A stretch of DNA of 64,000 nt. Origin: Hyphomicrobiales bacterium. Its GTDB lineage: Bacteria; Pseudomonadota; Alphaproteobacteria; Rhizobiales; Aestuariivirgaceae. The stretch covers positions 1 through 64,000 of the forward strand of contig JANYHB010000023.1 in the NCBI GenBank assembly GCA_025359265.1. Direction: 5' to 3'. Positions within the stretch are counted from its first letter, which is position 1, and each line of letters starts with the position of its first letter. The notes below the pieces were generated by a model that was not told where the DNA came from, made no database searches, and was given only the letters and a program-made list of their open reading frames with translations. Below are positions 1 through 64,000 of this stretch, piece by piece. The position numbers and the translations under genes are program-made.

Positions 1-142
1 GGAAATGGTGATGCCTGGCGATAACGTTGCCTTTGACGTTGAGCTGATCACGCCCATCGCCATGGAAGAAAAGCTGCGCTTCGCCATCCGCGAAGGCGGC
101 CGCACCGTGGGTGCCGGCGTTGTGGCCAAGATTGCGGAATAA
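1..142 (+). CDS. tuf: Elongation factor Tu, C-terminal end (partial)
   Basis: This is the last ~46 codons of EF-Tu, the GTPase that delivers aminoacyl-tRNA to the ribosome; the gene starts before the window. The frame from base 2 reads EMVMPGDNV early and ends in [10 protein letters not shown], the hallmark end of the EF-Tu third beta-barrel domain. It lies 9 nt upstream of rpsJ, and tuf directly before the S10 operon is the usual bacterial order. Identification is firm; only the end can be judged. Confidence 0.95.
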
Positions 143-151
143 GAGGCAACC

Positions 152-460
152 ATGCAACGCCAAAACATTCGCATTCGCCTGAAGGCTTTTGATCACCGCA
201 TTCTCGACAACTCCACGAAGGAGATTGTGAATACGGCGAAACGCACCGGTGCTGCCATTCGCGGGCCCGTTCCCTTGCCAACGCGCATTGAGAAGTTCAC
301 CGTGAACCGCTCACCCCACGTGGACAAGAAGAGCCGTGAACAGTTTGAAATGCGCACGCATCGGCGCCTTTTGGATATTGTTGATCCAACGCCACAAACC
401 ATTGATGCGCTGATGAAGCTTGATCTGGCTTCCGGCGTTGACATTGAAATCAAGCTCTGA
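152..460 (+). CDS. rpsJ: 30S ribosomal protein S10
   Basis: S10 (102 aa) sits in the head of the small subunit and, as NusE, also joins transcription antitermination complexes. The N-terminus [19 protein letters not shown] and the segment [21 protein letters not shown] are diagnostic of the family, and the length is normal. An AGAGG Shine-Dalgarno lies just upstream of the ATG. It opens the S10 gene block, 9 nt after tuf and 20 nt before rplC. No separate promoter is visible in the tuf-rpsJ gap, so co-transcription with tuf is likely (inference). Confidence 0.98.
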
Positions 461-480
461 GAGCTGTTGAGGAGAAGACG

Positions 481-1167
481 ATGCGTTCTGGCATCATCGC
501 AAAAAAACTGGGCATGACCCGGATTTACACGGAAGAGGGAGCAGCTGTTCCTGTGACCGTGTTGAAGGTTGATAACGTTCACGTCGTTGGTCACAAGACC
601 AAAGACAAGCATGGCTATACGGCTGTGCAATTGGGCTCTGGCACGCCGAAGGTGAAAAACCTCACCAAAGCCGCGCGTGGCGTATTCGCCAAGGCTTCGG
701 TTGAGCCCAAGCGCCGCTTGCAGGAATTTCGCGTGTCGGAAGACATGACGATGCCGGTTGGCGCTGAAGTTCATGCTGACCATTTTGTGGTGGGCCAATA
801 TGTGGATGTGACCGGCACGTCCAAGGGTAAAGGTTTTCAGGGCGGCATCAAGCGGTGGAACTTCCGCGGGCTTCGTGCCACGCATGGTGTTTCAGTCTCG
901 CATCGTTCCATTGGTTCGACGGGTAACCGCCAAAGCCCGGGCAAGGTTTTCAAAAACAAGAAAATGCCTGGCCATCTGGGTGATGAAACGGTGACCACTT
1001 TAAACATTTTTGTGGTGCGCACCGACAAGGAGCGCGGGCTGATTTTGGTTAAGGGTTCGGTTCCGGGTTCTGAGGGCGGCTGGGTAACGGTGCGTGATGC
1101 CGTGAAGCGCAAGCTTCCGGAAGGTGCACCAAAGCCGGGCGGCTTCACGGCAGCGGTACAAGGGTGA
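481..1167 (+). CDS. rplC: 50S ribosomal protein L3
   Basis: L3 (228 aa) is an early assembly protein of the large subunit with a long loop reaching toward the peptidyl-transferase centre. It starts [16 protein letters not shown] and has the conserved loop [15 protein letters not shown] and the [22 protein letters not shown]-type basic stretch. Length is normal for alphaproteobacteria. The Shine-Dalgarno GGAG of GAGGAGAAG lies at normal spacing from the ATG. Gap to rplD is 8 nt, consistent with one polycistronic message. Confidence 0.98.
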
Positions 1168-1175
1168 TTTGAACC

Positions 1176-1796
1176 ATGAAACTTGATGTAAAAACACTCG
1201 AAGCAGGCGCTGCTGGCACAGTTGATGTTTCTGATGCGATCTTCGGACTTGAGCCACGCGTGGATATTATCCACCGCGTTGTGCAGTGGCAGTTGGCCAA
1301 GCGCCAGCAGGGCACGCACCAGGCCAAGAGCCGCGGTGAAATTAACCGCACCACACACAAGCTGGGCAACCAGAAGGGTGGCGGTACGGCCCGACACGGT
1401 TCACGCAAGGCTGGTATTTTCGTCGGTGGCGGCAAGGCCTTTGGTCCGCGGTTTCGTTCTCATGAAACGTCATTGAACAAGAAGGTGCGCGCCCTTGGTT
1501 TGCGTTTTGCCATTTCGTCCAAGGTAAAATCTTCGGAATTGATCATCTTGGACAAAGCGGAAATGAAAGCCGCCAAGACCAAAGATGTGAAAGCCCTTTT
1601 TGAAAAACTCGGCTTGGTGAATGCCTTGATTATTGACGGCGCAACCGTGAATGACGCTTTTGCCAAGGCGGCGCGCAATGTTTTCAATATCGATGTGCTG
1701 CCGGTGCAGGGCATCAATGTTTATGACATTCTGCGCCGCAAGAACCTGGTTCTCACCAAAGCTGCCGTAGTTGCATTGGAGGCTCGATTTAAATGA
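1176..1796 (+). CDS. rplD: 50S ribosomal protein L4
   Basis: L4 (206 aa) binds 23S rRNA and lines the exit tunnel; in E. coli it also autoregulates the S10 operon. The central loop carries the conserved [23 protein letters not shown] and FGPR segments, close to the GTGxAR consensus. The C-terminal half ([15 protein letters not shown]) is typical. Its stop overlaps the rplW start by 4 nt (ATGA), which suggests translational coupling. Whether L4 regulates this operon cannot be judged because the S10 leader lies upstream of tuf, outside the window. Confidence 0.98.
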
Positions 1797-2086
1797 GCAA
1801 AGAACATTATTACGCCATTATCAAAAGCCCAGCCATCACCGAAAAAAGCACGTTGATTGCCAACACGAACACCCATGTGTTCAACGTGGCCCTGCGCGCC
1901 ACCAAGCCGCAGATCAAGGCCGCCATTGAAGGCCTGTTCAGCGTGAAGGTGAAAGCGGTGAACACGCTGGTTCGCAAAGGCAAGCTGCGGGTTTTCAAAG
2001 GCCGCAAGGCGCTGCTGTCTGACCATAAAAAAGCCTATGTGACGTTGGCCGATGGCGAGCGTCTTGATGTGACGACGGGACTGTGA
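1793..2086 (+). CDS. rplW: 50S ribosomal protein L23
   Basis: L23 (97 aa) lies at the tunnel exit and docks signal recognition particle and trigger factor. The start [19 protein letters not shown] and the segment [18 protein letters not shown] match the family, and the length is normal. The ATG lies inside the last codons of rplD (4-nt overlap), and the next gene, rplB, starts 7 nt after the stop. Confidence 0.98.
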
Positions 2087-2093
2087 GTTTAAC

Positions 2094-2924
2094 ATGGCAC
2101 TGAAAACATTTAATCCAACAAGCGCCGGCCGCCGCCACCTTATTCAGGTGGATCGCAGCCATCTGTTCAAGGGCAAGCCCGTCAAAACCCTGATCGACGG
2201 CCAACATGAGCATGGCGGACGCGGCAATACGGGCCGCATCACCTCGCGCCGCAAGGGCGGGGGCCACAAGACGGCTTATCGCCTCATCGATTTCAAGCGC
2301 GCCAAGCATGACATGGTGGCAAAAGTTGAGCGTTTGGAATATGATCCAAACCGCACCAGCTTTATCGCCTTGATCAAATATGAAGACGGCACTCTATCTT
2401 ACATTTTGGCGCCACAACGTTTGGCCGTAGGTGACGCTGTTATCTCTGGCAAGCTGGTTGACGTGAAGCCGGGCAATGCCATGGAAGTGGGTTCCGTTCC
2501 GGTTGGCACGGTGGTGCACAATGTTGAAACCAAGCCGGGCGCTGGTGGTTCACTGTCACGTGCCGCTGGCACTTACGCCATGGTTGCTGGCCGTGATGGT
2601 GGCAATGTGATCATCCGGTTGAAATCTGGTGAAACCCGTTTGGTGCCGGCCAATTGCATGGCTTCGGTTGGGGCTGTTTCAAACCAAGACCATATTAACG
2701 AAGTGATCGGCAAAGCCGGTCGCGCCCGTTGGATGGGCCGGCGTCCGGTTTCACGCGGTATTGCGCGCAACCCGGTTGACCATCCCAACGGTGGCCGCAC
2801 CAACGGCGGCAAGCATTGGGCAACCCCTTGGGGCAAGCCTACGAAGGGTTATAAAACCCGCGTGAACAAGAGAACAACAAAGATGATCGTGCGCTCGCGC
2901 CATGATCGGAAGAAAGCGCAGTAA
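2094..2924 (+). CDS. rplB: 50S ribosomal protein L2
   Basis: L2 (276 aa) is one of the most conserved large-subunit proteins and is needed for subunit joining and peptidyl transfer. It begins [16 protein letters not shown] and carries the C-terminal VMNPVDHPHGGGEG-type region, here written [19 protein letters not shown]: the usual histidine after the proline is asparagine. The order and spacing (7 nt after rplW, 11 nt before rpsS) fit the operon. No sign of disruption. Confidence 0.98.
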
Positions 2925-2935
2925 GGAATAGGCTT

Positions 2936-3214
2936 ATGACACGCTCAGTTTGGAAAGGCCCGTTTGTTGATGGGTATTTGATTAAAAAGGCCGCCGCCGC
3001 CAATGGCAATCGCAACCATGCGATTAAAACTTGGAGCCGCCGCTCAACAATTTTGCCAACCTTTGTGGGCCTGACTTTTCAGGTGCACAACGGCAACAAG
3101 TTCATCCCCGTTCACGTTTCGGAAGAAATGGTGGGCCATAAGCTGGGTGAGTTCGCTCCTACCCGCACGTTTAAGGCCCACTCTGCTTCTGACAAGAAAG
3201 CCGCGGCGAAATAA
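2936..3214 (+). CDS. rpsS: 30S ribosomal protein S19
   Basis: S19 (92 aa) binds the head of 16S rRNA in complex with S13. The start [18 protein letters not shown] and the core [20 protein letters not shown] with [18 protein letters not shown] are textbook. Only 2 nt separate its stop from rplV, so the two are likely translationally coupled. Confidence 0.98.
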
Positions 3215-3216
3215 TC

Positions 3217-3597
3217 ATGAGCAAGGCAAAAACCCCACGCGCGCAAAAGGACAATGAGGCCAAGGCGGTTACCCGCTCAATCCGCATCAGCCCACGCAAA
3301 CTGAACGAAGTGGCCACCGAAATTCGTGGCATGAAGGTGGCCAAGGCTTTGGCCCATTTGACCTTCTCACGCCGCCGCATTGCCAAGGATGTCAAAAAGA
3401 CCTTGGAAAGTGCGATCGCCAATGCCGAAAACAACCATTCACTTGACATCAATGAATTGATGGTGGCGGAAGCTTGGGTTGGCAAGAATTTGGTGATGAA
3501 GCGTTGGTCGCCAGACTCACGCGGCCGTGTGGGCCATCTGGCAAAATTCTTCAGTGAACTGACGATTATTGTGCGTCAAAATAAAGAGGCCGCATAA
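3217..3597 (+). CDS. rplV: 50S ribosomal protein L22
   Basis: L22 (126 aa) has a beta-hairpin lining the exit tunnel; macrolide resistance can arise there. The sequence shows the conserved [20 protein letters not shown] helix region and the C-terminal hairpin ([20 protein letters not shown] region). The stop shares one base with the rpsC start (TAATG). Length is slightly more than the ~110 aa of many bacteria because of a charged N-terminal tail of about 12 residues. Confidence 0.97.
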
Positions 3598-4322
3598 TGG
3601 GTCAAAAGATCAATCCAATCGGTTTTCGCCTCGGCATCAACCGCACATGGGATTCACGCTGGTTTGCCAACAGCCGCGACTTTGGCAATCTGTTGCATGA
3701 AGACGTGAAGATCCGCGCTTATCTTACCAAGGAATTGAAACAGGCCGGTGTTTCACGCGTGGTGATTGAACGCCCCCACAAGAAGTGCCGTGTTACGATT
3801 TACTCTGCCCGCCCGGGTGTGGTGATCGGCAAAAAAGGCGCTGATATTGAAAAGTTGAAGAAGATGGTTGGCACAATGACCGCTTCGGAAGTTCACTTGA
3901 ACATTGTTGAAGTGCGCAAGCCTGAAGTTGATGCAACTTTGGTGGCCGACAACATTGCCCAGCAGCTGGAACGCCGCGTGGCTTTCCGCCGCGCCATGAA
4001 GCGCGCCGTGCAATCAGCCCAGCGCCTTGGTGCCGAGGGCATCAAGATCACCTGCTCAGGCCGATTGGGTGGTGCCGAAATTGCCCGCGTTGAGTGGTAC
4101 CGCGAAGGCCGTGTGCCATTGCACACACTGCGCGCCAACATTGATTATGGTGTGGCCACTGCCCACACCGCTTACGGAACCAATGGCGTCAAAGTTTGGA
4201 TCTTCAAGGGCGAAATCCTTGAGCATGATCCGATGGCGCAAGACCGTCTCGCCAATGAAACCGGCGGTGGTGGTGATCATAACCGTGGCCCGCGCCGTGA
4301 GCGCGAACCCGCTAACGCTTGA
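3597..4322 (+). CDS. rpsC: 30S ribosomal protein S3
   Basis: S3 (241 aa) lies at the mRNA entry site and takes part in helicase activity of the ribosome. It starts [20 protein letters not shown] and has the KH-domain GxxG motif [14 protein letters not shown] near residues 75-90, then the C-terminal domain with [20 protein letters not shown]. The C-terminal tail is a short charged extension. One-base overlap with rplV and 12 nt to rplP. Confidence 0.98.
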
Positions 4323-4334
4323 TAGAGATCAATT

Positions 4335-4748
4335 ATGCTGCAACCTAAAAAGACAAAATATCGCAAAGCCCACAAGGGCCGCATCCATGGCAAGGCCACC
4401 AGCTGCAACACGCTGGACTTTGGCTCTTTTGGTTTGAAGGCTTTGGAGCCAGACCGCATTACGGCGCGCCAGATCGAAGCTGCACGCCGCGCTTTGGCGC
4501 GTGGCATGAAACGTGCTGGCCGGGTTTGGATTCGCATGTTTCCCGACGTTCCGGTTTCCAAGAAGCCAGCCGAAGTGCGCATGGGTTCTGGCAAGGGCTC
4601 AACGGAATATTGGGCGGCGCGGGTGAAGCCGGGCCGGGTGTTGTTTGAGGTGGACGGCATCAGCCGCGCCATCGCCGAACAGGCACTGGCACTGGCTGCC
4701 GCAAAATTACCAATCAAAACGCGTTTTGTGGCGCGGCTTGGCGAATAA
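4335..4748 (+). CDS. rplP: 50S ribosomal protein L16
   Basis: L16 (137 aa) contacts the A-site tRNA and is needed late in 50S assembly. The N-terminus [20 protein letters not shown] is diagnostic, as are [20 protein letters not shown] and [20 protein letters not shown]. Length is standard. It is followed by rpmC after 15 nt with an AAGGAAGAGG Shine-Dalgarno region. Confidence 0.98.
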
Positions 4749-4763
4749 GGAAGAGGACAGATC

Positions 4764-4958
4764 ATGAAAATGGCTGATGCCAAGGGCCTCTCCAAGGACC
4801 AAGTGAAAGACGAAATTCTGAAGCTTCGTAAAGAGCAGCTCAACCTGCGCTTTCAACGGGCTTCTGGCCAACTGGAAAAGCCTTCGCGTATCCGTGAATT
4901 GCGCCGTGACATTGCCCGTTTGAAAACGGTGCAATCCGCCCAACGTTTAGCGAAGTAG
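4764..4958 (+). CDS. rpmC: 50S ribosomal protein L29
   Basis: L29 (64 aa) is a small helical protein at the tunnel exit next to L23. The pattern [20 protein letters not shown] and the C-terminal [13 protein letters not shown] match the two-helix family fold. Start chosen at the first ATG (MKMADAKG) behind a good Shine-Dalgarno; the second ATG two codons on is also possible and would make 62 aa. Confidence 0.96.
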
Positions 4959-4969
4959 GAGTTTAAGAA

Positions 4970-5218
4970 ATGCCGAAACGCATTGTTCAAGGTGTGGTGG
5001 TCTCTGATAAAAACGACAAGACCATTGTGGTGAAGGTGGAACGCCGCCTTTTGCATCCGGTTTTCAAAAAGACCGTGCGCCTGTCCAAGAAATATCACGC
5101 TCATGATGAGAAGAACGAAGCCAAGATTGGTGAAATTGTTCGCATCGAAGAAACCCGACCATCATCTAAGCTGAAGCGCTGGGCGCTGATTGCTAAAGTT
5201 GATGCGTCCAAAGCATAA
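4970..5218 (+). CDS. rpsQ: 30S ribosomal protein S17
   Basis: S17 (82 aa) is an OB-fold primary binder of 16S r[23 protein letters not shown] followed by [23 protein letters not shown] is typical. The Shine-Dalgarno AGGAG of the rpmC-rpsQ gap is well placed. 15 nt to rplN. Confidence 0.98.
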
Positions 5219-5233
5219 GAGACTGGGCACACC

Positions 5234-5602
5234 ATGATCCAACAAGAAACCAATCTTGAAGTTGCCGATAACTCTGGTGCACGACGCGTTCAGTGCATCA
5301 AGGTGCTGGGCGGTTCAAAACGCCGCTATGCCACCATCGGTGACATTATCGTTGTGTCGGTGAAAGAAGCCATTCCACGCGGCCGTGTGAAAAAGGGTTC
5401 CGTCATGAAGGCTGTTGTCGTTCGCCTGGCGAAAGACATTCGCCGCGCTGATGGTTCATCCATCCGCTTCGACAAGAACGCGGCCGTGCTGATCAATGCG
5501 CAGGGGGAGCCTGTAGGCACACGCATCTTCGGGCCAGTGCCCCGTGAGCTGCGCGGCAAGAACCAAATGAAGATCATTTCGCTTGCGCCGGAGGTGCTGT
5601 AG
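5234..5602 (+). CDS. rplN: 50S ribosomal protein L14
   Basis: L14 (122 aa) sits at the subunit interface, and ribosome silencing factor RsfS binds it in other bacteria. [20 protein letters not shown] and [13 protein letters not shown] are near-invariant. Its TAG stop shares its last base with the GTG start of rplX (TAGTG), so the genes are probably coupled. Confidence 0.98.
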
Positions 5603-5919
5603 TGGCTGCCAAGATTAAAAAAGGTGACAAAGTTATTGTCATTGCCGGCAAAGACAAAGGCAAACAGGGCGATGTGCTGCAGGTGATGGTTGCTGAAAAC
5701 CGCGTTGTGGTTTCAGGCATCAATGTTGCCAAACGCCATACCAAGGCGCAGGGCGCCAATGAAGGCGGCATTATCAACAAGAACATGCCGATACATATTT
5801 CCAACGTGCAGTTGCGTGACCCGAAAACGGGCAAGCCATCGCGCGTTGGTTTTAAGACGCTTGACGGCGGCAAAAAAGCCCGCGTTGCCAAGCGCAGTGG
5901 AGAAGTTATCAATGGCTGA
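5602..5919 (+). CDS. rplX: 50S ribosomal protein L24
   Basis: L24 (105 aa) starts 50S assembly by binding the 5' end of 23S rRNA. The KOW motif is visible at the start: [20 protein letters not shown]. It uses a GTG start (MAAKIKKGD), chosen because it sits at the overlap with rplN and gives the standard N-terminus. The last 8 nt overlap the start of rplE. Confidence 0.97.
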
Positions 5920-6598
5920 GAAAGATACTAAAGTGGCGCCCAAGCCCGCCAAGGCCCCTAAAGGTGCCAAGAAGGGTGAATCCAGTGATGCCGCAGTGGC
6001 CGATGCCAATGCGGGCATGCCAAAGGATTATGTGGCGCGTTTGCAAACTGAATACCTGACAGTCATTCGTCCGAAGATGATTGAGCAATTTGGCTACAAG
6101 AACGTTATGCAGGTGCCACGCATCACCAAAGTGGTGCTGAACATGGGCATCGGTGAAGCCACCCAGGATTCAAAACTGGTGCAGGTTGCCGCGGCTGATT
6201 TGCAAAAGATCGCCGGCCAAAAGGTGGTGATCACCAAAAGCCGCAATGCCATCGCGCAATTCAAAATTCGTGAGAATCTGGCCATTGGCGCCAAAGTTAC
6301 CATGCGCAAAACCCGCATGTATGAATTCTTGGACCGTCTTATCACCGTGGCTTTGCCACGCGTACGAGACTTCCGCGGCCTTTCAGAGCGTTCGTTCGAT
6401 GGCAATGGCAACTATGCCATGGGCATCAAGGAACATTTGATTTTTCCGGAAATTGATTATGACAAGATCGACCGCATCTGGGGCATGGATATTGTGGTTT
6501 GCACAACCGCCAAGACCGACGCAGAGGCGCTGGCACTTCTTGATGCATTTAACTTCCCCTTCCGTCGCAGTGCTGCGCCGAAAAAGCAAGCCGCGTAA
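5912..6598 (+). CDS. rplE: 50S ribosomal protein L5 with N-terminal extension
   Basis: L5 binds 5S rRNA and the P-site tRNA elbow. The core from about residue 36 ([14 protein letters not shown]) through [32 protein letters not shown]-like and [16 protein letters not shown] is normal. The ATG at 5912, inside the last codons of rplX, gives 228 aa, about 40 more than the usual ~185; the extra part is rich in Lys, Ala and Pro. An ATG at 6017 would give a standard-length protein, but a start there would leave an ~100-nt untranslated gap in an operon where gaps are otherwise very small. I favour 5912, moderately. Confidence 0.92.
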
Positions 6599-6614
6599 GA
6601 AAAGGACTTAAGGT

Positions 6615-6920
6615 ATGGCAAAAACCAGCTCTATCAACCGCAACGACAAGCGTCGCAAGCTTTCTAAAAACATGGCCGCCAAGCGCGCCAAGTTGAAAGC
6701 GATTGTGATGAAGAAAGACACGCCGATGGAAGAGCGTTTTACCGCTTCATTGAAGCTTGCCGAAATGCCGCGCAACTCGGCCAAGGTTCGTATCCGCAAT
6801 CGTTGCGAATTGACGGGGCGTCCACGCTCTTTCTACCGCAAGGTAAAACTTTCCCGTATAGCGCTTCGCGAGATGGCCAACCAAGGATTGATCCCTGGTA
6901 TGGTCAAGTCCAGCTGGTAA
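6615..6920 (+). CDS. rpsN: 30S ribosomal protein S14 (zinc-free long form)
   Basis: S14 (101 aa) is a late-binding protein of the 30S head. It is the long, C-minus type: only one cysteine ([16 protein letters not shown]), so no CxxC zinc ribbon. The C-terminus [19 protein letters not shown] is the conserved proteobacterial ending. 16 nt after rplE, with AAGGACTTAAGG upstream of the ATG. Confidence 0.98.
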
Positions 6921-6933
6921 GGGGGATAAACCA

Positions 6934-7332
6934 ATGACAATCGTGAATGATCCAATCTCCGACATGCTGGCACGTATTCGTAACGCCCAGATGCGGAACA
7001 AATCCAAAGTGGCAATTCCGCCTTCCAAGCTGCGTGAGCGCGTGTTGGAAGTGTTGGCCAAGGAAGGTTATATCCGCAGCTTTGCAACCATCGAGAAAGA
7101 CGGCAAGTCTGAAATCGAAGTGGAACTGAAATATTTCGACGGCGCGCCGGTTATCAAAGAGATGACCCGCGTGTCTAAACCCGGCCGCCGCGTTTATGCG
7201 TCGGTTGACACTCTGCCTTCCGTGTTCAACGGCCTAGGTATTTCGATCCTGTCCACGCCCAAGGGTGTGATGTCAGACTCGGATGCACGCGCCCAGAACG
7301 TGGGTGGCGAAGTGTTGTGCACCATATTCTAA
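6934..7332 (+). CDS. rpsH: 30S ribosomal protein S8
   Basis: S8 (132 aa) is a primary 16S binder; in E. coli it represses the spc operon by binding mRNA near rplE. Signature parts are [18 protein letters not shown] at the start and the C-terminal [20 protein letters not shown]. Shine-Dalgarno GGGGG upstream. I did not see an obvious copy of the S8 target helix in the rplX-rplE junction, but that needs a structural search. Confidence 0.98.
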
Positions 7333-7343
7333 GGACGAAATAG

Positions 7344-7877
7344 ATGTCTCGTATTGGTAAAAAACCAGTTTCCGTTCCATCAGGCGTAACAGCCAATGTG
7401 AGCGGCCAGACTGTATCCGTAAAAGGCCCCAAGGGCGAACTCAAAACCATTTTGAACGAGCAGGTGCTGGTGAAGATGGGTGAGGGCGGCATCAAGGTTG
7501 ACCCGATCAACGAGACCAAGCTGGCACGCTCTGCTTGGGGCATGTCTCGCACGTTGGTGGCGAACATGATGAAGGGTGTGACCGACGGCTATTCAAAAAC
7601 CCTTGAAATCACCGGCGTGGGTTACCGCGCGGCGCTGAACGGCAAAGTTCTTCAGCTGAACTTGGGGTATAGCCACGATGTGAACTATGCCGTTCCGGCT
7701 GGCATCGAAGTCAAAGTGACCAAGCCTACCGAAATTGTGATCTCGGGCATCAATAAACAACAAGTCGGCCAGGTGGCTGCCGAAATCCGCGAATACCGTG
7801 GGCCAGAGCCTTACAAGGGCAAGGGTGTCAAGTATGCGGGTGAATACATCCACCGCAAAGAAGGCAAGAAGAAGTAA
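7344..7877 (+). CDS. rplF: 50S ribosomal protein L6
   Basis: L6 (177 aa) lies near the factor-binding centre. [15 protein letters not shown] opens it; the two repeated domains are recognisable, and the C-terminal [20 protein letters not shown] is near-invariant. 11 nt after rpsH and 12 nt before rplR. Confidence 0.98.
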
Positions 7878-7889
7878 GGAAGCAGACAA

Positions 7890-8252
7890 ATGGCAACTCC
7901 AAAAAATGCTATGGGCCTGCGCAAGGTTCGTGTGCGCAAGACGCTCAAGGCCCGCGAAAATGGCCGTCCACGCCTGTCGGTGTTCCGTTCTTCAAAGAAC
8001 ATCTATGCGCAAATTATTGATGATATAAAGGGCCATACGGTGGCGCAAGCTTCTTCACTTGAAGAAGGCTTCATCGCGGCCAAGAAGACGGGCGCCAATA
8101 AGGCTGCCGCCACCGAAATCGGCAAGCTTGTGGCCGAACGTGCGGTTAAAGCTGGCGTGAAGGAAGTGGTGTTTGACCGCGGTTCTTATATTTATCATGG
8201 CCGCGTGAAGGCCTTGGCTGAAGCTGCACGTGCAGCTGGCCTGAAGTTTTAA
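7890..8252 (+). CDS. rplR: 50S ribosomal protein L18
   Basis: L18 (120 aa) binds 5S rRNA together with L5. The basic N-terminus ([20 protein letters not shown]) and the core [16 protein letters not shown] and [20 protein letters not shown] match the family. Normal length and spacing. Confidence 0.98.
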
Positions 8253-8264
8253 GGGAATTTGCAG

Positions 8265-8831
8265 ATGGCTAACGAACGTTCCGAACGCGGCAAACGCGAT
8301 AACAAGGGCGGTGAAGAGCGCGACAGCGAATTCATCGACAAGCTGGTGCATATCAACCGCGTCGCCAAAGTGGTGAAGGGCGGTAAGCGTTTTGGCTTTG
8401 CAGCTCTGGTTGTGGTTGGTGATCAAAAGGGCCGCGTTGGCTTTGGCCACGGCAAAGCCCGCGAAGTGCCTGAAGCAGTGCGCAAAGCCACAGAAGCCGC
8501 CAAGCGCGGTTTGATCCGCGTGCCGCTGCGTGAAGGCCGCACCTTGCATCATGATATTGATGGTCGTTGGGGTGCTGGCAAGGTTACACTGCGCACGGCT
8601 CCTCCGGGCACCGGCGTTATTGCTGGTGGCCCAATGCGCGCCGTGTTTGAAGCCGTTGGCATGTCAGATGTTGTGGCGAAGTCTCGTGGTTCATCCAACC
8701 CCTACAACATGGTTCGCGCCACGTTTGATGCGTTGAAGATGCAGACTTCGCCGCGCGCTGTTGCTGCCCGTCGTGGCAAAAAGGTCAGCGAAGTGTTGAA
8801 AAATCGCACCGCTGACGTGGTTGCAGACTGA
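8265..8831 (+). CDS. rpsE: 30S ribosomal protein S5
   Basis: S5 (188 aa) affects decoding accuracy. The dsRNA-binding-like N-terminal domain contains [20 protein letters not shown], and the C-terminal domain has [20 protein letters not shown] and the [16 protein letters not shown] ending. The start is set at ATG 8265 (MANERSERG) because AAGGGA lies about 9 nt before it; an in-frame TTG at 8259 has no comparable site. The charged first ~30 residues are variable in this family. Confidence 0.97.
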
Positions 8832-8842
8832 GGAATTTGAAC

Positions 8843-9034
8843 ATGGCAAAAGCAGCAGCAAAGACCGTTACGCTTGAGCAGATTGGCAGCGCCAATCGCC
8901 GGCCGGCAGACCAACAAGCGACGTTGATCGGCCTTGGCCTCAACCGCATTCGTAAACAATCGGTGTTGGTTGATACGCCTTCAGTGCGCGGGATGATTGC
9001 CAAGGTTGCGCATATTGTGCGCATTGTTGAATAA
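8843..9034 (+). CDS. rpmD: 50S ribosomal protein L30
   Basis: L30 (63 aa) is a small large-subunit protein absent from some bacteria. The pattern [20 protein letters not shown] and [20 protein letters not shown] with a C-terminal [12 protein letters not shown] is typical. Start at ATG 8843 behind GAGGAATTTG; an in-frame TTG at 8837 is less likely. Confidence 0.97.
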
Positions 9035-9045
9035 GGATTTATCTC

Positions 9046-9531
9046 ATGAAACTCAATCAACTCGCAGATAATCCCGGCGCGAAACACACCAAGAAGCGGG
9101 TGGGGCGGGGCATTGGTTCAGGCCTTGGCAAAACCGCTGGCCGCGGTGGCAAGGGGCAGACGGCGCGCAAGGGCGGCGCCAAGGCTGGCTTTGAAGGCGG
9201 CCAAATGCCCATTTATCGCCGCCTGCCAAAGCGCGGCTTTAACAAGCCCAATGTGGTGGAATATAATGAAGTATCACTTTCACGCATTGCGACGGCTGTG
9301 GAAGCCGGGAAGATTGATGGCAAAGCTGCGATTACGGCGGAAATGCTGTATGCCGCTGGCGTGATCACCAAGCTGGCCAAAGGTGTGCGTTTGATTGGCA
9401 ATGCAGAAGTGAAAGCCAAGCTTAACTTTGAAGTGTTTTACGCCTCAAAGGGTGCCGTGGCCTCGGTTGAAAAAGCCGGCGGCACTGTAAAGATTTTGCG
9501 CCCCGCACCCGTGCCCAAGAAAGTTTACTGA
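9046..9531 (+). CDS. rplO: 50S ribosomal protein L15
   Basis: L15 (161 aa) is a late assembly protein with a long glycine-rich basic extension: [20 protein letters not shown] then [15 protein letters not shown]. The C-terminal globular part is normal. A 56-nt gap with a small hairpin separates it from secY. Confidence 0.98.
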
Positions 9532-9546
9532 GGTTGATCTCCCCCC

Positions 9547-9568
9547 GCTCACTTCCCATATGGTGAGC
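9547..9568 (+). other. Small hairpin in the rplO-secY gap
   Basis: GCTCAC and GTGAGC form a six-base stem around a ten-base loop between the rplO stop and the secY Shine-Dalgarno (AAAAGGAA). There is no T-run, so a terminator is unlikely; it could be a processing or translation-control element. Function is inference. Confidence 0.35.
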
Positions 9569-9587
9569 TTCGGGAAAAGGAAACACG

Positions 9588-10919
9588 ATGGCATCAGCAG
9601 CTGAACAACTTGCAGCCAATATCAATTTCGGTTCGCTGAGCAAAAACCAGGATTTGCAAAAGCGCATTTGGTTTACACTGGGTGCGCTGATCATCTACCG
9701 CCTGGGTTCTTACATTCCCATTCCCGGCATTGACACCGCACAGTTGGCCAATTTTGCCAATGCAAATTCGGCTGGTATTTTAGGCTGGATGAACGGTCTG
9801 GCGGGCGGCGCATTGGGCCGCATGGCGATTTTTGCTCTGAATATCATGCCTTACATTTCGGCCTCAATCATCATGCAATTGATGACGACGGTTTCGCCAG
9901 CGCTGGAATCTCTGAAAAAAGAAGGCGAGACCGGGCGCAAGAAAATCAATCAATATACGCGTTACGGCACGGTTATTTTGGCTGCCCTCCAGGCTTATGG
10001 CATTGCCATTGGTTTGATGGGGCGAGGGGGGCTGGTGTTGAACCCCGGGCCATTTTTTGTCGCTTCCACAGTGATTACGTTGACGGGTGGCACGGTGTTT
10101 CTGATGTGGCTGGGTGAGCAAATCACTGCGCGCGGCATTGGCAATGGTACTTCCCTCATTATATTCTCCGGCATCGTGGCTAATTTGCCAAGCGGTGTGG
10201 CAGCGCTTCTGGAATTGGGCCGCACGGGGCAAATGTCACCGTTCGTTATCATGGCTATTCTGGTTTTGGCGATTGCGGTTGTGGCCTTCATTGTGTTCTT
10301 CGAGCGCGCCCAGCGCCGCCTGCTTATTCAATATCCCAAACGCCAAATTGGCATGCAGATTACCCAAGGTGAAAGTTCACATTTGCCGCTGAAGCTCAAC
10401 ACCGCTGGCGTTATTCCGCCGATTTTTGCCTCGTCGCTTTTGTTGCTGCCACTCACTGTGGCAAATTTCTCGGCAGGCAAAGGCCCAGAGTGGTTTAACT
10501 ATGCCGTGGCATTGCTGGGCCACGGCAAGCCGCTGTTCCTTTTGCTGTATGCGTTGCTGATTGTTTTCTTTTGTTTTTTCTATACCTCCATCATGTTCAA
10601 CCCCAAGGAGACAGCAGAAAACTTGAAGAAGTCTGGTGGCTTTATCCTTGGCATTCGCCCGGGTGAGCAAACCGCAGAATATCTTGACCGTGTCTTGACG
10701 CGCATTACAGTGATCGGTGCGGCGTATATTGTGGTCATCTGCCTTATCCCTGAAATGATTGTGGGCTATTCCGGAATTCCGTTTTATTTTGGGGGCACTT
10801 CTCTGATGATTGTTGTCTCGGTTACACTCGATACCGTTTCGCAAATTCAAGGCCATCTGCTGAGCCAGCAATATGAGCGCTTGATGAAGAAGTCTTCCCT
10901 GCGGGGCCGCAGTAAATGA
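9588..10919 (+). CDS. secY: Preprotein translocase subunit SecY
   Basis: SecY (443 aa) is the channel subunit of the Sec translocon in the inner membrane. Ten hydrophobic segments are apparent; the plug/TM2 region (GGALGRMAIFALNIMPYISA) and the cytoplasmic loop YPKRQIGMQ are recognisable. The end QGHLLSQQYERLMKKSSL is typical of alphaproteobacteria. Its stop overlaps the adk start by 4 nt (ATGA). Placed inside the spc part of the ribosomal cluster as in most bacteria. Confidence 0.98.
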   Translation: MASAAEQLAANINFGSLSKNQDLQKRIWFTLGALIIYRLGSYIPIPGIDTAQLANFANANSAGILGWMNGLAGGALGRMAIFALNIMPYISASIIMQLMTTVSPALESLKKEGETGRKKINQYTRYGTVILAALQAYGIAIGLMGRGGLVLNPGPFFVASTVITLTGGTVFLMWLGEQITARGIGNGTSLIIFSGIVANLPSGVAALLELGRTGQMSPFVIMAILVLAIAVVAFIVFFERAQRRLLIQYPKRQIGMQITQGESSHLPLKLNTAGVIPPIFASSLLLLPLTVANFSAGKGPEWFNYAVALLGHGKPLFLLLYALLIVFFCFFYTSIMFNPKETAENLKKSGGFILGIRPGEQTAEYLDRVLTRITVIGAAYIVVICLIPEMIVGYSGIPFYFGGTSLMIVVSVTLDTVSQIQGHLLSQQYERLMKKSSLRGRSK

Positions 10920-11572
10920 ATGTGATACTGTTGGGGCCACCGGGAGCCGGCAAGGGCACGCAAGCCAAAATTCTGGAAGACAAGCTGGGTTACAAGCAAC
11001 TCTCAACGGGCGACATGCTGCGCAGTGCAATCGTTGCGGGTTCCGACATCGGGGTGAAAGCGAAAGCCATCATGGATCGCGGCGATCTGGTTTCGGACGA
11101 TGTGATCATTGGCATCGTGTCTGAGCGTTTGGACAAGCCCGATGTTATAAAGGGTGTGGTGTTTGACGGCTTTCCGCGCACGCCTGCGCAAGCCGATGCG
11201 CTGGACAAGATGCTGGCTTCCAAGGGCCAAAAACTCAACGCCGTGATCGAAATGAAAGTGGATGATGAAGCCTTGGTCAGCCGCATTGTTGGCCGTTATT
11301 CTTGTGCCACGTGCGGGCAGGGCTATCATGATGAATTAGCCAAGCCGAAAGTGGCGGGCGTGTGTGATGTGTGCAGCGGAACCGTTTTTAACCGCCGCCC
11401 CGACGATAATGAAAAGACCGTGCGCGACCGTTTGGGCGTGTACAACAGGCAGACAGCCCCGCTGGTGGCCTATTACCACCGGAAGGGCAATTTGCATGTG
11501 ATTGACGGCATGGCTGAAATTGCGAAAGTGACGAGCGCAATGACATCCATCCTCAATCAAGTGAAGGGTTAG
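10916..11572 (+). CDS. adk: Adenylate kinase with zinc-type lid
   Basis: Adk (218 aa) catalyses ATP + AMP = 2 ADP in the cytoplasm. Walker A is GPPGAGKGTQ at residues 7-16; the AMP-binding helix and DGFPRT motif follow. The lid is the long form with four cysteines in two CxxC pairs (YSCATCG and GVCDVCSG, about residues 128-155), implying a structural zinc. Four-base overlap with secY. It ends the spc part; a 193-nt gap follows before rpsM. Confidence 0.97.
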   Translation: MNVILLGPPGAGKGTQAKILEDKLGYKQLSTGDMLRSAIVAGSDIGVKAKAIMDRGDLVSDDVIIGIVSERLDKPDVIKGVVFDGFPRTPAQADALDKMLASKGQKLNAVIEMKVDDEALVSRIVGRYSCATCGQGYHDELAKPKVAGVCDVCSGTVFNRRPDDNEKTVRDRLGVYNRQTAPLVAYYHRKGNLHVIDGMAEIAKVTSAMTSILNQVKG

Positions 11573-11765
11573 AAAATCAGGGCTTTCCGGTTGACGGGGT
11601 GGAGAATCCCCTCTAAGGCGGGCGCACTTTCTAATCCAACTATCAGGCTGGCCGAGAGGGCATTCTCTCTTGGCACAGCCTTGTGCCTTTCAAATGGCGC
11701 GTCAAGTTTGGTTTGAGTTTTTGATCGATAGCTGTGGAAGCTATTGATTTTATGAGGAGATTAAG
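11573..11765 (+). promoter_or_regulatory. Leader before rpsM with overlapping hairpins
   Basis: This is the largest gap inside the ribosomal cluster. It contains two hairpins that share bases: one from GCCGAGAG (11651-11658) to CTCTTGGC (11667-11674), and one from GGCACA (11672-11677) to TGTGCC (11682-11687) followed by TTT. They cannot form fully together. An alpha-operon leader is a known control point in E. coli (S4 binds a pseudoknot before rpsM); a similar role here is inference. No clear -35/-10 pair was recognised. Confidence 0.4.
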
Positions 11766-12134
11766 GTGGCCCGTATTGCAGGCGTAAACATTCCAACGGC
11801 AAAGCGCGTCGAAATCGCGCTGCGCTATATCAATGGCATTGGGCCAAACAACGCCAAGGTTATCTGCGGCGAAGTAAAGATTCCAGCCGCTAAACGTGTC
11901 AATGAGTTGACGGATGCCGAAATTTTGGCGATCCGAGAAATTATTGACCGTGATTATACGGTTGAGGGCGATCTTCGCCGTGAGATTGCCGTGAACATCA
12001 AGCGCTTGACGGATTTGGGCTGCTACCGGGGCCTTCGCCACCGCAAGGGCCTGCCGGTTCGCGGCCAGCGCACTCACACCAACGCGCGTACTCGTAAAGG
12101 CCCCGCAAAGGCCATTGCCGGCAAGAAGAAATAA
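11766..12134 (+). CDS. rpsM: 30S ribosomal protein S13
   Basis: S13 (122 aa) forms bridges between subunits in the 30S head. [19 protein letters not shown] at the start and [20 protein letters not shown] near the end are diagnostic. It uses a GTG start behind GAGGAGATTAAG. First gene of the alpha-operon part; unlike in gammaproteobacteria no rpmJ precedes it. Confidence 0.98.
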
Positions 12135-12146
12135 GGATCACCTCAT

Positions 12147-12536
12147 ATGGCTAAAGAAGCTGCGCGTCCGCGCAAAAAAGAGCGCAAGAACGTATCATCA
12201 GGCATGGTGCATGTGAACGCCTCGTTCAACAATACCATGATCACCATCACCGATGTGCAAGGCAACACCATTGTGTGGGCTTCGGCTGGCAAAATGGGTT
12301 TTAAGGGTTCGCGCAAGTCAACGCCTTATGCCGCCCAAATGGCGGGTGAACAGGTGGCGCGGGCCGCAATTGAGCATGGCATGCGCACTGTCGAAGTGGA
12401 GGTGACTGGCCCAGGCTCTGGCCGGGAATCGGCATTGCGCGCATTGCAGGCCGGTGGTCTTCAGGTGACTTCAATACGCGATATCACCCCGATCCCGCAT
12501 AATGGCTGCCGCCCACCAAAGCGCCGCCGCGTTTAG
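12147..12536 (+). CDS. rpsK: 30S ribosomal protein S11
   Basis: S11 (129 aa) lines the platform near the E site. Motifs [20 protein letters not shown] and [14 protein letters not shown], and the ending [20 protein letters not shown], are near-invariant. 57 nt to rpoA; rpsD, which sits between them in some phyla, is absent here as usual for alphaproteobacteria. Confidence 0.98.
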
Positions 12537-12593
12537 TCATTCAAAAAATAGAAGTTGGAGAGGGGTAAAACTCTCTCGGAGGCTGACAGGAAT

Positions 12594-13622
12594 ATGAACA
12601 TGCAGGTCAATCAAAAGAATTGGCAAGAACTTATCCGCCCCAACAAGATTGATATTCAATCTGGCAAGGATAAGAAGCGCGTTGCAACGATTGTTGCTGA
12701 ACCGCTGGAACGCGGCTTTGGCACAACGCTGGGCAATGCTTTGCGCCGCATCTTGCTTTCATCGCTGCAGGGCGCTGCGGTATCGTCCATCCAGATTGAT
12801 GGCGTGCTGCATGAGTTTTCATCCATTGCAGGCGTGCGCGAAGATGTGACGGATATGATCCTTAACATCAAGGAAATTGCCTTTGCCATGCATGCTGAGG
12901 GCCCGAAGCGTTTGACGCTGAAGAAGACTGGCCCTGGGCTTGTGAAAGCCAGCGACATTCAACAATCAGCTGATGTGCATGTGCTGAACCCCGATCATGT
13001 GATCTGTGCCCTTGATCAAGGTGCAGAGCTGCGCATTGAATTTACCATCAACAATGGCAAGGGCTATGTACCGGCTGATCGCAACCGTGCAGAAGATGCG
13101 CCGATTGGGTTGATCCCTGTCGATTCGATTTACTCGCCCGTGCGCCGGGTTTCCTATCGCGTGGAAAACACCCGCGAAGGCCAGATCCTTGACTATGACA
13201 AATTGATCATGACCGTTGAGACCAACGGGGCTGTGTCTCCGGAAGATGCCGTGGCTTATGCCGCACGCATTTTGCAAGACCAGATTAGTGTGTTCATCAA
13301 CTTCAGCGAACCCACGGCCCATGTGGTGGAGGAGATTCGCCAAGAGCTGCCGTTCAATGCGGCGCTGCTGAAAAAGGTGGACGAGCTGGAACTTTCCGTG
13401 CGCTCGGCCAACTGTCTCAAGAATGACAACATTGTTTACATCGGCGATTTGATCCAGAAATCGGAAGCCGAAATGTTGCGTACGCCGAACTTTGGCCGCA
13501 AGTCTCTCAACGAAATCAAGGAAGTTCTGGCTCAAATGGGCTTGCACCTTGGCATGGAAGTGCAGAACTGGCCGCCCGAAAACATCGACGAGCTGGCGAA
13601 AAAGCTCGAGAGCCACTATTAA
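12594..13622 (+). CDS. rpoA: DNA-directed RNA polymerase alpha subunit
   Basis: RpoA (342 aa) nucleates core RNA polymerase and its C-terminal domain contacts UP elements and activators. The N-terminal domain has [19 protein letters not shown]; the alpha-CTD from about residue 255 has the helix-hairpin-helix segment [18 protein letters not shown]. Start at ATG 12594 ([13 protein letters not shown]) because CGGAGG lies 11 nt before it. Normal length. Confidence 0.97.
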
Positions 13623-13645
13623 GTTTACAAGGTTAGGAGACTATC

Positions 13646-14062
13646 ATGCGTCACGGTTTTAAAGGCCGCCAACTCAACCGCACCTCGGAGCATCGCAAGG
13701 CGATGTTTGCGAATATGGCGGCATCGTTGATCAAGCATGAGCAGATTGTAACCACTCTGCCGAAGGCGAAGGATCTTCGCCCCATTGTTGAAAAGCTGGT
13801 GACTCTGGGCAAGAAGGGCGGGCTGCATGCACGCCGCCAGGCCATTGCGCAAATGCGCGACATTGAACAAGCCAAGAAGCTGTTTGACGTGATCGCCAAG
13901 CGCTACAAGGATCGCAAGGGTGGTTATCTGCGCATCATGAAAGCGGGCTTCCGCATGGGCGACAACGCTGCTGTGGCCGTGATTGAATTCGTGGACCGGG
14001 ATGTTTCGGCCAAGGGCAAAGATTCAGGCCCCTCACAAAAGAAGGAAGAGGCAGCGGCTTAA
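13646..14062 (+). CDS. rplQ: 50S ribosomal protein L17
   Basis: L17 (138 aa) is near the tunnel exit. [20 protein letters not shown] and [16 protein letters not shown] are diagnostic. The last ~20 residues are a charged tail ending in Glu and Ala. Last gene of the ribosomal supercluster, followed by a strong terminator. Confidence 0.98.
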
Positions 14063-14086
14063 TCTTTTTAAGAAATTTTAGTTCGA

Positions 14087-14116
14087 AAAAGGCCGGGGTT
14101 GAACCGGCCTTTTTTG
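14087..14116 (+). terminator. Rho-independent terminator of the ribosomal cluster
   Basis: A GC-rich stem AAGGCCGG (14089-14096) pairs with CCGGCCTT (14104-14111), with a seven-base loop and a run of seven T residues. It begins ~25 nt after the rplQ stop. It is A-rich on its other side, so it may also work for minus-strand transcripts arriving from the right. Confidence 0.9.
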
Positions 14117-14130
14117 TTGGGTGAGGATTA

Positions 14131-14460
14131 TCAGAAAAACACAAAATCGGTGGCGTGAGGGCTGGCGTTGGCGGTGTTGTCGATCTGAATGGTGTCGGGG
14201 CCGAAGGCCACCAGCACGTTGGCGCCACTCTGGAATAAATAAAATTGTACCTTAATGGTATTGGAACCGGTGAGTGATGTGTAAATGCCCTGAGCGCCGC
14301 CAAAAAATGCTGCCGGCAATATCGTAGGTACCGCCGAAGTTTCCGATTACCGACGTTCCGGTTGTAGCAAAATAGATCTCGGCGAGAACGATGTAAGTAT
14401 CGTTGGAGTCGAAAGATTAGGCCCCGCTTGAATGAACCGTCAAGCCAACATCATGTTGAC
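14131..14460 (-). pseudogene. Decayed repeat-rich protein fragment, copy A
   Basis: On the minus strand, an open stretch ends with VLVAFGPDTIQIDN and ATDFVFF, stop at 14131. Upstream of about 14318 the coherent reading continues in another frame (NDTYIVLAEIYFATTGTSV, then GNFGGTYDIAG), so there is a frameshift; further upstream an in-frame TAA (14417-14419) interrupts SSGA and SFDSNDTY. The Gly/Asn/Thr-rich low-charge style resembles secreted adhesin or calcium-binding repeat proteins, but I cannot name a family. The last ~90 bases are ~80-85% identical by eye to copy B at 15721-15813. Confidence 0.6.
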
Positions 14461-14490
14461 GCCGGAGCTAAAAAGGCGAGGTGATCTCTT

Positions 14491-15501
14491 TTAAAGTCTA
14501 TCAACCGGCAAGGCGATGTGCGGTTTGCGCTGCTTGGCGAAAATGCAGTTGTCGCTGAACGCGCCAGAAGATTTGCAATGATCCGCGGTGGTGAACAGTG
14601 ACAGCAGCTGATCATTGCTGGTGACGAGGCCAAGTTTTTCCCGTGCGCCATTTTGCCAAGAGATGACATTCATCTTTTCTGGCGCGGCCTTGCCCATTTC
14701 ATCAATAATGGCGGGTGAAGCACCCATCTGGGTGAAATAAGGCAATAACCGTTGTTTCAGCTCGGCGGTTACGCCCACTACTTTTTTAGGCTTGAGGTAA
14801 GTGCGGTTGACGAATTTGCGTGAGATGATAACCTTTTTCCCATTCACCATGTGCCAACTCACCATGAAATGATCAACAAACGGATGGCTTTCATCCAAGG
14901 GCGCATGCAGGCCTACCAAAGCATTTTTATCCACAATGCGCACCACGCCGCCCAACAAGATTAAAGGGCAGGCCGAAAAGCAATAACCGCGGTAAGCAAA
15001 GGCATAGGCTGGGTAAGTTTTGGTGTCTTCGCTGGGTTTGCAGCTGCCATCTTTGACTGCAAAGGGGTTGCAGGAAACGAAAGACGTCATGCCCACCGAC
15101 GTGTTGATCCCATATTTGCGGATCATACGGCCCATTTCCATGGCGGCAAAAATTTTGCCACCGCCGGAGTTCAATATCAGAGGCAGCTTGCGGTAGGCCG
15201 GGTTGGCCAACAGCCGAGCCAAAGCGGCAGGCGTGTCATTTTCTATGCGCCCCTCGGCGGCAATCCATTGCGGACAATTTGGCTCACAGGTAGACAAATT
15301 AAGCCTGACCACCACAAAACGCATTGATGGCGGTTGTTTTGGAACGGGCCGCCCCGGAATTTCTATGGCAGGGGGCTTACTATTGATGGAACCTGTTTGA
15401 GCTTGGGCAGTTAAAGCGTTCAGGGTTATTGTACAGAATGCAAAAGCCGTGAAACACTTAATCCAAGCGCCCACTTGCGTGGCTTTCTCAAATATTGTCA
15501 T
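14491..15501 (-). CDS. Periplasmic ClpP/crotonase-fold protein (COG3904-like)
   Basis: This 336-aa protein has a Sec signal peptide (hydrophobic CFTAFAFCTITLNALTAQA, probably cleaved near residue 35). The mature part has LILNSGGGKIFAAMEMGR, followed ~65 residues later by YRGYCFSACPLILLGG and then VGLHAP. This glycine-rich oxyanion-type motif, a serine in a CxSAC context and a distal His resemble the ClpP-fold periplasmic proteins of COG3904, common in alphaproteobacteria and of unknown role. Proteolytic activity is inference. Start at ATG 15501 because AGGG lies 6-7 nt upstream; an in-frame TTG at 15507 was rejected. The gene stands alone, flanked by two decayed direct-repeat fragments. Confidence 0.75.
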   Translation of the reverse strand: MTIFEKATQVGAWIKCFTAFAFCTITLNALTAQAQTGSINSKPPAIEIPGRPVPKQPPSMRFVVVRLNLSTCEPNCPQWIAAEGRIENDTPAALARLLANPAYRKLPLILNSGGGKIFAAMEMGRMIRKYGINTSVGMTSFVSCNPFAVKDGSCKPSEDTKTYPAYAFAYRGYCFSACPLILLGGVVRIVDKNALVGLHAPLDESHPFVDHFMVSWHMVNGKKVIISRKFVNRTYLKPKKVVGVTAELKQRLLPYFTQMGASPAIIDEMGKAAPEKMNVISWQNGAREKLGLVTSNDQLLSLFTTADHCKSSGAFSDNCIFAKQRKPHIALPVDRL

Positions 15502-15541
15502 GCGCAACCCTGTTTGAAGTCCCTTAGAAAACGCAGACCAG

Positions 15542-15559
15542 CATTGCTGAAAAGCAATG
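15542..15559. repeat. Perfect 7-bp inverted repeat upstream of the ClpP-fold gene
   Basis: CATTGCT, four-base GAAA loop, AGCAATG. It lies 41 bases before the ATG of the minus-strand gene at 15501, thus in its promoter or 5' leader. There is no T-run on either side, so an operator or leader hairpin is more likely than a terminator. Role unknown. Confidence 0.4.
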
Positions 15560-15722
15560 TCAAACCCAAATATGGCTCAGTTTAATCAGGATAGCTTAAG
15601 TATTTGAATTGTGGTGTGAAGAATTTAATGTAACCGCGACAGTTGCAATCGTTACCAGCGCCGATAACGCAATTATAACGAGTGCCTATGCATTTATTCT
15701 CCGCACTTCAATTATGGGAGAA

Positions 15723-15960
15723 TCAGAAAAACACAAAGTCAGTGGCGTGGAGGCTGGCGATGGTGGTGTTATCGATCTGGATGGTGTCTAGGCCAAAGGC
15801 TACCAAGACATTGCCAACAATCTTGCCATGGTTTGCATGACAAAGTTGCCGTTCAGCGTTGCGCCACTGCCACCACAGTTGGTGTTGCCGACAATATGGC
15901 CAGTATCACCAACATAAAGCGAGGAGTTTGCCCCACTCGCACCGATCAAGACGCCGTTGA
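15723..15960 (-). pseudogene. Decayed repeat-rich protein fragment, copy B
   Basis: The minus strand encodes NVLVAFGLDTIQIDNTT and ATDFVFF with a stop at 15723, matching the end of copy A residue for residue in most positions. Upstream the coherent reading is in a different frame (NGVLIGASGANSSLYVGDTG, then HIVGNTNCGGSGATLNGNF), so a frameshift lies near 15815-15830. There is no start codon or complete domain. It is the remains of a paralogue of copy A; together they bracket the ClpP-fold gene as direct repeats ~1.6 kb apart. Confidence 0.6.
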
Positions 15961-16180
15961 AAGCGCTTGCAACCGTGCCCCGTGGTTATCGCTGCTCTCC
16001 CACGCCTGTGAAGATGGGGCGTATAGGAGCTGGGGCGATTATCAACCCGCTAGCGCTTGCCTCATAACCACGGATAAATTAGGGCCACTGCATTGCTGTT
16101 GTCAATATGGGCTCACCACTTCTTAACCACGTTGTTTGACTGCTTGTTTACATTGCAGGTGCAAAACTCTCTAAAATTTT
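15961..16180. other. Intergenic stretch without a recognised gene
   Basis: No convincing reading frame on either strand. A ten-base perfect inverted repeat, CCGTGGTTAT (15980-15989) and ATAACCACGG (16064-16073), lies here, but no transposase or target duplication is seen near it. The last ~60 bases must hold the rlpA promoter; I could not fix a -35/-10 pair. Confidence 0.4.
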
Positions 16181-16192
16181 ATGGAGTTTTCC

Positions 16193-17218
16193 ATGCGACT
16201 TGCCCATTTAAAGATTATTGTTTATTCGGTTGCAACTCTGACTTTGGCTGGCTGTGCGCATCACGCATCTCGTTCTTCCTTTCACCACGGCTTTGCCAGC
16301 GCTTCGTCTGATCCGTTTGCGGGGAAGGGCAGCCCCTATTATAAAGGTGGCACCATTCCCTTCGGTGGCGGGGAATATCACGTGGGAAACTCATATCAAG
16401 TTGCGGGTCGCTGGTTTAACCCGCGCGAACAGCCAGGTTATGACAAAACCGGCACCGCCTCTTGGTATGGTGAAGCGTTTCATCGGCGCCGCACATCCAA
16501 CGGCGAGTGGTTTGACATGAATACGCTGACAGCGGCCCATGCCACGTTGCCGTTGCCTTCCTATGCACTGGTTACCAATCTTGAAAACAATCGCCAAGTG
16601 GTGGTGCGCGTGAATGATCGTGGGCCGTTTGTGGGCACGCGGGTGATGGACCTTTCAAAACGTGCTGCAGATGTTCTTGGCTACCGCATGAAGGGAAAGG
16701 CGCAAGTTCGGGTGAAGTTGATCGGCCCGGCGCCCATCAGCGATTCCATGGGCCATATGCTGGCAATGAACCAAGCGATGAAGCAAGGGGCTTCAATGGG
16801 GCAGCTTATGGCCATGTCCAATGATGTTTCAGCGCGGGCACCTGCAACGGCCATGGCAATGAACGAGCCTGCGCTGCCCCGTGTGAAAAGGGTGCCGGCA
16901 GCCGCAACCGTCGCAACCGCTGAAGTGCAACAGGTGGCTTTTGAGCCGCCGGCCATTCTGCCGAAAGCCTCTTATATTGTGCGCGCCGGAGTATTTCATG
17001 ATTTAAACAATGCCAACTCGGCTTATCAACAGCTGCAGGCTTTTGCGCCGACGCGCATTGTGAAAGCTGTGGGTGTCAATGGCCCGCTTTACCGCGTGGA
17101 AATGGGCCCGCTTGAAAACAAGGCGGATGCCGATGCCGCCATGACGGCCGCCGTGGGAGAAGGCTTTGAGGATGCAAAGATGATCATTGCCGAGGGCTTG
17201 CAAATCTCGATGAAATAA
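16193..17218 (+). CDS. rlpA: RlpA-type septal/murein lipoprotein with SPOR domain
   Basis: This 341-aa outer-membrane lipoprotein has a lipobox LTLAGC (Cys21). A double-psi beta-barrel follows (GTASWYGEAFHRRRTSNGEW, TAAHATLPLP, VRVNDRGPFV), the RlpA domain that in Pseudomonas is a lytic transglycosylase acting on peptide-free glycan. Residues ~262-340 form a SPOR domain (SYIVRAGVFHDLNNANSAYQ, LYRVEMGPLENKADADAAM), which targets denuded septal glycan. A Met/Ala-rich linker joins the two. Start at 16193 because GGAG lies 6 nt upstream; ATG 16181 has no ribosome site. Probable role in daughter-cell separation. Confidence 0.9.
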   Translation: MRLAHLKIIVYSVATLTLAGCAHHASRSSFHHGFASASSDPFAGKGSPYYKGGTIPFGGGEYHVGNSYQVAGRWFNPREQPGYDKTGTASWYGEAFHRRRTSNGEWFDMNTLTAAHATLPLPSYALVTNLENNRQVVVRVNDRGPFVGTRVMDLSKRAADVLGYRMKGKAQVRVKLIGPAPISDSMGHMLAMNQAMKQGASMGQLMAMSNDVSARAPATAMAMNEPALPRVKRVPAAATVATAEVQQVAFEPPAILPKASYIVRAGVFHDLNNANSAYQQLQAFAPTRIVKAVGVNGPLYRVEMGPLENKADADAAMTAAVGEGFEDAKMIIAEGLQISMK

Positions 17219-17241
17219 AGCCAGCCTTACAAGCAGTTGAT

Positions 17242-17270
17242 TTGTGGAGCAGGGGTTTGCTTGCTATCAT
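17242..17270 (+). promoter_or_regulatory. Putative sigma-70 promoter of the creatininase-family gene
   Basis: TTGTGG (17242-17247), 17-bp spacer, TGC-TATCAT extended -10 (17262-17270). The predicted start of transcription would fall at about 17276-17278, on or beside the ATG, and no Shine-Dalgarno is seen before that ATG, so the transcript might be leaderless. Prediction by eye only. Confidence 0.4.
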
Positions 17271-17275
17271 AAGCC

Positions 17276-18067
17276 ATGTTCAAATTATTTCTTATCGGTG
17301 TGGCGCTTATTTTAACGACACTATCCGCAAAAGCTGAAGTGTTTCTTGAAAATTTAACCTGGACGGAACTGCGTGATGCGGTTGCAGGCGGCAGCACAAC
17401 GGTGATCGTTCCGGTGGGCGGCACCGAGCAGAGCGGCCCCCATCTGGCGTTGGGCAAACACAACGCGCGGGTGAAAGTTTTTTCGCAACTTATCGCTGAA
17501 CGGTTAGGGAAAACTTTCGTGGCCCCGATTATGGCTTATGTGCCAGAGGGACAAATTGATCCGCCCACGGAGCATATGAAGTTTCCGGGCACTATCAGCC
17601 TGACGGACGCGACGTTTATAAAAGTGTTGGAAGAAACAGGGCGTTCCCTGCGTCATGCCGGCTTCACCCATATTGTATTCATTGGCGATCATGGGGGCTA
17701 TCAAAGTGATCTGGTGAGTGCGGCAAGCGCCCTGAACAAAGAATGGGGGGGCAAGGGCAAGGCCATTGGGCTTCGCCAGTATTATGCAATTGCCCAGAAT
17801 GAATATGTTGAGGCGCTGCGACAGGGGGGCATGTCTGATGCGGAAATCGGTACGCATGCGGCACTGGCCGACACATCACTTGAATTAGCCACCGCCCCGG
17901 AAATGGTGCGGCAAGGCAAGCTTGCCGATAAAGCCTCGGCCAATCCCGCAAACGGTGTTTATGGTGGCTCCCCGCTGCGCTCATCTGCGGCTTTAGGCCA
18001 AAAAGGCGTTGACCGCATCGTTGCTGGCACGGTAACCGAAATTCAGAAATTTCGGGGCGAAAAATAG
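17276..18067 (+). CDS. Exported creatininase-family amidohydrolase
   Basis: The 263-aa product has a signal peptide (MFKLFLIGVALILTTLSAKA) followed by a creatininase fold: VPVGGTEQSGPHLALGKHN near residues 44-62, with Glu and His of the metal-binding motif, then HMKFPGTISL and FIGDHGGYQSD. Family members (creatininase, MftE, FAPy deformylase) use two metal ions to open cyclic or linear amides; substrate here is unknown. Most family members are cytoplasmic, so the leader is noteworthy. The beta-propeller gene follows after 4 nt, suggesting an operon. Confidence 0.8.
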   Translation: MFKLFLIGVALILTTLSAKAEVFLENLTWTELRDAVAGGSTTVIVPVGGTEQSGPHLALGKHNARVKVFSQLIAERLGKTFVAPIMAYVPEGQIDPPTEHMKFPGTISLTDATFIKVLEETGRSLRHAGFTHIVFIGDHGGYQSDLVSAASALNKEWGGKGKAIGLRQYYAIAQNEYVEALRQGGMSDAEIGTHAALADTSLELATAPEMVRQGKLADKASANPANGVYGGSPLRSSAALGQKGVDRIVAGTVTEIQKFRGEK

Positions 18068-18071
18068 TTTT

Positions 18072-19355
18072 ATGAAATCACGTCTGCATATGAGCCTCGA
18101 GGCTGCGGCTTTGATTGTTGCCATGGTTGGCACCACGCAAGCTGCCCATGCGCCGGATCGCAGTGGTTGTCGGTCAAGCGGCGCCATTTTAACGGCGGCC
18201 AGCGCTGCCGCCCCGGCAACTTTGGTGGCTGAGGACAACGCCGCAGTGCCCGCAAGTGTTGGTAGCGATGGTGTAACGCCTGCACCTCTTGTCAGCGATG
18301 CACCTGCTGCAACGGCGTTGAATATCTATAGCGAAATTGGTGCCGACAAGCTTTCTCCCAGTGTGGCGGCTGCTACTCCACGGGTTTACGTTCCCAACCA
18401 TTCTTCCAACACTGTGAGTGTGATTGACGTTGCCACCCAAAAGATCGTGCAAACAATAAGGGTGGGCCGCGGGCCGGAACACATTATTCCATCATGGGAT
18501 TTGAAAACGTTGTGGGTGGCCAACAATGCCAATCAGACCACACAGGGTTCAATGACGCCGATTGATGCAGCCACCGGCAAAGCGGGCCCCTCGGTGCCGG
18601 TGAATGATCCTTACAACATGTATTTTATGCCCGATGGCTCTGCTGCCATTATTGTGGCCGAGGCCTATCACCGCCTTGAGTTGCGCGATCCGCAAACCAT
18701 GGCCTTGAAATCCACCATTGAAACGCCGGACTGCAAGGGCATCAATCATGGTGACTATGCGGCGGATTATAGTTTCATGGTGTTCACCTGTGAATTCAGC
18801 GGCAAGCTGATGAAGGTGGATATAAAGAACGGCGTGGTGCTGGATCAGCTATCGCTGTCTATGCTGGGTTCAATGCCGCAGGATGTGCGCCTGACGCCGG
18901 ATGGCAAGACATTTTTTGTGACCGACATGTGGAATGACGGGGTTTATTTTATTGATGCCGGCAGCTTTAAAGAAAACGGTTTTGTTCATACCGGGCCTGG
19001 CGCGCATGGTTTGACAACGAGCCGCGACGGCACCAAAATATATGTCTCGAACCGTGGTTCCAATCGCATGCCGGACCGCGCGGGCAAACCGGGCAGTGTT
19101 GCCGTGTTGGATTTTGCGTCCAAACAGGTAGAGCGCACCTGGTTGATCCCCGGCGGTGGTAGCCCCGATATGGGCAATGTGACGGCGGATGGCAAACAGC
19201 TGTGGCTTTCTGGCCGCTTTGACGGGCAGGTCTATGTGTTGGATACAGACAGCGGTGCCGTGACCAAGATCAACGTAGGCATTGAACCGCATGGTCTTAC
19301 GGTGTGGCCACAACCCGGGCGCTTCTCGCTGGGGCACACAGGAAACATGCGCTAG
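18072..19355 (+). CDS. Exported YVTN/YncE-type beta-propeller protein
   Basis: 427 aa. An N-terminal leader (AAALIVAMVGTTQAAHA) is followed by a low-complexity Ala/Pro region and, from about residue 95, repeated blades beginning RVYVPNHSSNTVSVIDVATQ; later IYVSNRGSNRMP and VYVLDTDSGAVTKINVG. The VYVxNxxSNTVSVID pattern is the YVTN repeat of seven-bladed propellers, generally periplasmic with binding or scaffolding roles. Function unknown. Four nt after the creatininase-family gene and probably co-transcribed. No good Shine-Dalgarno at 18072; an ATG at 18090 is an alternative start. Confidence 0.75.
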   Translation: MKSRLHMSLEAAALIVAMVGTTQAAHAPDRSGCRSSGAILTAASAAAPATLVAEDNAAVPASVGSDGVTPAPLVSDAPAATALNIYSEIGADKLSPSVAAATPRVYVPNHSSNTVSVIDVATQKIVQTIRVGRGPEHIIPSWDLKTLWVANNANQTTQGSMTPIDAATGKAGPSVPVNDPYNMYFMPDGSAAIIVAEAYHRLELRDPQTMALKSTIETPDCKGINHGDYAADYSFMVFTCEFSGKLMKVDIKNGVVLDQLSLSMLGSMPQDVRLTPDGKTFFVTDMWNDGVYFIDAGSFKENGFVHTGPGAHGLTTSRDGTKIYVSNRGSNRMPDRAGKPGSVAVLDFASKQVERTWLIPGGGSPDMGNVTADGKQLWLSGRFDGQVYVLDTDSGAVTKINVGIEPHGLTVWPQPGRFSLGHTGNMR

Positions 19356-19367
19356 ACTTCGGGCCAA

Positions 19368-19913
19368 TTACGGTTTCTGCTCTAACTGATCAAGCAAGGC
19401 CGCCGCCCCTTGGTTGTCGGGATCTAATTCCACGGCCCTGCGGCAATCGACCTTGGCCTTTTCAGGCTGTGGTTTGCGCAATGCAGAAAGGGCGTAACAG
19501 CGGTTTCCAAAATAAAGGGAAGAGGTTGGCATCAACGCAATGGCTTTATCATAATCGGCAAGGGCGGCTTTTTCATCGCGCTCGGCAGAGCCCGTGGCCC
19601 ACTGAATGTTGGCACGCACAAAATAATACTGGCCATTCTCTGGATCAAGCTCAATCGCTTTGTTGATATCTGCTTGCGCCTGGGGCGTTTCTGCAAAATT
19701 GCCATGGGCGATTGCCCTGCGGTAGAAGCCCACCGCCAATTCTTTACCCTGGTATTGCGCGGAATCGATATAGGCGGTGCAAGCACTGAGGGCCTTCTCA
19801 TCCGAGGCGCCTTCCTTGCACTCTGCTGCTGTTCCCGGAATTCCTGCGGCGGCGAATAGAGTGGCGAGACTTAAGCCAAGCGTTGTGAAAAATATTTTCC
19901 CGAGTTGGGGCAT
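19368..19913 (-). CDS. Secreted tetratricopeptide-repeat protein
   Basis: 181 aa with a signal peptide (FFTTLGLSLATLFAAAGIPG). TPR units are seen at AQADINKAIELDPENGQYYF, ALADYDKAIALMPTSSLYFG and AKVDCRRAVELDPDNQGAAA; all have the alternating small/hydrophobic positions and a DP turn. TPR proteins mediate protein contacts; partner unknown. Start at ATG 19913; a GTG at 19928 is the alternative. Its stop lies 12 nt from the convergent propeller gene. Confidence 0.75.
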   Translation of the reverse strand: MPQLGKIFFTTLGLSLATLFAAAGIPGTAAECKEGASDEKALSACTAYIDSAQYQGKELAVGFYRRAIAHGNFAETPQAQADINKAIELDPENGQYYFVRANIQWATGSAERDEKAALADYDKAIALMPTSSLYFGNRCYALSALRKPQPEKAKVDCRRAVELDPDNQGAAALLDQLEQKP

Positions 19914-20017
19914 GAGGTGACATCCCACAGTAAGGTATCTTAATGTGCCGTCGAATTTATCCGCAACATCGAAAAAATGTCAATGTTGCAGATTTCCGCG
20001 TTAACGCGAGCGCGGAT

Positions 20018-21631
20018 TCAGAACTTTTCGGCGCGGGCCATATCCCAAGGCTTCTGCCAGGATTGCGGAACTTTGCCCTGCAACAGATCATTGCTCTGTA
20101 CACTGACGAATTGGCTGCCGAGAGACATTACCTTGCCGGCGCCGCCGCGACGCAGAATATGGTGGGGCATCAAATCTTTTGGGGTGCGCAAGCCTGCGGC
20201 AGCTAAAAGTTCGGCCAGGGATTTCACCGTTTCGCGGTGAAAATTGGCCACGCGTGTGGCTTTGTCTCCCACCACAATAGCGCGTTGGCGCAGCGGGTCT
20301 TGGGTTGCAACGCCCGTGGGGCAGTGGCCGGTGTGGCAGCTTTGTGCCTGTATGCAACCAATGGCGAACATGAAACCACGGGCGGCGTTGCACCAATCTG
20401 CACCCAAGGCGAAAGCCCGCGCCAAGTCAAAACCCGTGATGATTTTGCCGGCGCAGCCCAGCTTTATTTTATCGCGGAGGCCCGCACCCAACAATGCCAT
20501 ATGAACGAAGGCCAAACCATCACGCATAGGCATGCCGAGGTTATCGATGAATTCCGCAGGGGCAGCACCCGTGCCACCTTCTTTGCCGTCGATCACGATG
20601 AAATCTGGCGTGATCCCGGTGTGCAACATGGCTTTGACAATGGCAAAAAATTCAGTGCGGTGGCCGATACAGAGTTTGAAACCCACCGGCTTTGCACCGC
20701 ACAGGCCGCGCAACTGTTCGATGAATTTGATCAACTCAAGAGGCGTGGAAAAGGCGCTGTGGGCTGCCGGTGAAACGCAATCAACGCCAACATTCACGCC
20801 TCTGATTGCGGCGATTTCGGCGGTGACTTTGGGGCCGGGTAAAACGCCGCCATGGCCGGGTTTGGCACCTTGGCTGAGCTTTATTTCGATCATTTTGATT
20901 TGTGGGTCAGCGGCTGTTGCGGCAAAATTTTCGGGTGAAAAACTGCCATCCAGGTTACGGCAGCCGAAATAGCCAGAGCCGATTTCCCAAATCAGATCAC
21001 CGCCTGCTTCGCGGTGATAGGGGCTGACTGATCCCTCACCGGTATCGTGCGCAAAGCCGCCGAGCCTTGCGCCCTTGTTCAAAGCGCGAATGGCGTTGGC
21101 TGAAAGCGCGCCGTAACTCATGGCCGAGATGTTGAAAATTGAAGCGTTGTAAGGTTGCTTGCAATCGGGGCCACCGACAGTGAGCCGGAACCCGGTGTGT
21201 TCCACCGGTGCGGGAGCGATGGAATGCAACATCCATTCTGCTCCGGCTGCATAAACATCATTGTGGGTGCCGAAGGGGCGCTTATCCAATTGGTTCTTGG
21301 CGCGTTGATAAACAATGGCACGGCGTTCTCGCGGGAATGGGCGGCCATCTGTATCGGCTTCAAAGAAATATTGCCGCAGTTCAGGCCGGATGGTTTCCAT
21401 GAGAAAGCGCATATGTCCGATGACCGGATAATTGCGCAAAATGGAATGCCGCGTTTGCAGCAGGTCATGCAGGCCCAGCAGGGCCAGCGCCGCTGTCGCT
21501 ACCGCAACGGCATCAAAAGGCAAAGCCCATTGCGGGTGGAAGAAGCTGACTATGGAGCACGCCAAGGCGATGAGAATTGTGGAGCTAAAGACCCAATAAC
21601 GTTTCTCTCGTCCATATCGAAGATAATCCAT
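20018..21631 (-). CDS. Membrane-anchored FMN-binding glutamate-synthase-like protein
   Basis: 537 aa. Two hydrophobic segments at the N-terminus are followed by the synthase domain of GltB without the glutaminase domain: FNISAMSYGALSANAIRALN, DTGEGSVSPYHR, GAKPGHGGVLPGPKVT and GKEGGTGAAP are FMN/2-oxoglutarate-site motifs. A 3Fe-4S ligand pattern CIQAQSCHTGHCP (C-x5-C-x4-C) follows. Such stand-alone proteins are widespread (often called GltB2 or archaeal-type), but the true reaction is uncertain because no ammonia-producing domain is present. Stands alone; starts at ATG 21631. Confidence 0.85.
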   Translation of the reverse strand: MDYLRYGREKRYWVFSSTILIALACSIVSFFHPQWALPFDAVAVATAALALLGLHDLLQTRHSILRNYPVIGHMRFLMETIRPELRQYFFEADTDGRPFPRERRAIVYQRAKNQLDKRPFGTHNDVYAAGAEWMLHSIAPAPVEHTGFRLTVGGPDCKQPYNASIFNISAMSYGALSANAIRALNKGARLGGFAHDTGEGSVSPYHREAGGDLIWEIGSGYFGCRNLDGSFSPENFAATAADPQIKMIEIKLSQGAKPGHGGVLPGPKVTAEIAAIRGVNVGVDCVSPAAHSAFSTPLELIKFIEQLRGLCGAKPVGFKLCIGHRTEFFAIVKAMLHTGITPDFIVIDGKEGGTGAAPAEFIDNLGMPMRDGLAFVHMALLGAGLRDKIKLGCAGKIITGFDLARAFALGADWCNAARGFMFAIGCIQAQSCHTGHCPTGVATQDPLRQRAIVVGDKATRVANFHRETVKSLAELLAAAGLRTPKDLMPHHILRRGGAGKVMSLGSQFVSVQSNDLLQGKVPQSWQKPWDMARAEKF

Positions 21632-21735
21632 TTGGCACTTACTCCGGGTGTTGCAATTGACCTTGCTATCATGAAAGTATGGACATCGAAACTTACGACA
21701 AAGTGATGACGGTACGCCGGGTTGCCATTAAATGA

Positions 21736-23091
<1,356 letters not shown>

Positions 23092-23117
23092 GCAGCTTAG
23101 GGGATGCCAACACTTGC

Positions 23118-23146
23118 GCTCAAGTTTGAAAGGCTTGAGCGTTTGC
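23118..23146 (+). terminator. Possible terminator after eno
   Basis: GCTCAAG (23118-23124) and CTTGAGC (23134-23140) form a 7-bp stem with a nine-base loop. It is followed by only GTTTGCC, a weak T-run. It lies between eno and the convergent Rrf2 gene, where a terminator is expected. Confidence 0.5.
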
Positions 23147-23161
23147 CATTCTAAAATGAAA

Positions 23162-23596
23162 TTATGCAACAGCCTGCTGTTGCAGCGGCGTGGGAACGAC
23201 TTCGCTCAGTTTGGTTTTGGCCAGCGACGTTGTCATCGCCCTTGAAGCTTCGCACAGTTTTGGCATCAAGGCCTGGAATATCTGCTTTGCCGCGTCGCAA
23301 TGGGGGTTATCGATGCTGCGATGGGTTCGAAACACTTGTTCATCTTCTACCGCTTGATAAATTTCAGAGAGCGTAATCTCGTGGGCTGGTCGGCCTAAAA
23401 CAAAGCCACCCGCGCGGCCTGATGTTGAGCCCACCAAACTGCTTTTTTCCAGTTGCGACATCAGCCGGCGGATCACCACGGGGTTGGTGTCGACGCTTGC
23501 AGCGATCACACTAGAGCACACGGGTCCCTTCTTGCCGTAGTGGGCAAGCAAGCTCATGACGTGGACGGCCACGACAAATCGGCTGGAGGACAACAT
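23162..23596 (-). CDS. Rrf2-family transcriptional regulator
   Basis: 144 aa, single-domain winged-helix dimer. FVVAVHVMSLLAHYG, TNPVVIRRLMSQLEKSSLV and SGRAGGFVLGRPAHEITLSE are the Rrf2 recognition helix and wing. The three cysteines (in VCSS, PHCDA and KLCEA) are not in the C-x5-C-x7-C arrangement of IscR, so an Fe-S cluster of that kind is unlikely; it looks closer to the YwnA/CymR side of the family. Targets unknown. It is transcribed away from the ftsB-like gene. Confidence 0.85.
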   Translation of the reverse strand: MLSSSRFVVAVHVMSLLAHYGKKGPVCSSVIAASVDTNPVVIRRLMSQLEKSSLVGSTSGRAGGFVLGRPAHEITLSEIYQAVEDEQVFRTHRSIDNPHCDAAKQIFQALMPKLCEASRAMTTSLAKTKLSEVVPTPLQQQAVA

Positions 23597-23700
23597 GCGT
23601 CTTAGATCGGCGCATATTGGTTAAAAATCAAGTGCCGTTGGGGTGGATGGCGTTTAGCGGCATTAATCGTTTGTTAAGTGCGATTGTCTGTAATAGCGCG

Positions 23701-24006
23701 ATGTATCTGATTTTGCGTCACCGCATGGAGCTTTTGGTCAGCTTGGCCTGCCTGGCTTTGCTGGGTTATTTATGCTGGCAAGGTTTCTATGGGGTACGCA
23801 GTTACCAATACCGCGACAGCCTTTCGCACAAGTTGGCAAACCTGAGCGCAGACTTTAACGGCGTGGCCCGCCAGCGCAAAGTTCTTGAGGATAAAGTCAA
23901 GATGGTTCAACCCGGAACCATGGATGCGGATCTGGTGGATGAAATGGCGCGACGTGATCTAAACATGGGCAAGGCAAACGATGTTATTGTTCTCCTCAAG
24001 CCCTGA
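23701..24006 (+). CDS. ftsB: FtsB/DivIC-like septum formation initiator
   Basis: A small bitopic protein (101 aa from ATG 23701): short basic start (MYLILRHRME), one membrane helix (LLVSLACLALLGYLCW), then a coiled coil (LSHKLANLSADFNGVARQRK) and a Cys-free tail ending DMNxG-like (RRDLNMGKANDVIVLL). This matches FtsB, part of the FtsQBL divisome complex in the inner membrane. In alphaproteobacteria ftsB often lies between eno and pdhA, as here. Start is uncertain: ATG 23647 would add 18 residues. Confidence 0.8.
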   Translation: MYLILRHRMELLVSLACLALLGYLCWQGFYGVRSYQYRDSLSHKLANLSADFNGVARQRKVLEDKVKMVQPGTMDADLVDEMARRDLNMGKANDVIVLLKP

Positions 24007-24081
24007 ATCTTGCGAGAAATCCGTTAGATAAACCGAATTTCAGTTGATATTACTTTTCTCTAATCGCCCCAATAGTTTAGT

Positions 24082-24093
24082 GCTAAGGTTAGC
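24082..24093. promoter_or_regulatory. Operator-like palindrome upstream of pdhA
   Basis: GCTAA-GG-TTAGC, a perfect inverted repeat with 5-bp arms, 17 bp before the pdhA ATG, beside the GGGAG ribosome site. It could be a repressor site or a small leader hairpin for the PDH operon. It does not match the E. coli PdhR site. Confidence 0.35.
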
Positions 24094-24110
24094 AAAACAC
24101 GGGAGCGATT

Positions 24111-25160
24111 ATGGCGGTCAAATCTGCTTACATGGCCAAAAAGGGCCCAAAGCCTGAGAAATCTTCTAAGAAATCTGATCTGGCAAATTCCGGCTTCACG
24201 GCTGACGAAGAACTTAAAGCCTATAAAGACATGCTGCTCATCCGCCGCTTTGAAGAAAAGGCGGGCCAGCTTTATGGCATGGGGCAAATCGGTGGCTTCT
24301 GCCATCTCTATATCGGCCAAGAAGCAGTGGTTGTGGGTCTTGAAATGGCGGCCATTGAAGGCGACCAACGCATCACATCATACCGCGACCATGGCCACAT
24401 GCTGGCATGCGGGATGGACCCGAAAGGTGTTATGGCCGAGCTTACGGGCCGCCAAGGGGGGCTATCCAAGGGCAAAGGCGGCTCGATGCATATGTTTAGC
24501 AAGGAAAAGAATTTCTTCGGCGGCCACGGCATTGTGGCGGCCCAGGTGCCGTTGGGGGCAGGGCTGGCTTTTGCCAATAAATATCGCGGCAACAAAAATG
24601 TGTCTTTCACCTATTTCGGCGATGGCGCGGCCAATCAGGGGCAGGTTTACGAGACTTTCAACATGGCCTCGATCTGGAAATTGCCCTGCATATTTGTGAT
24701 TGAGAACAACCGCTACGCCATGGGCACATCGGCCACGCGTTCAACAGCGGAAGCGGAACATCTTGGCGCACGTGGTGAGGCTTTTGGCATTCCATCCGAG
24801 CAAGTAGACGGGATGGACGTGCGCGCCGTGAAAGAAGCTGCCGATCGCGCCGTGGAGCACTGTCGTTCAGGCGAAGGCCCTTATATTCTGGAAATGATGA
24901 CCTATCGCTATCGTGGCCACTCGATGTCTGACCCGGCGAAATATCGCAGCAAAGAAGAAGTGCAGAAAATGCGAGAAGAGCATGATCCGATCGAGCAGGT
25001 GAAAGCCCGTTTGCTGAAGGCCAACCGTGTGAGCGAAGATGCCCTGAAAAAGATCGATACCGATATTCGCGATGTGGTGACGGCGGCTGCCGATTTCGCC
25101 ATGGCCGATGCGCCGCCGGCGGATTCCGAACTCTGGACCGATATCTACAAAGTGGCTTGA
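24111..25160 (+). CDS. pdhA: Pyruvate dehydrogenase E1 component, alpha subunit
   Basis: PdhA (349 aa) forms with PdhB the thiamine-diphosphate E1 heterotetramer that decarboxylates pyruvate. The TPP motif is GDGAANQGQVYETFNMAS with ENN about 30 residues later (residues ~168-200). GGFCHLYIGQEAV and YRYRGHSMSDP are other family marks. The N-terminal ~25 residues are Lys-rich. Begins the PDH operon: pdhB follows after 10 nt. GGGAG lies 6 nt before the ATG. Confidence 0.98.
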   Translation: MAVKSAYMAKKGPKPEKSSKKSDLANSGFTADEELKAYKDMLLIRRFEEKAGQLYGMGQIGGFCHLYIGQEAVVVGLEMAAIEGDQRITSYRDHGHMLACGMDPKGVMAELTGRQGGLSKGKGGSMHMFSKEKNFFGGHGIVAAQVPLGAGLAFANKYRGNKNVSFTYFGDGAANQGQVYETFNMASIWKLPCIFVIENNRYAMGTSATRSTAEAEHLGARGEAFGIPSEQVDGMDVRAVKEAADRAVEHCRSGEGPYILEMMTYRYRGHSMSDPAKYRSKEEVQKMREEHDPIEQVKARLLKANRVSEDALKKIDTDIRDVVTAAADFAMADAPPADSELWTDIYKVA

Positions 25161-25170
25161 GGAGTAGCAC

Positions 25171-26544
25171 ATGCCAACCATTCTCATGCCCGCACTTTCA
25201 CCTACGATGGAAGAAGGCAAACTTTCCAAATGGCTTAAAAACGTCGGAGACCAGATTAAATCTGGCGACGTTTTGGCGGAGATTGAAACCGATAAGGCCA
25301 CGATGGAAGTGGAAGCCATTGACGAGGGGCCGTTGACTGAGATTTTAATTCCCGCGGGAACTGAGGGCGTGAAGGTCAATGCACCCATTGCCGTGATTGG
25401 CGCGCGGAGTGCTGGCGCAGCCTTCGAGGCCCCGCTGCGCGGAGCACCTCAGGATGAGGTTAAGTCTGGTTCATCGACAGTTTTGCCTCACCCTGAGGTG
25501 CCGCCACAGGCGACCTCGAAGGGCGAGGCTCTCTCCGAGCCTGAAATTCCCGCTGGCACGGAAATGGTTTCCATGACGGTGCGCGAAGCCATCCGCTCCG
25601 CCATGTCGGAAGAAATGCGCGCTGATAAAGATGTGTTCCTGATGGGCGAAGAAGTTGGCGAATATCAGGGCGCCTATAAAATCAGCCAAGGCATGTTGGA
25701 CGAGTTCGGGCCAGAACGGGTGCGCGATACGCCGATCACTGAACACGGCTTCACCGGCATTGCCGTGGGCGCGGCGTTTGCTGGCCTCAAGCCCATTGTG
25801 GAATTCATGACCTTCAATTTTGCCATGCAGGCCATTGATCAAATCATCAATTCAGCAGCCAAAACTTTATATATGTCAGGCGGCCAGATGGGCTGCCAGA
25901 TTGTGTTTCGTGGCCCCAATGGTGCGGCGGCGCGCGTTGGTGCACAGCACTCGCAGGATTATACGGCGTGGTATTCACAAATTCCGGGCCTTAAAGTGAT
26001 CGCCCCTTATTCTGCCGCCGATGCCAAGGGCTTGATGAAGGCTGCCATCCGCGACCCGAACCCGATCATCTTTCTGGAAAATGAGATCCTCTACGGCAAA
26101 ACATTTGAAGTGCCGAAACTTGATGATTGGGTGGTGCCCATCGGCAAAGCCCGGGTGGCGCGGGCTGGCCGACATGTGACTATCGTATCATTCAGCATCG
26201 GCATGACTTACGCTCTGGCTGCGGCTGAAAAACTGGCTGCCGAGGGCATTGAGGCTGAGGTGATTGACCTCCGCACAATCAGGCCCATGGATATTGAAAC
26301 TGTGGTGAAGAGCATTCAAAAAACCAATCGTTGCGTGTGTGTGGAAGAGGGTTATCCGCGCTTTTCGGTAACCTCCGAAATCGCTGCCGAAATCATGACG
26401 CATGCATTTGATTATCTTGACGCACCCGTGGCGCGCGTGGCTGGCAAAGATGTGCCCATGCCATATGCCACCAATTTGGAAAAACTGGCTCTGCCCAATG
26501 TGGATGATGTTGTGGCCGCCGCGAAAGGAGTTCTCTATGTCTAA
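25171..26544 (+). CDS. pdhB: Pyruvate dehydrogenase E1 beta subunit with N-terminal lipoyl domain
   Basis: 457 aa. Residues 1-78 are a lipoyl domain like that of E2 ([14 protein letters not shown], lipoyl-Lys in DKA). Residues ~85-130 are a linker built largely from two inverted copies of a palindromic DNA repeat (25421-25459 and 25486-25523), translated in frame. From ~135 the transketolase-like E1 beta core follows ([62 protein letters not shown]). A lipoylated E1 beta is a known alphaproteobacterial variant. Overlaps the next gene by 8 nt. Confidence 0.97.
25421..25459. repeat. Palindromic repeat in pdhB linker, copy 1
   Basis: CTTCGAGGC ... GCACCTCAGGATGAGG: the reverse complement begins CCTCATCCTGAGGTGC and ends GCCTCGAAGG, the style of a short palindromic repeat seen in many alphaproteobacterial genomes, normally between genes. 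Here it is translated in frame as part of a linker ([15 protein letters not shown]). The element has a core self-complementary part (CCTCA-TCC-TGAGG). Confidence 0.8.
25486..25523. repeat. Palindromic repeat in pdhB linker, copy 2 (inverted)
   Basis: CCTCACCCTGAGGTGCC ... GACCTCGAAGGG, the same element as copy 1 in the opposite orientation, 26 bp further on. Translated as [14 protein letters not shown]. With copy 1 it forms a larger inverted pair. Confidence 0.8.
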
Positions 26545-26899
26545 GAAGCCTGCCCATGACGATCATGGCCACGACCATCACCACCATGATCATTCCCATG
26601 AAACCCATCCCAATCAATTGCAGCCGCCGCATGAAGTGTTTCATGATGCAAGTGCTGGCGAAATTGCGCGGGCGTGGATCAGCGGTGGGCAGCTTTCACT
26701 GTCTCTGCATTCGATGGCTTTCGGCAAAGCTGATATTTGGGGCCATGTGCTGGCTGGCATGGCCCAACAAGTTGCCGCGTCCATGGAAGAAATGGGCCAT
26801 TCCACCAAGGGCCATAATCTGGAAGTGATCCGCAAAATCCTGGTCGAAGATTTGGCCAAGGCCGCTGCCGAAAGCTCGGTTCTCTCAAACAAAGGCTAA
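26537..26899 (+). CDS. DUF5076 protein with histidine-rich N-terminus
   Basis: 120 aa. Residues 1-27 hold 10 His within [20 protein letters not shown] and the following residues, a likely metal-binding tail. From ~residue 35 ([54 protein letters not shown]) it resembles DUF5076, a small domain of unknown function often found in the PDH operon of Hyphomicrobiales. The start overlaps the end of pdhB by 8 nt, with AAGGAG 6 nt before the ATG, so it is translated with pdhB. No catalytic motif seen; a link to PDH is inferred from position. Confidence 0.75.
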
Positions 26900-26905
26900 T
26901 CAATC

Positions 26906-28219
26906 ATGCCCGTCACCGTTCTCATGCCCGCTCTTTCGCCCACCATGGAAAAGGGCAAACTTGCCAAATGGCTGAAGCAGGAAGGCGACAAGGTGAAGTC
27001 TGGCGATGTTCTTGCCGAGATTGAAACCGACAAGGCCACCATGGAAATTGAGGCCATCGATGAAGGCACCCTTGGCAAGATCATTGTGGCCGAGGGCACG
27101 GATGATGTGTTGGTGAATGCGCCGATCGCCGTGATTTTGGCCGAGGGGGAAAAGTTGAGCGATGCAACGCTTGTTGCCGCCAACGCTTCGAGGCCGACTG
27201 CGGCGGCACCTCAGCAAGAGGGAAAATCCACTTCATCTCACCCTGAGGTGCCTGCGCCTTTGCAGGCCTCGACGGGTGCGCCACAAGGTGCATCGGGCGG
27301 CCGCGTATTCGCATCCCCGCTCGCGCGCCGCATGGCCCGCGACAAAGGCATCGACATTTCATCCGTACACGGATCAGGCCCGCATGGCCGCATTGTGGTG
27401 AAGGATGTGGAAGCCGCCAAGCTTGGTGCTGCGCCTGCGCCGGTGAGTGCTGGCGCGCCGCAAGCCATTGCCATTGCACCATCGGATGCATCAATTCTCA
27501 AAACCTTCGCAGATGGTTCCTATGCCCTTGTGCCGCATGAAACGATGCGCAAGGTGATCGCCCGCCGCCTCACGGAATCTAAGCAGCATGTGCCGCATTT
27601 CTATGTGACGGTGGATGTGGCGCTGGAAAACCTGTTGGGCCTGCGTGAGCGCCTCAATTTGCAAGCGCCGAAGGATAAAGACGGCAAGCCCGTGTGGAAA
27701 ATCTCGGTCAATGATTTCGTGATCAAGGCCATGGCCATGGCTCTGGTGAAAGTGCCGGAAGCCAATGTGGCCTGGACGGATTCAGCGATGGTGCATCACA
27801 AGCATGCCGACATTGGCGTGGCGGTTTCCATCCCCGGCGGATTGATCACACCGGTGGTGCGCAGCGCTGAGTTGAAAGGCCTCGCACAGATTTCTTCGGA
27901 GATGAAAGATTATGCCGCCCGCGCCAAGGCCCGCAAGCTGAAGCCTGAAGAATATACCGGCGGCTCATGCAGCGTTTCCAACATGGGCATGATGGGGGTG
28001 AAGAACTTCTCGGCCATCGTCAACCCGCCGCAATCATCCATTTTGGCGGTGGGGGCCGCTGAACGCCGCGCCGTGGTGAAGGGCAATGCTGTGGTGATTG
28101 AGCAGTTGATGAGTGTGACACTCTCCACTGATCATCGCTGCATTGATGGTGCCTTGGGTGCGCAATTCCTCGGCGCGATCAAGCTCTATCTCGAAGAACC
28201 TGCGTTGATGTTGGTGTGA
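26906..28219 (+). CDS. pdhC: Dihydrolipoamide acetyltransferase (E2) of pyruvate dehydrogenase
   Basis: 437 aa. Single lipoyl domain at residues 1-78 ([16 protein letters not shown]), a linker with two inverted palindromic repeats (27185-27221 and 27236-27276), a peripheral-subunit-binding domain (FASPLARRMARDKGID, HGSGPHGRIVVKDVE; ~130-170), an Ala/Pro hinge and the acetyltransferase core from ~205, ending with the catalytic DHRCIDGALGAQFL (His and Asp). It transfers the acetyl group to CoA and forms the PDH core. 6 nt after the DUF5076 gene. Confidence 0.98.
   Translation: MPVTVLMPALSPTMEKGKLAKWLKQEGDKVKSGDVLAEIETDKATMEIEAIDEGTLGKIIVAEGTDDVLVNAPIAVILAEGEKLSDATLVAANASRPTAAAPQQEGKSTSSHPEVPAPLQASTGAPQGASGGRVFASPLARRMARDKGIDISSVHGSGPHGRIVVKDVEAAKLGAAPAPVSAGAPQAIAIAPSDASILKTFADGSYALVPHETMRKVIARRLTESKQHVPHFYVTVDVALENLLGLRERLNLQAPKDKDGKPVWKISVNDFVIKAMAMALVKVPEANVAWTDSAMVHHKHADIGVAVSIPGGLITPVVRSAELKGLAQISSEMKDYAARAKARKLKPEEYTGGSCSVSNMGMMGVKNFSAIVNPPQSSILAVGAAERRAVVKGNAVVIEQLMSVTLSTDHRCIDGALGAQFLGAIKLYLEEPALMLV
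27185..27221. repeat. Palindromic repeat in pdhC linker, copy 3
   Basis: GCTTCGAGGCC ... GGCACCTCAGCAAGAGG, same orientation and reading frame as copy 1 in pdhB, more diverged at the right end. Translated ASRPTAAAPQQEGK. Confidence 0.75.
27236..27276. repeat. Palindromic repeat in pdhC linker, copy 4 (inverted)
   Basis: TCTCACCCTGAGGTGCC ... GGCCTCGACGGG, same orientation and frame as copy 2 in pdhB. Translated SHPEVPAPLQASTG. With copy 3 it repeats the inverted-pair layout of pdhB, at nearly the same distance. Confidence 0.75.
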
Positions 28220-28229
28220 GGGCGTGGAA

Positions 28230-28868
28230 ATGAAACACATCCTCGCATTTGGAGATTCACTCACTTGGGGCGTTGATGCCGCCACTGATTTGCGCCATCC
28301 ATTTGAGGTGCGCTGGCCCAATGTTTTAGCGGCGGGGCTGAACAACGAGGCCCGCGTTTATGAAGAGGGCATGAACGGGCGCACCACGGTGTTTCCTGAC
28401 CCGACCAACACCGCAGATCGCAATGGCGCGGTTGCGCTTCCGATTTTGCTGACCACGCATCAGCCGCTCGATCTTGTGATCATCATGCTGGGCACCAATG
28501 ACATCAAATATGCCAATCGCTGCACGGCTTTTGATGCCAGCATGGGCATGGAGCGTTTGATCAAGCTGGTGAAGCACCATGATTTCAGCCGTGGCTATGC
28601 GACACCGCAAGTGCTCGTGGTTTCGCCGCCAGCCTTGGTGAAAACCAAGGATGAATGGTTCAACGAACTTTGGGGCCATGCGATTGCAGAATCCAAGCGC
28701 TTCAAAATTCATTATGCGCGCGTGGCGGCAGAGCAGGGTGTGCATTTTTTTGATGCCGGCACCGTGGCCGTTGGGGATGAGCGCGATGGTGGGCATTTGG
28801 ACGCTGCGAATACGATTGCCATCGGCACGGCTTTGGTGCCTCTCGTGAAGAAAATTCTGGGGATTTGA
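28230..28868 (+). CDS. SGNH/GDSL-family hydrolase (arylesterase-like)
   Basis: 212 aa, no signal peptide. Block I is FGDSLTWG (nucleophile Ser), block III is IIMLGTNDIKYANR, and block V includes DGGHLDAANT with the Asp/His pair. Such enzymes hydrolyse esters; the natural substrate is unknown. The gene lies between pdhC and lpd, as in several rhizobial genomes. Start at ATG 28230 (MKHILAFGD); a GTG at 28224 is an alternative. Last 4 bases overlap the upstream in-frame TTG of the lpd frame, and the lpd ATG is 2 nt after the stop. Confidence 0.85.
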   Translation: MKHILAFGDSLTWGVDAATDLRHPFEVRWPNVLAAGLNNEARVYEEGMNGRTTVFPDPTNTADRNGAVALPILLTTHQPLDLVIIMLGTNDIKYANRCTAFDASMGMERLIKLVKHHDFSRGYATPQVLVVSPPALVKTKDEWFNELWGHAIAESKRFKIHYARVAAEQGVHFFDAGTVAVGDERDGGHLDAANTIAIGTALVPLVKKILGI

Positions 28869-28870
28869 AA

Positions 28871-30310
28871 ATGGCTGACACAGCATTCGACGTTCTGATT
28901 ATTGGCGCTGGCCCAGGAGGTTATGTAACCGCGATCCGTGCAGCGCAGTTCGGTTTCAAGACCGCCATTGTAGAGCGCGAACATTTGGGTGGCATTTGCC
29001 TCAACTGGGGCTGCATCCCCACCAAGGCTCTGTTGCGCTCTGCCGAAATCTATCATTACATGAAGCACGCCGGGGATTATGGTCTCAGCGCCAAAGATGT
29101 GAGTTTCGATCCCACCGCCGTTGTGCAACGCAGCCGCAATGTGTCAGGCCGGCTGAACATGGGCGTGGGAGGCTTGCTGAAGAAAAACAAAGTGCAAGTG
29201 ATTTGGGGGCAAGCCAAGATCACCAAGCCGGGCGAAGTTGTGGTGGGCGCTTCCACCAAGCCGGTGATGCTGCCGCAGAACCCGCCGCCCAAGGGCACTT
29301 TGGGCGCTGGCACTTACACCGCCAAGCACATCATCATCGCCACCGGTGCACGGCCGCGCGCCCTGCCGGGATTGGAGCATGATGGCAAGCTGGTGTGGAG
29401 CTATTTTGAGGCCATGGTGCCGAAGGATATGCCGAAGTCTTTGCTGGTGGTGGGCTCGGGTGCCATCGGCATTGAGTTCGCCTCGTTTTATAATGCCATG
29501 GGTGTGGATGTGACGGTGGTGGAAATCATGGATCAAATCATGCCTGTGGAAGATTTTGAGATCAGCAAAATCGCCCAGAAACAGTTGGAGAAACAAGGCA
29601 TTAAGTTCCGCATTTCAGCCAAAGTCTCAAAACTTGAGAAGGGTTCGGAAAGTGTCAAAGCCACCATCGAAGCGGGCGGCAAGGCCGAGACCATCACGGT
29701 TGACCGGGTGATTGCCGCCACCGGCGTTGTGGGCAATATCGAAAACCTGGGTCTTGAAGCGTTGGGCATGAAGACGGACAAGGGCTGCATTGTAGCAGAT
29801 GGGTTTGGCAGAACCTCAGTTGCTGGCCTTTATGCCATCGGGGATGTGGCTGGCCCGCCGATGTTGGCGCACAAGGCTGAGCATGAGGGCGTGATCTGCA
29901 TCGAGAAGATCAAAGGCCTTGAGGTTCATCCGATGAAGAAAGAGCAAATCCCTGGCTGCACTTATTGCCACCCGCAAGTGGCCTCAGTGGGCCTCACCGA
30001 AGCCAAGGCCAAAGCTGCGGGCCATGAGGTGAAAGTGGGGCGTTTCCCTTTCCTCGCAAATGGCAAGGCTATTGCATTGGGGGAAGATCAAGGGCTGATC
30101 AAAACCATTTTTGACGCCAAAACGGGCCGCTTGCTGGGTGCGCATATGGTGGGGGCCGAAGTGACCGAACTCATCCAAGGCTTCGTTATTGCCATGGGTT
30201 TGGAAACGACGGAGGAAGATTTGATGCACACGGTGTTTCCACATCCCACCCTTTCGGAAATGATGCACGAAAGCGTGTTGGATGCTTATGGTCGCGTCAT
30301 TCATATGTGA
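28871..30310 (+). CDS. lpdA: Dihydrolipoamide dehydrogenase (E3)
   Basis: 479 aa flavoprotein that re-oxidises the dihydrolipoyl arms of E2 with NAD+. FAD-binding GAGPGGYVTAIRAAQ near residue 12, redox disulphide LGGICLNWGCIPTKAL (Cys-x4-Cys), NAD-binding VVGSGAIGIEFASFY and the C-terminal catalytic HPTLSE. The start is ATG 28871 (MADTAFDVLIIGAGPGG). No lipoyl domain. It completes the PDH enzyme set and probably also serves 2-oxoglutarate dehydrogenase if no second copy exists. Confidence 0.97.
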   Translation: MADTAFDVLIIGAGPGGYVTAIRAAQFGFKTAIVEREHLGGICLNWGCIPTKALLRSAEIYHYMKHAGDYGLSAKDVSFDPTAVVQRSRNVSGRLNMGVGGLLKKNKVQVIWGQAKITKPGEVVVGASTKPVMLPQNPPPKGTLGAGTYTAKHIIIATGARPRALPGLEHDGKLVWSYFEAMVPKDMPKSLLVVGSGAIGIEFASFYNAMGVDVTVVEIMDQIMPVEDFEISKIAQKQLEKQGIKFRISAKVSKLEKGSESVKATIEAGGKAETITVDRVIAATGVVGNIENLGLEALGMKTDKGCIVADGFGRTSVAGLYAIGDVAGPPMLAHKAEHEGVICIEKIKGLEVHPMKKEQIPGCTYCHPQVASVGLTEAKAKAAGHEVKVGRFPFLANGKAIALGEDQGLIKTIFDAKTGRLLGAHMVGAEVTELIQGFVIAMGLETTEEDLMHTVFPHPTLSEMMHESVLDAYGRVIHM

Positions 30311-30329
30311 GTAATGGTTCGGGCGCAAA

Positions 30330-30590
30330 ATGCGGCCCATGGACGGAATGTTTGACGCATTGGATTTTGCTTCGGCTCTATTTGGTGCACTGATTGTTGC
30401 CATGTGGCTGGGGCGTGGCAAGAGCCTCAAAAGTCTATTGCTGGGGGCTTTGGTGGGCGGCTTCGCCAAACCGATTGTTTTTGGAGCGTTGCTTTTGGGC
30501 GGGTTGCACATGTTTGCAATTGGCAGCGACGACAGTTTGCAGCCCACCCCTTCCCAAGACGATTTGATGAAGATCTTCTCCCAGCAGTGA
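30330..30590 (+). CDS. Small membrane protein of unknown function
   Basis: 86 aa. One or two hydrophobic segments (DFASALFGALIVAMWLG; LLGALVGGFAKPIVFGALLL) and a short polar C-terminal tail with DDLMKIFSQQ. I do not recognise a family. It lies 19 nt after lpd in the same direction, followed by two GlsB/YeaQ-like genes. Start could also be the ATG at 30339. Confidence that it is a gene rests on position and composition. Confidence 0.55.
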   Translation: MRPMDGMFDALDFASALFGALIVAMWLGRGKSLKSLLLGALVGGFAKPIVFGALLLGGLHMFAIGSDDSLQPTPSQDDLMKIFSQQ

Positions 30591-30644
30591 CAGCTTGAAA
30601 TGCAAAGATTCGTGGGCCATATCTGGCGGGAAGGGAGAGCGTAG

Positions 30645-30893
30645 ATGGATCAAAAAAATCTGATTATCGCCATTGTCATGGGCCTGGTGGCGGGTTGGCT
30701 GGCCTCTTGGATTGTGGGCGGTTATGGGGTTGTGCAATATCTGATCAGCGGCGTGTTGGGCTCATTCGTCGGCTCATTTGTGCTCAACAAAGCTGGTGTA
30801 AGTTTGGGCATTCGCAATGAATATGGCCGTGATATAGCCACGGCAACCATTGGTGCGGTGATTGTCATGATCGTCGCTCGCATTTTACATTAG
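30645..30893 (+). CDS. GlsB/YeaQ/YmgE-family small membrane protein
   Basis: 82 aa with three hydrophobic helices. The start MDQKNLIIAIVMGLVAGWLA and repeated small residues (GGYGVVQYLISGVLGSFVGS) fit the transglycosylase-associated family PF04226, small envelope proteins often stress-induced; no enzyme activity is established. First of two adjacent members. Confidence 0.75.
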   Translation: MDQKNLIIAIVMGLVAGWLASWIVGGYGVVQYLISGVLGSFVGSFVLNKAGVSLGIRNEYGRDIATATIGAVIVMIVARILH

Positions 30894-30903
30894 GGGAACG
30901 CTC

Positions 30904-31185
30904 ATGTTAGCAGTTATGGAATTGGGCAATGTTGGCTTTTGGGGAACGGTTTTCATTGGCATTCTGGCCGGTTGGTTGGCCCACACCGTTATGGGTGGGC
31001 GCGGCGGGCTTATCTGGAATTTGATTATTGGGCTGATCGGTTCATGGATTGGATTCTTTGTTGCAGATAAGCTGGACATTCACCTTGCGGAATTTTTTCA
31101 CGGTTGGTTCTTTGGGAACCTCGTCGTCTCGGCGGCGGGTGCCATCGTACTGCTGTTTGTGTTGCGCCTCATTCGTGGCCGATAA
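30904..31185 (+). CDS. GlsB/YeaQ/YmgE-family small membrane protein, second copy
   Basis: 93 aa, three hydrophobic helices: GILAGWLAHTVMGGRGG then LIWNLIIGLIGSWIGFFVAD and a C-terminal helix VVSAAGAIVLLFVLRLIRG. The GWLA, GG and GSWIG positions line up with the neighbour at 30645, so the two are likely an old tandem duplication, well diverged. Its stop is immediately followed by the lipA ATG with no gap. Confidence 0.75.
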   Translation: MLAVMELGNVGFWGTVFIGILAGWLAHTVMGGRGGLIWNLIIGLIGSWIGFFVADKLDIHLAEFFHGWFFGNLVVSAAGAIVLLFVLRLIRGR

Positions 31186-32127
31186 ATGGTGAATGTTTTA
31201 GAAACGGTGGTGCGGCCCCGGCATCCGGAAAAAATGCATCGGCCTGAAACACCGTTGCTGCGCAAGCCGGATTGGATTCGCGTGAAAGCGCCTGGTTCGC
31301 CGATCTATGCCGAAACGCAAAAGATTGTGCGCAACAATAAACTCGTCACAGTGTGTGAAGAAGCAGGCTGCCCGAACATCGGTGAATGTTGGTCCAAGAA
31401 ACATGCCACTTTCATGATCATGGGTGACACTTGCACGAGGGCGTGCGCCTTCTGCAATGTTAAAACGGGCCTGCCTGATGCATTGGACAGGGGCGAACCC
31501 GAGCGCGTGGGTGGTGCCGTGGCGCAGATGGGGTTGGCACATGTGGTTATCACATCGGTTGACCGCGATGATCTTGATGACGGCGGGGCCGGACATTTCG
31601 TCAGCACCATCAAAGCCATTCGCGCTGCCGCGCCCACAACGACGATTGAAATTCTTACGCCGGATTTTTTAAAGAAAGATGGAGCGTTAGAGCGTGTGGT
31701 TGAAGCAGGGCCTGATGTGTTCAACCACAACTTGGAAACAGTGCCCGCGCTGTATTTGAAAATTCGACCGGGCGCGCGTTACTTCCATTCACTGCGTTTA
31801 TTGCAAAAGGTGAAAGAGCTGAACAAAAACCTGTTCACCAAATCCGGCATTATGGTTGGCCTTGGTGAAACGCGTGAGCAAGTGATGCAGGTGATGGATG
31901 ATATGCGCTCGGCCAATATTGATTTCATCACCATTGGCCAATATTTGCAGCCATCACGCAAACACGCGGCGATTGATCGCTTCGTGACGCCGGAGGAATT
32001 TAAGGCCTATGAGACGACGGCATATTCCAAGGGCTTCCTGATGGTGTCATCTTCACCGCTCACCCGATCCTCACATCACGCGGGCGAAGACTTTGCCCGG
32101 CTGCGTGCGGCGCGGATGGCTGCCTAG
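31186..32127 (+). CDS. lipA: Lipoyl synthase
   Basis: LipA (313 aa) inserts two sulfurs into octanoyl-lysine to make the lipoyl cofactor of PDH and other complexes. It has both 4Fe-4S motifs: auxiliary [13 protein letters not shown] and radical-SAM [10 protein letters not shown]; ending [13 protein letters not shown] includes the C-terminal serine ligand region. Its place at the end of the PDH operon fits supply of the cofactor to PdhB and PdhC. Starts directly after the previous stop; overlaps the next gene by one base (TAGTG). Confidence 0.97.
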
Positions 32128-32603
32128 TGGCGCATATCTCAGTCAAGCGCACAGTGGCTCTTACCCTGCATCAAGCCTTTGCCATTGCGGCAGATGTTGC
32201 CTCTTACAAGGAGTTTTTGCCGCTGTGCACGCGCTCAGCCATTCGTGGTGCGGTGGAAGAGCAGGGCGGAATCAGGCGCTTTGTCGCTGATTTGCAGGTT
32301 GCCGTAAACAAACTGGGCCTGCGTGAAAGCTTCACCAGCAAGGTTGAAGCCGACGAGAACGCGAAAACAGTTGTTGCCACCTCGCAGGATGGGCCCATCA
32401 AGAACTTGCGGGCATTATGGATGATCAAATCTTTAGACGGGGCGCGTAGCGAAGTTTCCATCACCATAGACTATGAATTCAAAAGCAGAATTCTGCAGTT
32501 TGCTGCCTCCAGCATGATGAACCATGCCGTGGCCCGCGTGCTTGAATGTTTTGAAGCGCGTGGCGCCACACTTTACCCCATGAGCGCTTTGCCCAACATT
32601 TGA
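32127..32603 (+). CDS. COQ10/RatA-like START-domain protein
   Basis: 158 aa. MAHISVKRTVALTLHQAFAI then DVASYKEFLPLC and KNLRALWMIKSL, SITIDYEFKSRILQF: the pattern of the polyketide-cyclase/START family that includes mitochondrial Coq10 (ubiquinone binding) and E. coli RatA. In alphaproteobacteria it follows lipA. A Coq10-like role is more plausible than a toxin; not provable from sequence. GTG start overlapping lipA's stop. Its end overlaps the convergent cinA gene by 31 bp. Confidence 0.85.
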   Translation: MAHISVKRTVALTLHQAFAIAADVASYKEFLPLCTRSAIRGAVEEQGGIRRFVADLQVAVNKLGLRESFTSKVEADENAKTVVATSQDGPIKNLRALWMIKSLDGARSEVSITIDYEFKSRILQFAASSMMNHAVARVLECFEARGATLYPMSALPNI

Positions 32604-33046
32604 AGTGCGTGGTCACGCGCTTTGGCGCGCACCTCTTCACGGCCACCCTTGAAAATCTGCTTGTCAGCCACGGCTTTCCCGCGCTTGTGGGCCACGGCAA
32701 AATGCACCAACCCAATCGGTTTGGTGTCGTTGCCGCCGGTGGGGCCAGCAATTCCAGTAACGGAAACGGCAACGCTCGCCGCAGAGTGTGTAAGGGCGCC
32801 CTCTGCCATGCTTATGGCCACTTGCTCACTGACAGCACCAAAGGTTTCAAGCAATTTGTTTGGCACACCGAGCATCTCGGATTTTGCGGCATTCGAATAC
32901 GTCACAAACCCGCGATCAAAAACCGCCGATGAACCTGCAATGTCGGTAATGCTTGCAGCAACCATGCCGCCGGTGCAGCTTTCCGCTGTTGCCACTATCT
33001 GGCCTTTAGTCAAAAGCAGGGCAACAAGTTCCGCCGCTTTTATCAT
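32573..33046 (-). CDS. pncC: CinA C-terminal family nicotinamide-nucleotide amidohydrolase
   Basis: 157 aa, single CinA_C domain: VATAESCTGGMVAASITDIAGSS and TGIAGPTGG are the conserved motifs (Ser/Thr-rich nucleophile loop). Stand-alone PncC deamidates NMN to NaMN in pyridine-nucleotide recycling. ATG overlaps the stop of ispDF by 4 nt, so it is the second gene of that operon. The 3' end overlaps the COQ10-like gene. Confidence 0.9.
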   Translation of the reverse strand: MIKAAELVALLLTKGQIVATAESCTGGMVAASITDIAGSSAVFDRGFVTYSNAAKSEMLGVPNKLLETFGAVSEQVAISMAEGALTHSAASVAVSVTGIAGPTGGNDTKPIGLVHFAVAHKRGKAVADKQIFKGGREEVRAKARDHALQMLGKALMG

Positions 33047-34215
33047 AACGGCAATCGAACGGTGACGACGGCGTGCGCTGCCATGCCTTCCTTGCGGCCG
33101 ATGGCACCCATTTTTTCAGTGGTCGTGGCTTTGATCGCAATGCGTTTGGGATCAAGCTGCAGTTGATTGGCCAGAGCGGTTTTCATTGCCGATAAGTGTG
33201 GGCTGATTTTTGGTTCCTCCGCGAGAATGGTGATATCCACATTTGCCAATTGGCCGTTTAGCGCGCGCAGTAGTGAATAAGCCTTGGACAGGAAAATTGC
33301 AGACGGTGCCCCTTTCCACTGCGGATCAGTGGGGGAAAAATGCGTGCCGATATCGCCCTCACCAATGGCGCCAAGGATAGCATCAGTCAGCGCATGGAGC
33401 GCCACATCAGCATCAGAATGACCCTTCAGTTTTTTGTGGTGAGGAATTTCAACGCCGCACAGCCAAACCGATTTTCCGGCCGCAAAGACATGGAAATCCA
33501 GCCCTTGCCCCACGCGCACATCTGGCCTTTCTGATAGTTGCCTCGCACTCCATTCAAGATTGGCGATGGTAATATCTTGCATTGTAGTGAGTTTGCGATT
33601 GGCAGGCTCGCCTGCAACGACGCATACTTTCATGCCGTAAGCTTCGGCAACCGAAGCATCATCGGTGAGACCAGCGTTCTTGGTAGCGGCCGCCGCCGTG
33701 TGCGCGGCCCGAATTTTTTCGAAATGAAAGCCTTGCGGGGTTTGTGCAGAAAACAGTGAGGCACGATCCAGGGTTTGTTGGACAATGCCGTTCTGCGTGA
33801 ATTTAATTGTGTCTGATACAGGCATAACCGGGATGACCGCCGCATTGATGTGCAGCGCGTCAATCACGCGGTCAATCATCTCGTGCGAAACAAAGGGCCT
33901 GGCACCATCATGGATCAGCACAAAATCTGGTGCCGAAGGCGCACACGCTTCGATACCAATACGGCAGGATTCTTGGCGTGTGGCGCCACCTTCAACAGCC
34001 TCAACCACCGACATGCCTCGTTTTGCCGCCTGATATTCGGATTGATGGCCTTGGCCAATGACGGTTATCACCTGTGAAACGAGCGGGTGCGACGTGAAGG
34101 CCTCCAATGTCCAGCGCAGAACCGTTTTATCCCCTACATATTGATATTGTTTGGGCTTTTCTCCACCAGCGCGAATACCAGCGCCGGCCGCCACGATGAC
34201 TGCTGCAACCTTCAT
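33043..34215 (-). CDS. ispDF: Bifunctional IspD/IspF enzyme of the MEP isoprenoid pathway
   Basis: 390 aa fusion. IspD part (about 1-225): VAAVIVAAGAGIRAGGEKPKQY is the CTP-binding loop, plus HDGARPFVS and LTDDASVAE. IspF part (about 230-390): VGQGLDFHVF with zinc-ligand Asp/His, HSDADVALHALTDAILGA, GDIGTHFSPTDPQW. It makes CDP-ME and later ME-cPP; the fusion skips IspE in between, as in many alphaproteobacteria. Start at ATG 34215 (MKVAAVIV); an upstream TTG is rejected. Transcribed divergently from dusB. Confidence 0.97.
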   Translation of the reverse strand: MKVAAVIVAAGAGIRAGGEKPKQYQYVGDKTVLRWTLEAFTSHPLVSQVITVIGQGHQSEYQAAKRGMSVVEAVEGGATRQESCRIGIEACAPSAPDFVLIHDGARPFVSHEMIDRVIDALHINAAVIPVMPVSDTIKFTQNGIVQQTLDRASLFSAQTPQGFHFEKIRAAHTAAAATKNAGLTDDASVAEAYGMKVCVVAGEPANRKLTTMQDITIANLEWSARQLSERPDVRVGQGLDFHVFAAGKSVWLCGVEIPHHKKLKGHSDADVALHALTDAILGAIGEGDIGTHFSPTDPQWKGAPSAIFLSKAYSLLRALNGQLANVDITILAEEPKISPHLSAMKTALANQLQLDPKRIAIKATTTEKMGAIGRKEGMAAHAVVTVRLPL

Positions 34216-34301
34216 AACTCGGCCATAGACGAAAGCTAATGGCTTGGGAACGGGGTCGAGAAATTGTGCCAAGTTTCCATTAAAGCGCCTGCAGAATTGT
34301 C

Positions 34302-34329
34302 TTGACCTTATGGCAGCGCAGCGTAATTT
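34302..34329 (+). promoter_or_regulatory. Candidate promoter of the dusB-ntr operon
   Basis: TTGACC (34302-34307), 16-bp spacer, TAATTT (34324-34329), 38 bp before the dusB GTG, in the divergent gap with ispDF. The -35 is good and the -10 weak. By-eye call. Confidence 0.4.
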
Positions 34330-34366
34330 GCTTAATTATTGGACGGGTCTAATTGGTGCTTAAATA

Positions 34367-35380
34367 GTGGGCATAAATATAGGAAAAGTCAAAACGCGAA
34401 ATCGAGTCTTCCTGGCGCCCATGTCTGGGGTGACGGATGAACCCTTTCGCCTGGCCGCTCACGCCACGGGCGCTGGATTAGTGGTGTCTGAAATGGTGGC
34501 CTCTGAAGAATTGGTGCGGCAGCGTCGTGATATGGTACGGCGCGCGCAAGGGGCGCAAGGTCTTCATCCCTTCGTGATGCAGTTGGCGGGGCGTGAAGCG
34601 CATTGGATGGCAGAGGGTGCAAAACTGGCCAGCGACATGGGGGCTGACATCATCGACATCAACATGGGCTGCCCCGCCAGGCAAGTGACTGGCGGGCTTT
34701 CAGGTTCTGCACTGATGCGCAACATTGACCACGCCATCACGCTGGTTGATGCAACGGTTCGCAACAGTGGTGTGCCCGTAACTTTGAAAATGCGTCTGGG
34801 TTGGGACGAGAAATCTCTTAATGCGCCAGAGTTGGCGCGGCGCGCGCAGGCCGCGGGTGTTGCCATGATCACTGTTCATGGCCGAACGCGTTGCCAGTTT
34901 TATACGGGCCGCGCCGATTGGGGAGCCATCAAGGCGGTGCGTGATGCCATTACAATTCCACTTGTGGCCAATGGTGATTGTGAAACAGCGGCCGATGCGC
35001 GCGCCATGCTGGGGGCTTGCGGGGCTGACGCGGTTATGATCGGGCGGGGTGCTTATGGCAGGCCCTGGCTGGCGGGAGTGATTGCCAACGAACTCGAAAA
35101 TGGCTCAGGCCAAGCGGCCCCCACCCTGGCCGAGGAGTGCGAAATCTTGCTCAACCAGCTGACGGCAACATTGGCGCTCTACGGCGATGCCCTTGGCAAT
35201 AAAACATTCCGCAAACATTTGGGCTGGGCCCTGTGGCGAATGGCGCAGCGCGGTCTTTTGCGCGCAAGCGATTTAGCCCATTTGCGCAGTACGCTTCTGC
35301 CCGAAACAAGCAATGCAAAAGTGCGAGGCGGCCTTATTGCCGCATTTGCGCGTGCTGCCGACGTGCGCGAGGCAGCGTGA
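34367..35380 (+). CDS. dusB: tRNA-dihydrouridine synthase DusB (NifR3)
   Basis: 337 aa FMN enzyme reducing uridines in tRNA. FLAPMSGVTDEPFRL, DINMGCPARQV, GVAMITVHGRTRCQFYTG (near the active site) and IGRGAYGRPW are family motifs. First gene of the classical alphaproteobacterial nifR3-ntrB-ntrC-ntrY-ntrX cluster. GTG start at 34367; ribosome site weak. Stop overlaps the GTG start of ntrB. Confidence 0.96.
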   Translation: MGINIGKVKTRNRVFLAPMSGVTDEPFRLAAHATGAGLVVSEMVASEELVRQRRDMVRRAQGAQGLHPFVMQLAGREAHWMAEGAKLASDMGADIIDINMGCPARQVTGGLSGSALMRNIDHAITLVDATVRNSGVPVTLKMRLGWDEKSLNAPELARRAQAAGVAMITVHGRTRCQFYTGRADWGAIKAVRDAITIPLVANGDCETAADARAMLGACGADAVMIGRGAYGRPWLAGVIANELENGSGQAAPTLAEECEILLNQLTATLALYGDALGNKTFRKHLGWALWRMAQRGLLRASDLAHLRSTLLPETSNAKVRGGLIAAFARAADVREAA

Positions 35381-36468
35381 ATTCGCTTGAGCAACTTTCA
35401 CGCGCCATCGTTGAGGCGATGCCCAATCCGTTGTTTATTGTGGGTGCAGACGATCGCATCATGCTGGCAAACAGTGCCGCCGAAGACTTTTTTCAAGCAA
35501 GTTTCATGATGCTGCAAAAATATCCGGTGGATGAACTTTTTCCGTTTTCCAGCCCAGCGATGGAAGCAATCACCAAAGTGCGCGACGAAGGCGGCGTAGT
35601 GAATGAATATGCCATCAGCGTTGGCACACCGCGCTTTGGCAGTGAACGCATTGTTGATTTGCAAACTACAGGGCTTGCAGATCGGCCCGGCGTCGTGTTG
35701 GTAACAGTGATCCGACAATCGATGGCGCAAAAGTTTGATCTACAACTCTCGCACCGGGGCGCTGCCCGCTCGGTTTCAGGCATGGCATCGATGCTGGCCC
35801 ATGAAATTAAAAACCCGCTTTCGGGTATTCGCGGTGCCGCGCAATTGCTGGAGCCAAGCTTGAACGAGCAGGATCGCAGCCTGGCCCGCTTGATTTGTGA
35901 TGAGACAGAGCGCATCCGCACTTTGGTTGACCAGATGGAAGTGTTCTCGGATGAGCGGCCGCTGGAGCGGAAATCAATCAACATTCACGTGGTGCTGGAA
36001 CGCGTAAAGCAGCTGATTGTTGCCAGCAAATATGATAACATCGTGTTGGCCGAAGAGTATGACCCGTCCTTGCCGGCAGTGAGTGGCAATCACGATCAAC
36101 TGGTGCAAGTGTTTCTCAACTTGTGCAAAAACGCGGTTGAGGCCATGGAACAATTTGGCGGCACACTGCTGATGACAACAGCTTTTCGCCCCGGTGTGCG
36201 CCTGGGTGTGCCAGGCAGCAACGTACGAATCTCGCTACCGCTTGAAGTGTGCATCCACGATGAAGGCGAAGGCGTTCCTGCCGACATGCGGCCACATATA
36301 TTCGATCCGTTTATCTCATCCAAAGTGCAAGGCAAGGGGCTGGGCCTGGCGTTGGTGGCGAAAATTGTTCGTGATCATGGCGGCATGGTTGAATGCATAG
36401 ACCGTGAGCGCGGCACAACCTTCCGCGTTTTACTTCCCCTCGAAAAGCGATTGGAGAAAGCCCCATGA
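35377..36468 (+). CDS. ntrB: Nitrogen sensor histidine kinase NtrB
   Basis: 363 aa, cytoplasmic. PAS domain at ~5-115 ([19 protein letters not shown]), phospho-acceptor His142 in [15 protein letters not shown], then an N box ([10 protein letters not shown]) and G boxes ([18 protein letters not shown]). It phosphorylates NtrC under nitrogen limitation, under control of PII proteins. The start is GTG 35377, overlapping the TGA of dusB; ntrC begins 4 nt inside the end. Confidence 0.95.
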
Positions 36469-37913
36469 GTGCCAAAACGATTTTATTGGCAGATGACGAC
36501 AGCGCCATTCGCACGGTGTTGACGCAAGCCCTCACCCGGGCGGGTTATAGCGTTCGGGCCACGGCCACTGCCACCGCCCTTTGGCGTTGGGTGGCCGAGG
36601 GGCAGGGTGACTGCGTGATAACAGATGTGGTTCTGCCGGATGAGAATGCGTTTGACATGCTGCCGCGCATTAAAAAGAACCGCCCGAAGCTGCCGGTAAT
36701 TGTCATGAGTGCGCAGAACACCATCATGACTGCCATCCGCGCCACCGAGCTTGGGGCCTATGATTACCTGCCAAAGCCATTTGATTTAAGTGCGCTTTTG
36801 CAAACTGTGGCCAAGGCTTTGGAACAGGTGAGCAAACCAAGCCCTGCCAAGCCCAGAGAAATGTCTGAAAGCCTGCCAATCATCGGGCGATCTTCGGCCA
36901 TGCAGGAGATTTACCGGGTGATTGCCCGCCTCACCTTGACCGAGCTTACGGTGATGATCATTGGCGAAAGTGGTACTGGCAAAGAACTTGTTGCCAAAGC
37001 ATTGCATGATTTTGGCAAACGCCGGCGGGGGCCTTTTGTGGCCGTCAACATGGCGGCCATCCCCCGCGAGCTGATAGAAAGCGAGTTGTTTGGCCACGAG
37101 AAAGGGGCTTTCACCGGCGCTTCAGCACGGGTGGCAGGGCGCTTTGAGCAAGCCGAGGGCGGCACCTTGTTTCTCGACGAAATTGGTGACATGCCGCTGG
37201 AAGCGCAAACGCGTTTGCTGCGCGTGCTGCAGCAAGGTGAATTTACCAGTGTTGGAGGCAACGCCCCCATCAAAGCCAATGTGCGCATTGTTGCGGCCAC
37301 GCATAGAGATTTGCGCCAACTCATCACGCAAGGGCAGTTTCGCGAAGACTTGTTTTTTCGATTGAATGTTGTGCCGCTTCGCCTGCCCCCCTTGCGCGAA
37401 CGCAGCGAAGACATTCCCGATCTGGCGCGGCACTTCCTCAATGCCGCCGTGAAAGATGGCTTGCCAGTGAAAGACATTTCAACTGGTGCCCTTGAACAGC
37501 TGCAAACCTATCGTTGGCCGGGCAATGTGCGCGAGCTTGAAAATTTGATGAAGCGCCTGATCGCCATGGAAATTGATGATACGATTGGGGCTGCATCAGT
37601 TTTGGCGGAGCTGGCAGGGTCTTCGGCACAAATCGGACATAACCATAATTCTGCAGCACCATCTTCGGATACGATTTTGGACTTCATGGAACAGCATTTC
37701 AGCAGCTATGTCTCTTCCTTCGGTGACAAGCTTCCACCCAATGGCCTTTATGACCGCGTGTTGAACGAGGTTGAGCCACCATTGCTGCGCGCCGTGCTTT
37801 CAGCCACACGCGGCAACCAATTGAAGGCAGCAGATGTTTTGGGAATTAATCGCAATACACTGCGTGTGAAGATAAAACAGCATCAAATCAAATCCTTGCG
37901 TGGGTTTTCTTAG
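36465..37913 (+). CDS. ntrC: Nitrogen response regulator NtrC
   Basis: 482 aa sigma-54 activator. Receiver domain with Asp54 ([10 protein letters not shown]), AAA+ domain with Walker A GESGTGKE (~165) and the sigma-54 contact loop GAFTGA (214-219), LFLDEIGDM Walker B, R-finger region and a Fis-type HTH at the end ([20 protein letters not shown]). It activates nitrogen-assimilation genes such as glnA or amtB. Overlaps ntrB by 4 nt. All catalytic parts are intact. Confidence 0.96.
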
Positions 37914-37997
37914 GTCTCATGTCAGGCTAACAAAGAGGTTTTCCGGGCACAGTAACTGTTGAAATTATGTCACAGTGTGGGGCATACTGGCCCCGCG

Positions 37998-40196
37998 ATG
38001 CTAAAACCCAATGATCCATCTCTTACCAAACGCATTCGAGGCCTTTCAGGCTGGATGGCGGTCGCGCTTGTGTCGTTAGGCACCATCATTGGTTTTGCAA
38101 CGTTTCTGCTCCTCACCGGTCTCACTTTTATCAAACCCACAAGTGCAAACATTTCCAATATGTTGATTGCCAATGGCGTGGTGGTGATTGTGATGGTGGC
38201 GATGATTGTGGGCCAGATCGCCCATTTATTCTGGGAGCGCAGGCAAGGCACTGCTGGTGCGGGGTTGCATATTCGCCTGGTGGGGCTTTTCAGCCTTGTT
38301 GCGGTTGTGCCAGCCCTCTTGGTTGCGGCCTTCGCTGCGGTAACCCTCAACCGCGGCCTGGATAATTGGTTTTCAACACAAACCCGTGCAATTGTTGAAA
38401 CTGCTTCGACGGTGGCGGATGCCTATTTAACCAACGCATCCGAAGCCACGCGCAATGATCTCTCGAACATAGCGACGGATTTAGCCCAGCAGCTTCCAGA
38501 TTTTAATGATGATAGGCCTACGTTTTTACGACGGCTTGGGCGCCATGTGGCTTTGCGCAACCTTGCGGCCGGGTTTATTTTTAACGATCAAACCAAGCAA
38601 ATTGAGGCCAATGTTACAGCCAATGACAAAATCACTTTTATAGCCCCGCCTGCGGAGTCAATCGCACAAGCCGATAAGGGCGATGTGGTGCTTTTGCCAC
38701 CGGGGCGTGGTGGCAATCTCATTCGGGCACTGGTGAAGTTGCAAGGCTATCCCAATGACTATCTTTATATTTACCGCATTGTTTCCCCCGCAGTGATTGA
38801 TCAACTCACAAAAACGCGAGATGCAAAGGCGCAGTATGATGCTTTGCAAAAAGACCGCGTTGGTGTGCAGCTTACGTTTGGCTTGGTCTATGCTTTGGTT
38901 GCTCTGATTTTTTTGCTGGCTGCAATTTGGACAGGCATGTGGTTTTCCGATCGTTTGGTCAAACCGATTGTTCGATTGCTTGATGCATCACGCGATGTGG
39001 CGCGGGGCGATTTCAATGCCAAAGTAAAAGTGATTGAAGGGCCAGGTGATTTACAGAGGCTCTCACACACGTTCAATCTGATGACTGATCAAATTGCGCA
39101 GAGCCGCGATGAACTGGTGAGCACCAATGAACAGTTGGACGAACGTCGGCGCTTTACTGAGGCAATGCTTGAAGGGGTGAGCGCTGGGATAATCGGCATC
39201 GGGCCTGATCACCAGATCACTTTGGTAAACCGTTCAGCCCTGGCCCATTTGGGCAAAAAAGATTATGAATTAATGGGGCACAATGTGGCGGATGTGCTGC
39301 CCGAATTTGCCGCAGTGTATCAAACGGCGCTGGCACGACCCACCGGATCGGCCGATGCGCAAATTGACTTAAAATTACGTGATGAGGAAACCAGTTACAT
39401 CGTGCGGATCACCACAGAATTGGGCGAAGGTGCAAGGCCAGGCCATGTGATGACGTTTGATGACATCAGCCAACTGGTTTCGGCCCAGCGAAATTCGGCT
39501 TGGTCTGATATTGCCAGGCGCATTGCGCATGAAATTAAAAATCCACTTACGCCAATTCAGCTTTCAGCGGAACGATTGAAACGCAAATATCTCAAGGAAA
39601 TACAAACCGACAGGCACATTTTTGAGCAGTGTACCGACACAATCATTCGTCAAGTGGGTGACTTGGGGCGCATTGTCGATGAGTTTTCTTCTTTTGCGCG
39701 CATGCCATCTGCCATTCCCGAGCCAAACAATTTGAATGACATGGTGCGTGAGGCTACTGTGCTTCAGCGCGTTTCGGCTTCGGAGATTGATATTGAATTG
39801 GCATTGAACAACAGCCTTCCGATTTTTGCTTTTGACCGGCGATTGATGACGCAAGCTGTCACCAATCTGGTAAAGAATGCGCGTGAGGCGATAGAAGCAC
39901 GGGAAGCCAATACGCCTCGCGGCCACATTATTGTTGAAACGGGCCTCACGCGGGATATTCCCTTTCTCTTGGTCTGCGACAATGGCATTGGTTTGCCAAC
40001 CGAAAATCGCAATCGCTTGGCAGAGCCTTACATGACCACGCGGGAAAAAGGCACGGGGCTTGGCCTTGCCATCGTCAAACGCATTATGGAAGAACACGGC
40101 GGGCGCTTGCGGCTTTCAGATGCGCCAGGCGGGCAGGGAGCCTGTGTCACCCTCGAATTTGCACCGCAACCGCAAATCGCTTTGGAGAACGCCTAA
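37998..40196 (+). CDS. ntrY: Membrane sensor histidine kinase NtrY
   Basis: 732 aa. Three to four N-terminal membrane helices with a periplasmic part of about 150 residues, a HAMP domain (VKPIVRLLDASRDVARGDFN), a PAS domain (TEAMLEGVSAGIIGIG), His ~511 in [19 protein letters not shown], and an ATPase domain (VKNAREAIEAREAN, GIGLPTENRNRLAEPYMTT, GTGLGLAI). Partner of NtrX. Start ATG 37998; a TTG at 37959 is not credible. One-base overlap with ntrX. Confidence 0.94.
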   Translation: MLKPNDPSLTKRIRGLSGWMAVALVSLGTIIGFATFLLLTGLTFIKPTSANISNMLIANGVVVIVMVAMIVGQIAHLFWERRQGTAGAGLHIRLVGLFSLVAVVPALLVAAFAAVTLNRGLDNWFSTQTRAIVETASTVADAYLTNASEATRNDLSNIATDLAQQLPDFNDDRPTFLRRLGRHVALRNLAAGFIFNDQTKQIEANVTANDKITFIAPPAESIAQADKGDVVLLPPGRGGNLIRALVKLQGYPNDYLYIYRIVSPAVIDQLTKTRDAKAQYDALQKDRVGVQLTFGLVYALVALIFLLAAIWTGMWFSDRLVKPIVRLLDASRDVARGDFNAKVKVIEGPGDLQRLSHTFNLMTDQIAQSRDELVSTNEQLDERRRFTEAMLEGVSAGIIGIGPDHQITLVNRSALAHLGKKDYELMGHNVADVLPEFAAVYQTALARPTGSADAQIDLKLRDEETSYIVRITTELGEGARPGHVMTFDDISQLVSAQRNSAWSDIARRIAHEIKNPLTPIQLSAERLKRKYLKEIQTDRHIFEQCTDTIIRQVGDLGRIVDEFSSFARMPSAIPEPNNLNDMVREATVLQRVSASEIDIELALNNSLPIFAFDRRLMTQAVTNLVKNAREAIEAREANTPRGHIIVETGLTRDIPFLLVCDNGIGLPTENRNRLAEPYMTTREKGTGLGLAIVKRIMEEHGGRLRLSDAPGGQGACVTLEFAPQPQIALENA

Positions 40197-41581
40197 TGGC
40201 CGCCGATATTTTAGTGATCGACGATGAGGCGGACATCCGCGAATTAACGGCGGGAATTCTGCAAGATGAGGGCTATGAAACGCGCCTGGCACATAATTCG
40301 GACGCGGCCTTGGCAGAGCTCGGCACCCGCAAACCGTCATTGATTATTTTGGATATTTGGTTGGAGGGCTCGAAACTTGACGGTCTGGATTTACTTCTCG
40401 AAATCAAGAATGTGCATCCCTTGCTGCCAGTTATTATCATTTCGGGCCATGGCAATATCGAAACAGCAGTGGCGGCCATCAAGCGCGGCGCTTATGAGTA
40501 TATCGAAAAACCTTTTAACTCTGATCGCTTATTATTGGTTGTCAGCCGGGCACTGGAAACGTCGCGGCTAAGACGCGAAAATGATGAACTGAAGGGCCGC
40601 TCGGGGCTGGATGCGGAATTGCTGGGCCAAAGTGCTGCGATGAGAAGTTTAAGGGCATCGATTAAAAAGATTGCCCCTTTCAACAGCCGGGTGTTGATCA
40701 CCGGACCCAATGGCTCTGGCAAGGAATTGGCGGCACGTTCGCTTCACGCCATGTCGCAACGTGTGGACCGCGGTTTTGTGGTGCTGGGAGCCGCAGCCAT
40801 GGCACCCGAACGAATGGAAGAAGAGCTGTTTGGTGTTGAACCGCAAGCGGGCCAAGCGCTGCGCATTGGGGCGTTGGAAGAGGCGCATGGCGGAACACTT
40901 TATATCGATGAAATAGGCGATATGCCCTTGGAAACCCAAGCGAAGGTTTTGCGGGTATTAGTGGATCAAACCTTTCAGCGATTGGGCGGCGGCAAGAAAG
41001 TGAAAGTGGACGTACGCATTATCACTTCTACCGCGCGTGATTTGCCGTCAATGATTGCGGCACAACTGTTTCGCGAGGATCTTTATCACCGCCTCGGCGT
41101 GGTGCCGCTCAATGTGCCGGGGCTGACGGACCGTCGAGAAGACATTCCGGAACTCGTCGAATTTTTTGCACGCTCATATTCTGCGGCGTCAGGCCAACCA
41201 TTGCGGAGATTTTCCAGCGAAGCCATGCTGGCGTTGCAAACGCGCGTTTGGCCAGGCAATGCACGCGAACTGCGCAACCATGTGGAACGGGCGCTCATCC
41301 TGTCGTCTGGAGACGGAGCCGAGGAGGTGGGCGCACAGCACCTTACAGCCGAGCAATCGGCACCTGATGGTTCTGGCTTCTCTCTGGAAGGCCTTCTCGC
41401 CATGCCGCTGCGCGAAGCCCGCGATGTGTTTGAGCGCGACTATATTGCCGCACAAATGTCACGTTTTGGCGGGAACATCTCCAAGACCGCTCAATTTATC
41501 GGCATGGAGCGATCTGCATTACATCGTAAAATCAAGACGTTATCTCTTGCAACGAAAGAACACGATGAAGAGGAGGTGTGA
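40196..41581 (+). CDS. ntrX: Response regulator NtrX
   Basis: 461 aa. Receiver domain with Asp53 (LIILDIWLEG), AAA+ domain with Walker A GPNGSGKE and Walker B TLYIDEIGDM, and a Fis-type C-terminal HTH (ISKTAQFIGMERSALHRKIK). The GAFTGA loop that NtrC uses to touch sigma-54 is missing: the equivalent stretch is LFGVEPQAGQALRIGALEEA. This is also true of NtrX in other alphaproteobacteria and argues against sigma-54 activation. Works with NtrY in nitrogen, redox or envelope control. Confidence 0.94.
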   Translation: MAADILVIDDEADIRELTAGILQDEGYETRLAHNSDAALAELGTRKPSLIILDIWLEGSKLDGLDLLLEIKNVHPLLPVIIISGHGNIETAVAAIKRGAYEYIEKPFNSDRLLLVVSRALETSRLRRENDELKGRSGLDAELLGQSAAMRSLRASIKKIAPFNSRVLITGPNGSGKELAARSLHAMSQRVDRGFVVLGAAAMAPERMEEELFGVEPQAGQALRIGALEEAHGGTLYIDEIGDMPLETQAKVLRVLVDQTFQRLGGGKKVKVDVRIITSTARDLPSMIAAQLFREDLYHRLGVVPLNVPGLTDRREDIPELVEFFARSYSAASGQPLRRFSSEAMLALQTRVWPGNARELRNHVERALILSSGDGAEEVGAQHLTAEQSAPDGSGFSLEGLLAMPLREARDVFERDYIAAQMSRFGGNISKTAQFIGMERSALHRKIKTLSLATKEHDEEEV

Positions 41582-41599
41582 TTGTTTTGCGCACACCAC

Positions 41600-41628
41600 T
41601 TGAATCAGCTATGTCTCAATACTTATCT
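41600..41628 (+). promoter_or_regulatory. Weak candidate promoter of hfq
   Basis: TTGAAT (41600-41605), 17-bp spacer, TTATCT (41623-41628), 33 bp before the hfq ATG. Both boxes deviate from consensus. It would allow hfq-hflX to be expressed apart from ntrX. Confidence 0.3.
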
Positions 41629-41660
41629 GCAGTGCAACAAAAACAAGAAGCGGATCTGTC

Positions 41661-41906
41661 ATGGCCCAAGAAAAACAACAAAACCTGCAAGACACTTTTC
41701 TCAATCACTTGCGCAAAGGCAAAATTCCAGTCACGGTATTTTTGGTGAATGGCGTGAAACTGCAGGGCATTATTACTTGGTTTGATAATTTTTCTATGCT
41801 GCTGCGCCGCGACGGTGTTTCGCAACTGGTTTATAAGCATGCCATTTCCACCATCATGCCGGGTGCTCCCATCACCCTGTTTGATGACGAGCAGAACGGC
41901 CATTGA
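41661..41906 (+). CDS. hfq: RNA chaperone Hfq
   Basis: 81 aa. The Sm-fold is complete: [20 protein letters not shown] (distal/proximal Gln and Sm1) and [10 protein letters not shown] (Sm2, here YKHA). It pairs small RNAs with mRNAs. Short, without the long C-terminal tail of E. coli Hfq. It follows ntrX after 79 nt and its TGA overlaps the TTG start of hflX. Confidence 0.97.
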
Positions 41907-43243
41907 AAACTTCCGGTTTTGATCTGCAGCGCGAGGGCCCAGAGGCCACGCGCGCCATTGTGCTGCATGTGGAGCGCAAATCCAACAAGGCTGTAACGGC
42001 TTTCGACCGCAGTGCTGAATCCAAACTTGCCGAGGCGATGGGGCTGGCAGATGCCATTGATCTGGAAATTGAGTTGGCGCTGATTGCACCGTTGGTTGCT
42101 CCCAAACCCGGCACCTACATTGGCACCGGCAAAGTTGCCGAGATCGCCGCCAAGGTGAAAGAAACCGCCGCCGAACTGGTGATCGTCAATGCCCAGCTGA
42201 GCCCCATTCAGCAACGCAATCTCGAAACGGCCTGGAGCTGCAAGGTGTTGGATCGCACGGGATTGATCCTCGAAATCTTTGGGAGACGCGCCACCACCAA
42301 GGAAGGCATGTTGCAAGTTGAGTTGGCGCATTTGCAATATCAAAGATCACGTCTTGTGCGCTCCTGGACGCATTTGGAAAGGCAGCGCGGCGGCTTTGGC
42401 TTTTTGGGCGGCCCCGGTGAAAGCCAGTTGGAAGCAGATCGACGTTTGATCGAAGAACGCATCACCAAAATCAAGGGTGAGCTTGAAGTGGTCGTCAAAA
42501 CCCGCAAACTGCACCGTGAGGGCAGGGAGCGCATACCTTACCCCGTCATCGCGCTGGTGGGTTATACCAATGCTGGCAAGAGCACGCTGTTCAACAAGCT
42601 GACCAATGCCAATGTGTTGGCCAAGGATTTGCTGTTTGCCACGCTTGATCCCACCATGCGCAACATCACCTTGGCTTCGGGGCGTAAAGTAATCGTTTCA
42701 GATACAGTTGGTTTTATTTCTGAACTGCCCACTACCTTGGTGGTCTCATTCCGCGCCACGCTTGAAGAGGTGTTGGCGGCGGATGTTATCTTGCATGTAC
42801 GCGATATATCCCACGCTGAAACGCGGGCGCAGGCCGACGATGTGGAAAAAATTCTGGGTGATCTGGGTTTATCGGATCAGAACCGCACCCATATCATCGA
42901 AGTGTGGAACAAGGCTGATCTTTTGGATGCAGAAAACAGGGCAGGCCTGTTGGCCAAGGCCGAGCGACAGGATGATGTGGCGTTGGTCTCTTCCCTGGAA
43001 GGCGACGGCATCGATCACTTGCTTGAACTTGTCGAACTGAAGCTCGCCAAAACCAGCACGCTTTATCAACTCACGTTAGAGGCATCGGATGGCAAAGGCC
43101 TCGCCTGGGCGCATCAACGCGGCGAAGTTATCGCGCGCGAGGTGTATGAGGATGGGCGGACGAAATTGACGCTGCGGCTGGACAGCAATGCCGCCGGGCA
43201 GGCCGCTGCGAAGTTTGGAGCGGCAATAAAGGAACAGCATTAA
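41903..43243 (+). CDS. hflX: GTPase HflX
   Basis: 446 aa ribosome-splitting/rescue GTPase. N-terminal domain with [20 protein letters not shown], coiled-coil with [21 protein letters not shown]1 [15 protein letters not shown]3 [10 protein letters not shown] and G4 NKADLL. Conserved hfq-hflX pair. The TTG at 41903 overlaps the hfq stop and gives a start near the usual N-terminus ([15 protein letters not shown]); no ATG lies nearby, so the start is somewhat uncertain. Stop is 2 nt from the convergent kinase gene. Confidence 0.95.
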
Positions 43244-43245
43244 AT

Positions 43246-44388
43246 TTAATCCGCTGACTTTTTTTCACGCTTCGTGATCAACTCAAATTCACATATCAGC
43301 CCCTCTGATAGCCATTTGAAGTGTATTTCACCGCCGTGGCCTTTGATTGTGCTTTCCAACATGCGGTGCCCAAATCCGCGGTGGGTGGGGGTCTCAGCAG
43401 GGGCGCCGCCAGTTTCGCGCCAGGTGAAAAAATCCCGGTATAATCCGGGTTCCGCTTTTCGCCGACAGCTAAAATACACCTGGCCGTCAGCATGTTTGAG
43501 TGCCCCGTATTTTATGGAGTTGGTCAAGAGTTCATGAATGCACAAGGCAAAAGCCTGGGTGTGTTCTTGGCTTATGAGCACATCTGGAAAATCGAAAATG
43601 AATCTTTTGTGATGGGTGGCTTGGTGCGCGCCAAGAACGGACAGCACGATATCCAAAAGACTGGCCCCATCCCATGATTTATCCAACAATTTTTCATGCG
43701 CTGCCGCCATGGCCAGGAGACGGTGGTTGAATTCATCGACATAGGCGGCCGCAGTTTGGTCTTTTTTTACAGTTGTTCTGGCGATACTGCCAATCATTGC
43801 ATAGAAATTCTTGATGCGATGCGAGAGCTCGCCAATTAAAATGTTACGCTCAAATTCAGTGCGATGAAAATTGATTTCGTCCATCGTGATTTGGGCAAAC
43901 TGTTTGAGAATGGCTTTTTTTCGATCATCGAAATCAGGGCGAGGTTTAAAATCGTGGACGCAGAGCATCCCCATTTTCTGGCCGCTTTTGGTGATTAAGG
44001 GAGCGCCGCAATAGAAACGCAGTTTCGGACCACCGATAACAAAAGGATGCGTCGCAAACCGCGGATCAGTCAGGGCGTCCTCTATCATAAAAGTATTGTC
44101 GTCCGGTTGCAAAATTCCATGAGCGCAAAACCCTTGCGCGCGATCAATTTCGACGATTTCAGTTCCTACTGTAGACTTAAACCATTCGCGTGATTCATCT
44201 ACCAGTGATACCAACACGATCGGCACTTCAAGCAATTCTGAGACTAGCGCGGTAATTCTATCAAAGCGCTCGTCCTTGCCGGTATCAAGAATGCATAATT
44301 CATGGAGCTCCGTTACGCGGCCCAAATCTTCTGCTGGCTTGGGTGCGGGAACAGAGCCATCGGCAAGCGCTTCCAGGTGGTCGGTCAT
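43246..44388 (-). CDS. GAF-domain HWE-family sensor histidine kinase
   Basis: 380 aa soluble kinase. GAF domain at ~30-170 (FDRITALVSELLEVPIVLVS, FCAHGILQPDDNTF, YCGAPLITKSGQKMG). His190 in IGELSHRIKNFYAMIGSIAR, then HELLTNSIKYGAL and FTWRETGGAP: the His of the first, the N box and the WxE of the G region define the HWE class, frequent in Hyphomicrobiales and often tied to light, redox or general stress. No response regulator is next to it. Start ATG 44388; GTG 44415 is an alternative. Confidence 0.87.
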   Translation of the reverse strand: MTDHLEALADGSVPAPKPAEDLGRVTELHELCILDTGKDERFDRITALVSELLEVPIVLVSLVDESREWFKSTVGTEIVEIDRAQGFCAHGILQPDDNTFMIEDALTDPRFATHPFVIGGPKLRFYCGAPLITKSGQKMGMLCVHDFKPRPDFDDRKKAILKQFAQITMDEINFHRTEFERNILIGELSHRIKNFYAMIGSIARTTVKKDQTAAAYVDEFNHRLLAMAAAHEKLLDKSWDGASLLDIVLSVLGAHQATHHKRFIFDFPDVLISQEHTQAFALCIHELLTNSIKYGALKHADGQVYFSCRRKAEPGLYRDFFTWRETGGAPAETPTHRGFGHRMLESTIKGHGGEIHFKWLSEGLICEFELITKREKKSAD

Positions 44389-44468
44389 TGCCCATCTTAG
44401 TATGCCGGCAAGCACTTGTTATCAAGCAACAATGCATTAGGCATGGTTATATCAGGCAAACCATTGGG

Positions 44469-44514
44469 TTTTGCATCGTAAGCCAGACAATCGCGTATGG
44501 CGGGCGATGCAAAA
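44469..44514. repeat. 10-bp perfect inverted repeat between msrA and the GAF-HWE kinase
   Basis: TTTTGCATCG (44469-44478) and CGATGCAAAA (44505-44514), 26 bases apart. It lies upstream of the kinase start and downstream of the msrA stop. No T-run follows on the minus strand, so an operator or mRNA stem is about as likely as a terminator. Confidence 0.45.
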
Positions 44515-44554
44515 TAGAGAGTTGCCGTGTGATCGAGCGTTCGGTTCTATCCGC

Positions 44555-45301
44555 TTAACCTGCAGCTCCAACCAGCATGGGTTTTGTGGCATAAAGCTTC
44601 GGGAACATCGCTTTCAGGTTTTCAACCTTGGGCAAGTCATTGATTGAGATATAAGGCTCCTTCGGGTGGAGCGTTGCGTAGTTTTGATGATAACCTTCGG
44701 CTGGGAAGAAGGGTTTGGACATTTCAACAGTAGTAACGATAGGGGCTTTGAACGCGCCGCTTTTGCCCAGCTGTTGGATATAGGAATCTGCCACCTGCTT
44801 TTGCGCGGCAGACTGCGGGAAGACCGCCGAGCGATATTGCGAACCGTGATCTGGCCCTTGGAAATTCAGCTCTGTCGGGTTATGTGCCACCGAGAAATAA
44901 ACCTGCAGAATTGTCCCGAAGTTGATGACCGCAGGATCAAATGTGATCTTCACCGATTCAGCATGGCCCGAGTTTCCTTGGCTTACCACCTCATATTGAG
45001 CGGTGTCTGCGCCGCCCCCGGCATAGCCCGAGACGGCCGTTTTAACGCCGTTCAAATGTTGAAACACCGCCTGCATGCCCCAGAAGCAACCGCCGGCCAC
45101 GACGGCGGTTTCAAGCTTGGCACCTGGGTCAGCAGGTTCCATGAGAACAGGGGCGGGAATAACTACTGCAACCTCGGCAAAGACAGTTGTGGGATGCAGC
45201 ACGCCAATCGCGGCGGCTGAGAACAGCGCGGCAGTGAACAAATTCAGCGCTGTTCGACGCGGCGATTGGTTGGATTTCGATTTTTCAAAAAATTTGACCA
45301 T
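44555..45301 (-). CDS. msrA: Peptide methionine-S-oxide reductase MsrA with export signal
   Basis: 248 aa. The catalytic motif is GGCFWGMQAVF with Cys72; YAGG, DHGSQYRSAVF and AEGYHQNY are substrate-site motifs. Before this is a ~43-residue leader with twin arginines (SPRRTALNLFTAALFSAAA) ending VFA, so the enzyme is probably exported, by Tat or Sec, to repair oxidised periplasmic methionine. Most MsrA are cytoplasmic. Start at ATG 45301 with AAGGGA 9 nt upstream. Confidence 0.93.
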   Translation of the reverse strand: MVKFFEKSKSNQSPRRTALNLFTAALFSAAAIGVLHPTTVFAEVAVVIPAPVLMEPADPGAKLETAVVAGGCFWGMQAVFQHLNGVKTAVSGYAGGGADTAQYEVVSQGNSGHAESVKITFDPAVINFGTILQVYFSVAHNPTELNFQGPDHGSQYRSAVFPQSAAQKQVADSYIQQLGKSGAFKAPIVTTVEMSKPFFPAEGYHQNYATLHPKEPYISINDLPKVENLKAMFPKLYATKPMLVGAAG

Positions 45302-45561
45302 GTGCGGCTTCCCTTTAACTTCGATTTTTAAACGAAACATCTTCTGTTATCCATGGTCCATGTTGGGCCACCTTGTAAATTCACTTCGCCTCATAACTTC
45401 GTGATTGCGCGAAACTGGCGTGGAGCGACCTGCGTTGTGACCACCTCTGAGAGCGAATTATACAAAGTTGTAAAGCGAGAAAAGGTACAGCAATTCCATA
45501 TTCGCGCCCGCAGTTTGATGTTAAAAAATTTTGAGAATCGGAGATTTCAGAGGTGGATAAG

Positions 45562-45957
45562 ATGAAACAGTTTTTACTTGCAATTTTTTTGATAGCCCTT
45601 CCCGTTGCAGGATTTAGTGCTTTCGAGAGTGTTTTTAATTCTGCTCCCGCAGTTGCGGGCCCAACGGCTTTGGGTGATCTATCCGCCATGCAGGCCGTGG
45701 TTAGAGATACCTTGGCCATTGTTGAAAAAGGCGACTTGGTTGCAGCAGAGAAGCGCATCACTGATTTTGAAACTTTGTGGGATCAGGCAGAGCCGACGCT
45801 GCGGCCGATGAATAAGGATGCCTGGAGTAATGTTGATGCCGGTTCTGATGGTGCGTTAAAAGCCTTGCGATCGAAAACGCCTGATGCGGCAAAAGTGAAG
45901 GCGAAACTTGAAGCTTTATTGGCTTCGCTGATTGATCCGTCAAAGGCTGTGAATTAA
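45562..45957 (+). CDS. Small exported protein of unknown function
   Basis: 131 aa. Signal peptide MKQFLLAIFLIALPVAGFSA, then a mainly helical part with LGDLSAMQAVVRDTLAIVEK and RITDFETLWDQAEPTLRPMN. I do not recognise a named family, although the WDxAExxLRP-like pattern recalls small proteins encoded next to membrane proteins in alphaproteobacteria. The COG4705 gene follows after 11 nt. GTG 45553 is an alternative start. Confidence 0.65.
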   Translation: MKQFLLAIFLIALPVAGFSAFESVFNSAPAVAGPTALGDLSAMQAVVRDTLAIVEKGDLVAAEKRITDFETLWDQAEPTLRPMNKDAWSNVDAGSDGALKALRSKTPDAAKVKAKLEALLASLIDPSKAVN

Positions 45958-45968
45958 GGATGGCCACA

Positions 45969-46757
45969 ATGACAACGCCTACAGCAGGCTCACTCATATC
46001 CTTCAACCGCGTGCCACAAGTCACGGTAGATTTTTGGCTGGTGAAGCTGATGGCAGTGACGATGGGGGAAACGGCTGCCGACTATCTTGCGGTTAAAATG
46101 GGTTTGGGCCTTACCGGCACCTCATTGGTGATGGCAGGGGTTTTGGCTTTCGCCCTGGTGTTTCAGTTCGCCCAAAAACGCTATGTGCCCTCAGCTTATT
46201 GGCTTTCTGTGGTGCTGATCAGCATTGTGGGCACTTTGATCACCGATAACATGGTGGATAATTTCGGCATCAAATTGCAAACTACCACGGTGATTTTCGC
46301 CATTGCACTCACTGCCACGTTTGTGGCGTGGTTTGTGAAGGAGAAAACGCTTTCCATTCACTCGATTTTCACCAATTCACGGGAGGCTTATTATTGGCTG
46401 GCCATTTTGTTTACTTTTGCACTGGGCACGGCTTCAGGGGATTTGGTTGCCGAACAATTTCATCTGGGCTATCTGAGCGCAGGCGTGCTGTTTGGCTTGA
46501 TCATCGCCTCGCTTTGCATCGGTTATTTTTATCTCGGTCTCGACCCTATCCTGGGCTTTTGGCTGGTGTATATTTTTACGCGACCGCTGGGCGCTTCATT
46601 TGGCGATTTGCTTTCGCAGCCTAAGGAATACGGCGGCCTTGGTCTTGGCACCATCATCACCAGCGCCATCTTTCTGGCCGCCATTGTGGCCATTGTGTCT
46701 TATATGACGGTGGGCCACAGGGGCGAAGAAAGATTGGATTCATCGGCGGCCCAATAG
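45969..46757 (+). CDS. COG4705-type membrane protein with internal repeats
   Basis: 262 aa, about eight hydrophobic helices. Four similar segments contain G/T-x-x-x-D-N/L: TMGETAADYLAVKMGLG, GTLITDNMVDNFGI, GTASGDLVAEQFHLG and GASFGDLLSQPKEYGG, so the protein looks built from repeats of a two-helix unit. This matches the uncharacterised membrane-anchored family COG4705. Substrate unknown. Start at ATG 45969 (MTTPTAGS) since AGGA then has normal spacing; ATG 45960 overlaps the ribosome site. Paired with the small exported protein. Confidence 0.8.
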   Translation: MTTPTAGSLISFNRVPQVTVDFWLVKLMAVTMGETAADYLAVKMGLGLTGTSLVMAGVLAFALVFQFAQKRYVPSAYWLSVVLISIVGTLITDNMVDNFGIKLQTTTVIFAIALTATFVAWFVKEKTLSIHSIFTNSREAYYWLAILFTFALGTASGDLVAEQFHLGYLSAGVLFGLIIASLCIGYFYLGLDPILGFWLVYIFTRPLGASFGDLLSQPKEYGGLGLGTIITSAIFLAAIVAIVSYMTVGHRGEERLDSSAAQ

Positions 46758-46787
46758 AATCCGCGCTGTCGACATGCTAGACTTTAC

Positions 46788-46820
46788 AAAAAAGGGCAGG
46801 GTTGCGCCCGCCCCTTTTTA
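46788..46820. terminator. Bidirectional terminator
   Basis: AAAAAAGGGCAGGG pairs, with two mismatches, to CCCGCCCCTTTTT. It lies between the convergent COG4705 gene and the propeller gene and has A and T runs on the two sides, so it can serve both. Confidence 0.7.
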
Positions 46821-46835
46821 TCGCCGAAGCAGCGG

Positions 46836-47726
46836 TTATTTTAAATCCGCATCATCAATATGATAGGCGCTGATTTCATTTTCCAGCATGTGTGGCACGA
46901 TGGCTTGGTGGCCGTTTTCCATCACGTCAAGATCTGCGCTGCCGGGCTTCAAATCCAGAAGTACTTTGAACGAACCATCGCGCTTTATGTCGATGAGTTT
47001 GCCTTTGTTAAAATCGGTGACGAGGAAGCCACCATGATAATCGCGCTCTAGCCCATCAATATTGCCGACGGGGCGGCCATCACCCAAGTCTTTGTAGGCT
47101 TTGGTTTTGAGATCCACGGTGAAGAGATTGCCCAGTGTGTCGGTTGTGCCGTCATCATGCATGCCGCGGCCCCAGCCAGCGACCAGCAACTTGTTGCCGC
47201 GGATCACGCGTGCGCCGTTGACGTGCAGGTTATCTGGTGTGTTGTACCAAAGTTCCATTTTGCCTTTGCTGAGCTTCCAAATTGTGGATTTGGCGATGTC
47301 GGTTACATAGACATTGCCCTCAGCGTCAACCGCAGTGTCGTTCAAAAATACCGAGCCGGGCGCATCATATTTATGGGTAACAACGCCCTTGTTGGTGTCG
47401 ATTTCCACCAACTGGTCGATATCTGAAACCCACATTTTGGTGCCCTGCATCACAATGCCTTTGGGGCCGTTAAGGCCATCGATCCAATGTTGGGTGATCA
47501 TTTTGCCATCGCGAGACACTTTAGAAATAAAACCATTGCCATCTTTATCCAGTGGCCCGCCGTTAATGCTGCTTACATAAAACACGCCATGCGCCAAATC
47601 AAAATCCACGCTTTCGGGGTGCGAAAAGCCACCCAAGCGCCAAGTTTCTTTAACTTCGGCTTGCGCAGGCGCGGCCGCTCCAACCATCAATGCTGCGGCC
47701 ATTATACCCATTAGACGTAACTTCAT
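46836..47726 (-). CDS. Exported SMP-30/NHL-type beta-propeller protein
   Basis: 296 aa. Signal peptide (MKLRLMGIMAAALMVGAAAPAQA). Repeated blades: PESVDFDLAHGVFYVSSING, GPKGIVMQGTKMWVSDIDQL, TAVDAEGNVYVTDIAKSTIW and NIDGLERDYHGGFLVTDFNK. The conserved D/N positions at blade tops fit the SMP-30/gluconolactonase superfamily, but an enzyme activity cannot be assigned. Start ATG 47726 behind GAGAG. Monocistronic between mazG and the terminator. Confidence 0.8.
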   Translation of the reverse strand: MKLRLMGIMAAALMVGAAAPAQAEVKETWRLGGFSHPESVDFDLAHGVFYVSSINGGPLDKDGNGFISKVSRDGKMITQHWIDGLNGPKGIVMQGTKMWVSDIDQLVEIDTNKGVVTHKYDAPGSVFLNDTAVDAEGNVYVTDIAKSTIWKLSKGKMELWYNTPDNLHVNGARVIRGNKLLVAGWGRGMHDDGTTDTLGNLFTVDLKTKAYKDLGDGRPVGNIDGLERDYHGGFLVTDFNKGKLIDIKRDGSFKVLLDLKPGSADLDVMENGHQAIVPHMLENEISAYHIDDADLK

Positions 47727-47812
47727 TTCAATTCTCTCCCGTGTTGCCGTTTCATTTTGAAACACACGCGGATAATCGTGCAAGTTGTCAGCCTGATTGA
47801 TTAATTTAGGCG

Positions 47813-48604
47813 CTATCGCTCAGCCAGTTTGGCTTTATTCCACAGGGCGTCCATTTCTGTTAAATTTGAATCGACGGGTTCGCGGCCCTGTGTGGCAAGT
47901 TCGGATTCGATAAAGCCAAAGCGGCGGGTAAATTTCTCATTGGTGCTGCGCAGTGCGGACTCCGGGTCAATGCCCAAATGGCGGGCCACGTTGGCCAGAG
48001 CGAACAGCACGTCACCAAATTCTTCGGCTTTCTTCTCAGCGGGGGCGGAGCGGAGCTCGGCAATTTCCTCGGTGATTTTATCATAAACATTGTCGACAGA
48101 TGGCCAGTCAAAGCCAACTTTGGCCGCTTTGGCTTGCAGCTTCACGGCACGGGTTAATCCTGGCAGCGCCAAGGGCACGTTGCCCAAAACGCCTTGTCTG
48201 GGCTCGCTGCGCCGTTCTTTGGCCTTGTTAGCCTCCCAAAAGCCCGCCGACACACCCGCAGCACGGGCGGCTTCATCGCCGAACACATGCGGATGCCGGC
48301 GGATCATTTTGGTGACGATGGCCTCGATCACATCATCTAAAGTGAAAATGCCAAACTCGGCGGCAATTTGCGCGTGATAGACCGGCTGGAGCAACAAATC
48401 GCCCAGTTCGTCTTTCAGCGATGCCATATCGCGCTTTGAAATGGCGTCGGCCACCTCGTAGGCTTCCTCGATCGTATATGGCGCAATCGTTTCAAAGGAT
48501 TGCTCTAAGTCCCACGGGCAGCCAGTGTTGGGCGTGCGTAAGGCGGCCATGACTGATTTGAGGGTTTCAATGGAGCGGGGATCCATCTTGGTTGGATCAG
48601 ACAT
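47813..48604 (-). CDS. mazG: Nucleoside triphosphate pyrophosphohydrolase MazG
   Basis: 263 aa with two MazG domains. GCPWDLEQSFETIAPYTIEE then EEAYEVADAISKRDMASLKDE (EExxE...D metal motif) and a second EITEEIAELR motif. It hydrolyses NTPs to NMP and pyrophosphate, limiting ppGpp and damaged nucleotides. Length is as in E. coli. The 83-nt upstream region has two palindromes. Confidence 0.95.
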   Translation of the reverse strand: MSDPTKMDPRSIETLKSVMAALRTPNTGCPWDLEQSFETIAPYTIEEAYEVADAISKRDMASLKDELGDLLLQPVYHAQIAAEFGIFTLDDVIEAIVTKMIRRHPHVFGDEAARAAGVSAGFWEANKAKERRSEPRQGVLGNVPLALPGLTRAVKLQAKAAKVGFDWPSVDNVYDKITEEIAELRSAPAEKKAEEFGDVLFALANVARHLGIDPESALRSTNEKFTRRFGFIESELATQGREPVDSNLTEMDALWNKAKLAER

Positions 48605-48620
48605 GCTTATCCTTCATTCG

Positions 48621-48659
48621 CATAATATATATTATGGAATATAAATGATCTGGGATCAT
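48621..48659. promoter_or_regulatory. AT-rich palindromes upstream of mazG
   Basis: A 16-bp perfect palindrome CATAATATATATTATG (48621-48636) and an inverted repeat ATGATC-TGG-GATCAT (48645-48659) lie in the short, AT-rich gap between mazG and the MBL-fold gene. This gap must contain the mazG promoter; the palindromes could be operator sites. AT-rich palindromes also arise by chance. Confidence 0.4.
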
Positions 48660-48687
48660 GGTAATATAATCTGGCCCCATGAATGGC

Positions 48688-49488
48688 TTAGCCAGCATCG
48701 CTCACATCCAACACCAGGCCGTCATAGGCTGGCTCGGCGCCTTGTGGAAGCTCACGGCGCAGGGTTTCATAGTCTAAATCGATGTGCAGGTTGGTGATCA
48801 CGCTGCGCTTTGGTTTAAGCTCGGCAATTACTGCAAGCGTCTCAGCCAGCGAATAATGGCTGGGATGGGTTTTGATGCGCAGAGCGTCAATGATCAACAA
48901 ATCCAGGCTGTGTAGCGCTGCTTTGGCGGCATTCGGCAAGCCGTTGACGTCTGGCATGTAAGCGGCCTTGCCGAACCGAAAACAGAGGGCCTCAATCGAT
49001 CCATGGCGCACCGGGATTGGCAGTGCGGATATAACGCCGCCAGCGCCCTGCGCCACGACAGGCTCATACGGCGTGATCTCGTGCAAGTCTGCGATGGCCG
49101 GATAGTCGTTGGAACCAACAAAACAATAAGCAAAGCGACTCTCTAATGTGCGCACGGTATGTGCATCCGCATAAGTTGGCACAGGCTTCCCGCTCATCAG
49201 AAAAAATGGCCGGATGTCATCAAGCCCATGGGTGTGGTCAGCGTGATCGTGCGTAAACCAAAGGGCATCGAGATGTTGCACTTTTGCCGACAGCATTTGC
49301 TCACGCAAGTCGGGCGAAGTGTCAACCAGGACGTTGGTGGTTCCTGCTGCTGCCTGGCGTGATGCCAGGATGGAACAGCGCCGCCTGCGATTTTTGGGAT
49401 TGGTGGGATCACAGGCGCCCCAATCATTGCCCACACGTGGCACACCACCCGATGAGCCGCAGCCCAATATGGCCAAGGACAACGTCAT
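48688..49488 (-). CDS. MBL-fold metallo-hydrolase (PhnP-like)
   Basis: 266 aa. LGCGSSGGVPRVGNDWGACD at the start, the HxHxDH metal motif THDHADHTHG, and later VRHGS and ITNLHIDLDY. It belongs to the PhnP/YycJ-like branch of beta-lactamase-fold phosphodiesterases (cyclic phosphodiester or RNA/DNA ends); substrate unknown. Last gene of the dacA-tmk-holB-metG-tatD operon, overlapping tatD by 4 nt. Confidence 0.88.
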   Translation of the reverse strand: MTLSLAILGCGSSGGVPRVGNDWGACDPTNPKNRRRRCSILASRQAAAGTTNVLVDTSPDLREQMLSAKVQHLDALWFTHDHADHTHGLDDIRPFFLMSGKPVPTYADAHTVRTLESRFAYCFVGSNDYPAIADLHEITPYEPVVAQGAGGVISALPIPVRHGSIEALCFRFGKAAYMPDVNGLPNAAKAALHSLDLLIIDALRIKTHPSHYSLAETLAVIAELKPKRSVITNLHIDLDYETLRRELPQGAEPAYDGLVLDVSDAG

Positions 49489-50294
49489 GTGGCTTTGCGG
49501 AAAGTGGCTGGCACTCCCACCTTGTCAAACAGCCGGAAGAAATTGGCCGATGTGAGATAAGCCATTTCATCACGGCTGAGGCCGCGCAGAGCTGCCAGTT
49601 TCTCCAAGGTATGCACCACAAAGCCAGGCTCATTGTCTTTGCCGCGAAATGGCACCGGGGCCAGAAAGGGCGCGTCGGTTTCCACCAACAATCGATCTAC
49701 TGGAAGGGCCTTGGCTGTGGTGCGCAAATCCTCGGCGTTTTTGTAAGTGAGAATACCGGAGAATGAAACGCAAAGGCCTAAATCAATGCCCTTCTCTGCC
49801 AACCACTGTTGTGACGTAAAACAGTGCAGCACAGCCTTGAAAGCCCCTTTGGCCATTTCTTCTTCCAAAACCCGCGCCGTGTCTTCTTCAGCTTGGCGGG
49901 TGTGGATGACGAGTGGCAGTCCGGTTTCGCGTGCGGCGGCGATGTGGTTCTCAAATCCCTGCATCTGGGCATCTCGGGGGCTTAGATCGTAGTGATAGTC
50001 TAACCCTGCTTCGCCTATGCCCACCACTTTGGGATGTGCGGCAAGTTTCACCAGATCAGCCACCGTTACATCAAGCTCTTCATGGGCGTTATGGGGATGG
50101 GTGCCTACGGTGCAGAAAACATTTTCGTGCGCTTCAGCGATAGCGAGCAGGCGCGGGAAGTTCTTGACGCGACTGCTGATGGAAAGCATCAGGCCAACGT
50201 CCTGCTCTTTGGCACGTGCCAAAACGGCAGGCAATTGATCAGCCAGTCCGTCGTAATCCAAGTGGCAATGGCTATCGACAATCAGCTCTCTCAT
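49485..50294 (-). CDS. tatD: TatD-family metal-dependent hydrolase
   Basis: 269 aa TIM-barrel. [11 protein letters not shown] (His-x-His metal site), [37 protein letters not shown] and [13 protein letters not shown] are diagnostic. TatD proteins are 3'-5' exonucleases or D-aminoacyl-tRNA-related hydrolases, cytoplasmic. Overlaps metG by 4 nt and the MBL gene by 4 nt. Confidence 0.94.
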
Positions 50295-51835
50295 GCCTTT
50301 AGCGCTTCCTCAACATAGCGGGGGAAGATGGGTTGCGGCGCAGGCAGCGGTGTGCCGGGGGTTAAGCGCTTTCCGTAATGCGAGAAGTCACGCTCGGCTT
50401 CGGGCACCGCCAAGGCGTCCAACAATTTGGCGGCTGATTGCGGTATATAGGGTTGAACCAACAATCCAATCATGCGCAGCACTTCCGCGGTGACGTAAAG
50501 TACCGTTGCCATTTTATCAGGATCGGTTTTCTTCAACGCCCAGGGCGCTTCACCAGCGAAATAGCGGTTGGCTTCCGCCACAGTTTTCCAAATGACATCC
50601 ATGGCCTTTGAAATGGCGGTGGCTGCATGATGGGTGCGCACTTCGGCCAACATGGCATCGGCCTGAGCCAGCATGGCTTTGTCGTTGTCACTGAGCGGGC
50701 CGAACGGTGGAACAGTTGCGTTGCAATTTTTATTGACCATCGACAACGAGCGCTGCGCCAGATTGCCCAGATCGTTGGCCAGATCAGCGTTCATCCGGCC
50801 CACAATTGTTTCGTGGGTGAAACTTCCATCGGAACCAAATGGCACTTCGCGCATCATGAAATAGCGGACCTGGTCCAAGCCATAGCGTTCAATCAAATCC
50901 ACATGGCTAATGACGTTGCCCGTGGATTTCGACATTTTCTCCCCCTTGTTGAAGAAGAAACCATGAACGGCAATCTGTTTGGGCAAGGGCAGCTTGGCCG
51001 ACATCAGGAAGGCTGGCCAATAGATGCAATGAAAGCGCCAAATGTCTTTGCCGATCACATGGGCGGCGGCGGGCCAGTAGTGCGCCTTGGGCGACGTTGC
51101 ATCGGGAAAGCCGGTGGCAGTGATATAGTTGGTGAGCGCATCCACCCAAACATACATCACATGCTGGGGATGGTTGGGCACCGGAATGCCCCAATCGAAA
51201 GTGGTGCGGCTGACGGAAAAATCCTTCAACCCGCGATTTACAAAAGCCAGCGTTTCATTACGAAATTGCTCTGGCATAATAAAATGTGGATTGGCAGCAT
51301 AGTATGCCAGAAGCGGCTTTTCATAGGCCGATAAGCGGAATAAATAATTCTCTTCTTCCACCCATTCCACCAGTGTGCCGGTGGCAATCGCGAAGCGTCT
51401 ACTATCGCGTTCCTCGGTGTCGGCTTCGATGTAGTAAGCCTCATCTCGCACCGAATACCAGCCAGCATATTTGGCCAAATAAATATCGCCATTGGCCTCC
51501 ATGCGTTGCCACATTTCAGAGGCCGCGGCTTGGTGGCGCAGTGATGTGGTGCGAATGATATCATCGGCGCGCGCATTCAACTGCGTGCCCATTTCTTCGA
51601 ACAGCGCCGCCGTGCGATCTGCCAACTGTTGGGGAGTGATGCCTTCACGGGCTGCCGTTTGCTGCATTTTTTGGCCATGCTCATCCATGCCAGTGATGAA
51701 CAATACATCCTTGCCATCCAACCTTGCAAAACGAGCCATCACGTCCGTGGCAATACGCTCATAGGCGTGGCCGATATGAGGTGCACCGTTGGCATAAGGA
51801 ATCGCGGTGGAGATGAGATATGGCTGCTTCGACAT
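50291..51835 (-). CDS. metG: Methionyl-tRNA synthetase
   Basis: 514 aa class I synthetase. HIGH motif is [10 protein letters not shown] (residues ~19-28), KMSKS is in [10 protein letters not shown] (~300-310). This is the short form without the four-Cys zinc knuckle pairs (Cys-poor insert) or the C-terminal EMAP domain, as is usual in alphaproteobacteria. Start [20 protein letters not shown]. Part of the dacA-to-MBL operon, 20 nt after holB. Confidence 0.97.
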
Positions 51836-51855
51836 AGGCAGCTATTGCCCCGAAT

Positions 51856-52830
51856 TCAGGAAGCCTTCAAGGCATCATTGACGAGGGCGAGCTGTGACAA
51901 AACGGCGGATTTGCGGTCTAGGTTGAAGCCCTGGGTGATGCGGGTGTGTTCAGACAGCGCAACGTGTGCGGCAGCCAGATGTGGGCTGGCTTGTGCCTTG
52001 GCCAATGTGGCCACCCAGTCTTGCAGCATTTCGGTGAAAATTGAAAACTCTTCCGGCCCCACGCCACGGCCCGAAAACTGATTTGCAATGGTCAGAAGTT
52101 GCGACGATTTGGGTTTGCTGAGTTGCGCAAACGTGCCGAAAGCATTGGCTCCGAGTGAACCGAGCAGTGCCAAGGCCCGGCCCGGGCTGCCCCCAGATTT
52201 GGCGACAGCTTGAAATGTTTCCTCCTTTTTTGGATTTGCATCAGGTGGCAAGCTGTTGATTACATGAGCGCAATCAGATTGCGTCAAGCGCTCCAAAGCA
52301 AGCCGGATGCAGCGGGATCTGAGGGTTCGCAATAACTTTCCGGGTTGGTGGCTGATCAGTAACATTAAAACCTTTGGCGGCGGTTCTTCCACCAATTTGA
52401 GAAGGGCATTGGCGCTTTCGGCGTTCAAATCATCAGCCGCGTCAATGATTACCACGCGCCAGCTGCCGCTGGCTGTGCGGGCCAAAAAGCCAGACAGGCT
52501 GCGCGCATCCTCAACTGAGATTTCCGCCTTCAACTTGCGCGGCTTGCCGTCGTTGAGTTGGCGTTCCAAAACAAACAGATCAGGGTGTGCGCGGCTCTCA
52601 ATCCAGCGACGGTTTTGATTGGCATCACCACCCATTGCGGCTGCCCCCATTTGATAAGCGAATGTCGCTTTGCCGATACCCATTGGCCCATGCAGCAACC
52701 AAGCGTGATGGGGTTTGCCCGAAGCCAGAGCTTTTCGAAATTGTGCAGCCGCCGTGTCTTGGCCAATCAGGGTTTTGGCATAGCGTGGATGCCACGGCAC
52801 TTCGCGCTTATCTTCGTGTGCTTCAACCAT
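51856..52830 (-). CDS. holB: DNA polymerase III delta' subunit
   Basis: 324 aa clamp-loader protein. AAA+ core: HPRYAKTLIGQDTAAAQFRK, Walker A HGPMGIGKAT, and VVIIDAADDLNAESANALLK then LEEPPPKVLMLLISHQPG (sensor 1 region). The ATG 52830 (MVEAHEDK) overlaps the tmk stop by 8 nt. The tmk-holB pair is conserved in many bacteria. Confidence 0.92.
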   Translation of the reverse strand: MVEAHEDKREVPWHPRYAKTLIGQDTAAAQFRKALASGKPHHAWLLHGPMGIGKATFAYQMGAAAMGGDANQNRRWIESRAHPDLFVLERQLNDGKPRKLKAEISVEDARSLSGFLARTASGSWRVVIIDAADDLNAESANALLKLVEEPPPKVLMLLISHQPGKLLRTLRSRCIRLALERLTQSDCAHVINSLPPDANPKKEETFQAVAKSGGSPGRALALLGSLGANAFGTFAQLSKPKSSQLLTIANQFSGRGVGPEEFSIFTEMLQDWVATLAKAQASPHLAAAHVALSEHTRITQGFNLDRKSAVLSQLALVNDALKAS

Positions 52831-53446
52831 TGAGCTTGGCCCAGATGCGCGCTGCCACTTGTTCGGCAGGGCCATTTGCATCTATGAGGTGACATCGATT
52901 TGGGTGGCGCTTAGCGAGTTCGGCAAAACCCTGGCGCACTTTTTGGTGGAAGGCAGGGCCTTTGAGTTCATAGCGATCAGCGCGCGTGCCTGATGATTGA
53001 TTGCCGTTGCGCGACGCGGCGCGGCTCATGGCAAGTTGCGCTTCAATATCCAAGATGAAAGTGAATTTGGGCGTTGTGTCACCAGCCAGAGCACGGACGA
53101 GCTCAGCGAACAGAGACTCGCGTGCGTTGCCGGCCACACATTGGTAAACGTAGCTGCTGTCTACGAACCGATCGCAGATCACTATTTTGTTGGCCACTAA
53201 CGCGGGAACGATAACATTTCGCACGTGTGAGCCGCGCGCGGCAAAATTTAATAGAAGTTCTTCATTTGCCGTCCAGCGGGCCACATCGCCAGACACCAGC
53301 AGATTGCGCAGAGCCTCGGCGTCTGGCGTTCCACCGGGTTCGCGGGTGGTGACCACAACTTTGCCTTCAGCCCGCAACCGCTCTGCCAGCAGTTTCACCT
53401 GGGTGGATTTGCCGGTGCCTTCACCGCCTTCAAAGGTGATGAACAT
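52823..53446 (-). CDS. tmk: Thymidylate kinase
   Basis: 207 aa. P-loop MFITFEGGEGTGKSTQVKLL; the DR(F/Y) motif is ICDRFVDSSYVYQ; lid region SRAASRNGNQ. It phosphorylates dTMP. Start ATG 53446 (MFITFEGG) shares one base with the TGA of dacA (TGATG). Overlaps holB by 8 nt. Confidence 0.96.
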   Translation of the reverse strand: MFITFEGGEGTGKSTQVKLLAERLRAEGKVVVTTREPGGTPDAEALRNLLVSGDVARWTANEELLLNFAARGSHVRNVIVPALVANKIVICDRFVDSSYVYQCVAGNARESLFAELVRALAGDTTPKFTFILDIEAQLAMSRAASRNGNQSSGTRADRYELKGPAFHQKVRQGFAELAKRHPNRCHLIDANGPAEQVAARIWAKLNG

Positions 53447-54606
53447 CAGCCGCCAAACAACATGATTAAAGTGCTGTCTGCGGCCTTCTTCCACATCGAT
53501 GGCGTGGCGCTGACACTCGCAGCAGTTTGCACCGGGGTTTCCGCGACGGGCTTGCCATCCACATACACTTTTAAAGTTCCGATGTTTTCGCCGGCTTTTA
53601 CCGGGGCCATCAATGGGCCTTTATAACTCAGTCGAAGTTCAGCCTTTTCTTGTTCAAACGGGGCCAGAGACACGCGAAAAATTTCCGGAACAGACAGGTT
53701 TACCCAGCGTTCATCACCGCCCCACACCCGCACTTTTGCAACCACATCGCCAGCATCGAAAAGATTGATGGAGCGAAATTGGCTAAACCCATAATCCAAC
53801 AGCTTTTGAGCTTCGGCCCGGCGCTTTTCCGAAGACTCCACACCCGCAATGACCATGATCAACCGTCTGCCGCCACGCATTGCCGAGCCAACCAGTCCAT
53901 AACCTGCTTCTTTGGTGTAACCCGTTTTCATGCCGTCTGCACCGGAATAATCCTTCAACAGTGGATTGCGATTTTGTTGGGTGATCTTGCTCCAGGTAAA
54001 TTGTGGTTCCGAATAAATTTTGTAATTCTCTGGATAGGTTTGAATGATGTAACGTGCCAGCAGCGACAGATCACGCACGCTCATGCGCTGGCCGGGGTCT
54101 GGCAGCCCGCTGGCATTCGCGAAAGTTGAATTCTTAAGGCCGAGTTCTTGTGCTCTGCTCATCATGCGCTGGGCAAAGGCCGCCTCTGTGCCCGCAATGC
54201 TTTCTGCAAGCGCAATGCAGGCATCATTCGCGGATTGAATAATGGCGGCGTGCAACAGATTATCAACGCTGACTTTGGAATTGGGCAAGGCAAACATTGT
54301 GGAACTGCCACCATCGGCTCCGCCGCGCTTAACGGCATCTGCACTGACAAGAACGTCTTGATCGAGCCTCAAGTCTCCGCGTTTGAGCATATCAAACACA
54401 ATCACTTGCGTCATGAGCTTGCTCATCGAAGCTGGAGGCACTGCCGTGTCAGCGTCTTTTTCAAAAAACACAAAACCAGATTTGGCATCAATCAAAATTG
54501 CATTTTTAGCGAGAGTATCAAATGCAGTTGCGTTGCCTTCGCATTGGGCGATCACGCTGTTCATCATAAAGGCCGCAATCAGCAGCATCATACGGAAGGG
54601 TTGCAT
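53446..54606 (-). CDS. dacA: D-alanyl-D-alanine carboxypeptidase (PBP5-like)
   Basis: 386 aa periplasmic low-mass PBP. Signal peptide (MMLLIAAFMMNSVIAQC). SxxK is S60-M-S-K63, SxN is SAND (~120), KTG is KTGYT (~215). A C-terminal PBP5-type beta-rich domain follows (VWGGDERWVNLSVPE...), with a final hydrophobic segment. It trims pentapeptides of peptidoglycan. Start ATG 54606 (MQPFRMM). First gene of the minus-strand operon ending at 48688. Confidence 0.92.
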   Translation of the reverse strand: MQPFRMMLLIAAFMMNSVIAQCEGNATAFDTLAKNAILIDAKSGFVFFEKDADTAVPPASMSKLMTQVIVFDMLKRGDLRLDQDVLVSADAVKRGGADGGSSTMFALPNSKVSVDNLLHAAIIQSANDACIALAESIAGTEAAFAQRMMSRAQELGLKNSTFANASGLPDPGQRMSVRDLSLLARYIIQTYPENYKIYSEPQFTWSKITQQNRNPLLKDYSGADGMKTGYTKEAGYGLVGSAMRGGRRLIMVIAGVESSEKRRAEAQKLLDYGFSQFRSINLFDAGDVVAKVRVWGGDERWVNLSVPEIFRVSLAPFEQEKAELRLSYKGPLMAPVKAGENIGTLKVYVDGKPVAETPVQTAASVSATPSMWKKAADSTLIMLFGG

Positions 54607-54712
54607 CGGCTTATTGTAGAACAACTTCAACACAAGTTGAAGACCTTTGCGCTGGTGCCCGCACTGTATTGCCTGGCGCAATTGCAATAAGCTGTGCACT
54701 GAGGAGAATCAC

Positions 54713-55693
54713 ATGCAAACATTGAACTTAGGCCCATCAGTCATTAAGCAAATTGATCCACGACGGTGGATTTTTCCGGTGCTCATTTTTGTTTTGCTTG
54801 CTTTGGCGCTTTCGGATTGCTTCTTCACAATCGACCAAACAGAACTTGGCAATGTTCGGCGTTTCGGCACAGTGATCTATCCAAAAACCCAGCCGTTGGG
54901 CCCCGGTTTGCATTTCAAACTGCCGTTTATTGACAAGGCCGACAAATTGCGGATTACCCTGCAAACACTGCATATTCCGGCCTTTGATGTGTTGACCGTG
55001 GATAACCAAAGAGTTTCGATTGAAGAAAACTTCAACTACACAATCTCCCCCACACAAGCCTATCACGTAATGTATGAAGTGGGGCGGGCTGGAAACACGG
55101 ACATTGAGGAACAACTTATACCGGTGACGCATGACCGTACGGCGCGCGTGTTTGCGGTTCAAAATATGGTGAATGTGAACATCAACCGTGAAGTGATCCA
55201 GGCGCAAGTGGAAAAGGATATTACCACTTCGGCAGAAAACCTGTTTGGGATCTCGGCGCATAGTTTGCAAATTGCCAGCATCAAGCCTTCTGAAAACTTC
55301 ATGCGTTCAATTGATGAGGCTACAATGGCAAAGAATGGCGCGATAGCCGCTGAAAACCAGTTGCGCACCAAGCAGTTTGAAGCGCAACAAGTGGCTGCCA
55401 CAGCCAAAGGTGCGGCTGATGCGGCCATTGAACAAGCCCGCGGCCAGGCGCAATCCACCAAAGTAAACGCCGAAGCGAACAAGGAAAAGTTGGAGTTGGA
55501 GGGTGCGGGCTTAAAAGCCAACTTGGAGGCGCAAATGGCCCCGTTTGGCGGCCCGGATAAGTATGTGCTTTATTTACAGGCCAAGGCTGCGTTGAATTGG
55601 AATGGCCAAACGCCACAGATCATGACGTCTGGCGGTGGTTCTGCGACCAATTTAATTTTACCCCTGCCCGCGTTGGCTTTGCCCAAGCAATAA
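54713..55693 (+). CDS. SPFH/prohibitin-domain membrane protein (HflC-like)
   Basis: 326 aa. One N-terminal membrane helix (WIFPVLIFVLLALALSDCFF), an SPFH domain (GTVIYPKTQPLGPGLHFKLP; LTVDNQRVSIEENFNYTISP) and a long coiled-coil (ENQLRTKQFEAQQVAATAKG). HflC in E. coli works with HflK to modulate FtsH; here no HflK gene is adjacent, so it may be a stand-alone prohibitin/stomatin-like scaffold. ATG 54713 behind GAGGAGA. Stop is directly beside the convergent ung stop. Confidence 0.85.
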   Translation: MQTLNLGPSVIKQIDPRRWIFPVLIFVLLALALSDCFFTIDQTELGNVRRFGTVIYPKTQPLGPGLHFKLPFIDKADKLRITLQTLHIPAFDVLTVDNQRVSIEENFNYTISPTQAYHVMYEVGRAGNTDIEEQLIPVTHDRTARVFAVQNMVNVNINREVIQAQVEKDITTSAENLFGISAHSLQIASIKPSENFMRSIDEATMAKNGAIAAENQLRTKQFEAQQVAATAKGAADAAIEQARGQAQSTKVNAEANKEKLELEGAGLKANLEAQMAPFGGPDKYVLYLQAKAALNWNGQTPQIMTSGGGSATNLILPLPALALPKQ

Positions 55694-56365
55694 TCAAACA
55701 ATCTGCCAATTTATCTCGACTTGGGCTTGTTCACGCAAGAAAGCATTGGTGCGTGAGAAGGGTTTGGATCCGAAAAAGCCGTTGTGCGCCGAGAGCGGCG
55801 ACGGATGCGCCGAGGTAATTACAAGATGGCGCCCGCGATCAACAAATGCGGCTTTCTTTTGCGCGTATGATCCCCAGAGGATAAATACGAGCGGTCGCGA
55901 TTGGGAGTTAAGCAAGCGGATGATTGCATCGGTAAATTGTTCCCAACCCTGGCCTTTATGCGACGCGGCGTGGCCTGCTTCAACGGTAAGCACTGAATTG
56001 AGGAGCAGCACGCCTTGCTCTGCCCAACTTTCCAGATTTCCATGCGGTGGCGGCCTGAGGCCCAAGTCGGATTTCATTTCATTGTGGATGTTGATCAGAG
56101 ATGGCGGCGCGCGCACACCTTTTTGTACTGAGAAGCAAAGTCCATGGGCTTGGCCCTCGCCGTGATAAGGGTCTTGGCCCAAGATGACAACGCGAGTTTT
56201 TTGCAAAGGTGTGAGATCAAGCGCGGCAAACCATTTGCTGGCAGGAGGATAGATCAGCTTGCCTGCCTCTCGCTCAATCTTTAAAAATTGACGCAAGGCT
56301 TGCATGTAGGGTGCTTCAAACTCTGCGCGCAAAGGGCTTAACCAACTTTCGTGCAGTCTAATCAT
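55694..56365 (-). CDS. ung: Uracil-DNA glycosylase family 1
   Basis: 223 aa. Water-activating motif ILGQDPYHGEGQAHGLCFSV with Asp65; VLLLNSVLTVEAGHAASHKG; minor-groove loop HPSPLSAHNGFFG with its His. It removes uracil from DNA to start base-excision repair. ATG 56365 (MIRLHESW). It is 79 nt downstream of the XRE-cupin gene in the same direction. Confidence 0.96.
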   Translation of the reverse strand: MIRLHESWLSPLRAEFEAPYMQALRQFLKIEREAGKLIYPPASKWFAALDLTPLQKTRVVILGQDPYHGEGQAHGLCFSVQKGVRAPPSLINIHNEMKSDLGLRPPPHGNLESWAEQGVLLLNSVLTVEAGHAASHKGQGWEQFTDAIIRLLNSQSRPLVFILWGSYAQKKAAFVDRGRHLVITSAHPSPLSAHNGFFGSKPFSRTNAFLREQAQVEINWQIV

Positions 56366-56444
56366 GTGGCAATGATCAGGCAAAACAACAAGTCCTGCGC
56401 GGCGAACGCACTCTTGGATGGGGGCATTCGGCGTTTGAACATTT

Positions 56445-57062
56445 CTACGCGTTGCCGTTTCCAAACTGTTTGAGAGCCAACACCATAACGGCGTGTGCGG
56501 GCCCGGCGCCCACATTCACAATTTTGTGCGGTACATCAGCGCGGAACCTTAACGCTTCTCCGGTTTTGCCTATTTTGGTTTCCGAGCCGGTGGTTACTTC
56601 CAATTCTCCGCTGGTAATGTAAAGATGCTCAATCGTTCCGGGTGGATGGGGCGATGATTCCAGAACACCATGAGCTTGAGCACGAAAATCATACCACTGG
56701 AACACATCAACCAAACTCAAAGGGCCAACGATGGCCAATTTGCACAGGCCGTCTTGGCTTTCCAGCATGGGGATGCCGGATTTAGACTGGTGTTCAATAA
56801 ACAGCGATTGCTGTTCGCCGCGCAACACCTCATCGACCGTGGTATCCAAAGCGCGAGAAAGGCGCACGACGGTGGACAAAGTGGGGTTGGTTTCGTTGCG
56901 CTCAATTTGCGAAATTATCGATTTGGCAACGCCGGATTGCTCAGACAGTTCTCCCAAAGACAAGTTATAGGCCTTGCGCAATCGTTGGATGGTTTTGCCC
57001 AAATCAGCCGCCGTTTCAGAGGTGCTGTTGGCTGAGGCTTTGGTGCTGCGACTGCTTGACAT
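56445..57062 (-). CDS. XRE-family regulator with C-terminal cupin domain
   Basis: 205 aa. HTH of XRE type at ~20-75 (LRKAYNLSLGELSEQSGVAK, ISQIERNETNPTLSTVVRLS). Cupin from ~125 (HPPGTIEHLYITSGELEVTT, LRFRADVPHKIVNVGAG), presumably binding a small effector. Such regulators (SutR/YdcN-like, PuuR-like) control amino-acid or sulfur genes; the divergent neighbour is cysG of a sulfate-reduction cluster, which suggests a role in sulfur control (inference). ATG 57062. Confidence 0.88.
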   Translation of the reverse strand: MSSSRSTKASANSTSETAADLGKTIQRLRKAYNLSLGELSEQSGVAKSIISQIERNETNPTLSTVVRLSRALDTTVDEVLRGEQQSLFIEHQSKSGIPMLESQDGLCKLAIVGPLSLVDVFQWYDFRAQAHGVLESSPHPPGTIEHLYITSGELEVTTGSETKIGKTGEALRFRADVPHKIVNVGAGPAHAVMVLALKQFGNGNA

Positions 57063-57080
57063 TTTTAAGTCCTTCAAATA

Positions 57081-57104
57081 GAACTGGCGTTCGTAATAAA
57101 GAAC
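57081..57104. promoter_or_regulatory. Operator-like half-sites near the XRE-cupin gene
   Basis: GAAC-TGGC-GTTC (57081-57092) followed by GAAC (57101-57104): three half-sites alternating in orientation. They lie 19-42 bp upstream of the XRE-cupin ATG, suitable for autoregulation. A related GTTC/GAAC pair is beside cysG. Confidence 0.4.
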
Positions 57105-57186
57105 AAAACACCTTTGTGTCTGTCTTTCTATGCCATTACTTGAGGTTTTTGTAGTAAAATCTGTGGTTTGGTGAAGATACGAAGCG

Positions 57187-57201
57187 GTTCTTAGTCCGAA
57201 C
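57187..57201. promoter_or_regulatory. Operator-like palindrome before cysG
   Basis: GTTC-N7-GAAC in GGTTCTTAGTCCGAACG, ending 10 bp before the cysG ATG. It shares the GTTC/GAAC half-sites with the pair near the XRE-cupin start, so the same protein may bind both. Confidence 0.4.
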
Positions 57202-57211
57202 GGAGTGCAAG

Positions 57212-58123
57212 ATGCGGTATTTTCCGCTATTCTATGATCTGAATAATGCCCGTGTCGTTGTGATTGGCGGCGGTGAAGAAGCTTTGCGCAAGGTGCGTTT
57301 ATTGCTTAAAACGACTGCGCGAATTGATGTGATTGCTGAGGCTTTGCATGCGGAATTGGCAGCGACTGCGCGTGTTCAGTGGAAGGCTAAAACCTATCAC
57401 GTGGGGCACTTGCAAGGTGCGGCTTTGGTGGTTTGCGCAGATGTGAATTTTAATGCGGTGGTTTCAGCCGATGCCAAGGCGCTTGGCATTCCGGTCAATG
57501 CTGTGGATGATGCCGCACTCTCTACATTTATCGTACCTGCGATTGTAGACCGTGACCCCGTGGTTGTGGCGATAGGGACTGAAGGTGCGGCACCGGTTTT
57601 GGCGCAAAACATTCGCGCCAAAGTGGATGCGCTTTTGCCGCAGAATCTTGGCTCTATCGCGCTTCGGGCGGCGGCATTGCGTGATCTGGTGGCTGAAAAG
57701 CTGGCGCATGGCCGCCCGCGCCGTGCATTCTGGGCGGAATTCTTTTTTGGATCGGTTGCCGAGGCTGAGAAAAGCAATGATAAAGTGGCTTATGAATTGG
57801 CTCTTGGCGATGCCTTGTTTAATCATTCACAGGCAAAGCAGCAGCGCGTTTCAACAATTCTGGTTCCGGCAGAATTGGATTTGCTCACCTTGCGTGATCA
57901 CCGCGCTTTGATGGAAGCAGATTATCTCGTTCATACGGCCAATGTGCCCGCCGCGGTTTTGGACATGGCGCGCCGCGATGCCGTGCGTTTGCTTGCCCAC
58001 CAGGTTGAACAGTTGGTTGGCGTGTCAGGCAACATCGTTCACATTTCGGTTGCGAATTCGGGGCAAGCCTTGTTTCCAAACGGCGAAGAACTGAGCGATG
58101 CAATTTTGCGGGCCGCATCATGA
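57212..58123 (+). CDS. cysG: Siroheme synthase with truncated methyltransferase part (CysG N-terminal domain)
   Basis: 303 aa. Residues 1-~200 are the precorrin-2 dehydrogenase/ferrochelatase domain: YFPLFYDLNNARVVVIGGGE (NAD-binding), VNAVDDAALSTFIVPAIVDR, IGTEGAAPVLAQNIRAKVDA. From ~210 the sequence resembles the start of the SAM-dependent uroporphyrinogen methyltransferase domain (DLLTLRDHRALMEADYLVHT, MARRDAV) but its GxGPGDP loop is replaced by VPAEL and it stops after ~95 residues. So methyltransferase activity is surely missing. Overlaps DUF2849 gene by 4 nt. Confidence 0.88.
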   Translation: MRYFPLFYDLNNARVVVIGGGEEALRKVRLLLKTTARIDVIAEALHAELAATARVQWKAKTYHVGHLQGAALVVCADVNFNAVVSADAKALGIPVNAVDDAALSTFIVPAIVDRDPVVVAIGTEGAAPVLAQNIRAKVDALLPQNLGSIALRAAALRDLVAEKLAHGRPRRAFWAEFFFGSVAEAEKSNDKVAYELALGDALFNHSQAKQQRVSTILVPAELDLLTLRDHRALMEADYLVHTANVPAAVLDMARRDAVRLLAHQVEQLVGVSGNIVHISVANSGQALFPNGEELSDAILRAAS

Positions 58124-58458
58124 GCAGCGAAGCAAAGGGCCAAGTGATGACCGCCAATCGCTTGAAGGATGGTGACGTGGTGTTTCTCACCCGATCTGGC
58201 GGATGGAGCGAGAAGATTGATGAGGCCACATTGGCCTTAGAACCTTTGGCGGTGGCGGCACTTGAAGCCCGCGCCAGTGAGGCGGTATTGGCCAATCTGG
58301 TGACGGGCCACTATCTATTCGAGGCTACACGCGTGGACGGCAAGATTCGAGCCGATCACATTCGCGAACGCATTCGCACCCTCGGCCCATCGGTACGGCT
58401 TGATCTTGGCAAGCAAGCTGATGGCACAGCTGGTGCTTTCCGACCTGTAGAGGGATAG
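58120..58458 (+). CDS. DUF2849 protein
   Basis: 112 aa. GQVMTANRLKDGDVVFLTRS then WSEKIDEATLALEPLAVAAL; the C-terminal part has HIRERIRTLGPSVRLDLGK. DUF2849 is a small protein family found directly before sulfite-reductase genes in alphaproteobacteria; function unknown. Between cysG (4-nt overlap) and cysI (3 nt gap), so certainly in the operon. Confidence 0.82.
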   Translation: MSSEAKGQVMTANRLKDGDVVFLTRSGGWSEKIDEATLALEPLAVAALEARASEAVLANLVTGHYLFEATRVDGKIRADHIRERIRTLGPSVRLDLGKQADGTAGAFRPVEG

Positions 58459-58461
58459 AAC

Positions 58462-60117
58462 ATGTATCGGTATGATGAGTTTGATGCAAAATTTGTGAAA
58501 GAGCGCACGGCGCAATTTCGGGATCAAGCCAACCGCCGCTTGAGCGGCGAATTGAGCGAAGATGAATTTCGCCCGCTGCGCCTGATGAATGGGCTTTATC
58601 TTCAGCTGCATGCCTATATGCTGCGCGTGGCCATTCCCTATGGCACGCTATCTTCCAAGCAAATGCGCCAGCTGGCGATGATTGCCGAGAAGTGGGACAA
58701 GGGTTATGGCCATTTCACCACGCGCCAGAACATCCAATATAATTGGATCAAGCTGGAAGACACAGCAGATATTCTGCAGGCGCTGGCTGATGTTGAGATG
58801 CACGCCATTCAAACCTCTGGCAACTGCATTCGCAATGTTACCTCTGATCATTGGGCAGGTGCCGCCGCCGACGAATTAGCAGATCCACGGCCTGTGGGGG
58901 AATTGATCAGGCAATGGTCTTCACTTCATCCAGAATTTTCTTTTCTGCCGCGCAAATTCAAGTTTGCAATCACCGGTGCGCCGCATGATCGCGCGGCTGT
59001 GAGAGTGCATGATATTGGCCTGCGCTTGCATAAAAACGATGCTGGCAAAATTGGTTGGGAAGTGATGGTTGGTGGTGGCCAAGGGCGCACGCCCATGATT
59101 GCCGTTACAGTGCGTGACTTTCTGCCCCAGAATGAGCTGATTGCTTATATGGAAGCGATCATGCGGGTCTATAATCTTTTTGGGCGGCGGGACAATAAAT
59201 ATAAAGCCCGCATCAAAATTTTGGTGCATGAGCTTGGCGCGGAAAACTTCCGCGCGGAAGTTGAAGCCGAGTATGCGCGGCACCCGGCACAACAGACGCA
59301 AGTGGAAGAAGCAGAGCTGGCGCGCATCGCGCAATATTTTGCGGTTCCCACATTTGAGAAAGCCTCGCAGGCTACACCTGTGTTTGAAGCGGCCAAGCGC
59401 GACAATGCTGAATTTGCTCGTTGGGCGAGAAATAATCTGGCAGCCCACCACGTTGCCGGTTACACCATCGTCAACATTTCCCTGAAACCCGAAGGTGGTA
59501 TTCCAGGTGATGCGAGTGCCGAACAGATGCGCATCATGGCCGATTTGGCTGAGCATCACTCGTTTGATGAACTGCGCGTTTCGCACGCGCAAAATATTGT
59601 CTTGCCACATGTGAAGCTTGAAGACGCATTTGCGGTTTGGAAAAAGCTGAATGCCCATGATCTCGCCACTGCAAATTATGGCTTGTTGGGAGATATCATC
59701 GCCTGCCCCGGATTGGACTATTGCGCCTTGGCAACGGCACGCTCAATTCCCATTGCGCAGGCGATCAGCCGCAAATTTTCGGATGTTGCTCAACAGGAAA
59801 ACTATGGGCCGTTGAAGATCAATATCTCGGGCTGCATCAATGCCTGCGGCCATCATCATGTGGGGCATATTGGCATTCTCGGGTTGGATAAGAAGGGTGA
59901 AGAATTCTATCAAATCACATTGGGTGGCTCATCTTCTGAAAATGCTTCCATCGGGGGCATTCTTGGTCCCGGTTTTGCTGCCCATGAAGTGCCAGATGCC
60001 ATTGAAAATATTTTGAACACCTATGTGAAGCTGCGCAACACCGGTGAAGAATTTCTGGCCACCTATCGTCGATTGGGCCCCAAGCCTTTTAAGGAGGCAC
60101 TTTATGCCACTACTTAA
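58462..60117 (+). CDS. cysI: Sulfite reductase hemoprotein (nitrite/sulfite reductase family)
   Basis: 551 aa. Two ferredoxin-like half-domains (LRLMNGLYLQLHAYMLRVAI; GHFTTRQNIQYNWIKLED; TSGNCIRNVTSDHWAG) and siroheme/4Fe-4S ligands ACPGLDYCALATARS (C-x5-C) and SGCINACGHHHVGHIG (C-x3-C). It reduces sulfite to sulfide with six electrons. A nitrite reductase role is unlikely given cysH, DUF934 and cysG beside it. RBS AGAGGG. Confidence 0.92.
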   Translation: MYRYDEFDAKFVKERTAQFRDQANRRLSGELSEDEFRPLRLMNGLYLQLHAYMLRVAIPYGTLSSKQMRQLAMIAEKWDKGYGHFTTRQNIQYNWIKLEDTADILQALADVEMHAIQTSGNCIRNVTSDHWAGAAADELADPRPVGELIRQWSSLHPEFSFLPRKFKFAITGAPHDRAAVRVHDIGLRLHKNDAGKIGWEVMVGGGQGRTPMIAVTVRDFLPQNELIAYMEAIMRVYNLFGRRDNKYKARIKILVHELGAENFRAEVEAEYARHPAQQTQVEEAELARIAQYFAVPTFEKASQATPVFEAAKRDNAEFARWARNNLAAHHVAGYTIVNISLKPEGGIPGDASAEQMRIMADLAEHHSFDELRVSHAQNIVLPHVKLEDAFAVWKKLNAHDLATANYGLLGDIIACPGLDYCALATARSIPIAQAISRKFSDVAQQENYGPLKINISGCINACGHHHVGHIGILGLDKKGEEFYQITLGGSSSENASIGGILGPGFAAHEVPDAIENILNTYVKLRNTGEEFLATYRRLGPKPFKEALYATT

Positions 60118-60634
60118 AAATAATGCGTTTGTGCCAGATACTTTTGTGAATGTTGACGATGATGCAGCGCTGCCCGACAGTGGCAATGTGATTGTTAGCT
60201 TGGCGCGGCTGCAAAAAGATTGGAATGTGATTGCCGGCCATGCAGCATCATTTGGTGTGCGACTTCTCAACACCGACAAGGCCGTGCAGCTTGAACCTTA
60301 TCTCGGCCATCTGTCGCTGATCGTACTAGCGTTTCCGTCTTTCGGCGATGGGCGTAGTTATTCCATTGCGCGGGCTTTGCGCCTGAATGGCTATCGTGGT
60401 GAGTTGCGGGCCGAAGGCAATGTGCTGCCAGACCAACTGCAGTTTATGAAGCAAGTGGGTTTTGACTCGTTCATCGTAACTGATCGGTTCGCGTTGCAGG
60501 ATTGGCAAGCGGCTTCACATCAAATGTCGCTGGCTTATCAACGCGGGCTGTTTCGTGCGGCGCAAGAAACCGAAGTTTGGTCCAGCAGGCATGAAGGATT
60601 TGTGGCGTGGGAGGAGCAGCCGCATGCCGGTTAA
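60104..60634 (+). CDS. DUF934 sulfur-assimilation accessory protein
   Basis: 176 aa. LPDSGNVIVSLARLQKDWNV, LIVLAFPSFGDGRSYSIARA and LRAEGNVLPDQLQFMKQVGF are the family core. DUF934 genes sit between cysI and cysH in many proteobacteria; role unknown (a helper of sulfite reductase is an inference). ATG 60104 lies inside the end of cysI (14-nt overlap), with AAGGAGG just upstream, so the pair is coupled. Confidence 0.87.
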   Translation: MPLLKNNAFVPDTFVNVDDDAALPDSGNVIVSLARLQKDWNVIAGHAASFGVRLLNTDKAVQLEPYLGHLSLIVLAFPSFGDGRSYSIARALRLNGYRGELRAEGNVLPDQLQFMKQVGFDSFIVTDRFALQDWQAASHQMSLAYQRGLFRAAQETEVWSSRHEGFVAWEEQPHAG

Positions 60635-61370
60635 TCAAAATGAAGTTCTGGAGGCCTATGCGGGCCTGGAGGGGCGCGAACTGGTGCGTGCCTTTGGGCG
60701 AGATTTCAAGGGTCGCATCGCCCTGCTCTCATCTTTTGGTGCCGAGTCTTCAGTATTGTTGCATATGCTTGCCGAAGTTGATCGTACAATACCGGTTATT
60801 TTTCTTGATACACTAAAGCTTTTTCCTGAAACGATTGCCTACCGCGACCAGTTAGTGCGTGAGTTGGGCTTGCGCGATGTTCGCGTTGTGCAACCCAATA
60901 TCGCTGATCTCGAAAGTGATGATCCGGCGGGCACCTTGCATCGCGCAAATCCAGATTGGTGCTGCAATATCCGCAAGACCTTGCCAATGGAAAAGGCGTT
61001 CAAAAGCTTTGACGTGATGATCTCTGGACGCAAACGCTTTCACGGTGCTTCGCGGGCTGAGTTGAAACACATTGGCTTTGATGACAAGCGCATTAAAATT
61101 GAACCCCTGGCCGCCTTCACTGCGCTTGATCTTCACGGGTATATGGTGAAACATCAGTTGCCTTCTCATCCGTTGAAATTGGCCGGTTATCATTCGATTG
61201 GCTGTGCACCTGAAAGCTGCACATCGAAAAGTGGTTCGGCAGATAATCCACGCGAGGGACGTTGGATGGGAAAAGAAAAATCCGAATGCGGAATTCATTT
61301 CACCGCCAACGGCAAGATCATCCGCACGGCGGCGCGCGGAGAGCGGCAACTCGAATCTGCGGTTGCTTGA
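60624..61370 (+). CDS. cysH: Adenylyl-sulfate (APS) reductase, CysH family
   Basis: 248 aa. P-loop-like ALLSSFGAESSVLLHM, FLDTLKLFPET, and the catalytic/Fe-S cysteines: Cys113-Cys114 (DWCCNIRKTLP), Cys194 and Cys199 (SIGCAPESCT) and the nucleophile Cys222 (KSECGIH). The CC pair and second pair mark a 4Fe-4S APS reductase rather than a PAPS reductase. The second pair is C-x4-C instead of the usual C-x2-C (insertion of Glu-Ser). Overlaps DUF934 by 11 nt. Confidence 0.9.
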   Translation: MPVNQNEVLEAYAGLEGRELVRAFGRDFKGRIALLSSFGAESSVLLHMLAEVDRTIPVIFLDTLKLFPETIAYRDQLVRELGLRDVRVVQPNIADLESDDPAGTLHRANPDWCCNIRKTLPMEKAFKSFDVMISGRKRFHGASRAELKHIGFDDKRIKIEPLAAFTALDLHGYMVKHQLPSHPLKLAGYHSIGCAPESCTSKSGSADNPREGRWMGKEKSECGIHFTANGKIIRTAARGERQLESAVA

Positions 61371-61466
61371 TGCTCCAACTTTTCAGCGGGAGAGTTTAGG
61401 GCAGCTTGCCTTGCAGGAAATTCCAATCTCTCAAATGTTCGTTTACCTTCTCACCTGGAGTCCGTA

Positions 61467-62318
61467 ATGCCCGTATTTGATACTGCTGCTTACATCCTGA
61501 TCTTGATTTCTCTCTTTGCGGCCTTTGTGAATGGTGCGCTTGGCTATGGCTTCTCCTCCCTTACGGTTCCGCTCGCTCTGGTGTTTTATACCAATCGTAT
61601 TCTTAATCCTGCGATCGTCATTATGGAGGTGTTCATCAACCTCTATGTCCTTTTCATTAATCGACGCGATGTTCCGGCCATTTGGCGCCGGACTTTGCCC
61701 ATACTGCTTGGACTGCTGCCGGGCATCGCCATTGGGGCTGCCGCGCTTACCTCAGTTCAGCCCAACATCGTCAAGCTGATTACATATGTGCTGATCCTCC
61801 CGCTGATCCTGATTCAGGCTGCAGGGTGGCGCAGGCCCATTCAAGCGACTTGGCTTGTGGGTGTGCCCTTCGGCTCAGCGCTTGGCCTGCTCTATTCGCT
61901 TACGACGATTTCGGGCCCTCCGCTTGCCGTATTGTTTAACAATCAGGGCCTTGTAAAAAATGAGTTTCGTGCCGGACTGGCACTGGTTCGCACGGTTGAA
62001 TCGATTGTCACTGCGCTGGTCTATTACCAACTGGGCCTTTTCATTACAGAAAGCCAAAGCATATTGATGTTGCTGGTGGCTGGCGTTGTCGTGGGCATTC
62101 CTGCTGGCTCATTCGCGATCCGGCGACTGAATTCAGAAACCTTCAGGCGCATTTGCATGAGCTTTGATGCGTGGGTGGTGGCGTTTGGGCTTTCGCGCGT
62201 GTTGATTGAACTCAAAGTGCTGAGTAGCCCCGGCGCCTATATTGTCTTGGTGGCTACTATTTTGGTGGATTGCATTTTGCTTTACAGATTTTTCACAAAT
62301 CAGATCCCGGCGAGTTAA
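61467..62318 (+). CDS. TauE/SafE-family sulfite exporter-like permease
   Basis: 283 aa, about eight membrane helices. The start MPVFDTAAYILILISLFAAF is followed by VNGALGYGFSSLTVPLALVF, a TauE/SafE motif, and GVPFGSALGLLYSLTTISGP. The family exports sulfite or sulfoacetate-type anions or imports others. It follows cysH after 96 nt on the same strand, so removal of excess sulfite is plausible, though not shown. Confidence 0.85.
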   Translation: MPVFDTAAYILILISLFAAFVNGALGYGFSSLTVPLALVFYTNRILNPAIVIMEVFINLYVLFINRRDVPAIWRRTLPILLGLLPGIAIGAAALTSVQPNIVKLITYVLILPLILIQAAGWRRPIQATWLVGVPFGSALGLLYSLTTISGPPLAVLFNNQGLVKNEFRAGLALVRTVESIVTALVYYQLGLFITESQSILMLLVAGVVVGIPAGSFAIRRLNSETFRRICMSFDAWVVAFGLSRVLIELKVLSSPGAYIVLVATILVDCILLYRFFTNQIPAS

Positions 62319-62374
62319 AGCAATGGCGATTTAACGACCTCAACTTTCTGGTGCAATGGTTTGCGGCGATGTGA

Positions 62375-63586
62375 CTAAGAGTTCACAGCCATCGCCTGCT
62401 TCAAATCTTCCAACAGGTCTTCCACATCTTCCAAGCCCACAGAAAGGCGCAAGCAGCCGTCTTTTATACCCATGAGTTTTCGTGCCTCTGGCCCAATATT
62501 CTTGTGCGTGGTTGTGGCGGGGTGCGTGATGAGGGATTTTGCATCGCCCAAGTTGTTGGAGATATCGATTATCTTCAAGCGGCGCAAGATATTGAAGGCC
62601 TGTTCTTTGCCTCCTTTGATATCCAACGATACCATTGTTCCACCCATACGCATTTGCTGTTTGGCCAAGGCTTTTTGCGGGTGGCTATCATGATGGGGAT
62701 AATAAACGCGCTCAACTTGCGGCAGGCGTGACAGTTCTTCGGCAAGCAAAGCCGCCGCGTGCGAAGAAGCCTCCACGCGCAACTTCATGGTTTCAAGGCC
62801 TTTCAACAAAACCCACGCATTAAAGGGCGACATGGTTGGGCCAGTGTGGCGCAAAAACGGTTTAAGCAAATCCTCTTTAAACTCTTTGGACGAAAGCACC
62901 ATGCCACCAAAAACGCGGCCCTGCCCATCCGTATGTTTGGTGTTTGAATAAAACACGATGTCAGCGCCCAGTTGCATTGGCTTTTGCAAGATGGGTGTTG
63001 CGAAAGCATTATCGACGATAACTCTGGCACCGCCTTTGTGTGCCACCTCGCAAATCATCGCAATATCCAGCACTTCCAACAGCGGATTGGATGGGGTTTC
63101 GAAAAAAACTACTTTGGTTTCCGGCCGCATAGCCGCACGCCAATCAACAACGTTGTTGCCACCCACCAAAGTGTAGCTGATGCCAAAGCGCGGCAAAATA
63201 TTAGTGATGACTTGATAGTTTGAGCCAAACAAATCTTTGGACGCCACAATATGGTCGCCCATCTTGAGTTGGCAAGCCAAAGCGCCCCACGCCGCTGCCA
63301 TGCCAGAGGCAACTGCATAAGCAGCCTCGGCACCCACCAAGAGGCGAAATCGCTCTTCCAGCATCGAAACCGTGGGGTTGCCATAACGGCCATAGACATA
63401 TCCGTCTTCTTCACCAGCAAAGCGCGCCTCAGCACTTTCAGGATCGTCATAGACATAGCCTGAGGTGAGATAAATGGCCTCCGAGGTTTCACCGTGTTCA
63501 GAGCGCTTGGTGCCGCCGCGAATTAATTTGGTTGAAACGCCCCAGCCCTCAGGGCTTTGAACCTTGGTGTATTTACCCTTTTTCAT
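62375..63586 (-). CDS. metZ: O-succinylhomoserine sulfhydrylase
   Basis: 403 aa PLP enzyme of the Cys/Met metabolism family. YVYGRYGNPTVSMLEERF, VASGMAAAWGALACQL, and the lysine in YSNTKHTDGQGRVFGGMVL, plus LRLSVGLEDVEDLLEDLKQA. The KHxDGQGR form is typical of MetZ, which makes homocysteine from O-succinylhomoserine and sulfide. It uses the sulfide produced by CysI. Start ATG 63586; upstream TTG-type extension rejected. 5 nt after the rhodanese gene. Confidence 0.93.
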   Translation of the reverse strand: MKKGKYTKVQSPEGWGVSTKLIRGGTKRSEHGETSEAIYLTSGYVYDDPESAEARFAGEEDGYVYGRYGNPTVSMLEERFRLLVGAEAAYAVASGMAAAWGALACQLKMGDHIVASKDLFGSNYQVITNILPRFGISYTLVGGNNVVDWRAAMRPETKVVFFETPSNPLLEVLDIAMICEVAHKGGARVIVDNAFATPILQKPMQLGADIVFYSNTKHTDGQGRVFGGMVLSSKEFKEDLLKPFLRHTGPTMSPFNAWVLLKGLETMKLRVEASSHAAALLAEELSRLPQVERVYYPHHDSHPQKALAKQQMRMGGTMVSLDIKGGKEQAFNILRRLKIIDISNNLGDAKSLITHPATTTHKNIGPEARKLMGIKDGCLRLSVGLEDVEDLLEDLKQAMAVNS

Positions 63587-63591
63587 GAAAT

Positions 63592-63993
63592 TTAACTTTG
63601 TACCCAAGGCAAGCCATCGGCTTTCCAGCCGTTGGCATTGGCGCGGTGGTTTTCAGCGTCTTTATCACCTTCAAACCCGTGGGCCACATTCCAGCAGTTG
63701 TTGAATCCAGCCTGGGTCAAGGCAGTTGCAGCGGAAGCTGAGCGCGCACCAGAGCGGCAGATGCAGAAAATCTCTGCGTCCTTGGGCAGGCCCATATTTT
63801 GAACTTCTTCAACAAAGCGCGCATTCACATCCATCGTGGGGTAAACCTGCCAGGCAAGACGCACCAATCGTTCCACCGCAGGCACTCCTACAAATGTCCA
63901 TTCAGCCTGGGTGCGCACATCGATCAGCACCGCCGATGCATTTGCTTTGAGGCGCTGGTGGGCCTCGATGGGGGGTATGTCACCTTTATACAT
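63592..63993 (-). CDS. Rhodanese-like sulfurtransferase
   Basis: 133 aa single rhodanese domain. SAVLIDVRTQAEWTFVGVP, and the active loop FCICRSGARSASAA with the catalytic Cys (CRSGARS). Ends NANGWKADGLPWVQ, as seen in rhodaneses encoded beside metZ in alphaproteobacteria. It probably handles persulfide sulfur. Starts MYKGDIPPIEAHQRLK; 7 nt remain to the window edge, so no upstream region can be judged. Confidence 0.92.
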   Translation of the reverse strand: MYKGDIPPIEAHQRLKANASAVLIDVRTQAEWTFVGVPAVERLVRLAWQVYPTMDVNARFVEEVQNMGLPKDAEIFCICRSGARSASAATALTQAGFNNCWNVAHGFEGDKDAENHRANANGWKADGLPWVQS

Positions 63994-64000
63994 GTTTCAA

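Follow-up and report, generated by a model that had tools for sequence, protein, structure and literature searches.

RIMEs of rhizobia and Bru-RS elements of Brucella are intergenic elements of about 100 bp, which contain two large palindromes. By description, they resemble the element reported below, which we call E1; RIMEs are named in passages of PMC2573895, where their use within genes was not met. The in-frame reading of palindromic repeats within conserved proteins, a feature shared by E1, is known from Rickettsia palindromic elements (RPE) and from REPs located inside genes (Di Nocera et al. 2013, PMC3733652). According to this paper, more than half of the intragenic repeats occur as dimers or groups and code for 20-30 residues; its authors suggest that insertions into flexible linkers may be neutral. 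The hosts listed there are scattered proteins, many of them involved in DNA repair, whereas in the present case two linkers of one complex carry several types of element, and the old linker has been replaced. The words pyruvate, lipoyl, and dehydrogenase have no match in the main text of PMC3733652.

REPs and their RAYT partners, as described in the same source, provide a second comparison: Like E1, REPs are dispersed palindromes, which often form inverted pairs and flank a small nuclease-like gene. The REP partner is a RAYT tyrosine transposase, whereas the candidate partners found here are GIY-YIG and DUF559 genes. GTAG and CGTC REPs consist of a unit of 20-40 bp with a GTAG or CGTC tag; the CGTC kind, which occurs mainly in alphaproteobacteria and apparently lacks a dedicated transposase (PMC3733652), has a stem of 8-9 bp and a loop of 4-5 nt. 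E1 units are 36-43 nt long and have a longer loop and, judged by eye, no clear CGTC tag. In the freely available literature searched, neither repeated palindromes in linkers of the pyruvate dehydrogenase complex (PDH) nor GIY-YIG or DUF559 partners were found.

E1 units in pdhB and pdhC and their dispersed copies

The window, i.e. the whole stretch of 64,000 nucleotides that was analysed, contains the features listed in Table 1. The original prediction, which proposed four copies of one element read as protein in the PdhB and PdhC linkers after the lipoyl domains, without loss of reading frame, was borne out: Four units between positions 25422 and 27278 form one inverted pair of a single palindromic unit in each gene (25422-25528 in pdhB, 27186-27278 in pdhC). 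One open frame per gene spans the units, which lie behind the lipoyl domain and between the Pfam domains of PdhB (Biotin_lipoyl 3-76, Transket_pyr 135-309, Transketolase_C 325-447) and of PdhC (lipoyl 4-77, E3_binding 134-169, 2-oxoacid_dh 207-436).

Table 1. Position of the two genes and of the four E1 units in the window.
Feature	Position	Strand	Remarks
pdhB, E1-beta with N-terminal lipoyl domain	25171..26544	+	ORF and Pfam; carries element pair 1
pdhC, E2 acetyltransferase	26906..28219	+	ORF and Pfam; carries element pair 2
E1 unit A in pdhB (CTTCGAGGC...GCACCTCAGGATGAGG)	25422..25459	+	PdhB residues ~84-97
E1 unit B in pdhB, inverse of unit A	25486..25528	-	PdhB residues ~106-120; 26 nt from A
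E1 unit C in pdhC	27186..27221	+	PdhC residues ~94-106
E1 unit D in pdhC, inverse of unit C	27236..27278	-	PdhC residues ~111-125; 14 nt from C

The two pairs are alike: The arms 25481-25521 and 27186-27226 are complementary to 83% over 41 nt, and CTCACCCTGAGGTGCC is the same in units B and D. Unit A is 93% identical, over 41 nt, to the intergenic copy C38:19556 of this genome. Stem folding of the RNA, proposed as a check with the original prediction, was computed for each whole pair and gave -62.8 kcal/mol for pdhB (z -5.1; 0 of 200 shuffles as good) and -48.0 kcal/mol for pdhC (z -2.8; 3 of 200). When self-complementarity was tested against codon shuffles, pdhC came out weaker (z 0.1, compared with 4.7 for pdhB); its pair was assigned to E1 because it resembles pdhB, other copies, and pdhC of the relative G015 (80% over 166 nt). 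Units C and D fall into region 89-132 of the PdhC AF2 model, where pLDDT is below 50. At gathering score, Rfam gave nothing at the element; the sole family in the window was RF00140 (11713-11798).

That the palindrome is dispersed, as had been supposed, was seen in a pattern search of the genome allowing at most one mismatch, which gave 12 E1 matches and none for the reversed pattern. Their context was assigned by eye from ORFs: Four are the pdh units, seven lie at five intergenic loci (C38, C39, C41, C44, C61; decayed in C39, a pair in C44 and C61), and one, at the start of a kinase-like gene (C22), was taken as chance. At least three matches occur in 18 of 41 genomes, and the reversed-pattern control never exceeded two; any match occurs in 28 of 41 genomes versus 13 of 41 for the control. 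Among 58 inspected loci with ORFs spanning element copies, three seem to be real in-frame cases (CobN-like; Pfam on one of three); the others have the appearance of spurious frames or wrong starts.

Palindromic elements in PDH linkers across the genus

The linker survey took in this genus, 80 named loci, and part of the family to which the genus belongs. Within the genus, several types of palindromic element were found, in 7 of the 29 PdhB and 10 of the 28 PdhC linkers read. A copy measures ~90-107 bp and has two palindromic hairpin units, one inverted relative to the other, on either side of a short spacer; the further elements in other species of the genus follow a similar two-hairpin plan at the same linkers. 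In agreement with the original prediction, the linkers of the near relatives G041, G042, and G019 are of a plain Ala/Pro kind. Its claim that the inserts lengthen the linker stood in part: The median length in the genus is 55 residues with and 44 without element in PdhB, and 55 versus 47 in PdhC. The change is not a simple addition, however; the element has replaced most of the old linker, with a median net gain of 8-11 residues.

When element labels were placed on the PdhB/PdhC core tree (excluding rows with unread linkers and, for PdhB, also G062 and G070), at least four changes resulted for PdhB, at least six for PdhC, and eight with the PdhC types separated. The sisters G049 and G003/G020 (support 100/100; G049 with 46% of columns) carry unlike types at the same site. 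In all 17 element linkers the frame in use is the most linker-like of the three forward frames, as judged with a residue set of our choice and with a few native codons included. Of these linkers, 16 were tested by codon shuffling; 14 reached z ≥3, six of them z 9-15. Three calls were made by likeness and not by shuffling, namely PdhC of G000 (the present genome; z 0.1), of G002 (z 2.0), and of G015.

None of the 29 SucB linkers read in the genus (locus in 30 of 37 genomes) contains an element, the top z being 2.1. Beyond the genus, 141 linkers from 75 remoter named loci gave one clear case: PdhC of L025, a R. palustris MAG, has z 4.4 with E1 arms and is claimed as an element. Element-like peptides in PdhC of Rhodopseudomonas sp. 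B29 (L092; z 1.2) and of other genera of the family (G063, G066, G061; z ≤0.6) did not pass the shuffle test and were left unclaimed.

Small nuclease genes beside the elements

Within the genus, alike sequence on both sides was found for 60 of 74 DUF559 genes and 59 of 82 GIY-YIG genes, compared with 0 of 82 control ORFs and 0 of 294 ORFs in a second control set that partly overlaps the first; the cut-off of 20 was chosen after the first 30 loci had been viewed. Alike flanks are not always hairpins: Flank self-complementarity of at least 20 was reached by 49 of 74 DUF559 genes, 33 of 82 GIY-YIG genes, and 2 of 82 controls. The E1 motif occurs in at least one flank of all seven members of one GIY-YIG clade (six of them in both flanks), a clade whose pattern was set after E1-flanked members had been seen; the values for the other GIY-YIG genes and for DUF559 are 1 of 77 and 0 of 76. 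The GIY-YIG tree and the comparison of flanks outside the genus are cleaner tests than the bracketing and clade-pattern counts. On the tree, the E1-flanked clade has a support of 97/90 (6 of 6 rows). Among the closest homologues outside the genus, which belong to seven other families, 9 of 10 carry the motif on one side or both and 5 of 10 on both, versus 0 of 13 among remoter homologues. Elements thus lie beside the partner nuclease more often than beside other genes.

Genomes with the clade contain 19-44 E1 matches (n=5), those without it 0-32 (n=20; p=0.0018). G015, G021, and G024, with 16-32 matches, are assemblies in 330-470 contigs in which no partner gene was found. Nor did the present genome yield a member of the E1 clade of GIY-YIG genes, so that its E1 copies are probably fossils. 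The similarity of DUF559 flanks tracks protein distance (Mantel p 0.001); agreement in type between these flanks and the PDH linkers was seen only in some loci. Outside the genus, DUF559 is bracketed in 13 of 26 cases. RAYT was rejected as a mobiliser: Of 37 genomes of the genus, 7 have the RAYT-type domain Y1_Tnp (PF01797), which was not found in the other 30, nor in G000.

An alternative with a substantial chance of being right, if appreciably short of even odds, is that these nucleases are passengers, or repair or defence genes, which happen to lie where intergenic DNA is rich in repeats and play no part in moving the elements. It draws on the fact that a role for the nucleases is suggested only by position, and on 9 of the first 30 DUF559 loci read, which by eye occupy one chromosomal slot, as expected of an old resident gene. 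The unbracketed control ORFs, the tie of E1 to one GIY-YIG clade in this genus and in seven other families, and the flank similarity that follows DUF559 protein distance argue against it.

Origin of the linkers

Our main reading, to which we assign a probability of roughly 0.7, is that both linkers derive from a small mobile element of composite build, copies of which were domesticated there; judging from the position of its copies, this element was perhaps moved by a nuclease. In a first step, the element would insert into the linker. Insertions read in a stop-free frame rich in Pro, Ser, Glu, and Gly would be tolerated, since length, solubility, and flexibility are presumably all that a linker needs. 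Trimming of the old Ala/Pro linker would follow, which would bring the net gain to near 8-11 residues and leave the element as the present swinging-arm hinge. By analogy to RAYT transposases, which are thought to move REP sequences, E1 may be moved or maintained by the small GIY-YIG nuclease of adjoining genes, and the other element types, E2-E8, by DUF559 nucleases. A wider model is that alphaproteobacterial palindromes are mobile families, whose autonomous members encode one small nuclease (GIY-YIG for E1, DUF559 for E2-E8) and no transposase, and whose non-autonomous copies in this genus repeatedly become the PDH hinge, family replacing family in place. We advance it tentatively, at slightly less than even odds.

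Instead of two insertions, a single one might have entered one gene and then reached the other when gene conversion or duplication acted via the homologous lipoyl region, which would account for the same type often occurring in both genes: Five genomes have an element in both linkers, and the type matches in four. The lipoyl regions of pdhB and pdhC in the window are 80% alike over 152 nt, and the lipoyl DNA of B and C is slightly more alike within genomes (mean identity 0.781) than between them (0.754), so that some exchange remains conceivable. On the tree, however, B and C lipoyl DNA form two clean groups (support 100/99, one change, 54 rows), which leaves lipoyl-domain gene conversion unsupported as source of the matching elements. 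Moreover, G015 carries E1 in PdhC and E3 in PdhB, and the 5' arm is read in different frames in pdhB and pdhC. A conversion tract limited to the linker is conceivable; altogether, we consider copying unlikely.

Still less probable is that the hairpin is kept for a function at the level of RNA or DNA: Once folded, the palindrome of the pdh message would tune translation, decay, or subunit ratio, and the peptide would be a by-product. Both pairs fold well, as given above, but decay of the pdhC pair has left frame and length intact, 15 of the 25 genomes in which both linkers were read have no element in either, and element types of unlike sequence have mainly frame and length in common. Finally, an accidental palindromic look of GC-rich linker codons can practically be dismissed: A loose scan of the window, insufficient to convince by itself, was only mildly above expectation (7 matches versus 2.3), and self-complementary, Ala-rich low-complexity linkers, which we left uncounted, can score (G041 PdhC z 4.4; Rhizobium PdhB of L063, L052, L049, and L075 z 3.1-3.9), yet this explanation is already contradicted by the matches between linker elements and dispersed copies and by codon-shuffle z values of up to 15, and the SucB linkers are free of elements.

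Intragenic palindromes are already known from RPE and REP. Earlier reports concern scattered proteins, whereas here one defined linker pair of one central complex has been hit repeatedly by unlike elements. With the clean negative of SucB in the same genus, one may ask why PDH is affected and OGDH is not, and also if selection acts on the frame. The association with nucleases offers a testable candidate enzyme for alphaproteobacterial palindromes, the main kind of which is without one according to PMC3733652. If the wider model is true, the linker of a central enzyme evolves through turnover of selfish DNA; the hinges of this enzyme seem to have been rebuilt repeatedly out of mobile DNA.

Inverted E1 pairs in the window and its genome

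In the window, which comes from a genome of 2.65 Mb in 73 contigs, pdhA, pdhB and pdhC (gene names assigned in this analysis) are consecutive. The post-lipoyl linker of both pdhB and pdhC is encoded by an inverted pair of the palindromic unit E1, consisting of CTTCGAGGC - loop - GCACCTCAGGATGAGG, a spacer and then the reversed repeat of the unit. Each pair lies between Pfam domains, in agreement with the original prediction that such a pair is read as protein in both subunits. AlphaFold2, run on PdhC with an alignment of 18 sequences (mean pLDDT 74.8), gives pLDDT below 50 for residues 89-132, a stretch that contains the pair.

The E1 core motif has 12 matches in this genome versus none with a reversed control; one match was discounted as chance on reading its context. 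The inspected contexts comprise seven E1 loci, namely pdhB, pdhC and five apparently intergenic ones, so that the further copies which had been looked for exist; two of the five are clean inverted pairs on the plan of the pdh linkers. Among 41 genomes (own, genus and order), at least one match was found in 28 and with the reversed control in 13, at least three in 18 and with the control in none; the highest count was 66 (G028).

Palindromic elements and neighbouring features (G, genomes, G000 being the window's own; L, loci; C, contigs; type names E1-E8 were coined in this analysis)
Feature	Location	Remark
E1 pair, PdhB linker	window 25422-25528	
E1 pair, PdhC linker	window 27186-27278	
Small His-rich ORF	window 26540-26899	between pdhB and pdhC; L016 has one too
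Rfam Alpha_RBS (RF00140) match	window 11713-11798	ordinary ribosomal-operon leader
E1 linkers	G000 PdhB, PdhC; G015 PdhC	
E2 linkers	G003 PdhB, PdhC; G020 PdhB, PdhC	
E3 linkers	G015 PdhB; G049 PdhC	
Further variant linkers	G002 PdhB, PdhC; G021, G005 PdhB; G052, G047, G007, G012 PdhC	
Half element (QPSPLAGEGARRADEG)	L137 (G015:C344:7984-8026)	second PdhC linker, behind E3-binding domain
E1-like units, clustered	L443 (G028:C12)	next to GIY-YIG gene
E3-type palindrome in frame in CobN-like gene	L196 (G049:C13)	confirmed by Pfam
E3-type palindrome in frame in CobN-like gene	L201 (G015:C92)	
E3-type palindrome in frame in CobN-like gene	L207 (G003:C38)	

Element linkers among relatives

A match was obtained in 61 genomes of the family; stretches spanning pdhB and pdhC were retrieved from 51 of them and from 80 named loci. 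Within the genus, 29 PdhB and 28 PdhC linkers were readable. The usual linker is rich in Ala and Pro, and most linkers read in the genus lack an element (22/29 PdhB, 18/28 PdhC). Element sequence repeatedly forms the linker, in 7 PdhB and 10 PdhC. Codon-shuffle self-complementarity, run on 16 of these 17, gave z of at least 3 in 14; the lower values belong to the PdhC linkers of G002 (2.0) and G000 (0.1), which, like that of G015, were assigned by likeness. Element linkers align with other sites of their own genomes, where the match counts (both strands, joined query) represent alignment pieces and not copy numbers. By eye, E2-E8 have a common plan, in which an outer arm is followed by a small and then a strong hairpin, a spacer and the mirror image; the plan of E1 differs.

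Within the genus, linkers formed by an element exceed plain ones in length, with medians of 55 versus 44 residues in PdhB (p 2e-4) and 55 versus 47 in PdhC (p 5e-5). This gain is small against the 30-43 residues encoded by an element of about 90-130 bp; thus the proposed lengthening is real, but the old linker was mostly replaced. The frame in use is the most linker-like of the three forward frames in 17/17 cases, as scored with a residue set of our own choice; for G015 PdhC, one reverse frame scores slightly higher but contains a stop.

Element linkers in PDH are rare beyond the genus: 141 linkers read from 75 remoter named loci yielded one clear case, L025, where the PdhC linker of a MAG assigned to R. 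palustris holds an E1 pair (z 4.4); it, too, is read in the same frame. Element-like peptides such as PSPQPSPQRGEG in PdhC of Rhodopseudomonas sp. B29 (L092) and of three genomes from other genera of the family (G063, G066, G061) were not counted as elements, as their self-complementarity was not significant. SucB loci were retrieved from 30 of 37 genus genomes, and none of the 29 linkers read contains an element (highest z 2.1). At 58 other element loci, in-frame insertion in a conserved gene was apparent in three, all CobN-like; the CobN-like gene is a second conserved host besides PDH.

Nuclease genes flanked by repeats

Several elements adjoin DUF559 genes, for which the genus has 80 matches in 32/37 genomes. 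Alike sequence, direct or inverted, brackets 60 of the 74 DUF559 genes with both flanks (76 examined) and 59 of 82 such GIY-YIG genes (84 of 122 matches examined, the other 38 being mainly UvrC-length frames). Bracketing was found at 0/82 control ORFs and at 0/294 small ORFs of a second control set, which overlaps the first in source and contains orthologues and spurious frames. Hairpin-like self-complementarity occurs in a flank of 49/74 DUF559 genes, 33/82 GIY-YIG genes and 2/82 controls; a strong hairpin is absent from the flanks of many bracketed genes. For the first 30 loci, flank similarity tracks DUF559 protein distance (Mantel p 0.001), and outside the genus 13/26 DUF559 genes are bracketed. 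Nine species (L245, L246, L247, L249, L251, L252, L254, L256, L263) have DUF559 genes in one shared slot, upstream of a gene that by eye is citramalate-synthase-like, with differing palindrome variants around them. Y1_Tnp, of the RAYT family of REP transposases, occurs in 7/37 genus genomes; none was found in G000.

E1 belongs to one GIY-YIG clade, recovered by the tree with support 97/90. All seven members have the motif in at least one flank and six in both, compared with 1/77 other GIY-YIG and 0/76 DUF559 genes. When 199 genomes of the order were searched with one member, the strict motif lay beside the gene at nine of the ten closest out-of-genus loci (E <=5e-25, seven other families), and on both sides of it at five of the ten; the tenth has a variant. 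At 13 remoter out-of-genus loci the strict motif was absent (0/13).

Replacement, proposed insertion and possible copying

Both linkers were read in 25 genomes, with an element in both in 5, in PdhB only in 1, in PdhC only in 4 and in neither in 15. Elements in the two subunits co-occur (one-sided hypergeometric p ~0.012, hand-computed and not corrected for kinship), and 4 of the 5 genomes have the identical type in both. This match may stem from same-type insertion during the activity of one family, or possibly from conversion within the linker. Wholesale conversion of the lipoyl part is not seen, since PdhB and PdhC are apart with full support in a lipoyl DNA tree of 54 rows; their identity is 0.781 within genomes, slightly above the 0.754 between genomes. 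On the catalytic-core tree, the element label requires at least four changes in PdhB, at least six in PdhC and eight with PdhC types distinguished, rows with unread linkers being omitted. G049 and its sisters G003 and G020 carry different types at the same site, where the resident element was apparently exchanged for another.

Intragenic palindromes as a kind are already known. The main text of Di Nocera et al. 2013 (PMC3733652) has no occurrence of pyruvate, lipoyl or dehydrogenase, and our searches of an open-access library found no account of repeated palindrome use in PDH linkers or of nuclease partners of such palindromes.

We infer that an element would be inserted into the PDH linker, that its linker-like frame would make the insertion tolerated, and that the old linker would then be trimmed. 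The association of the elements with nuclease genes suggests these nucleases as candidates that may move them.
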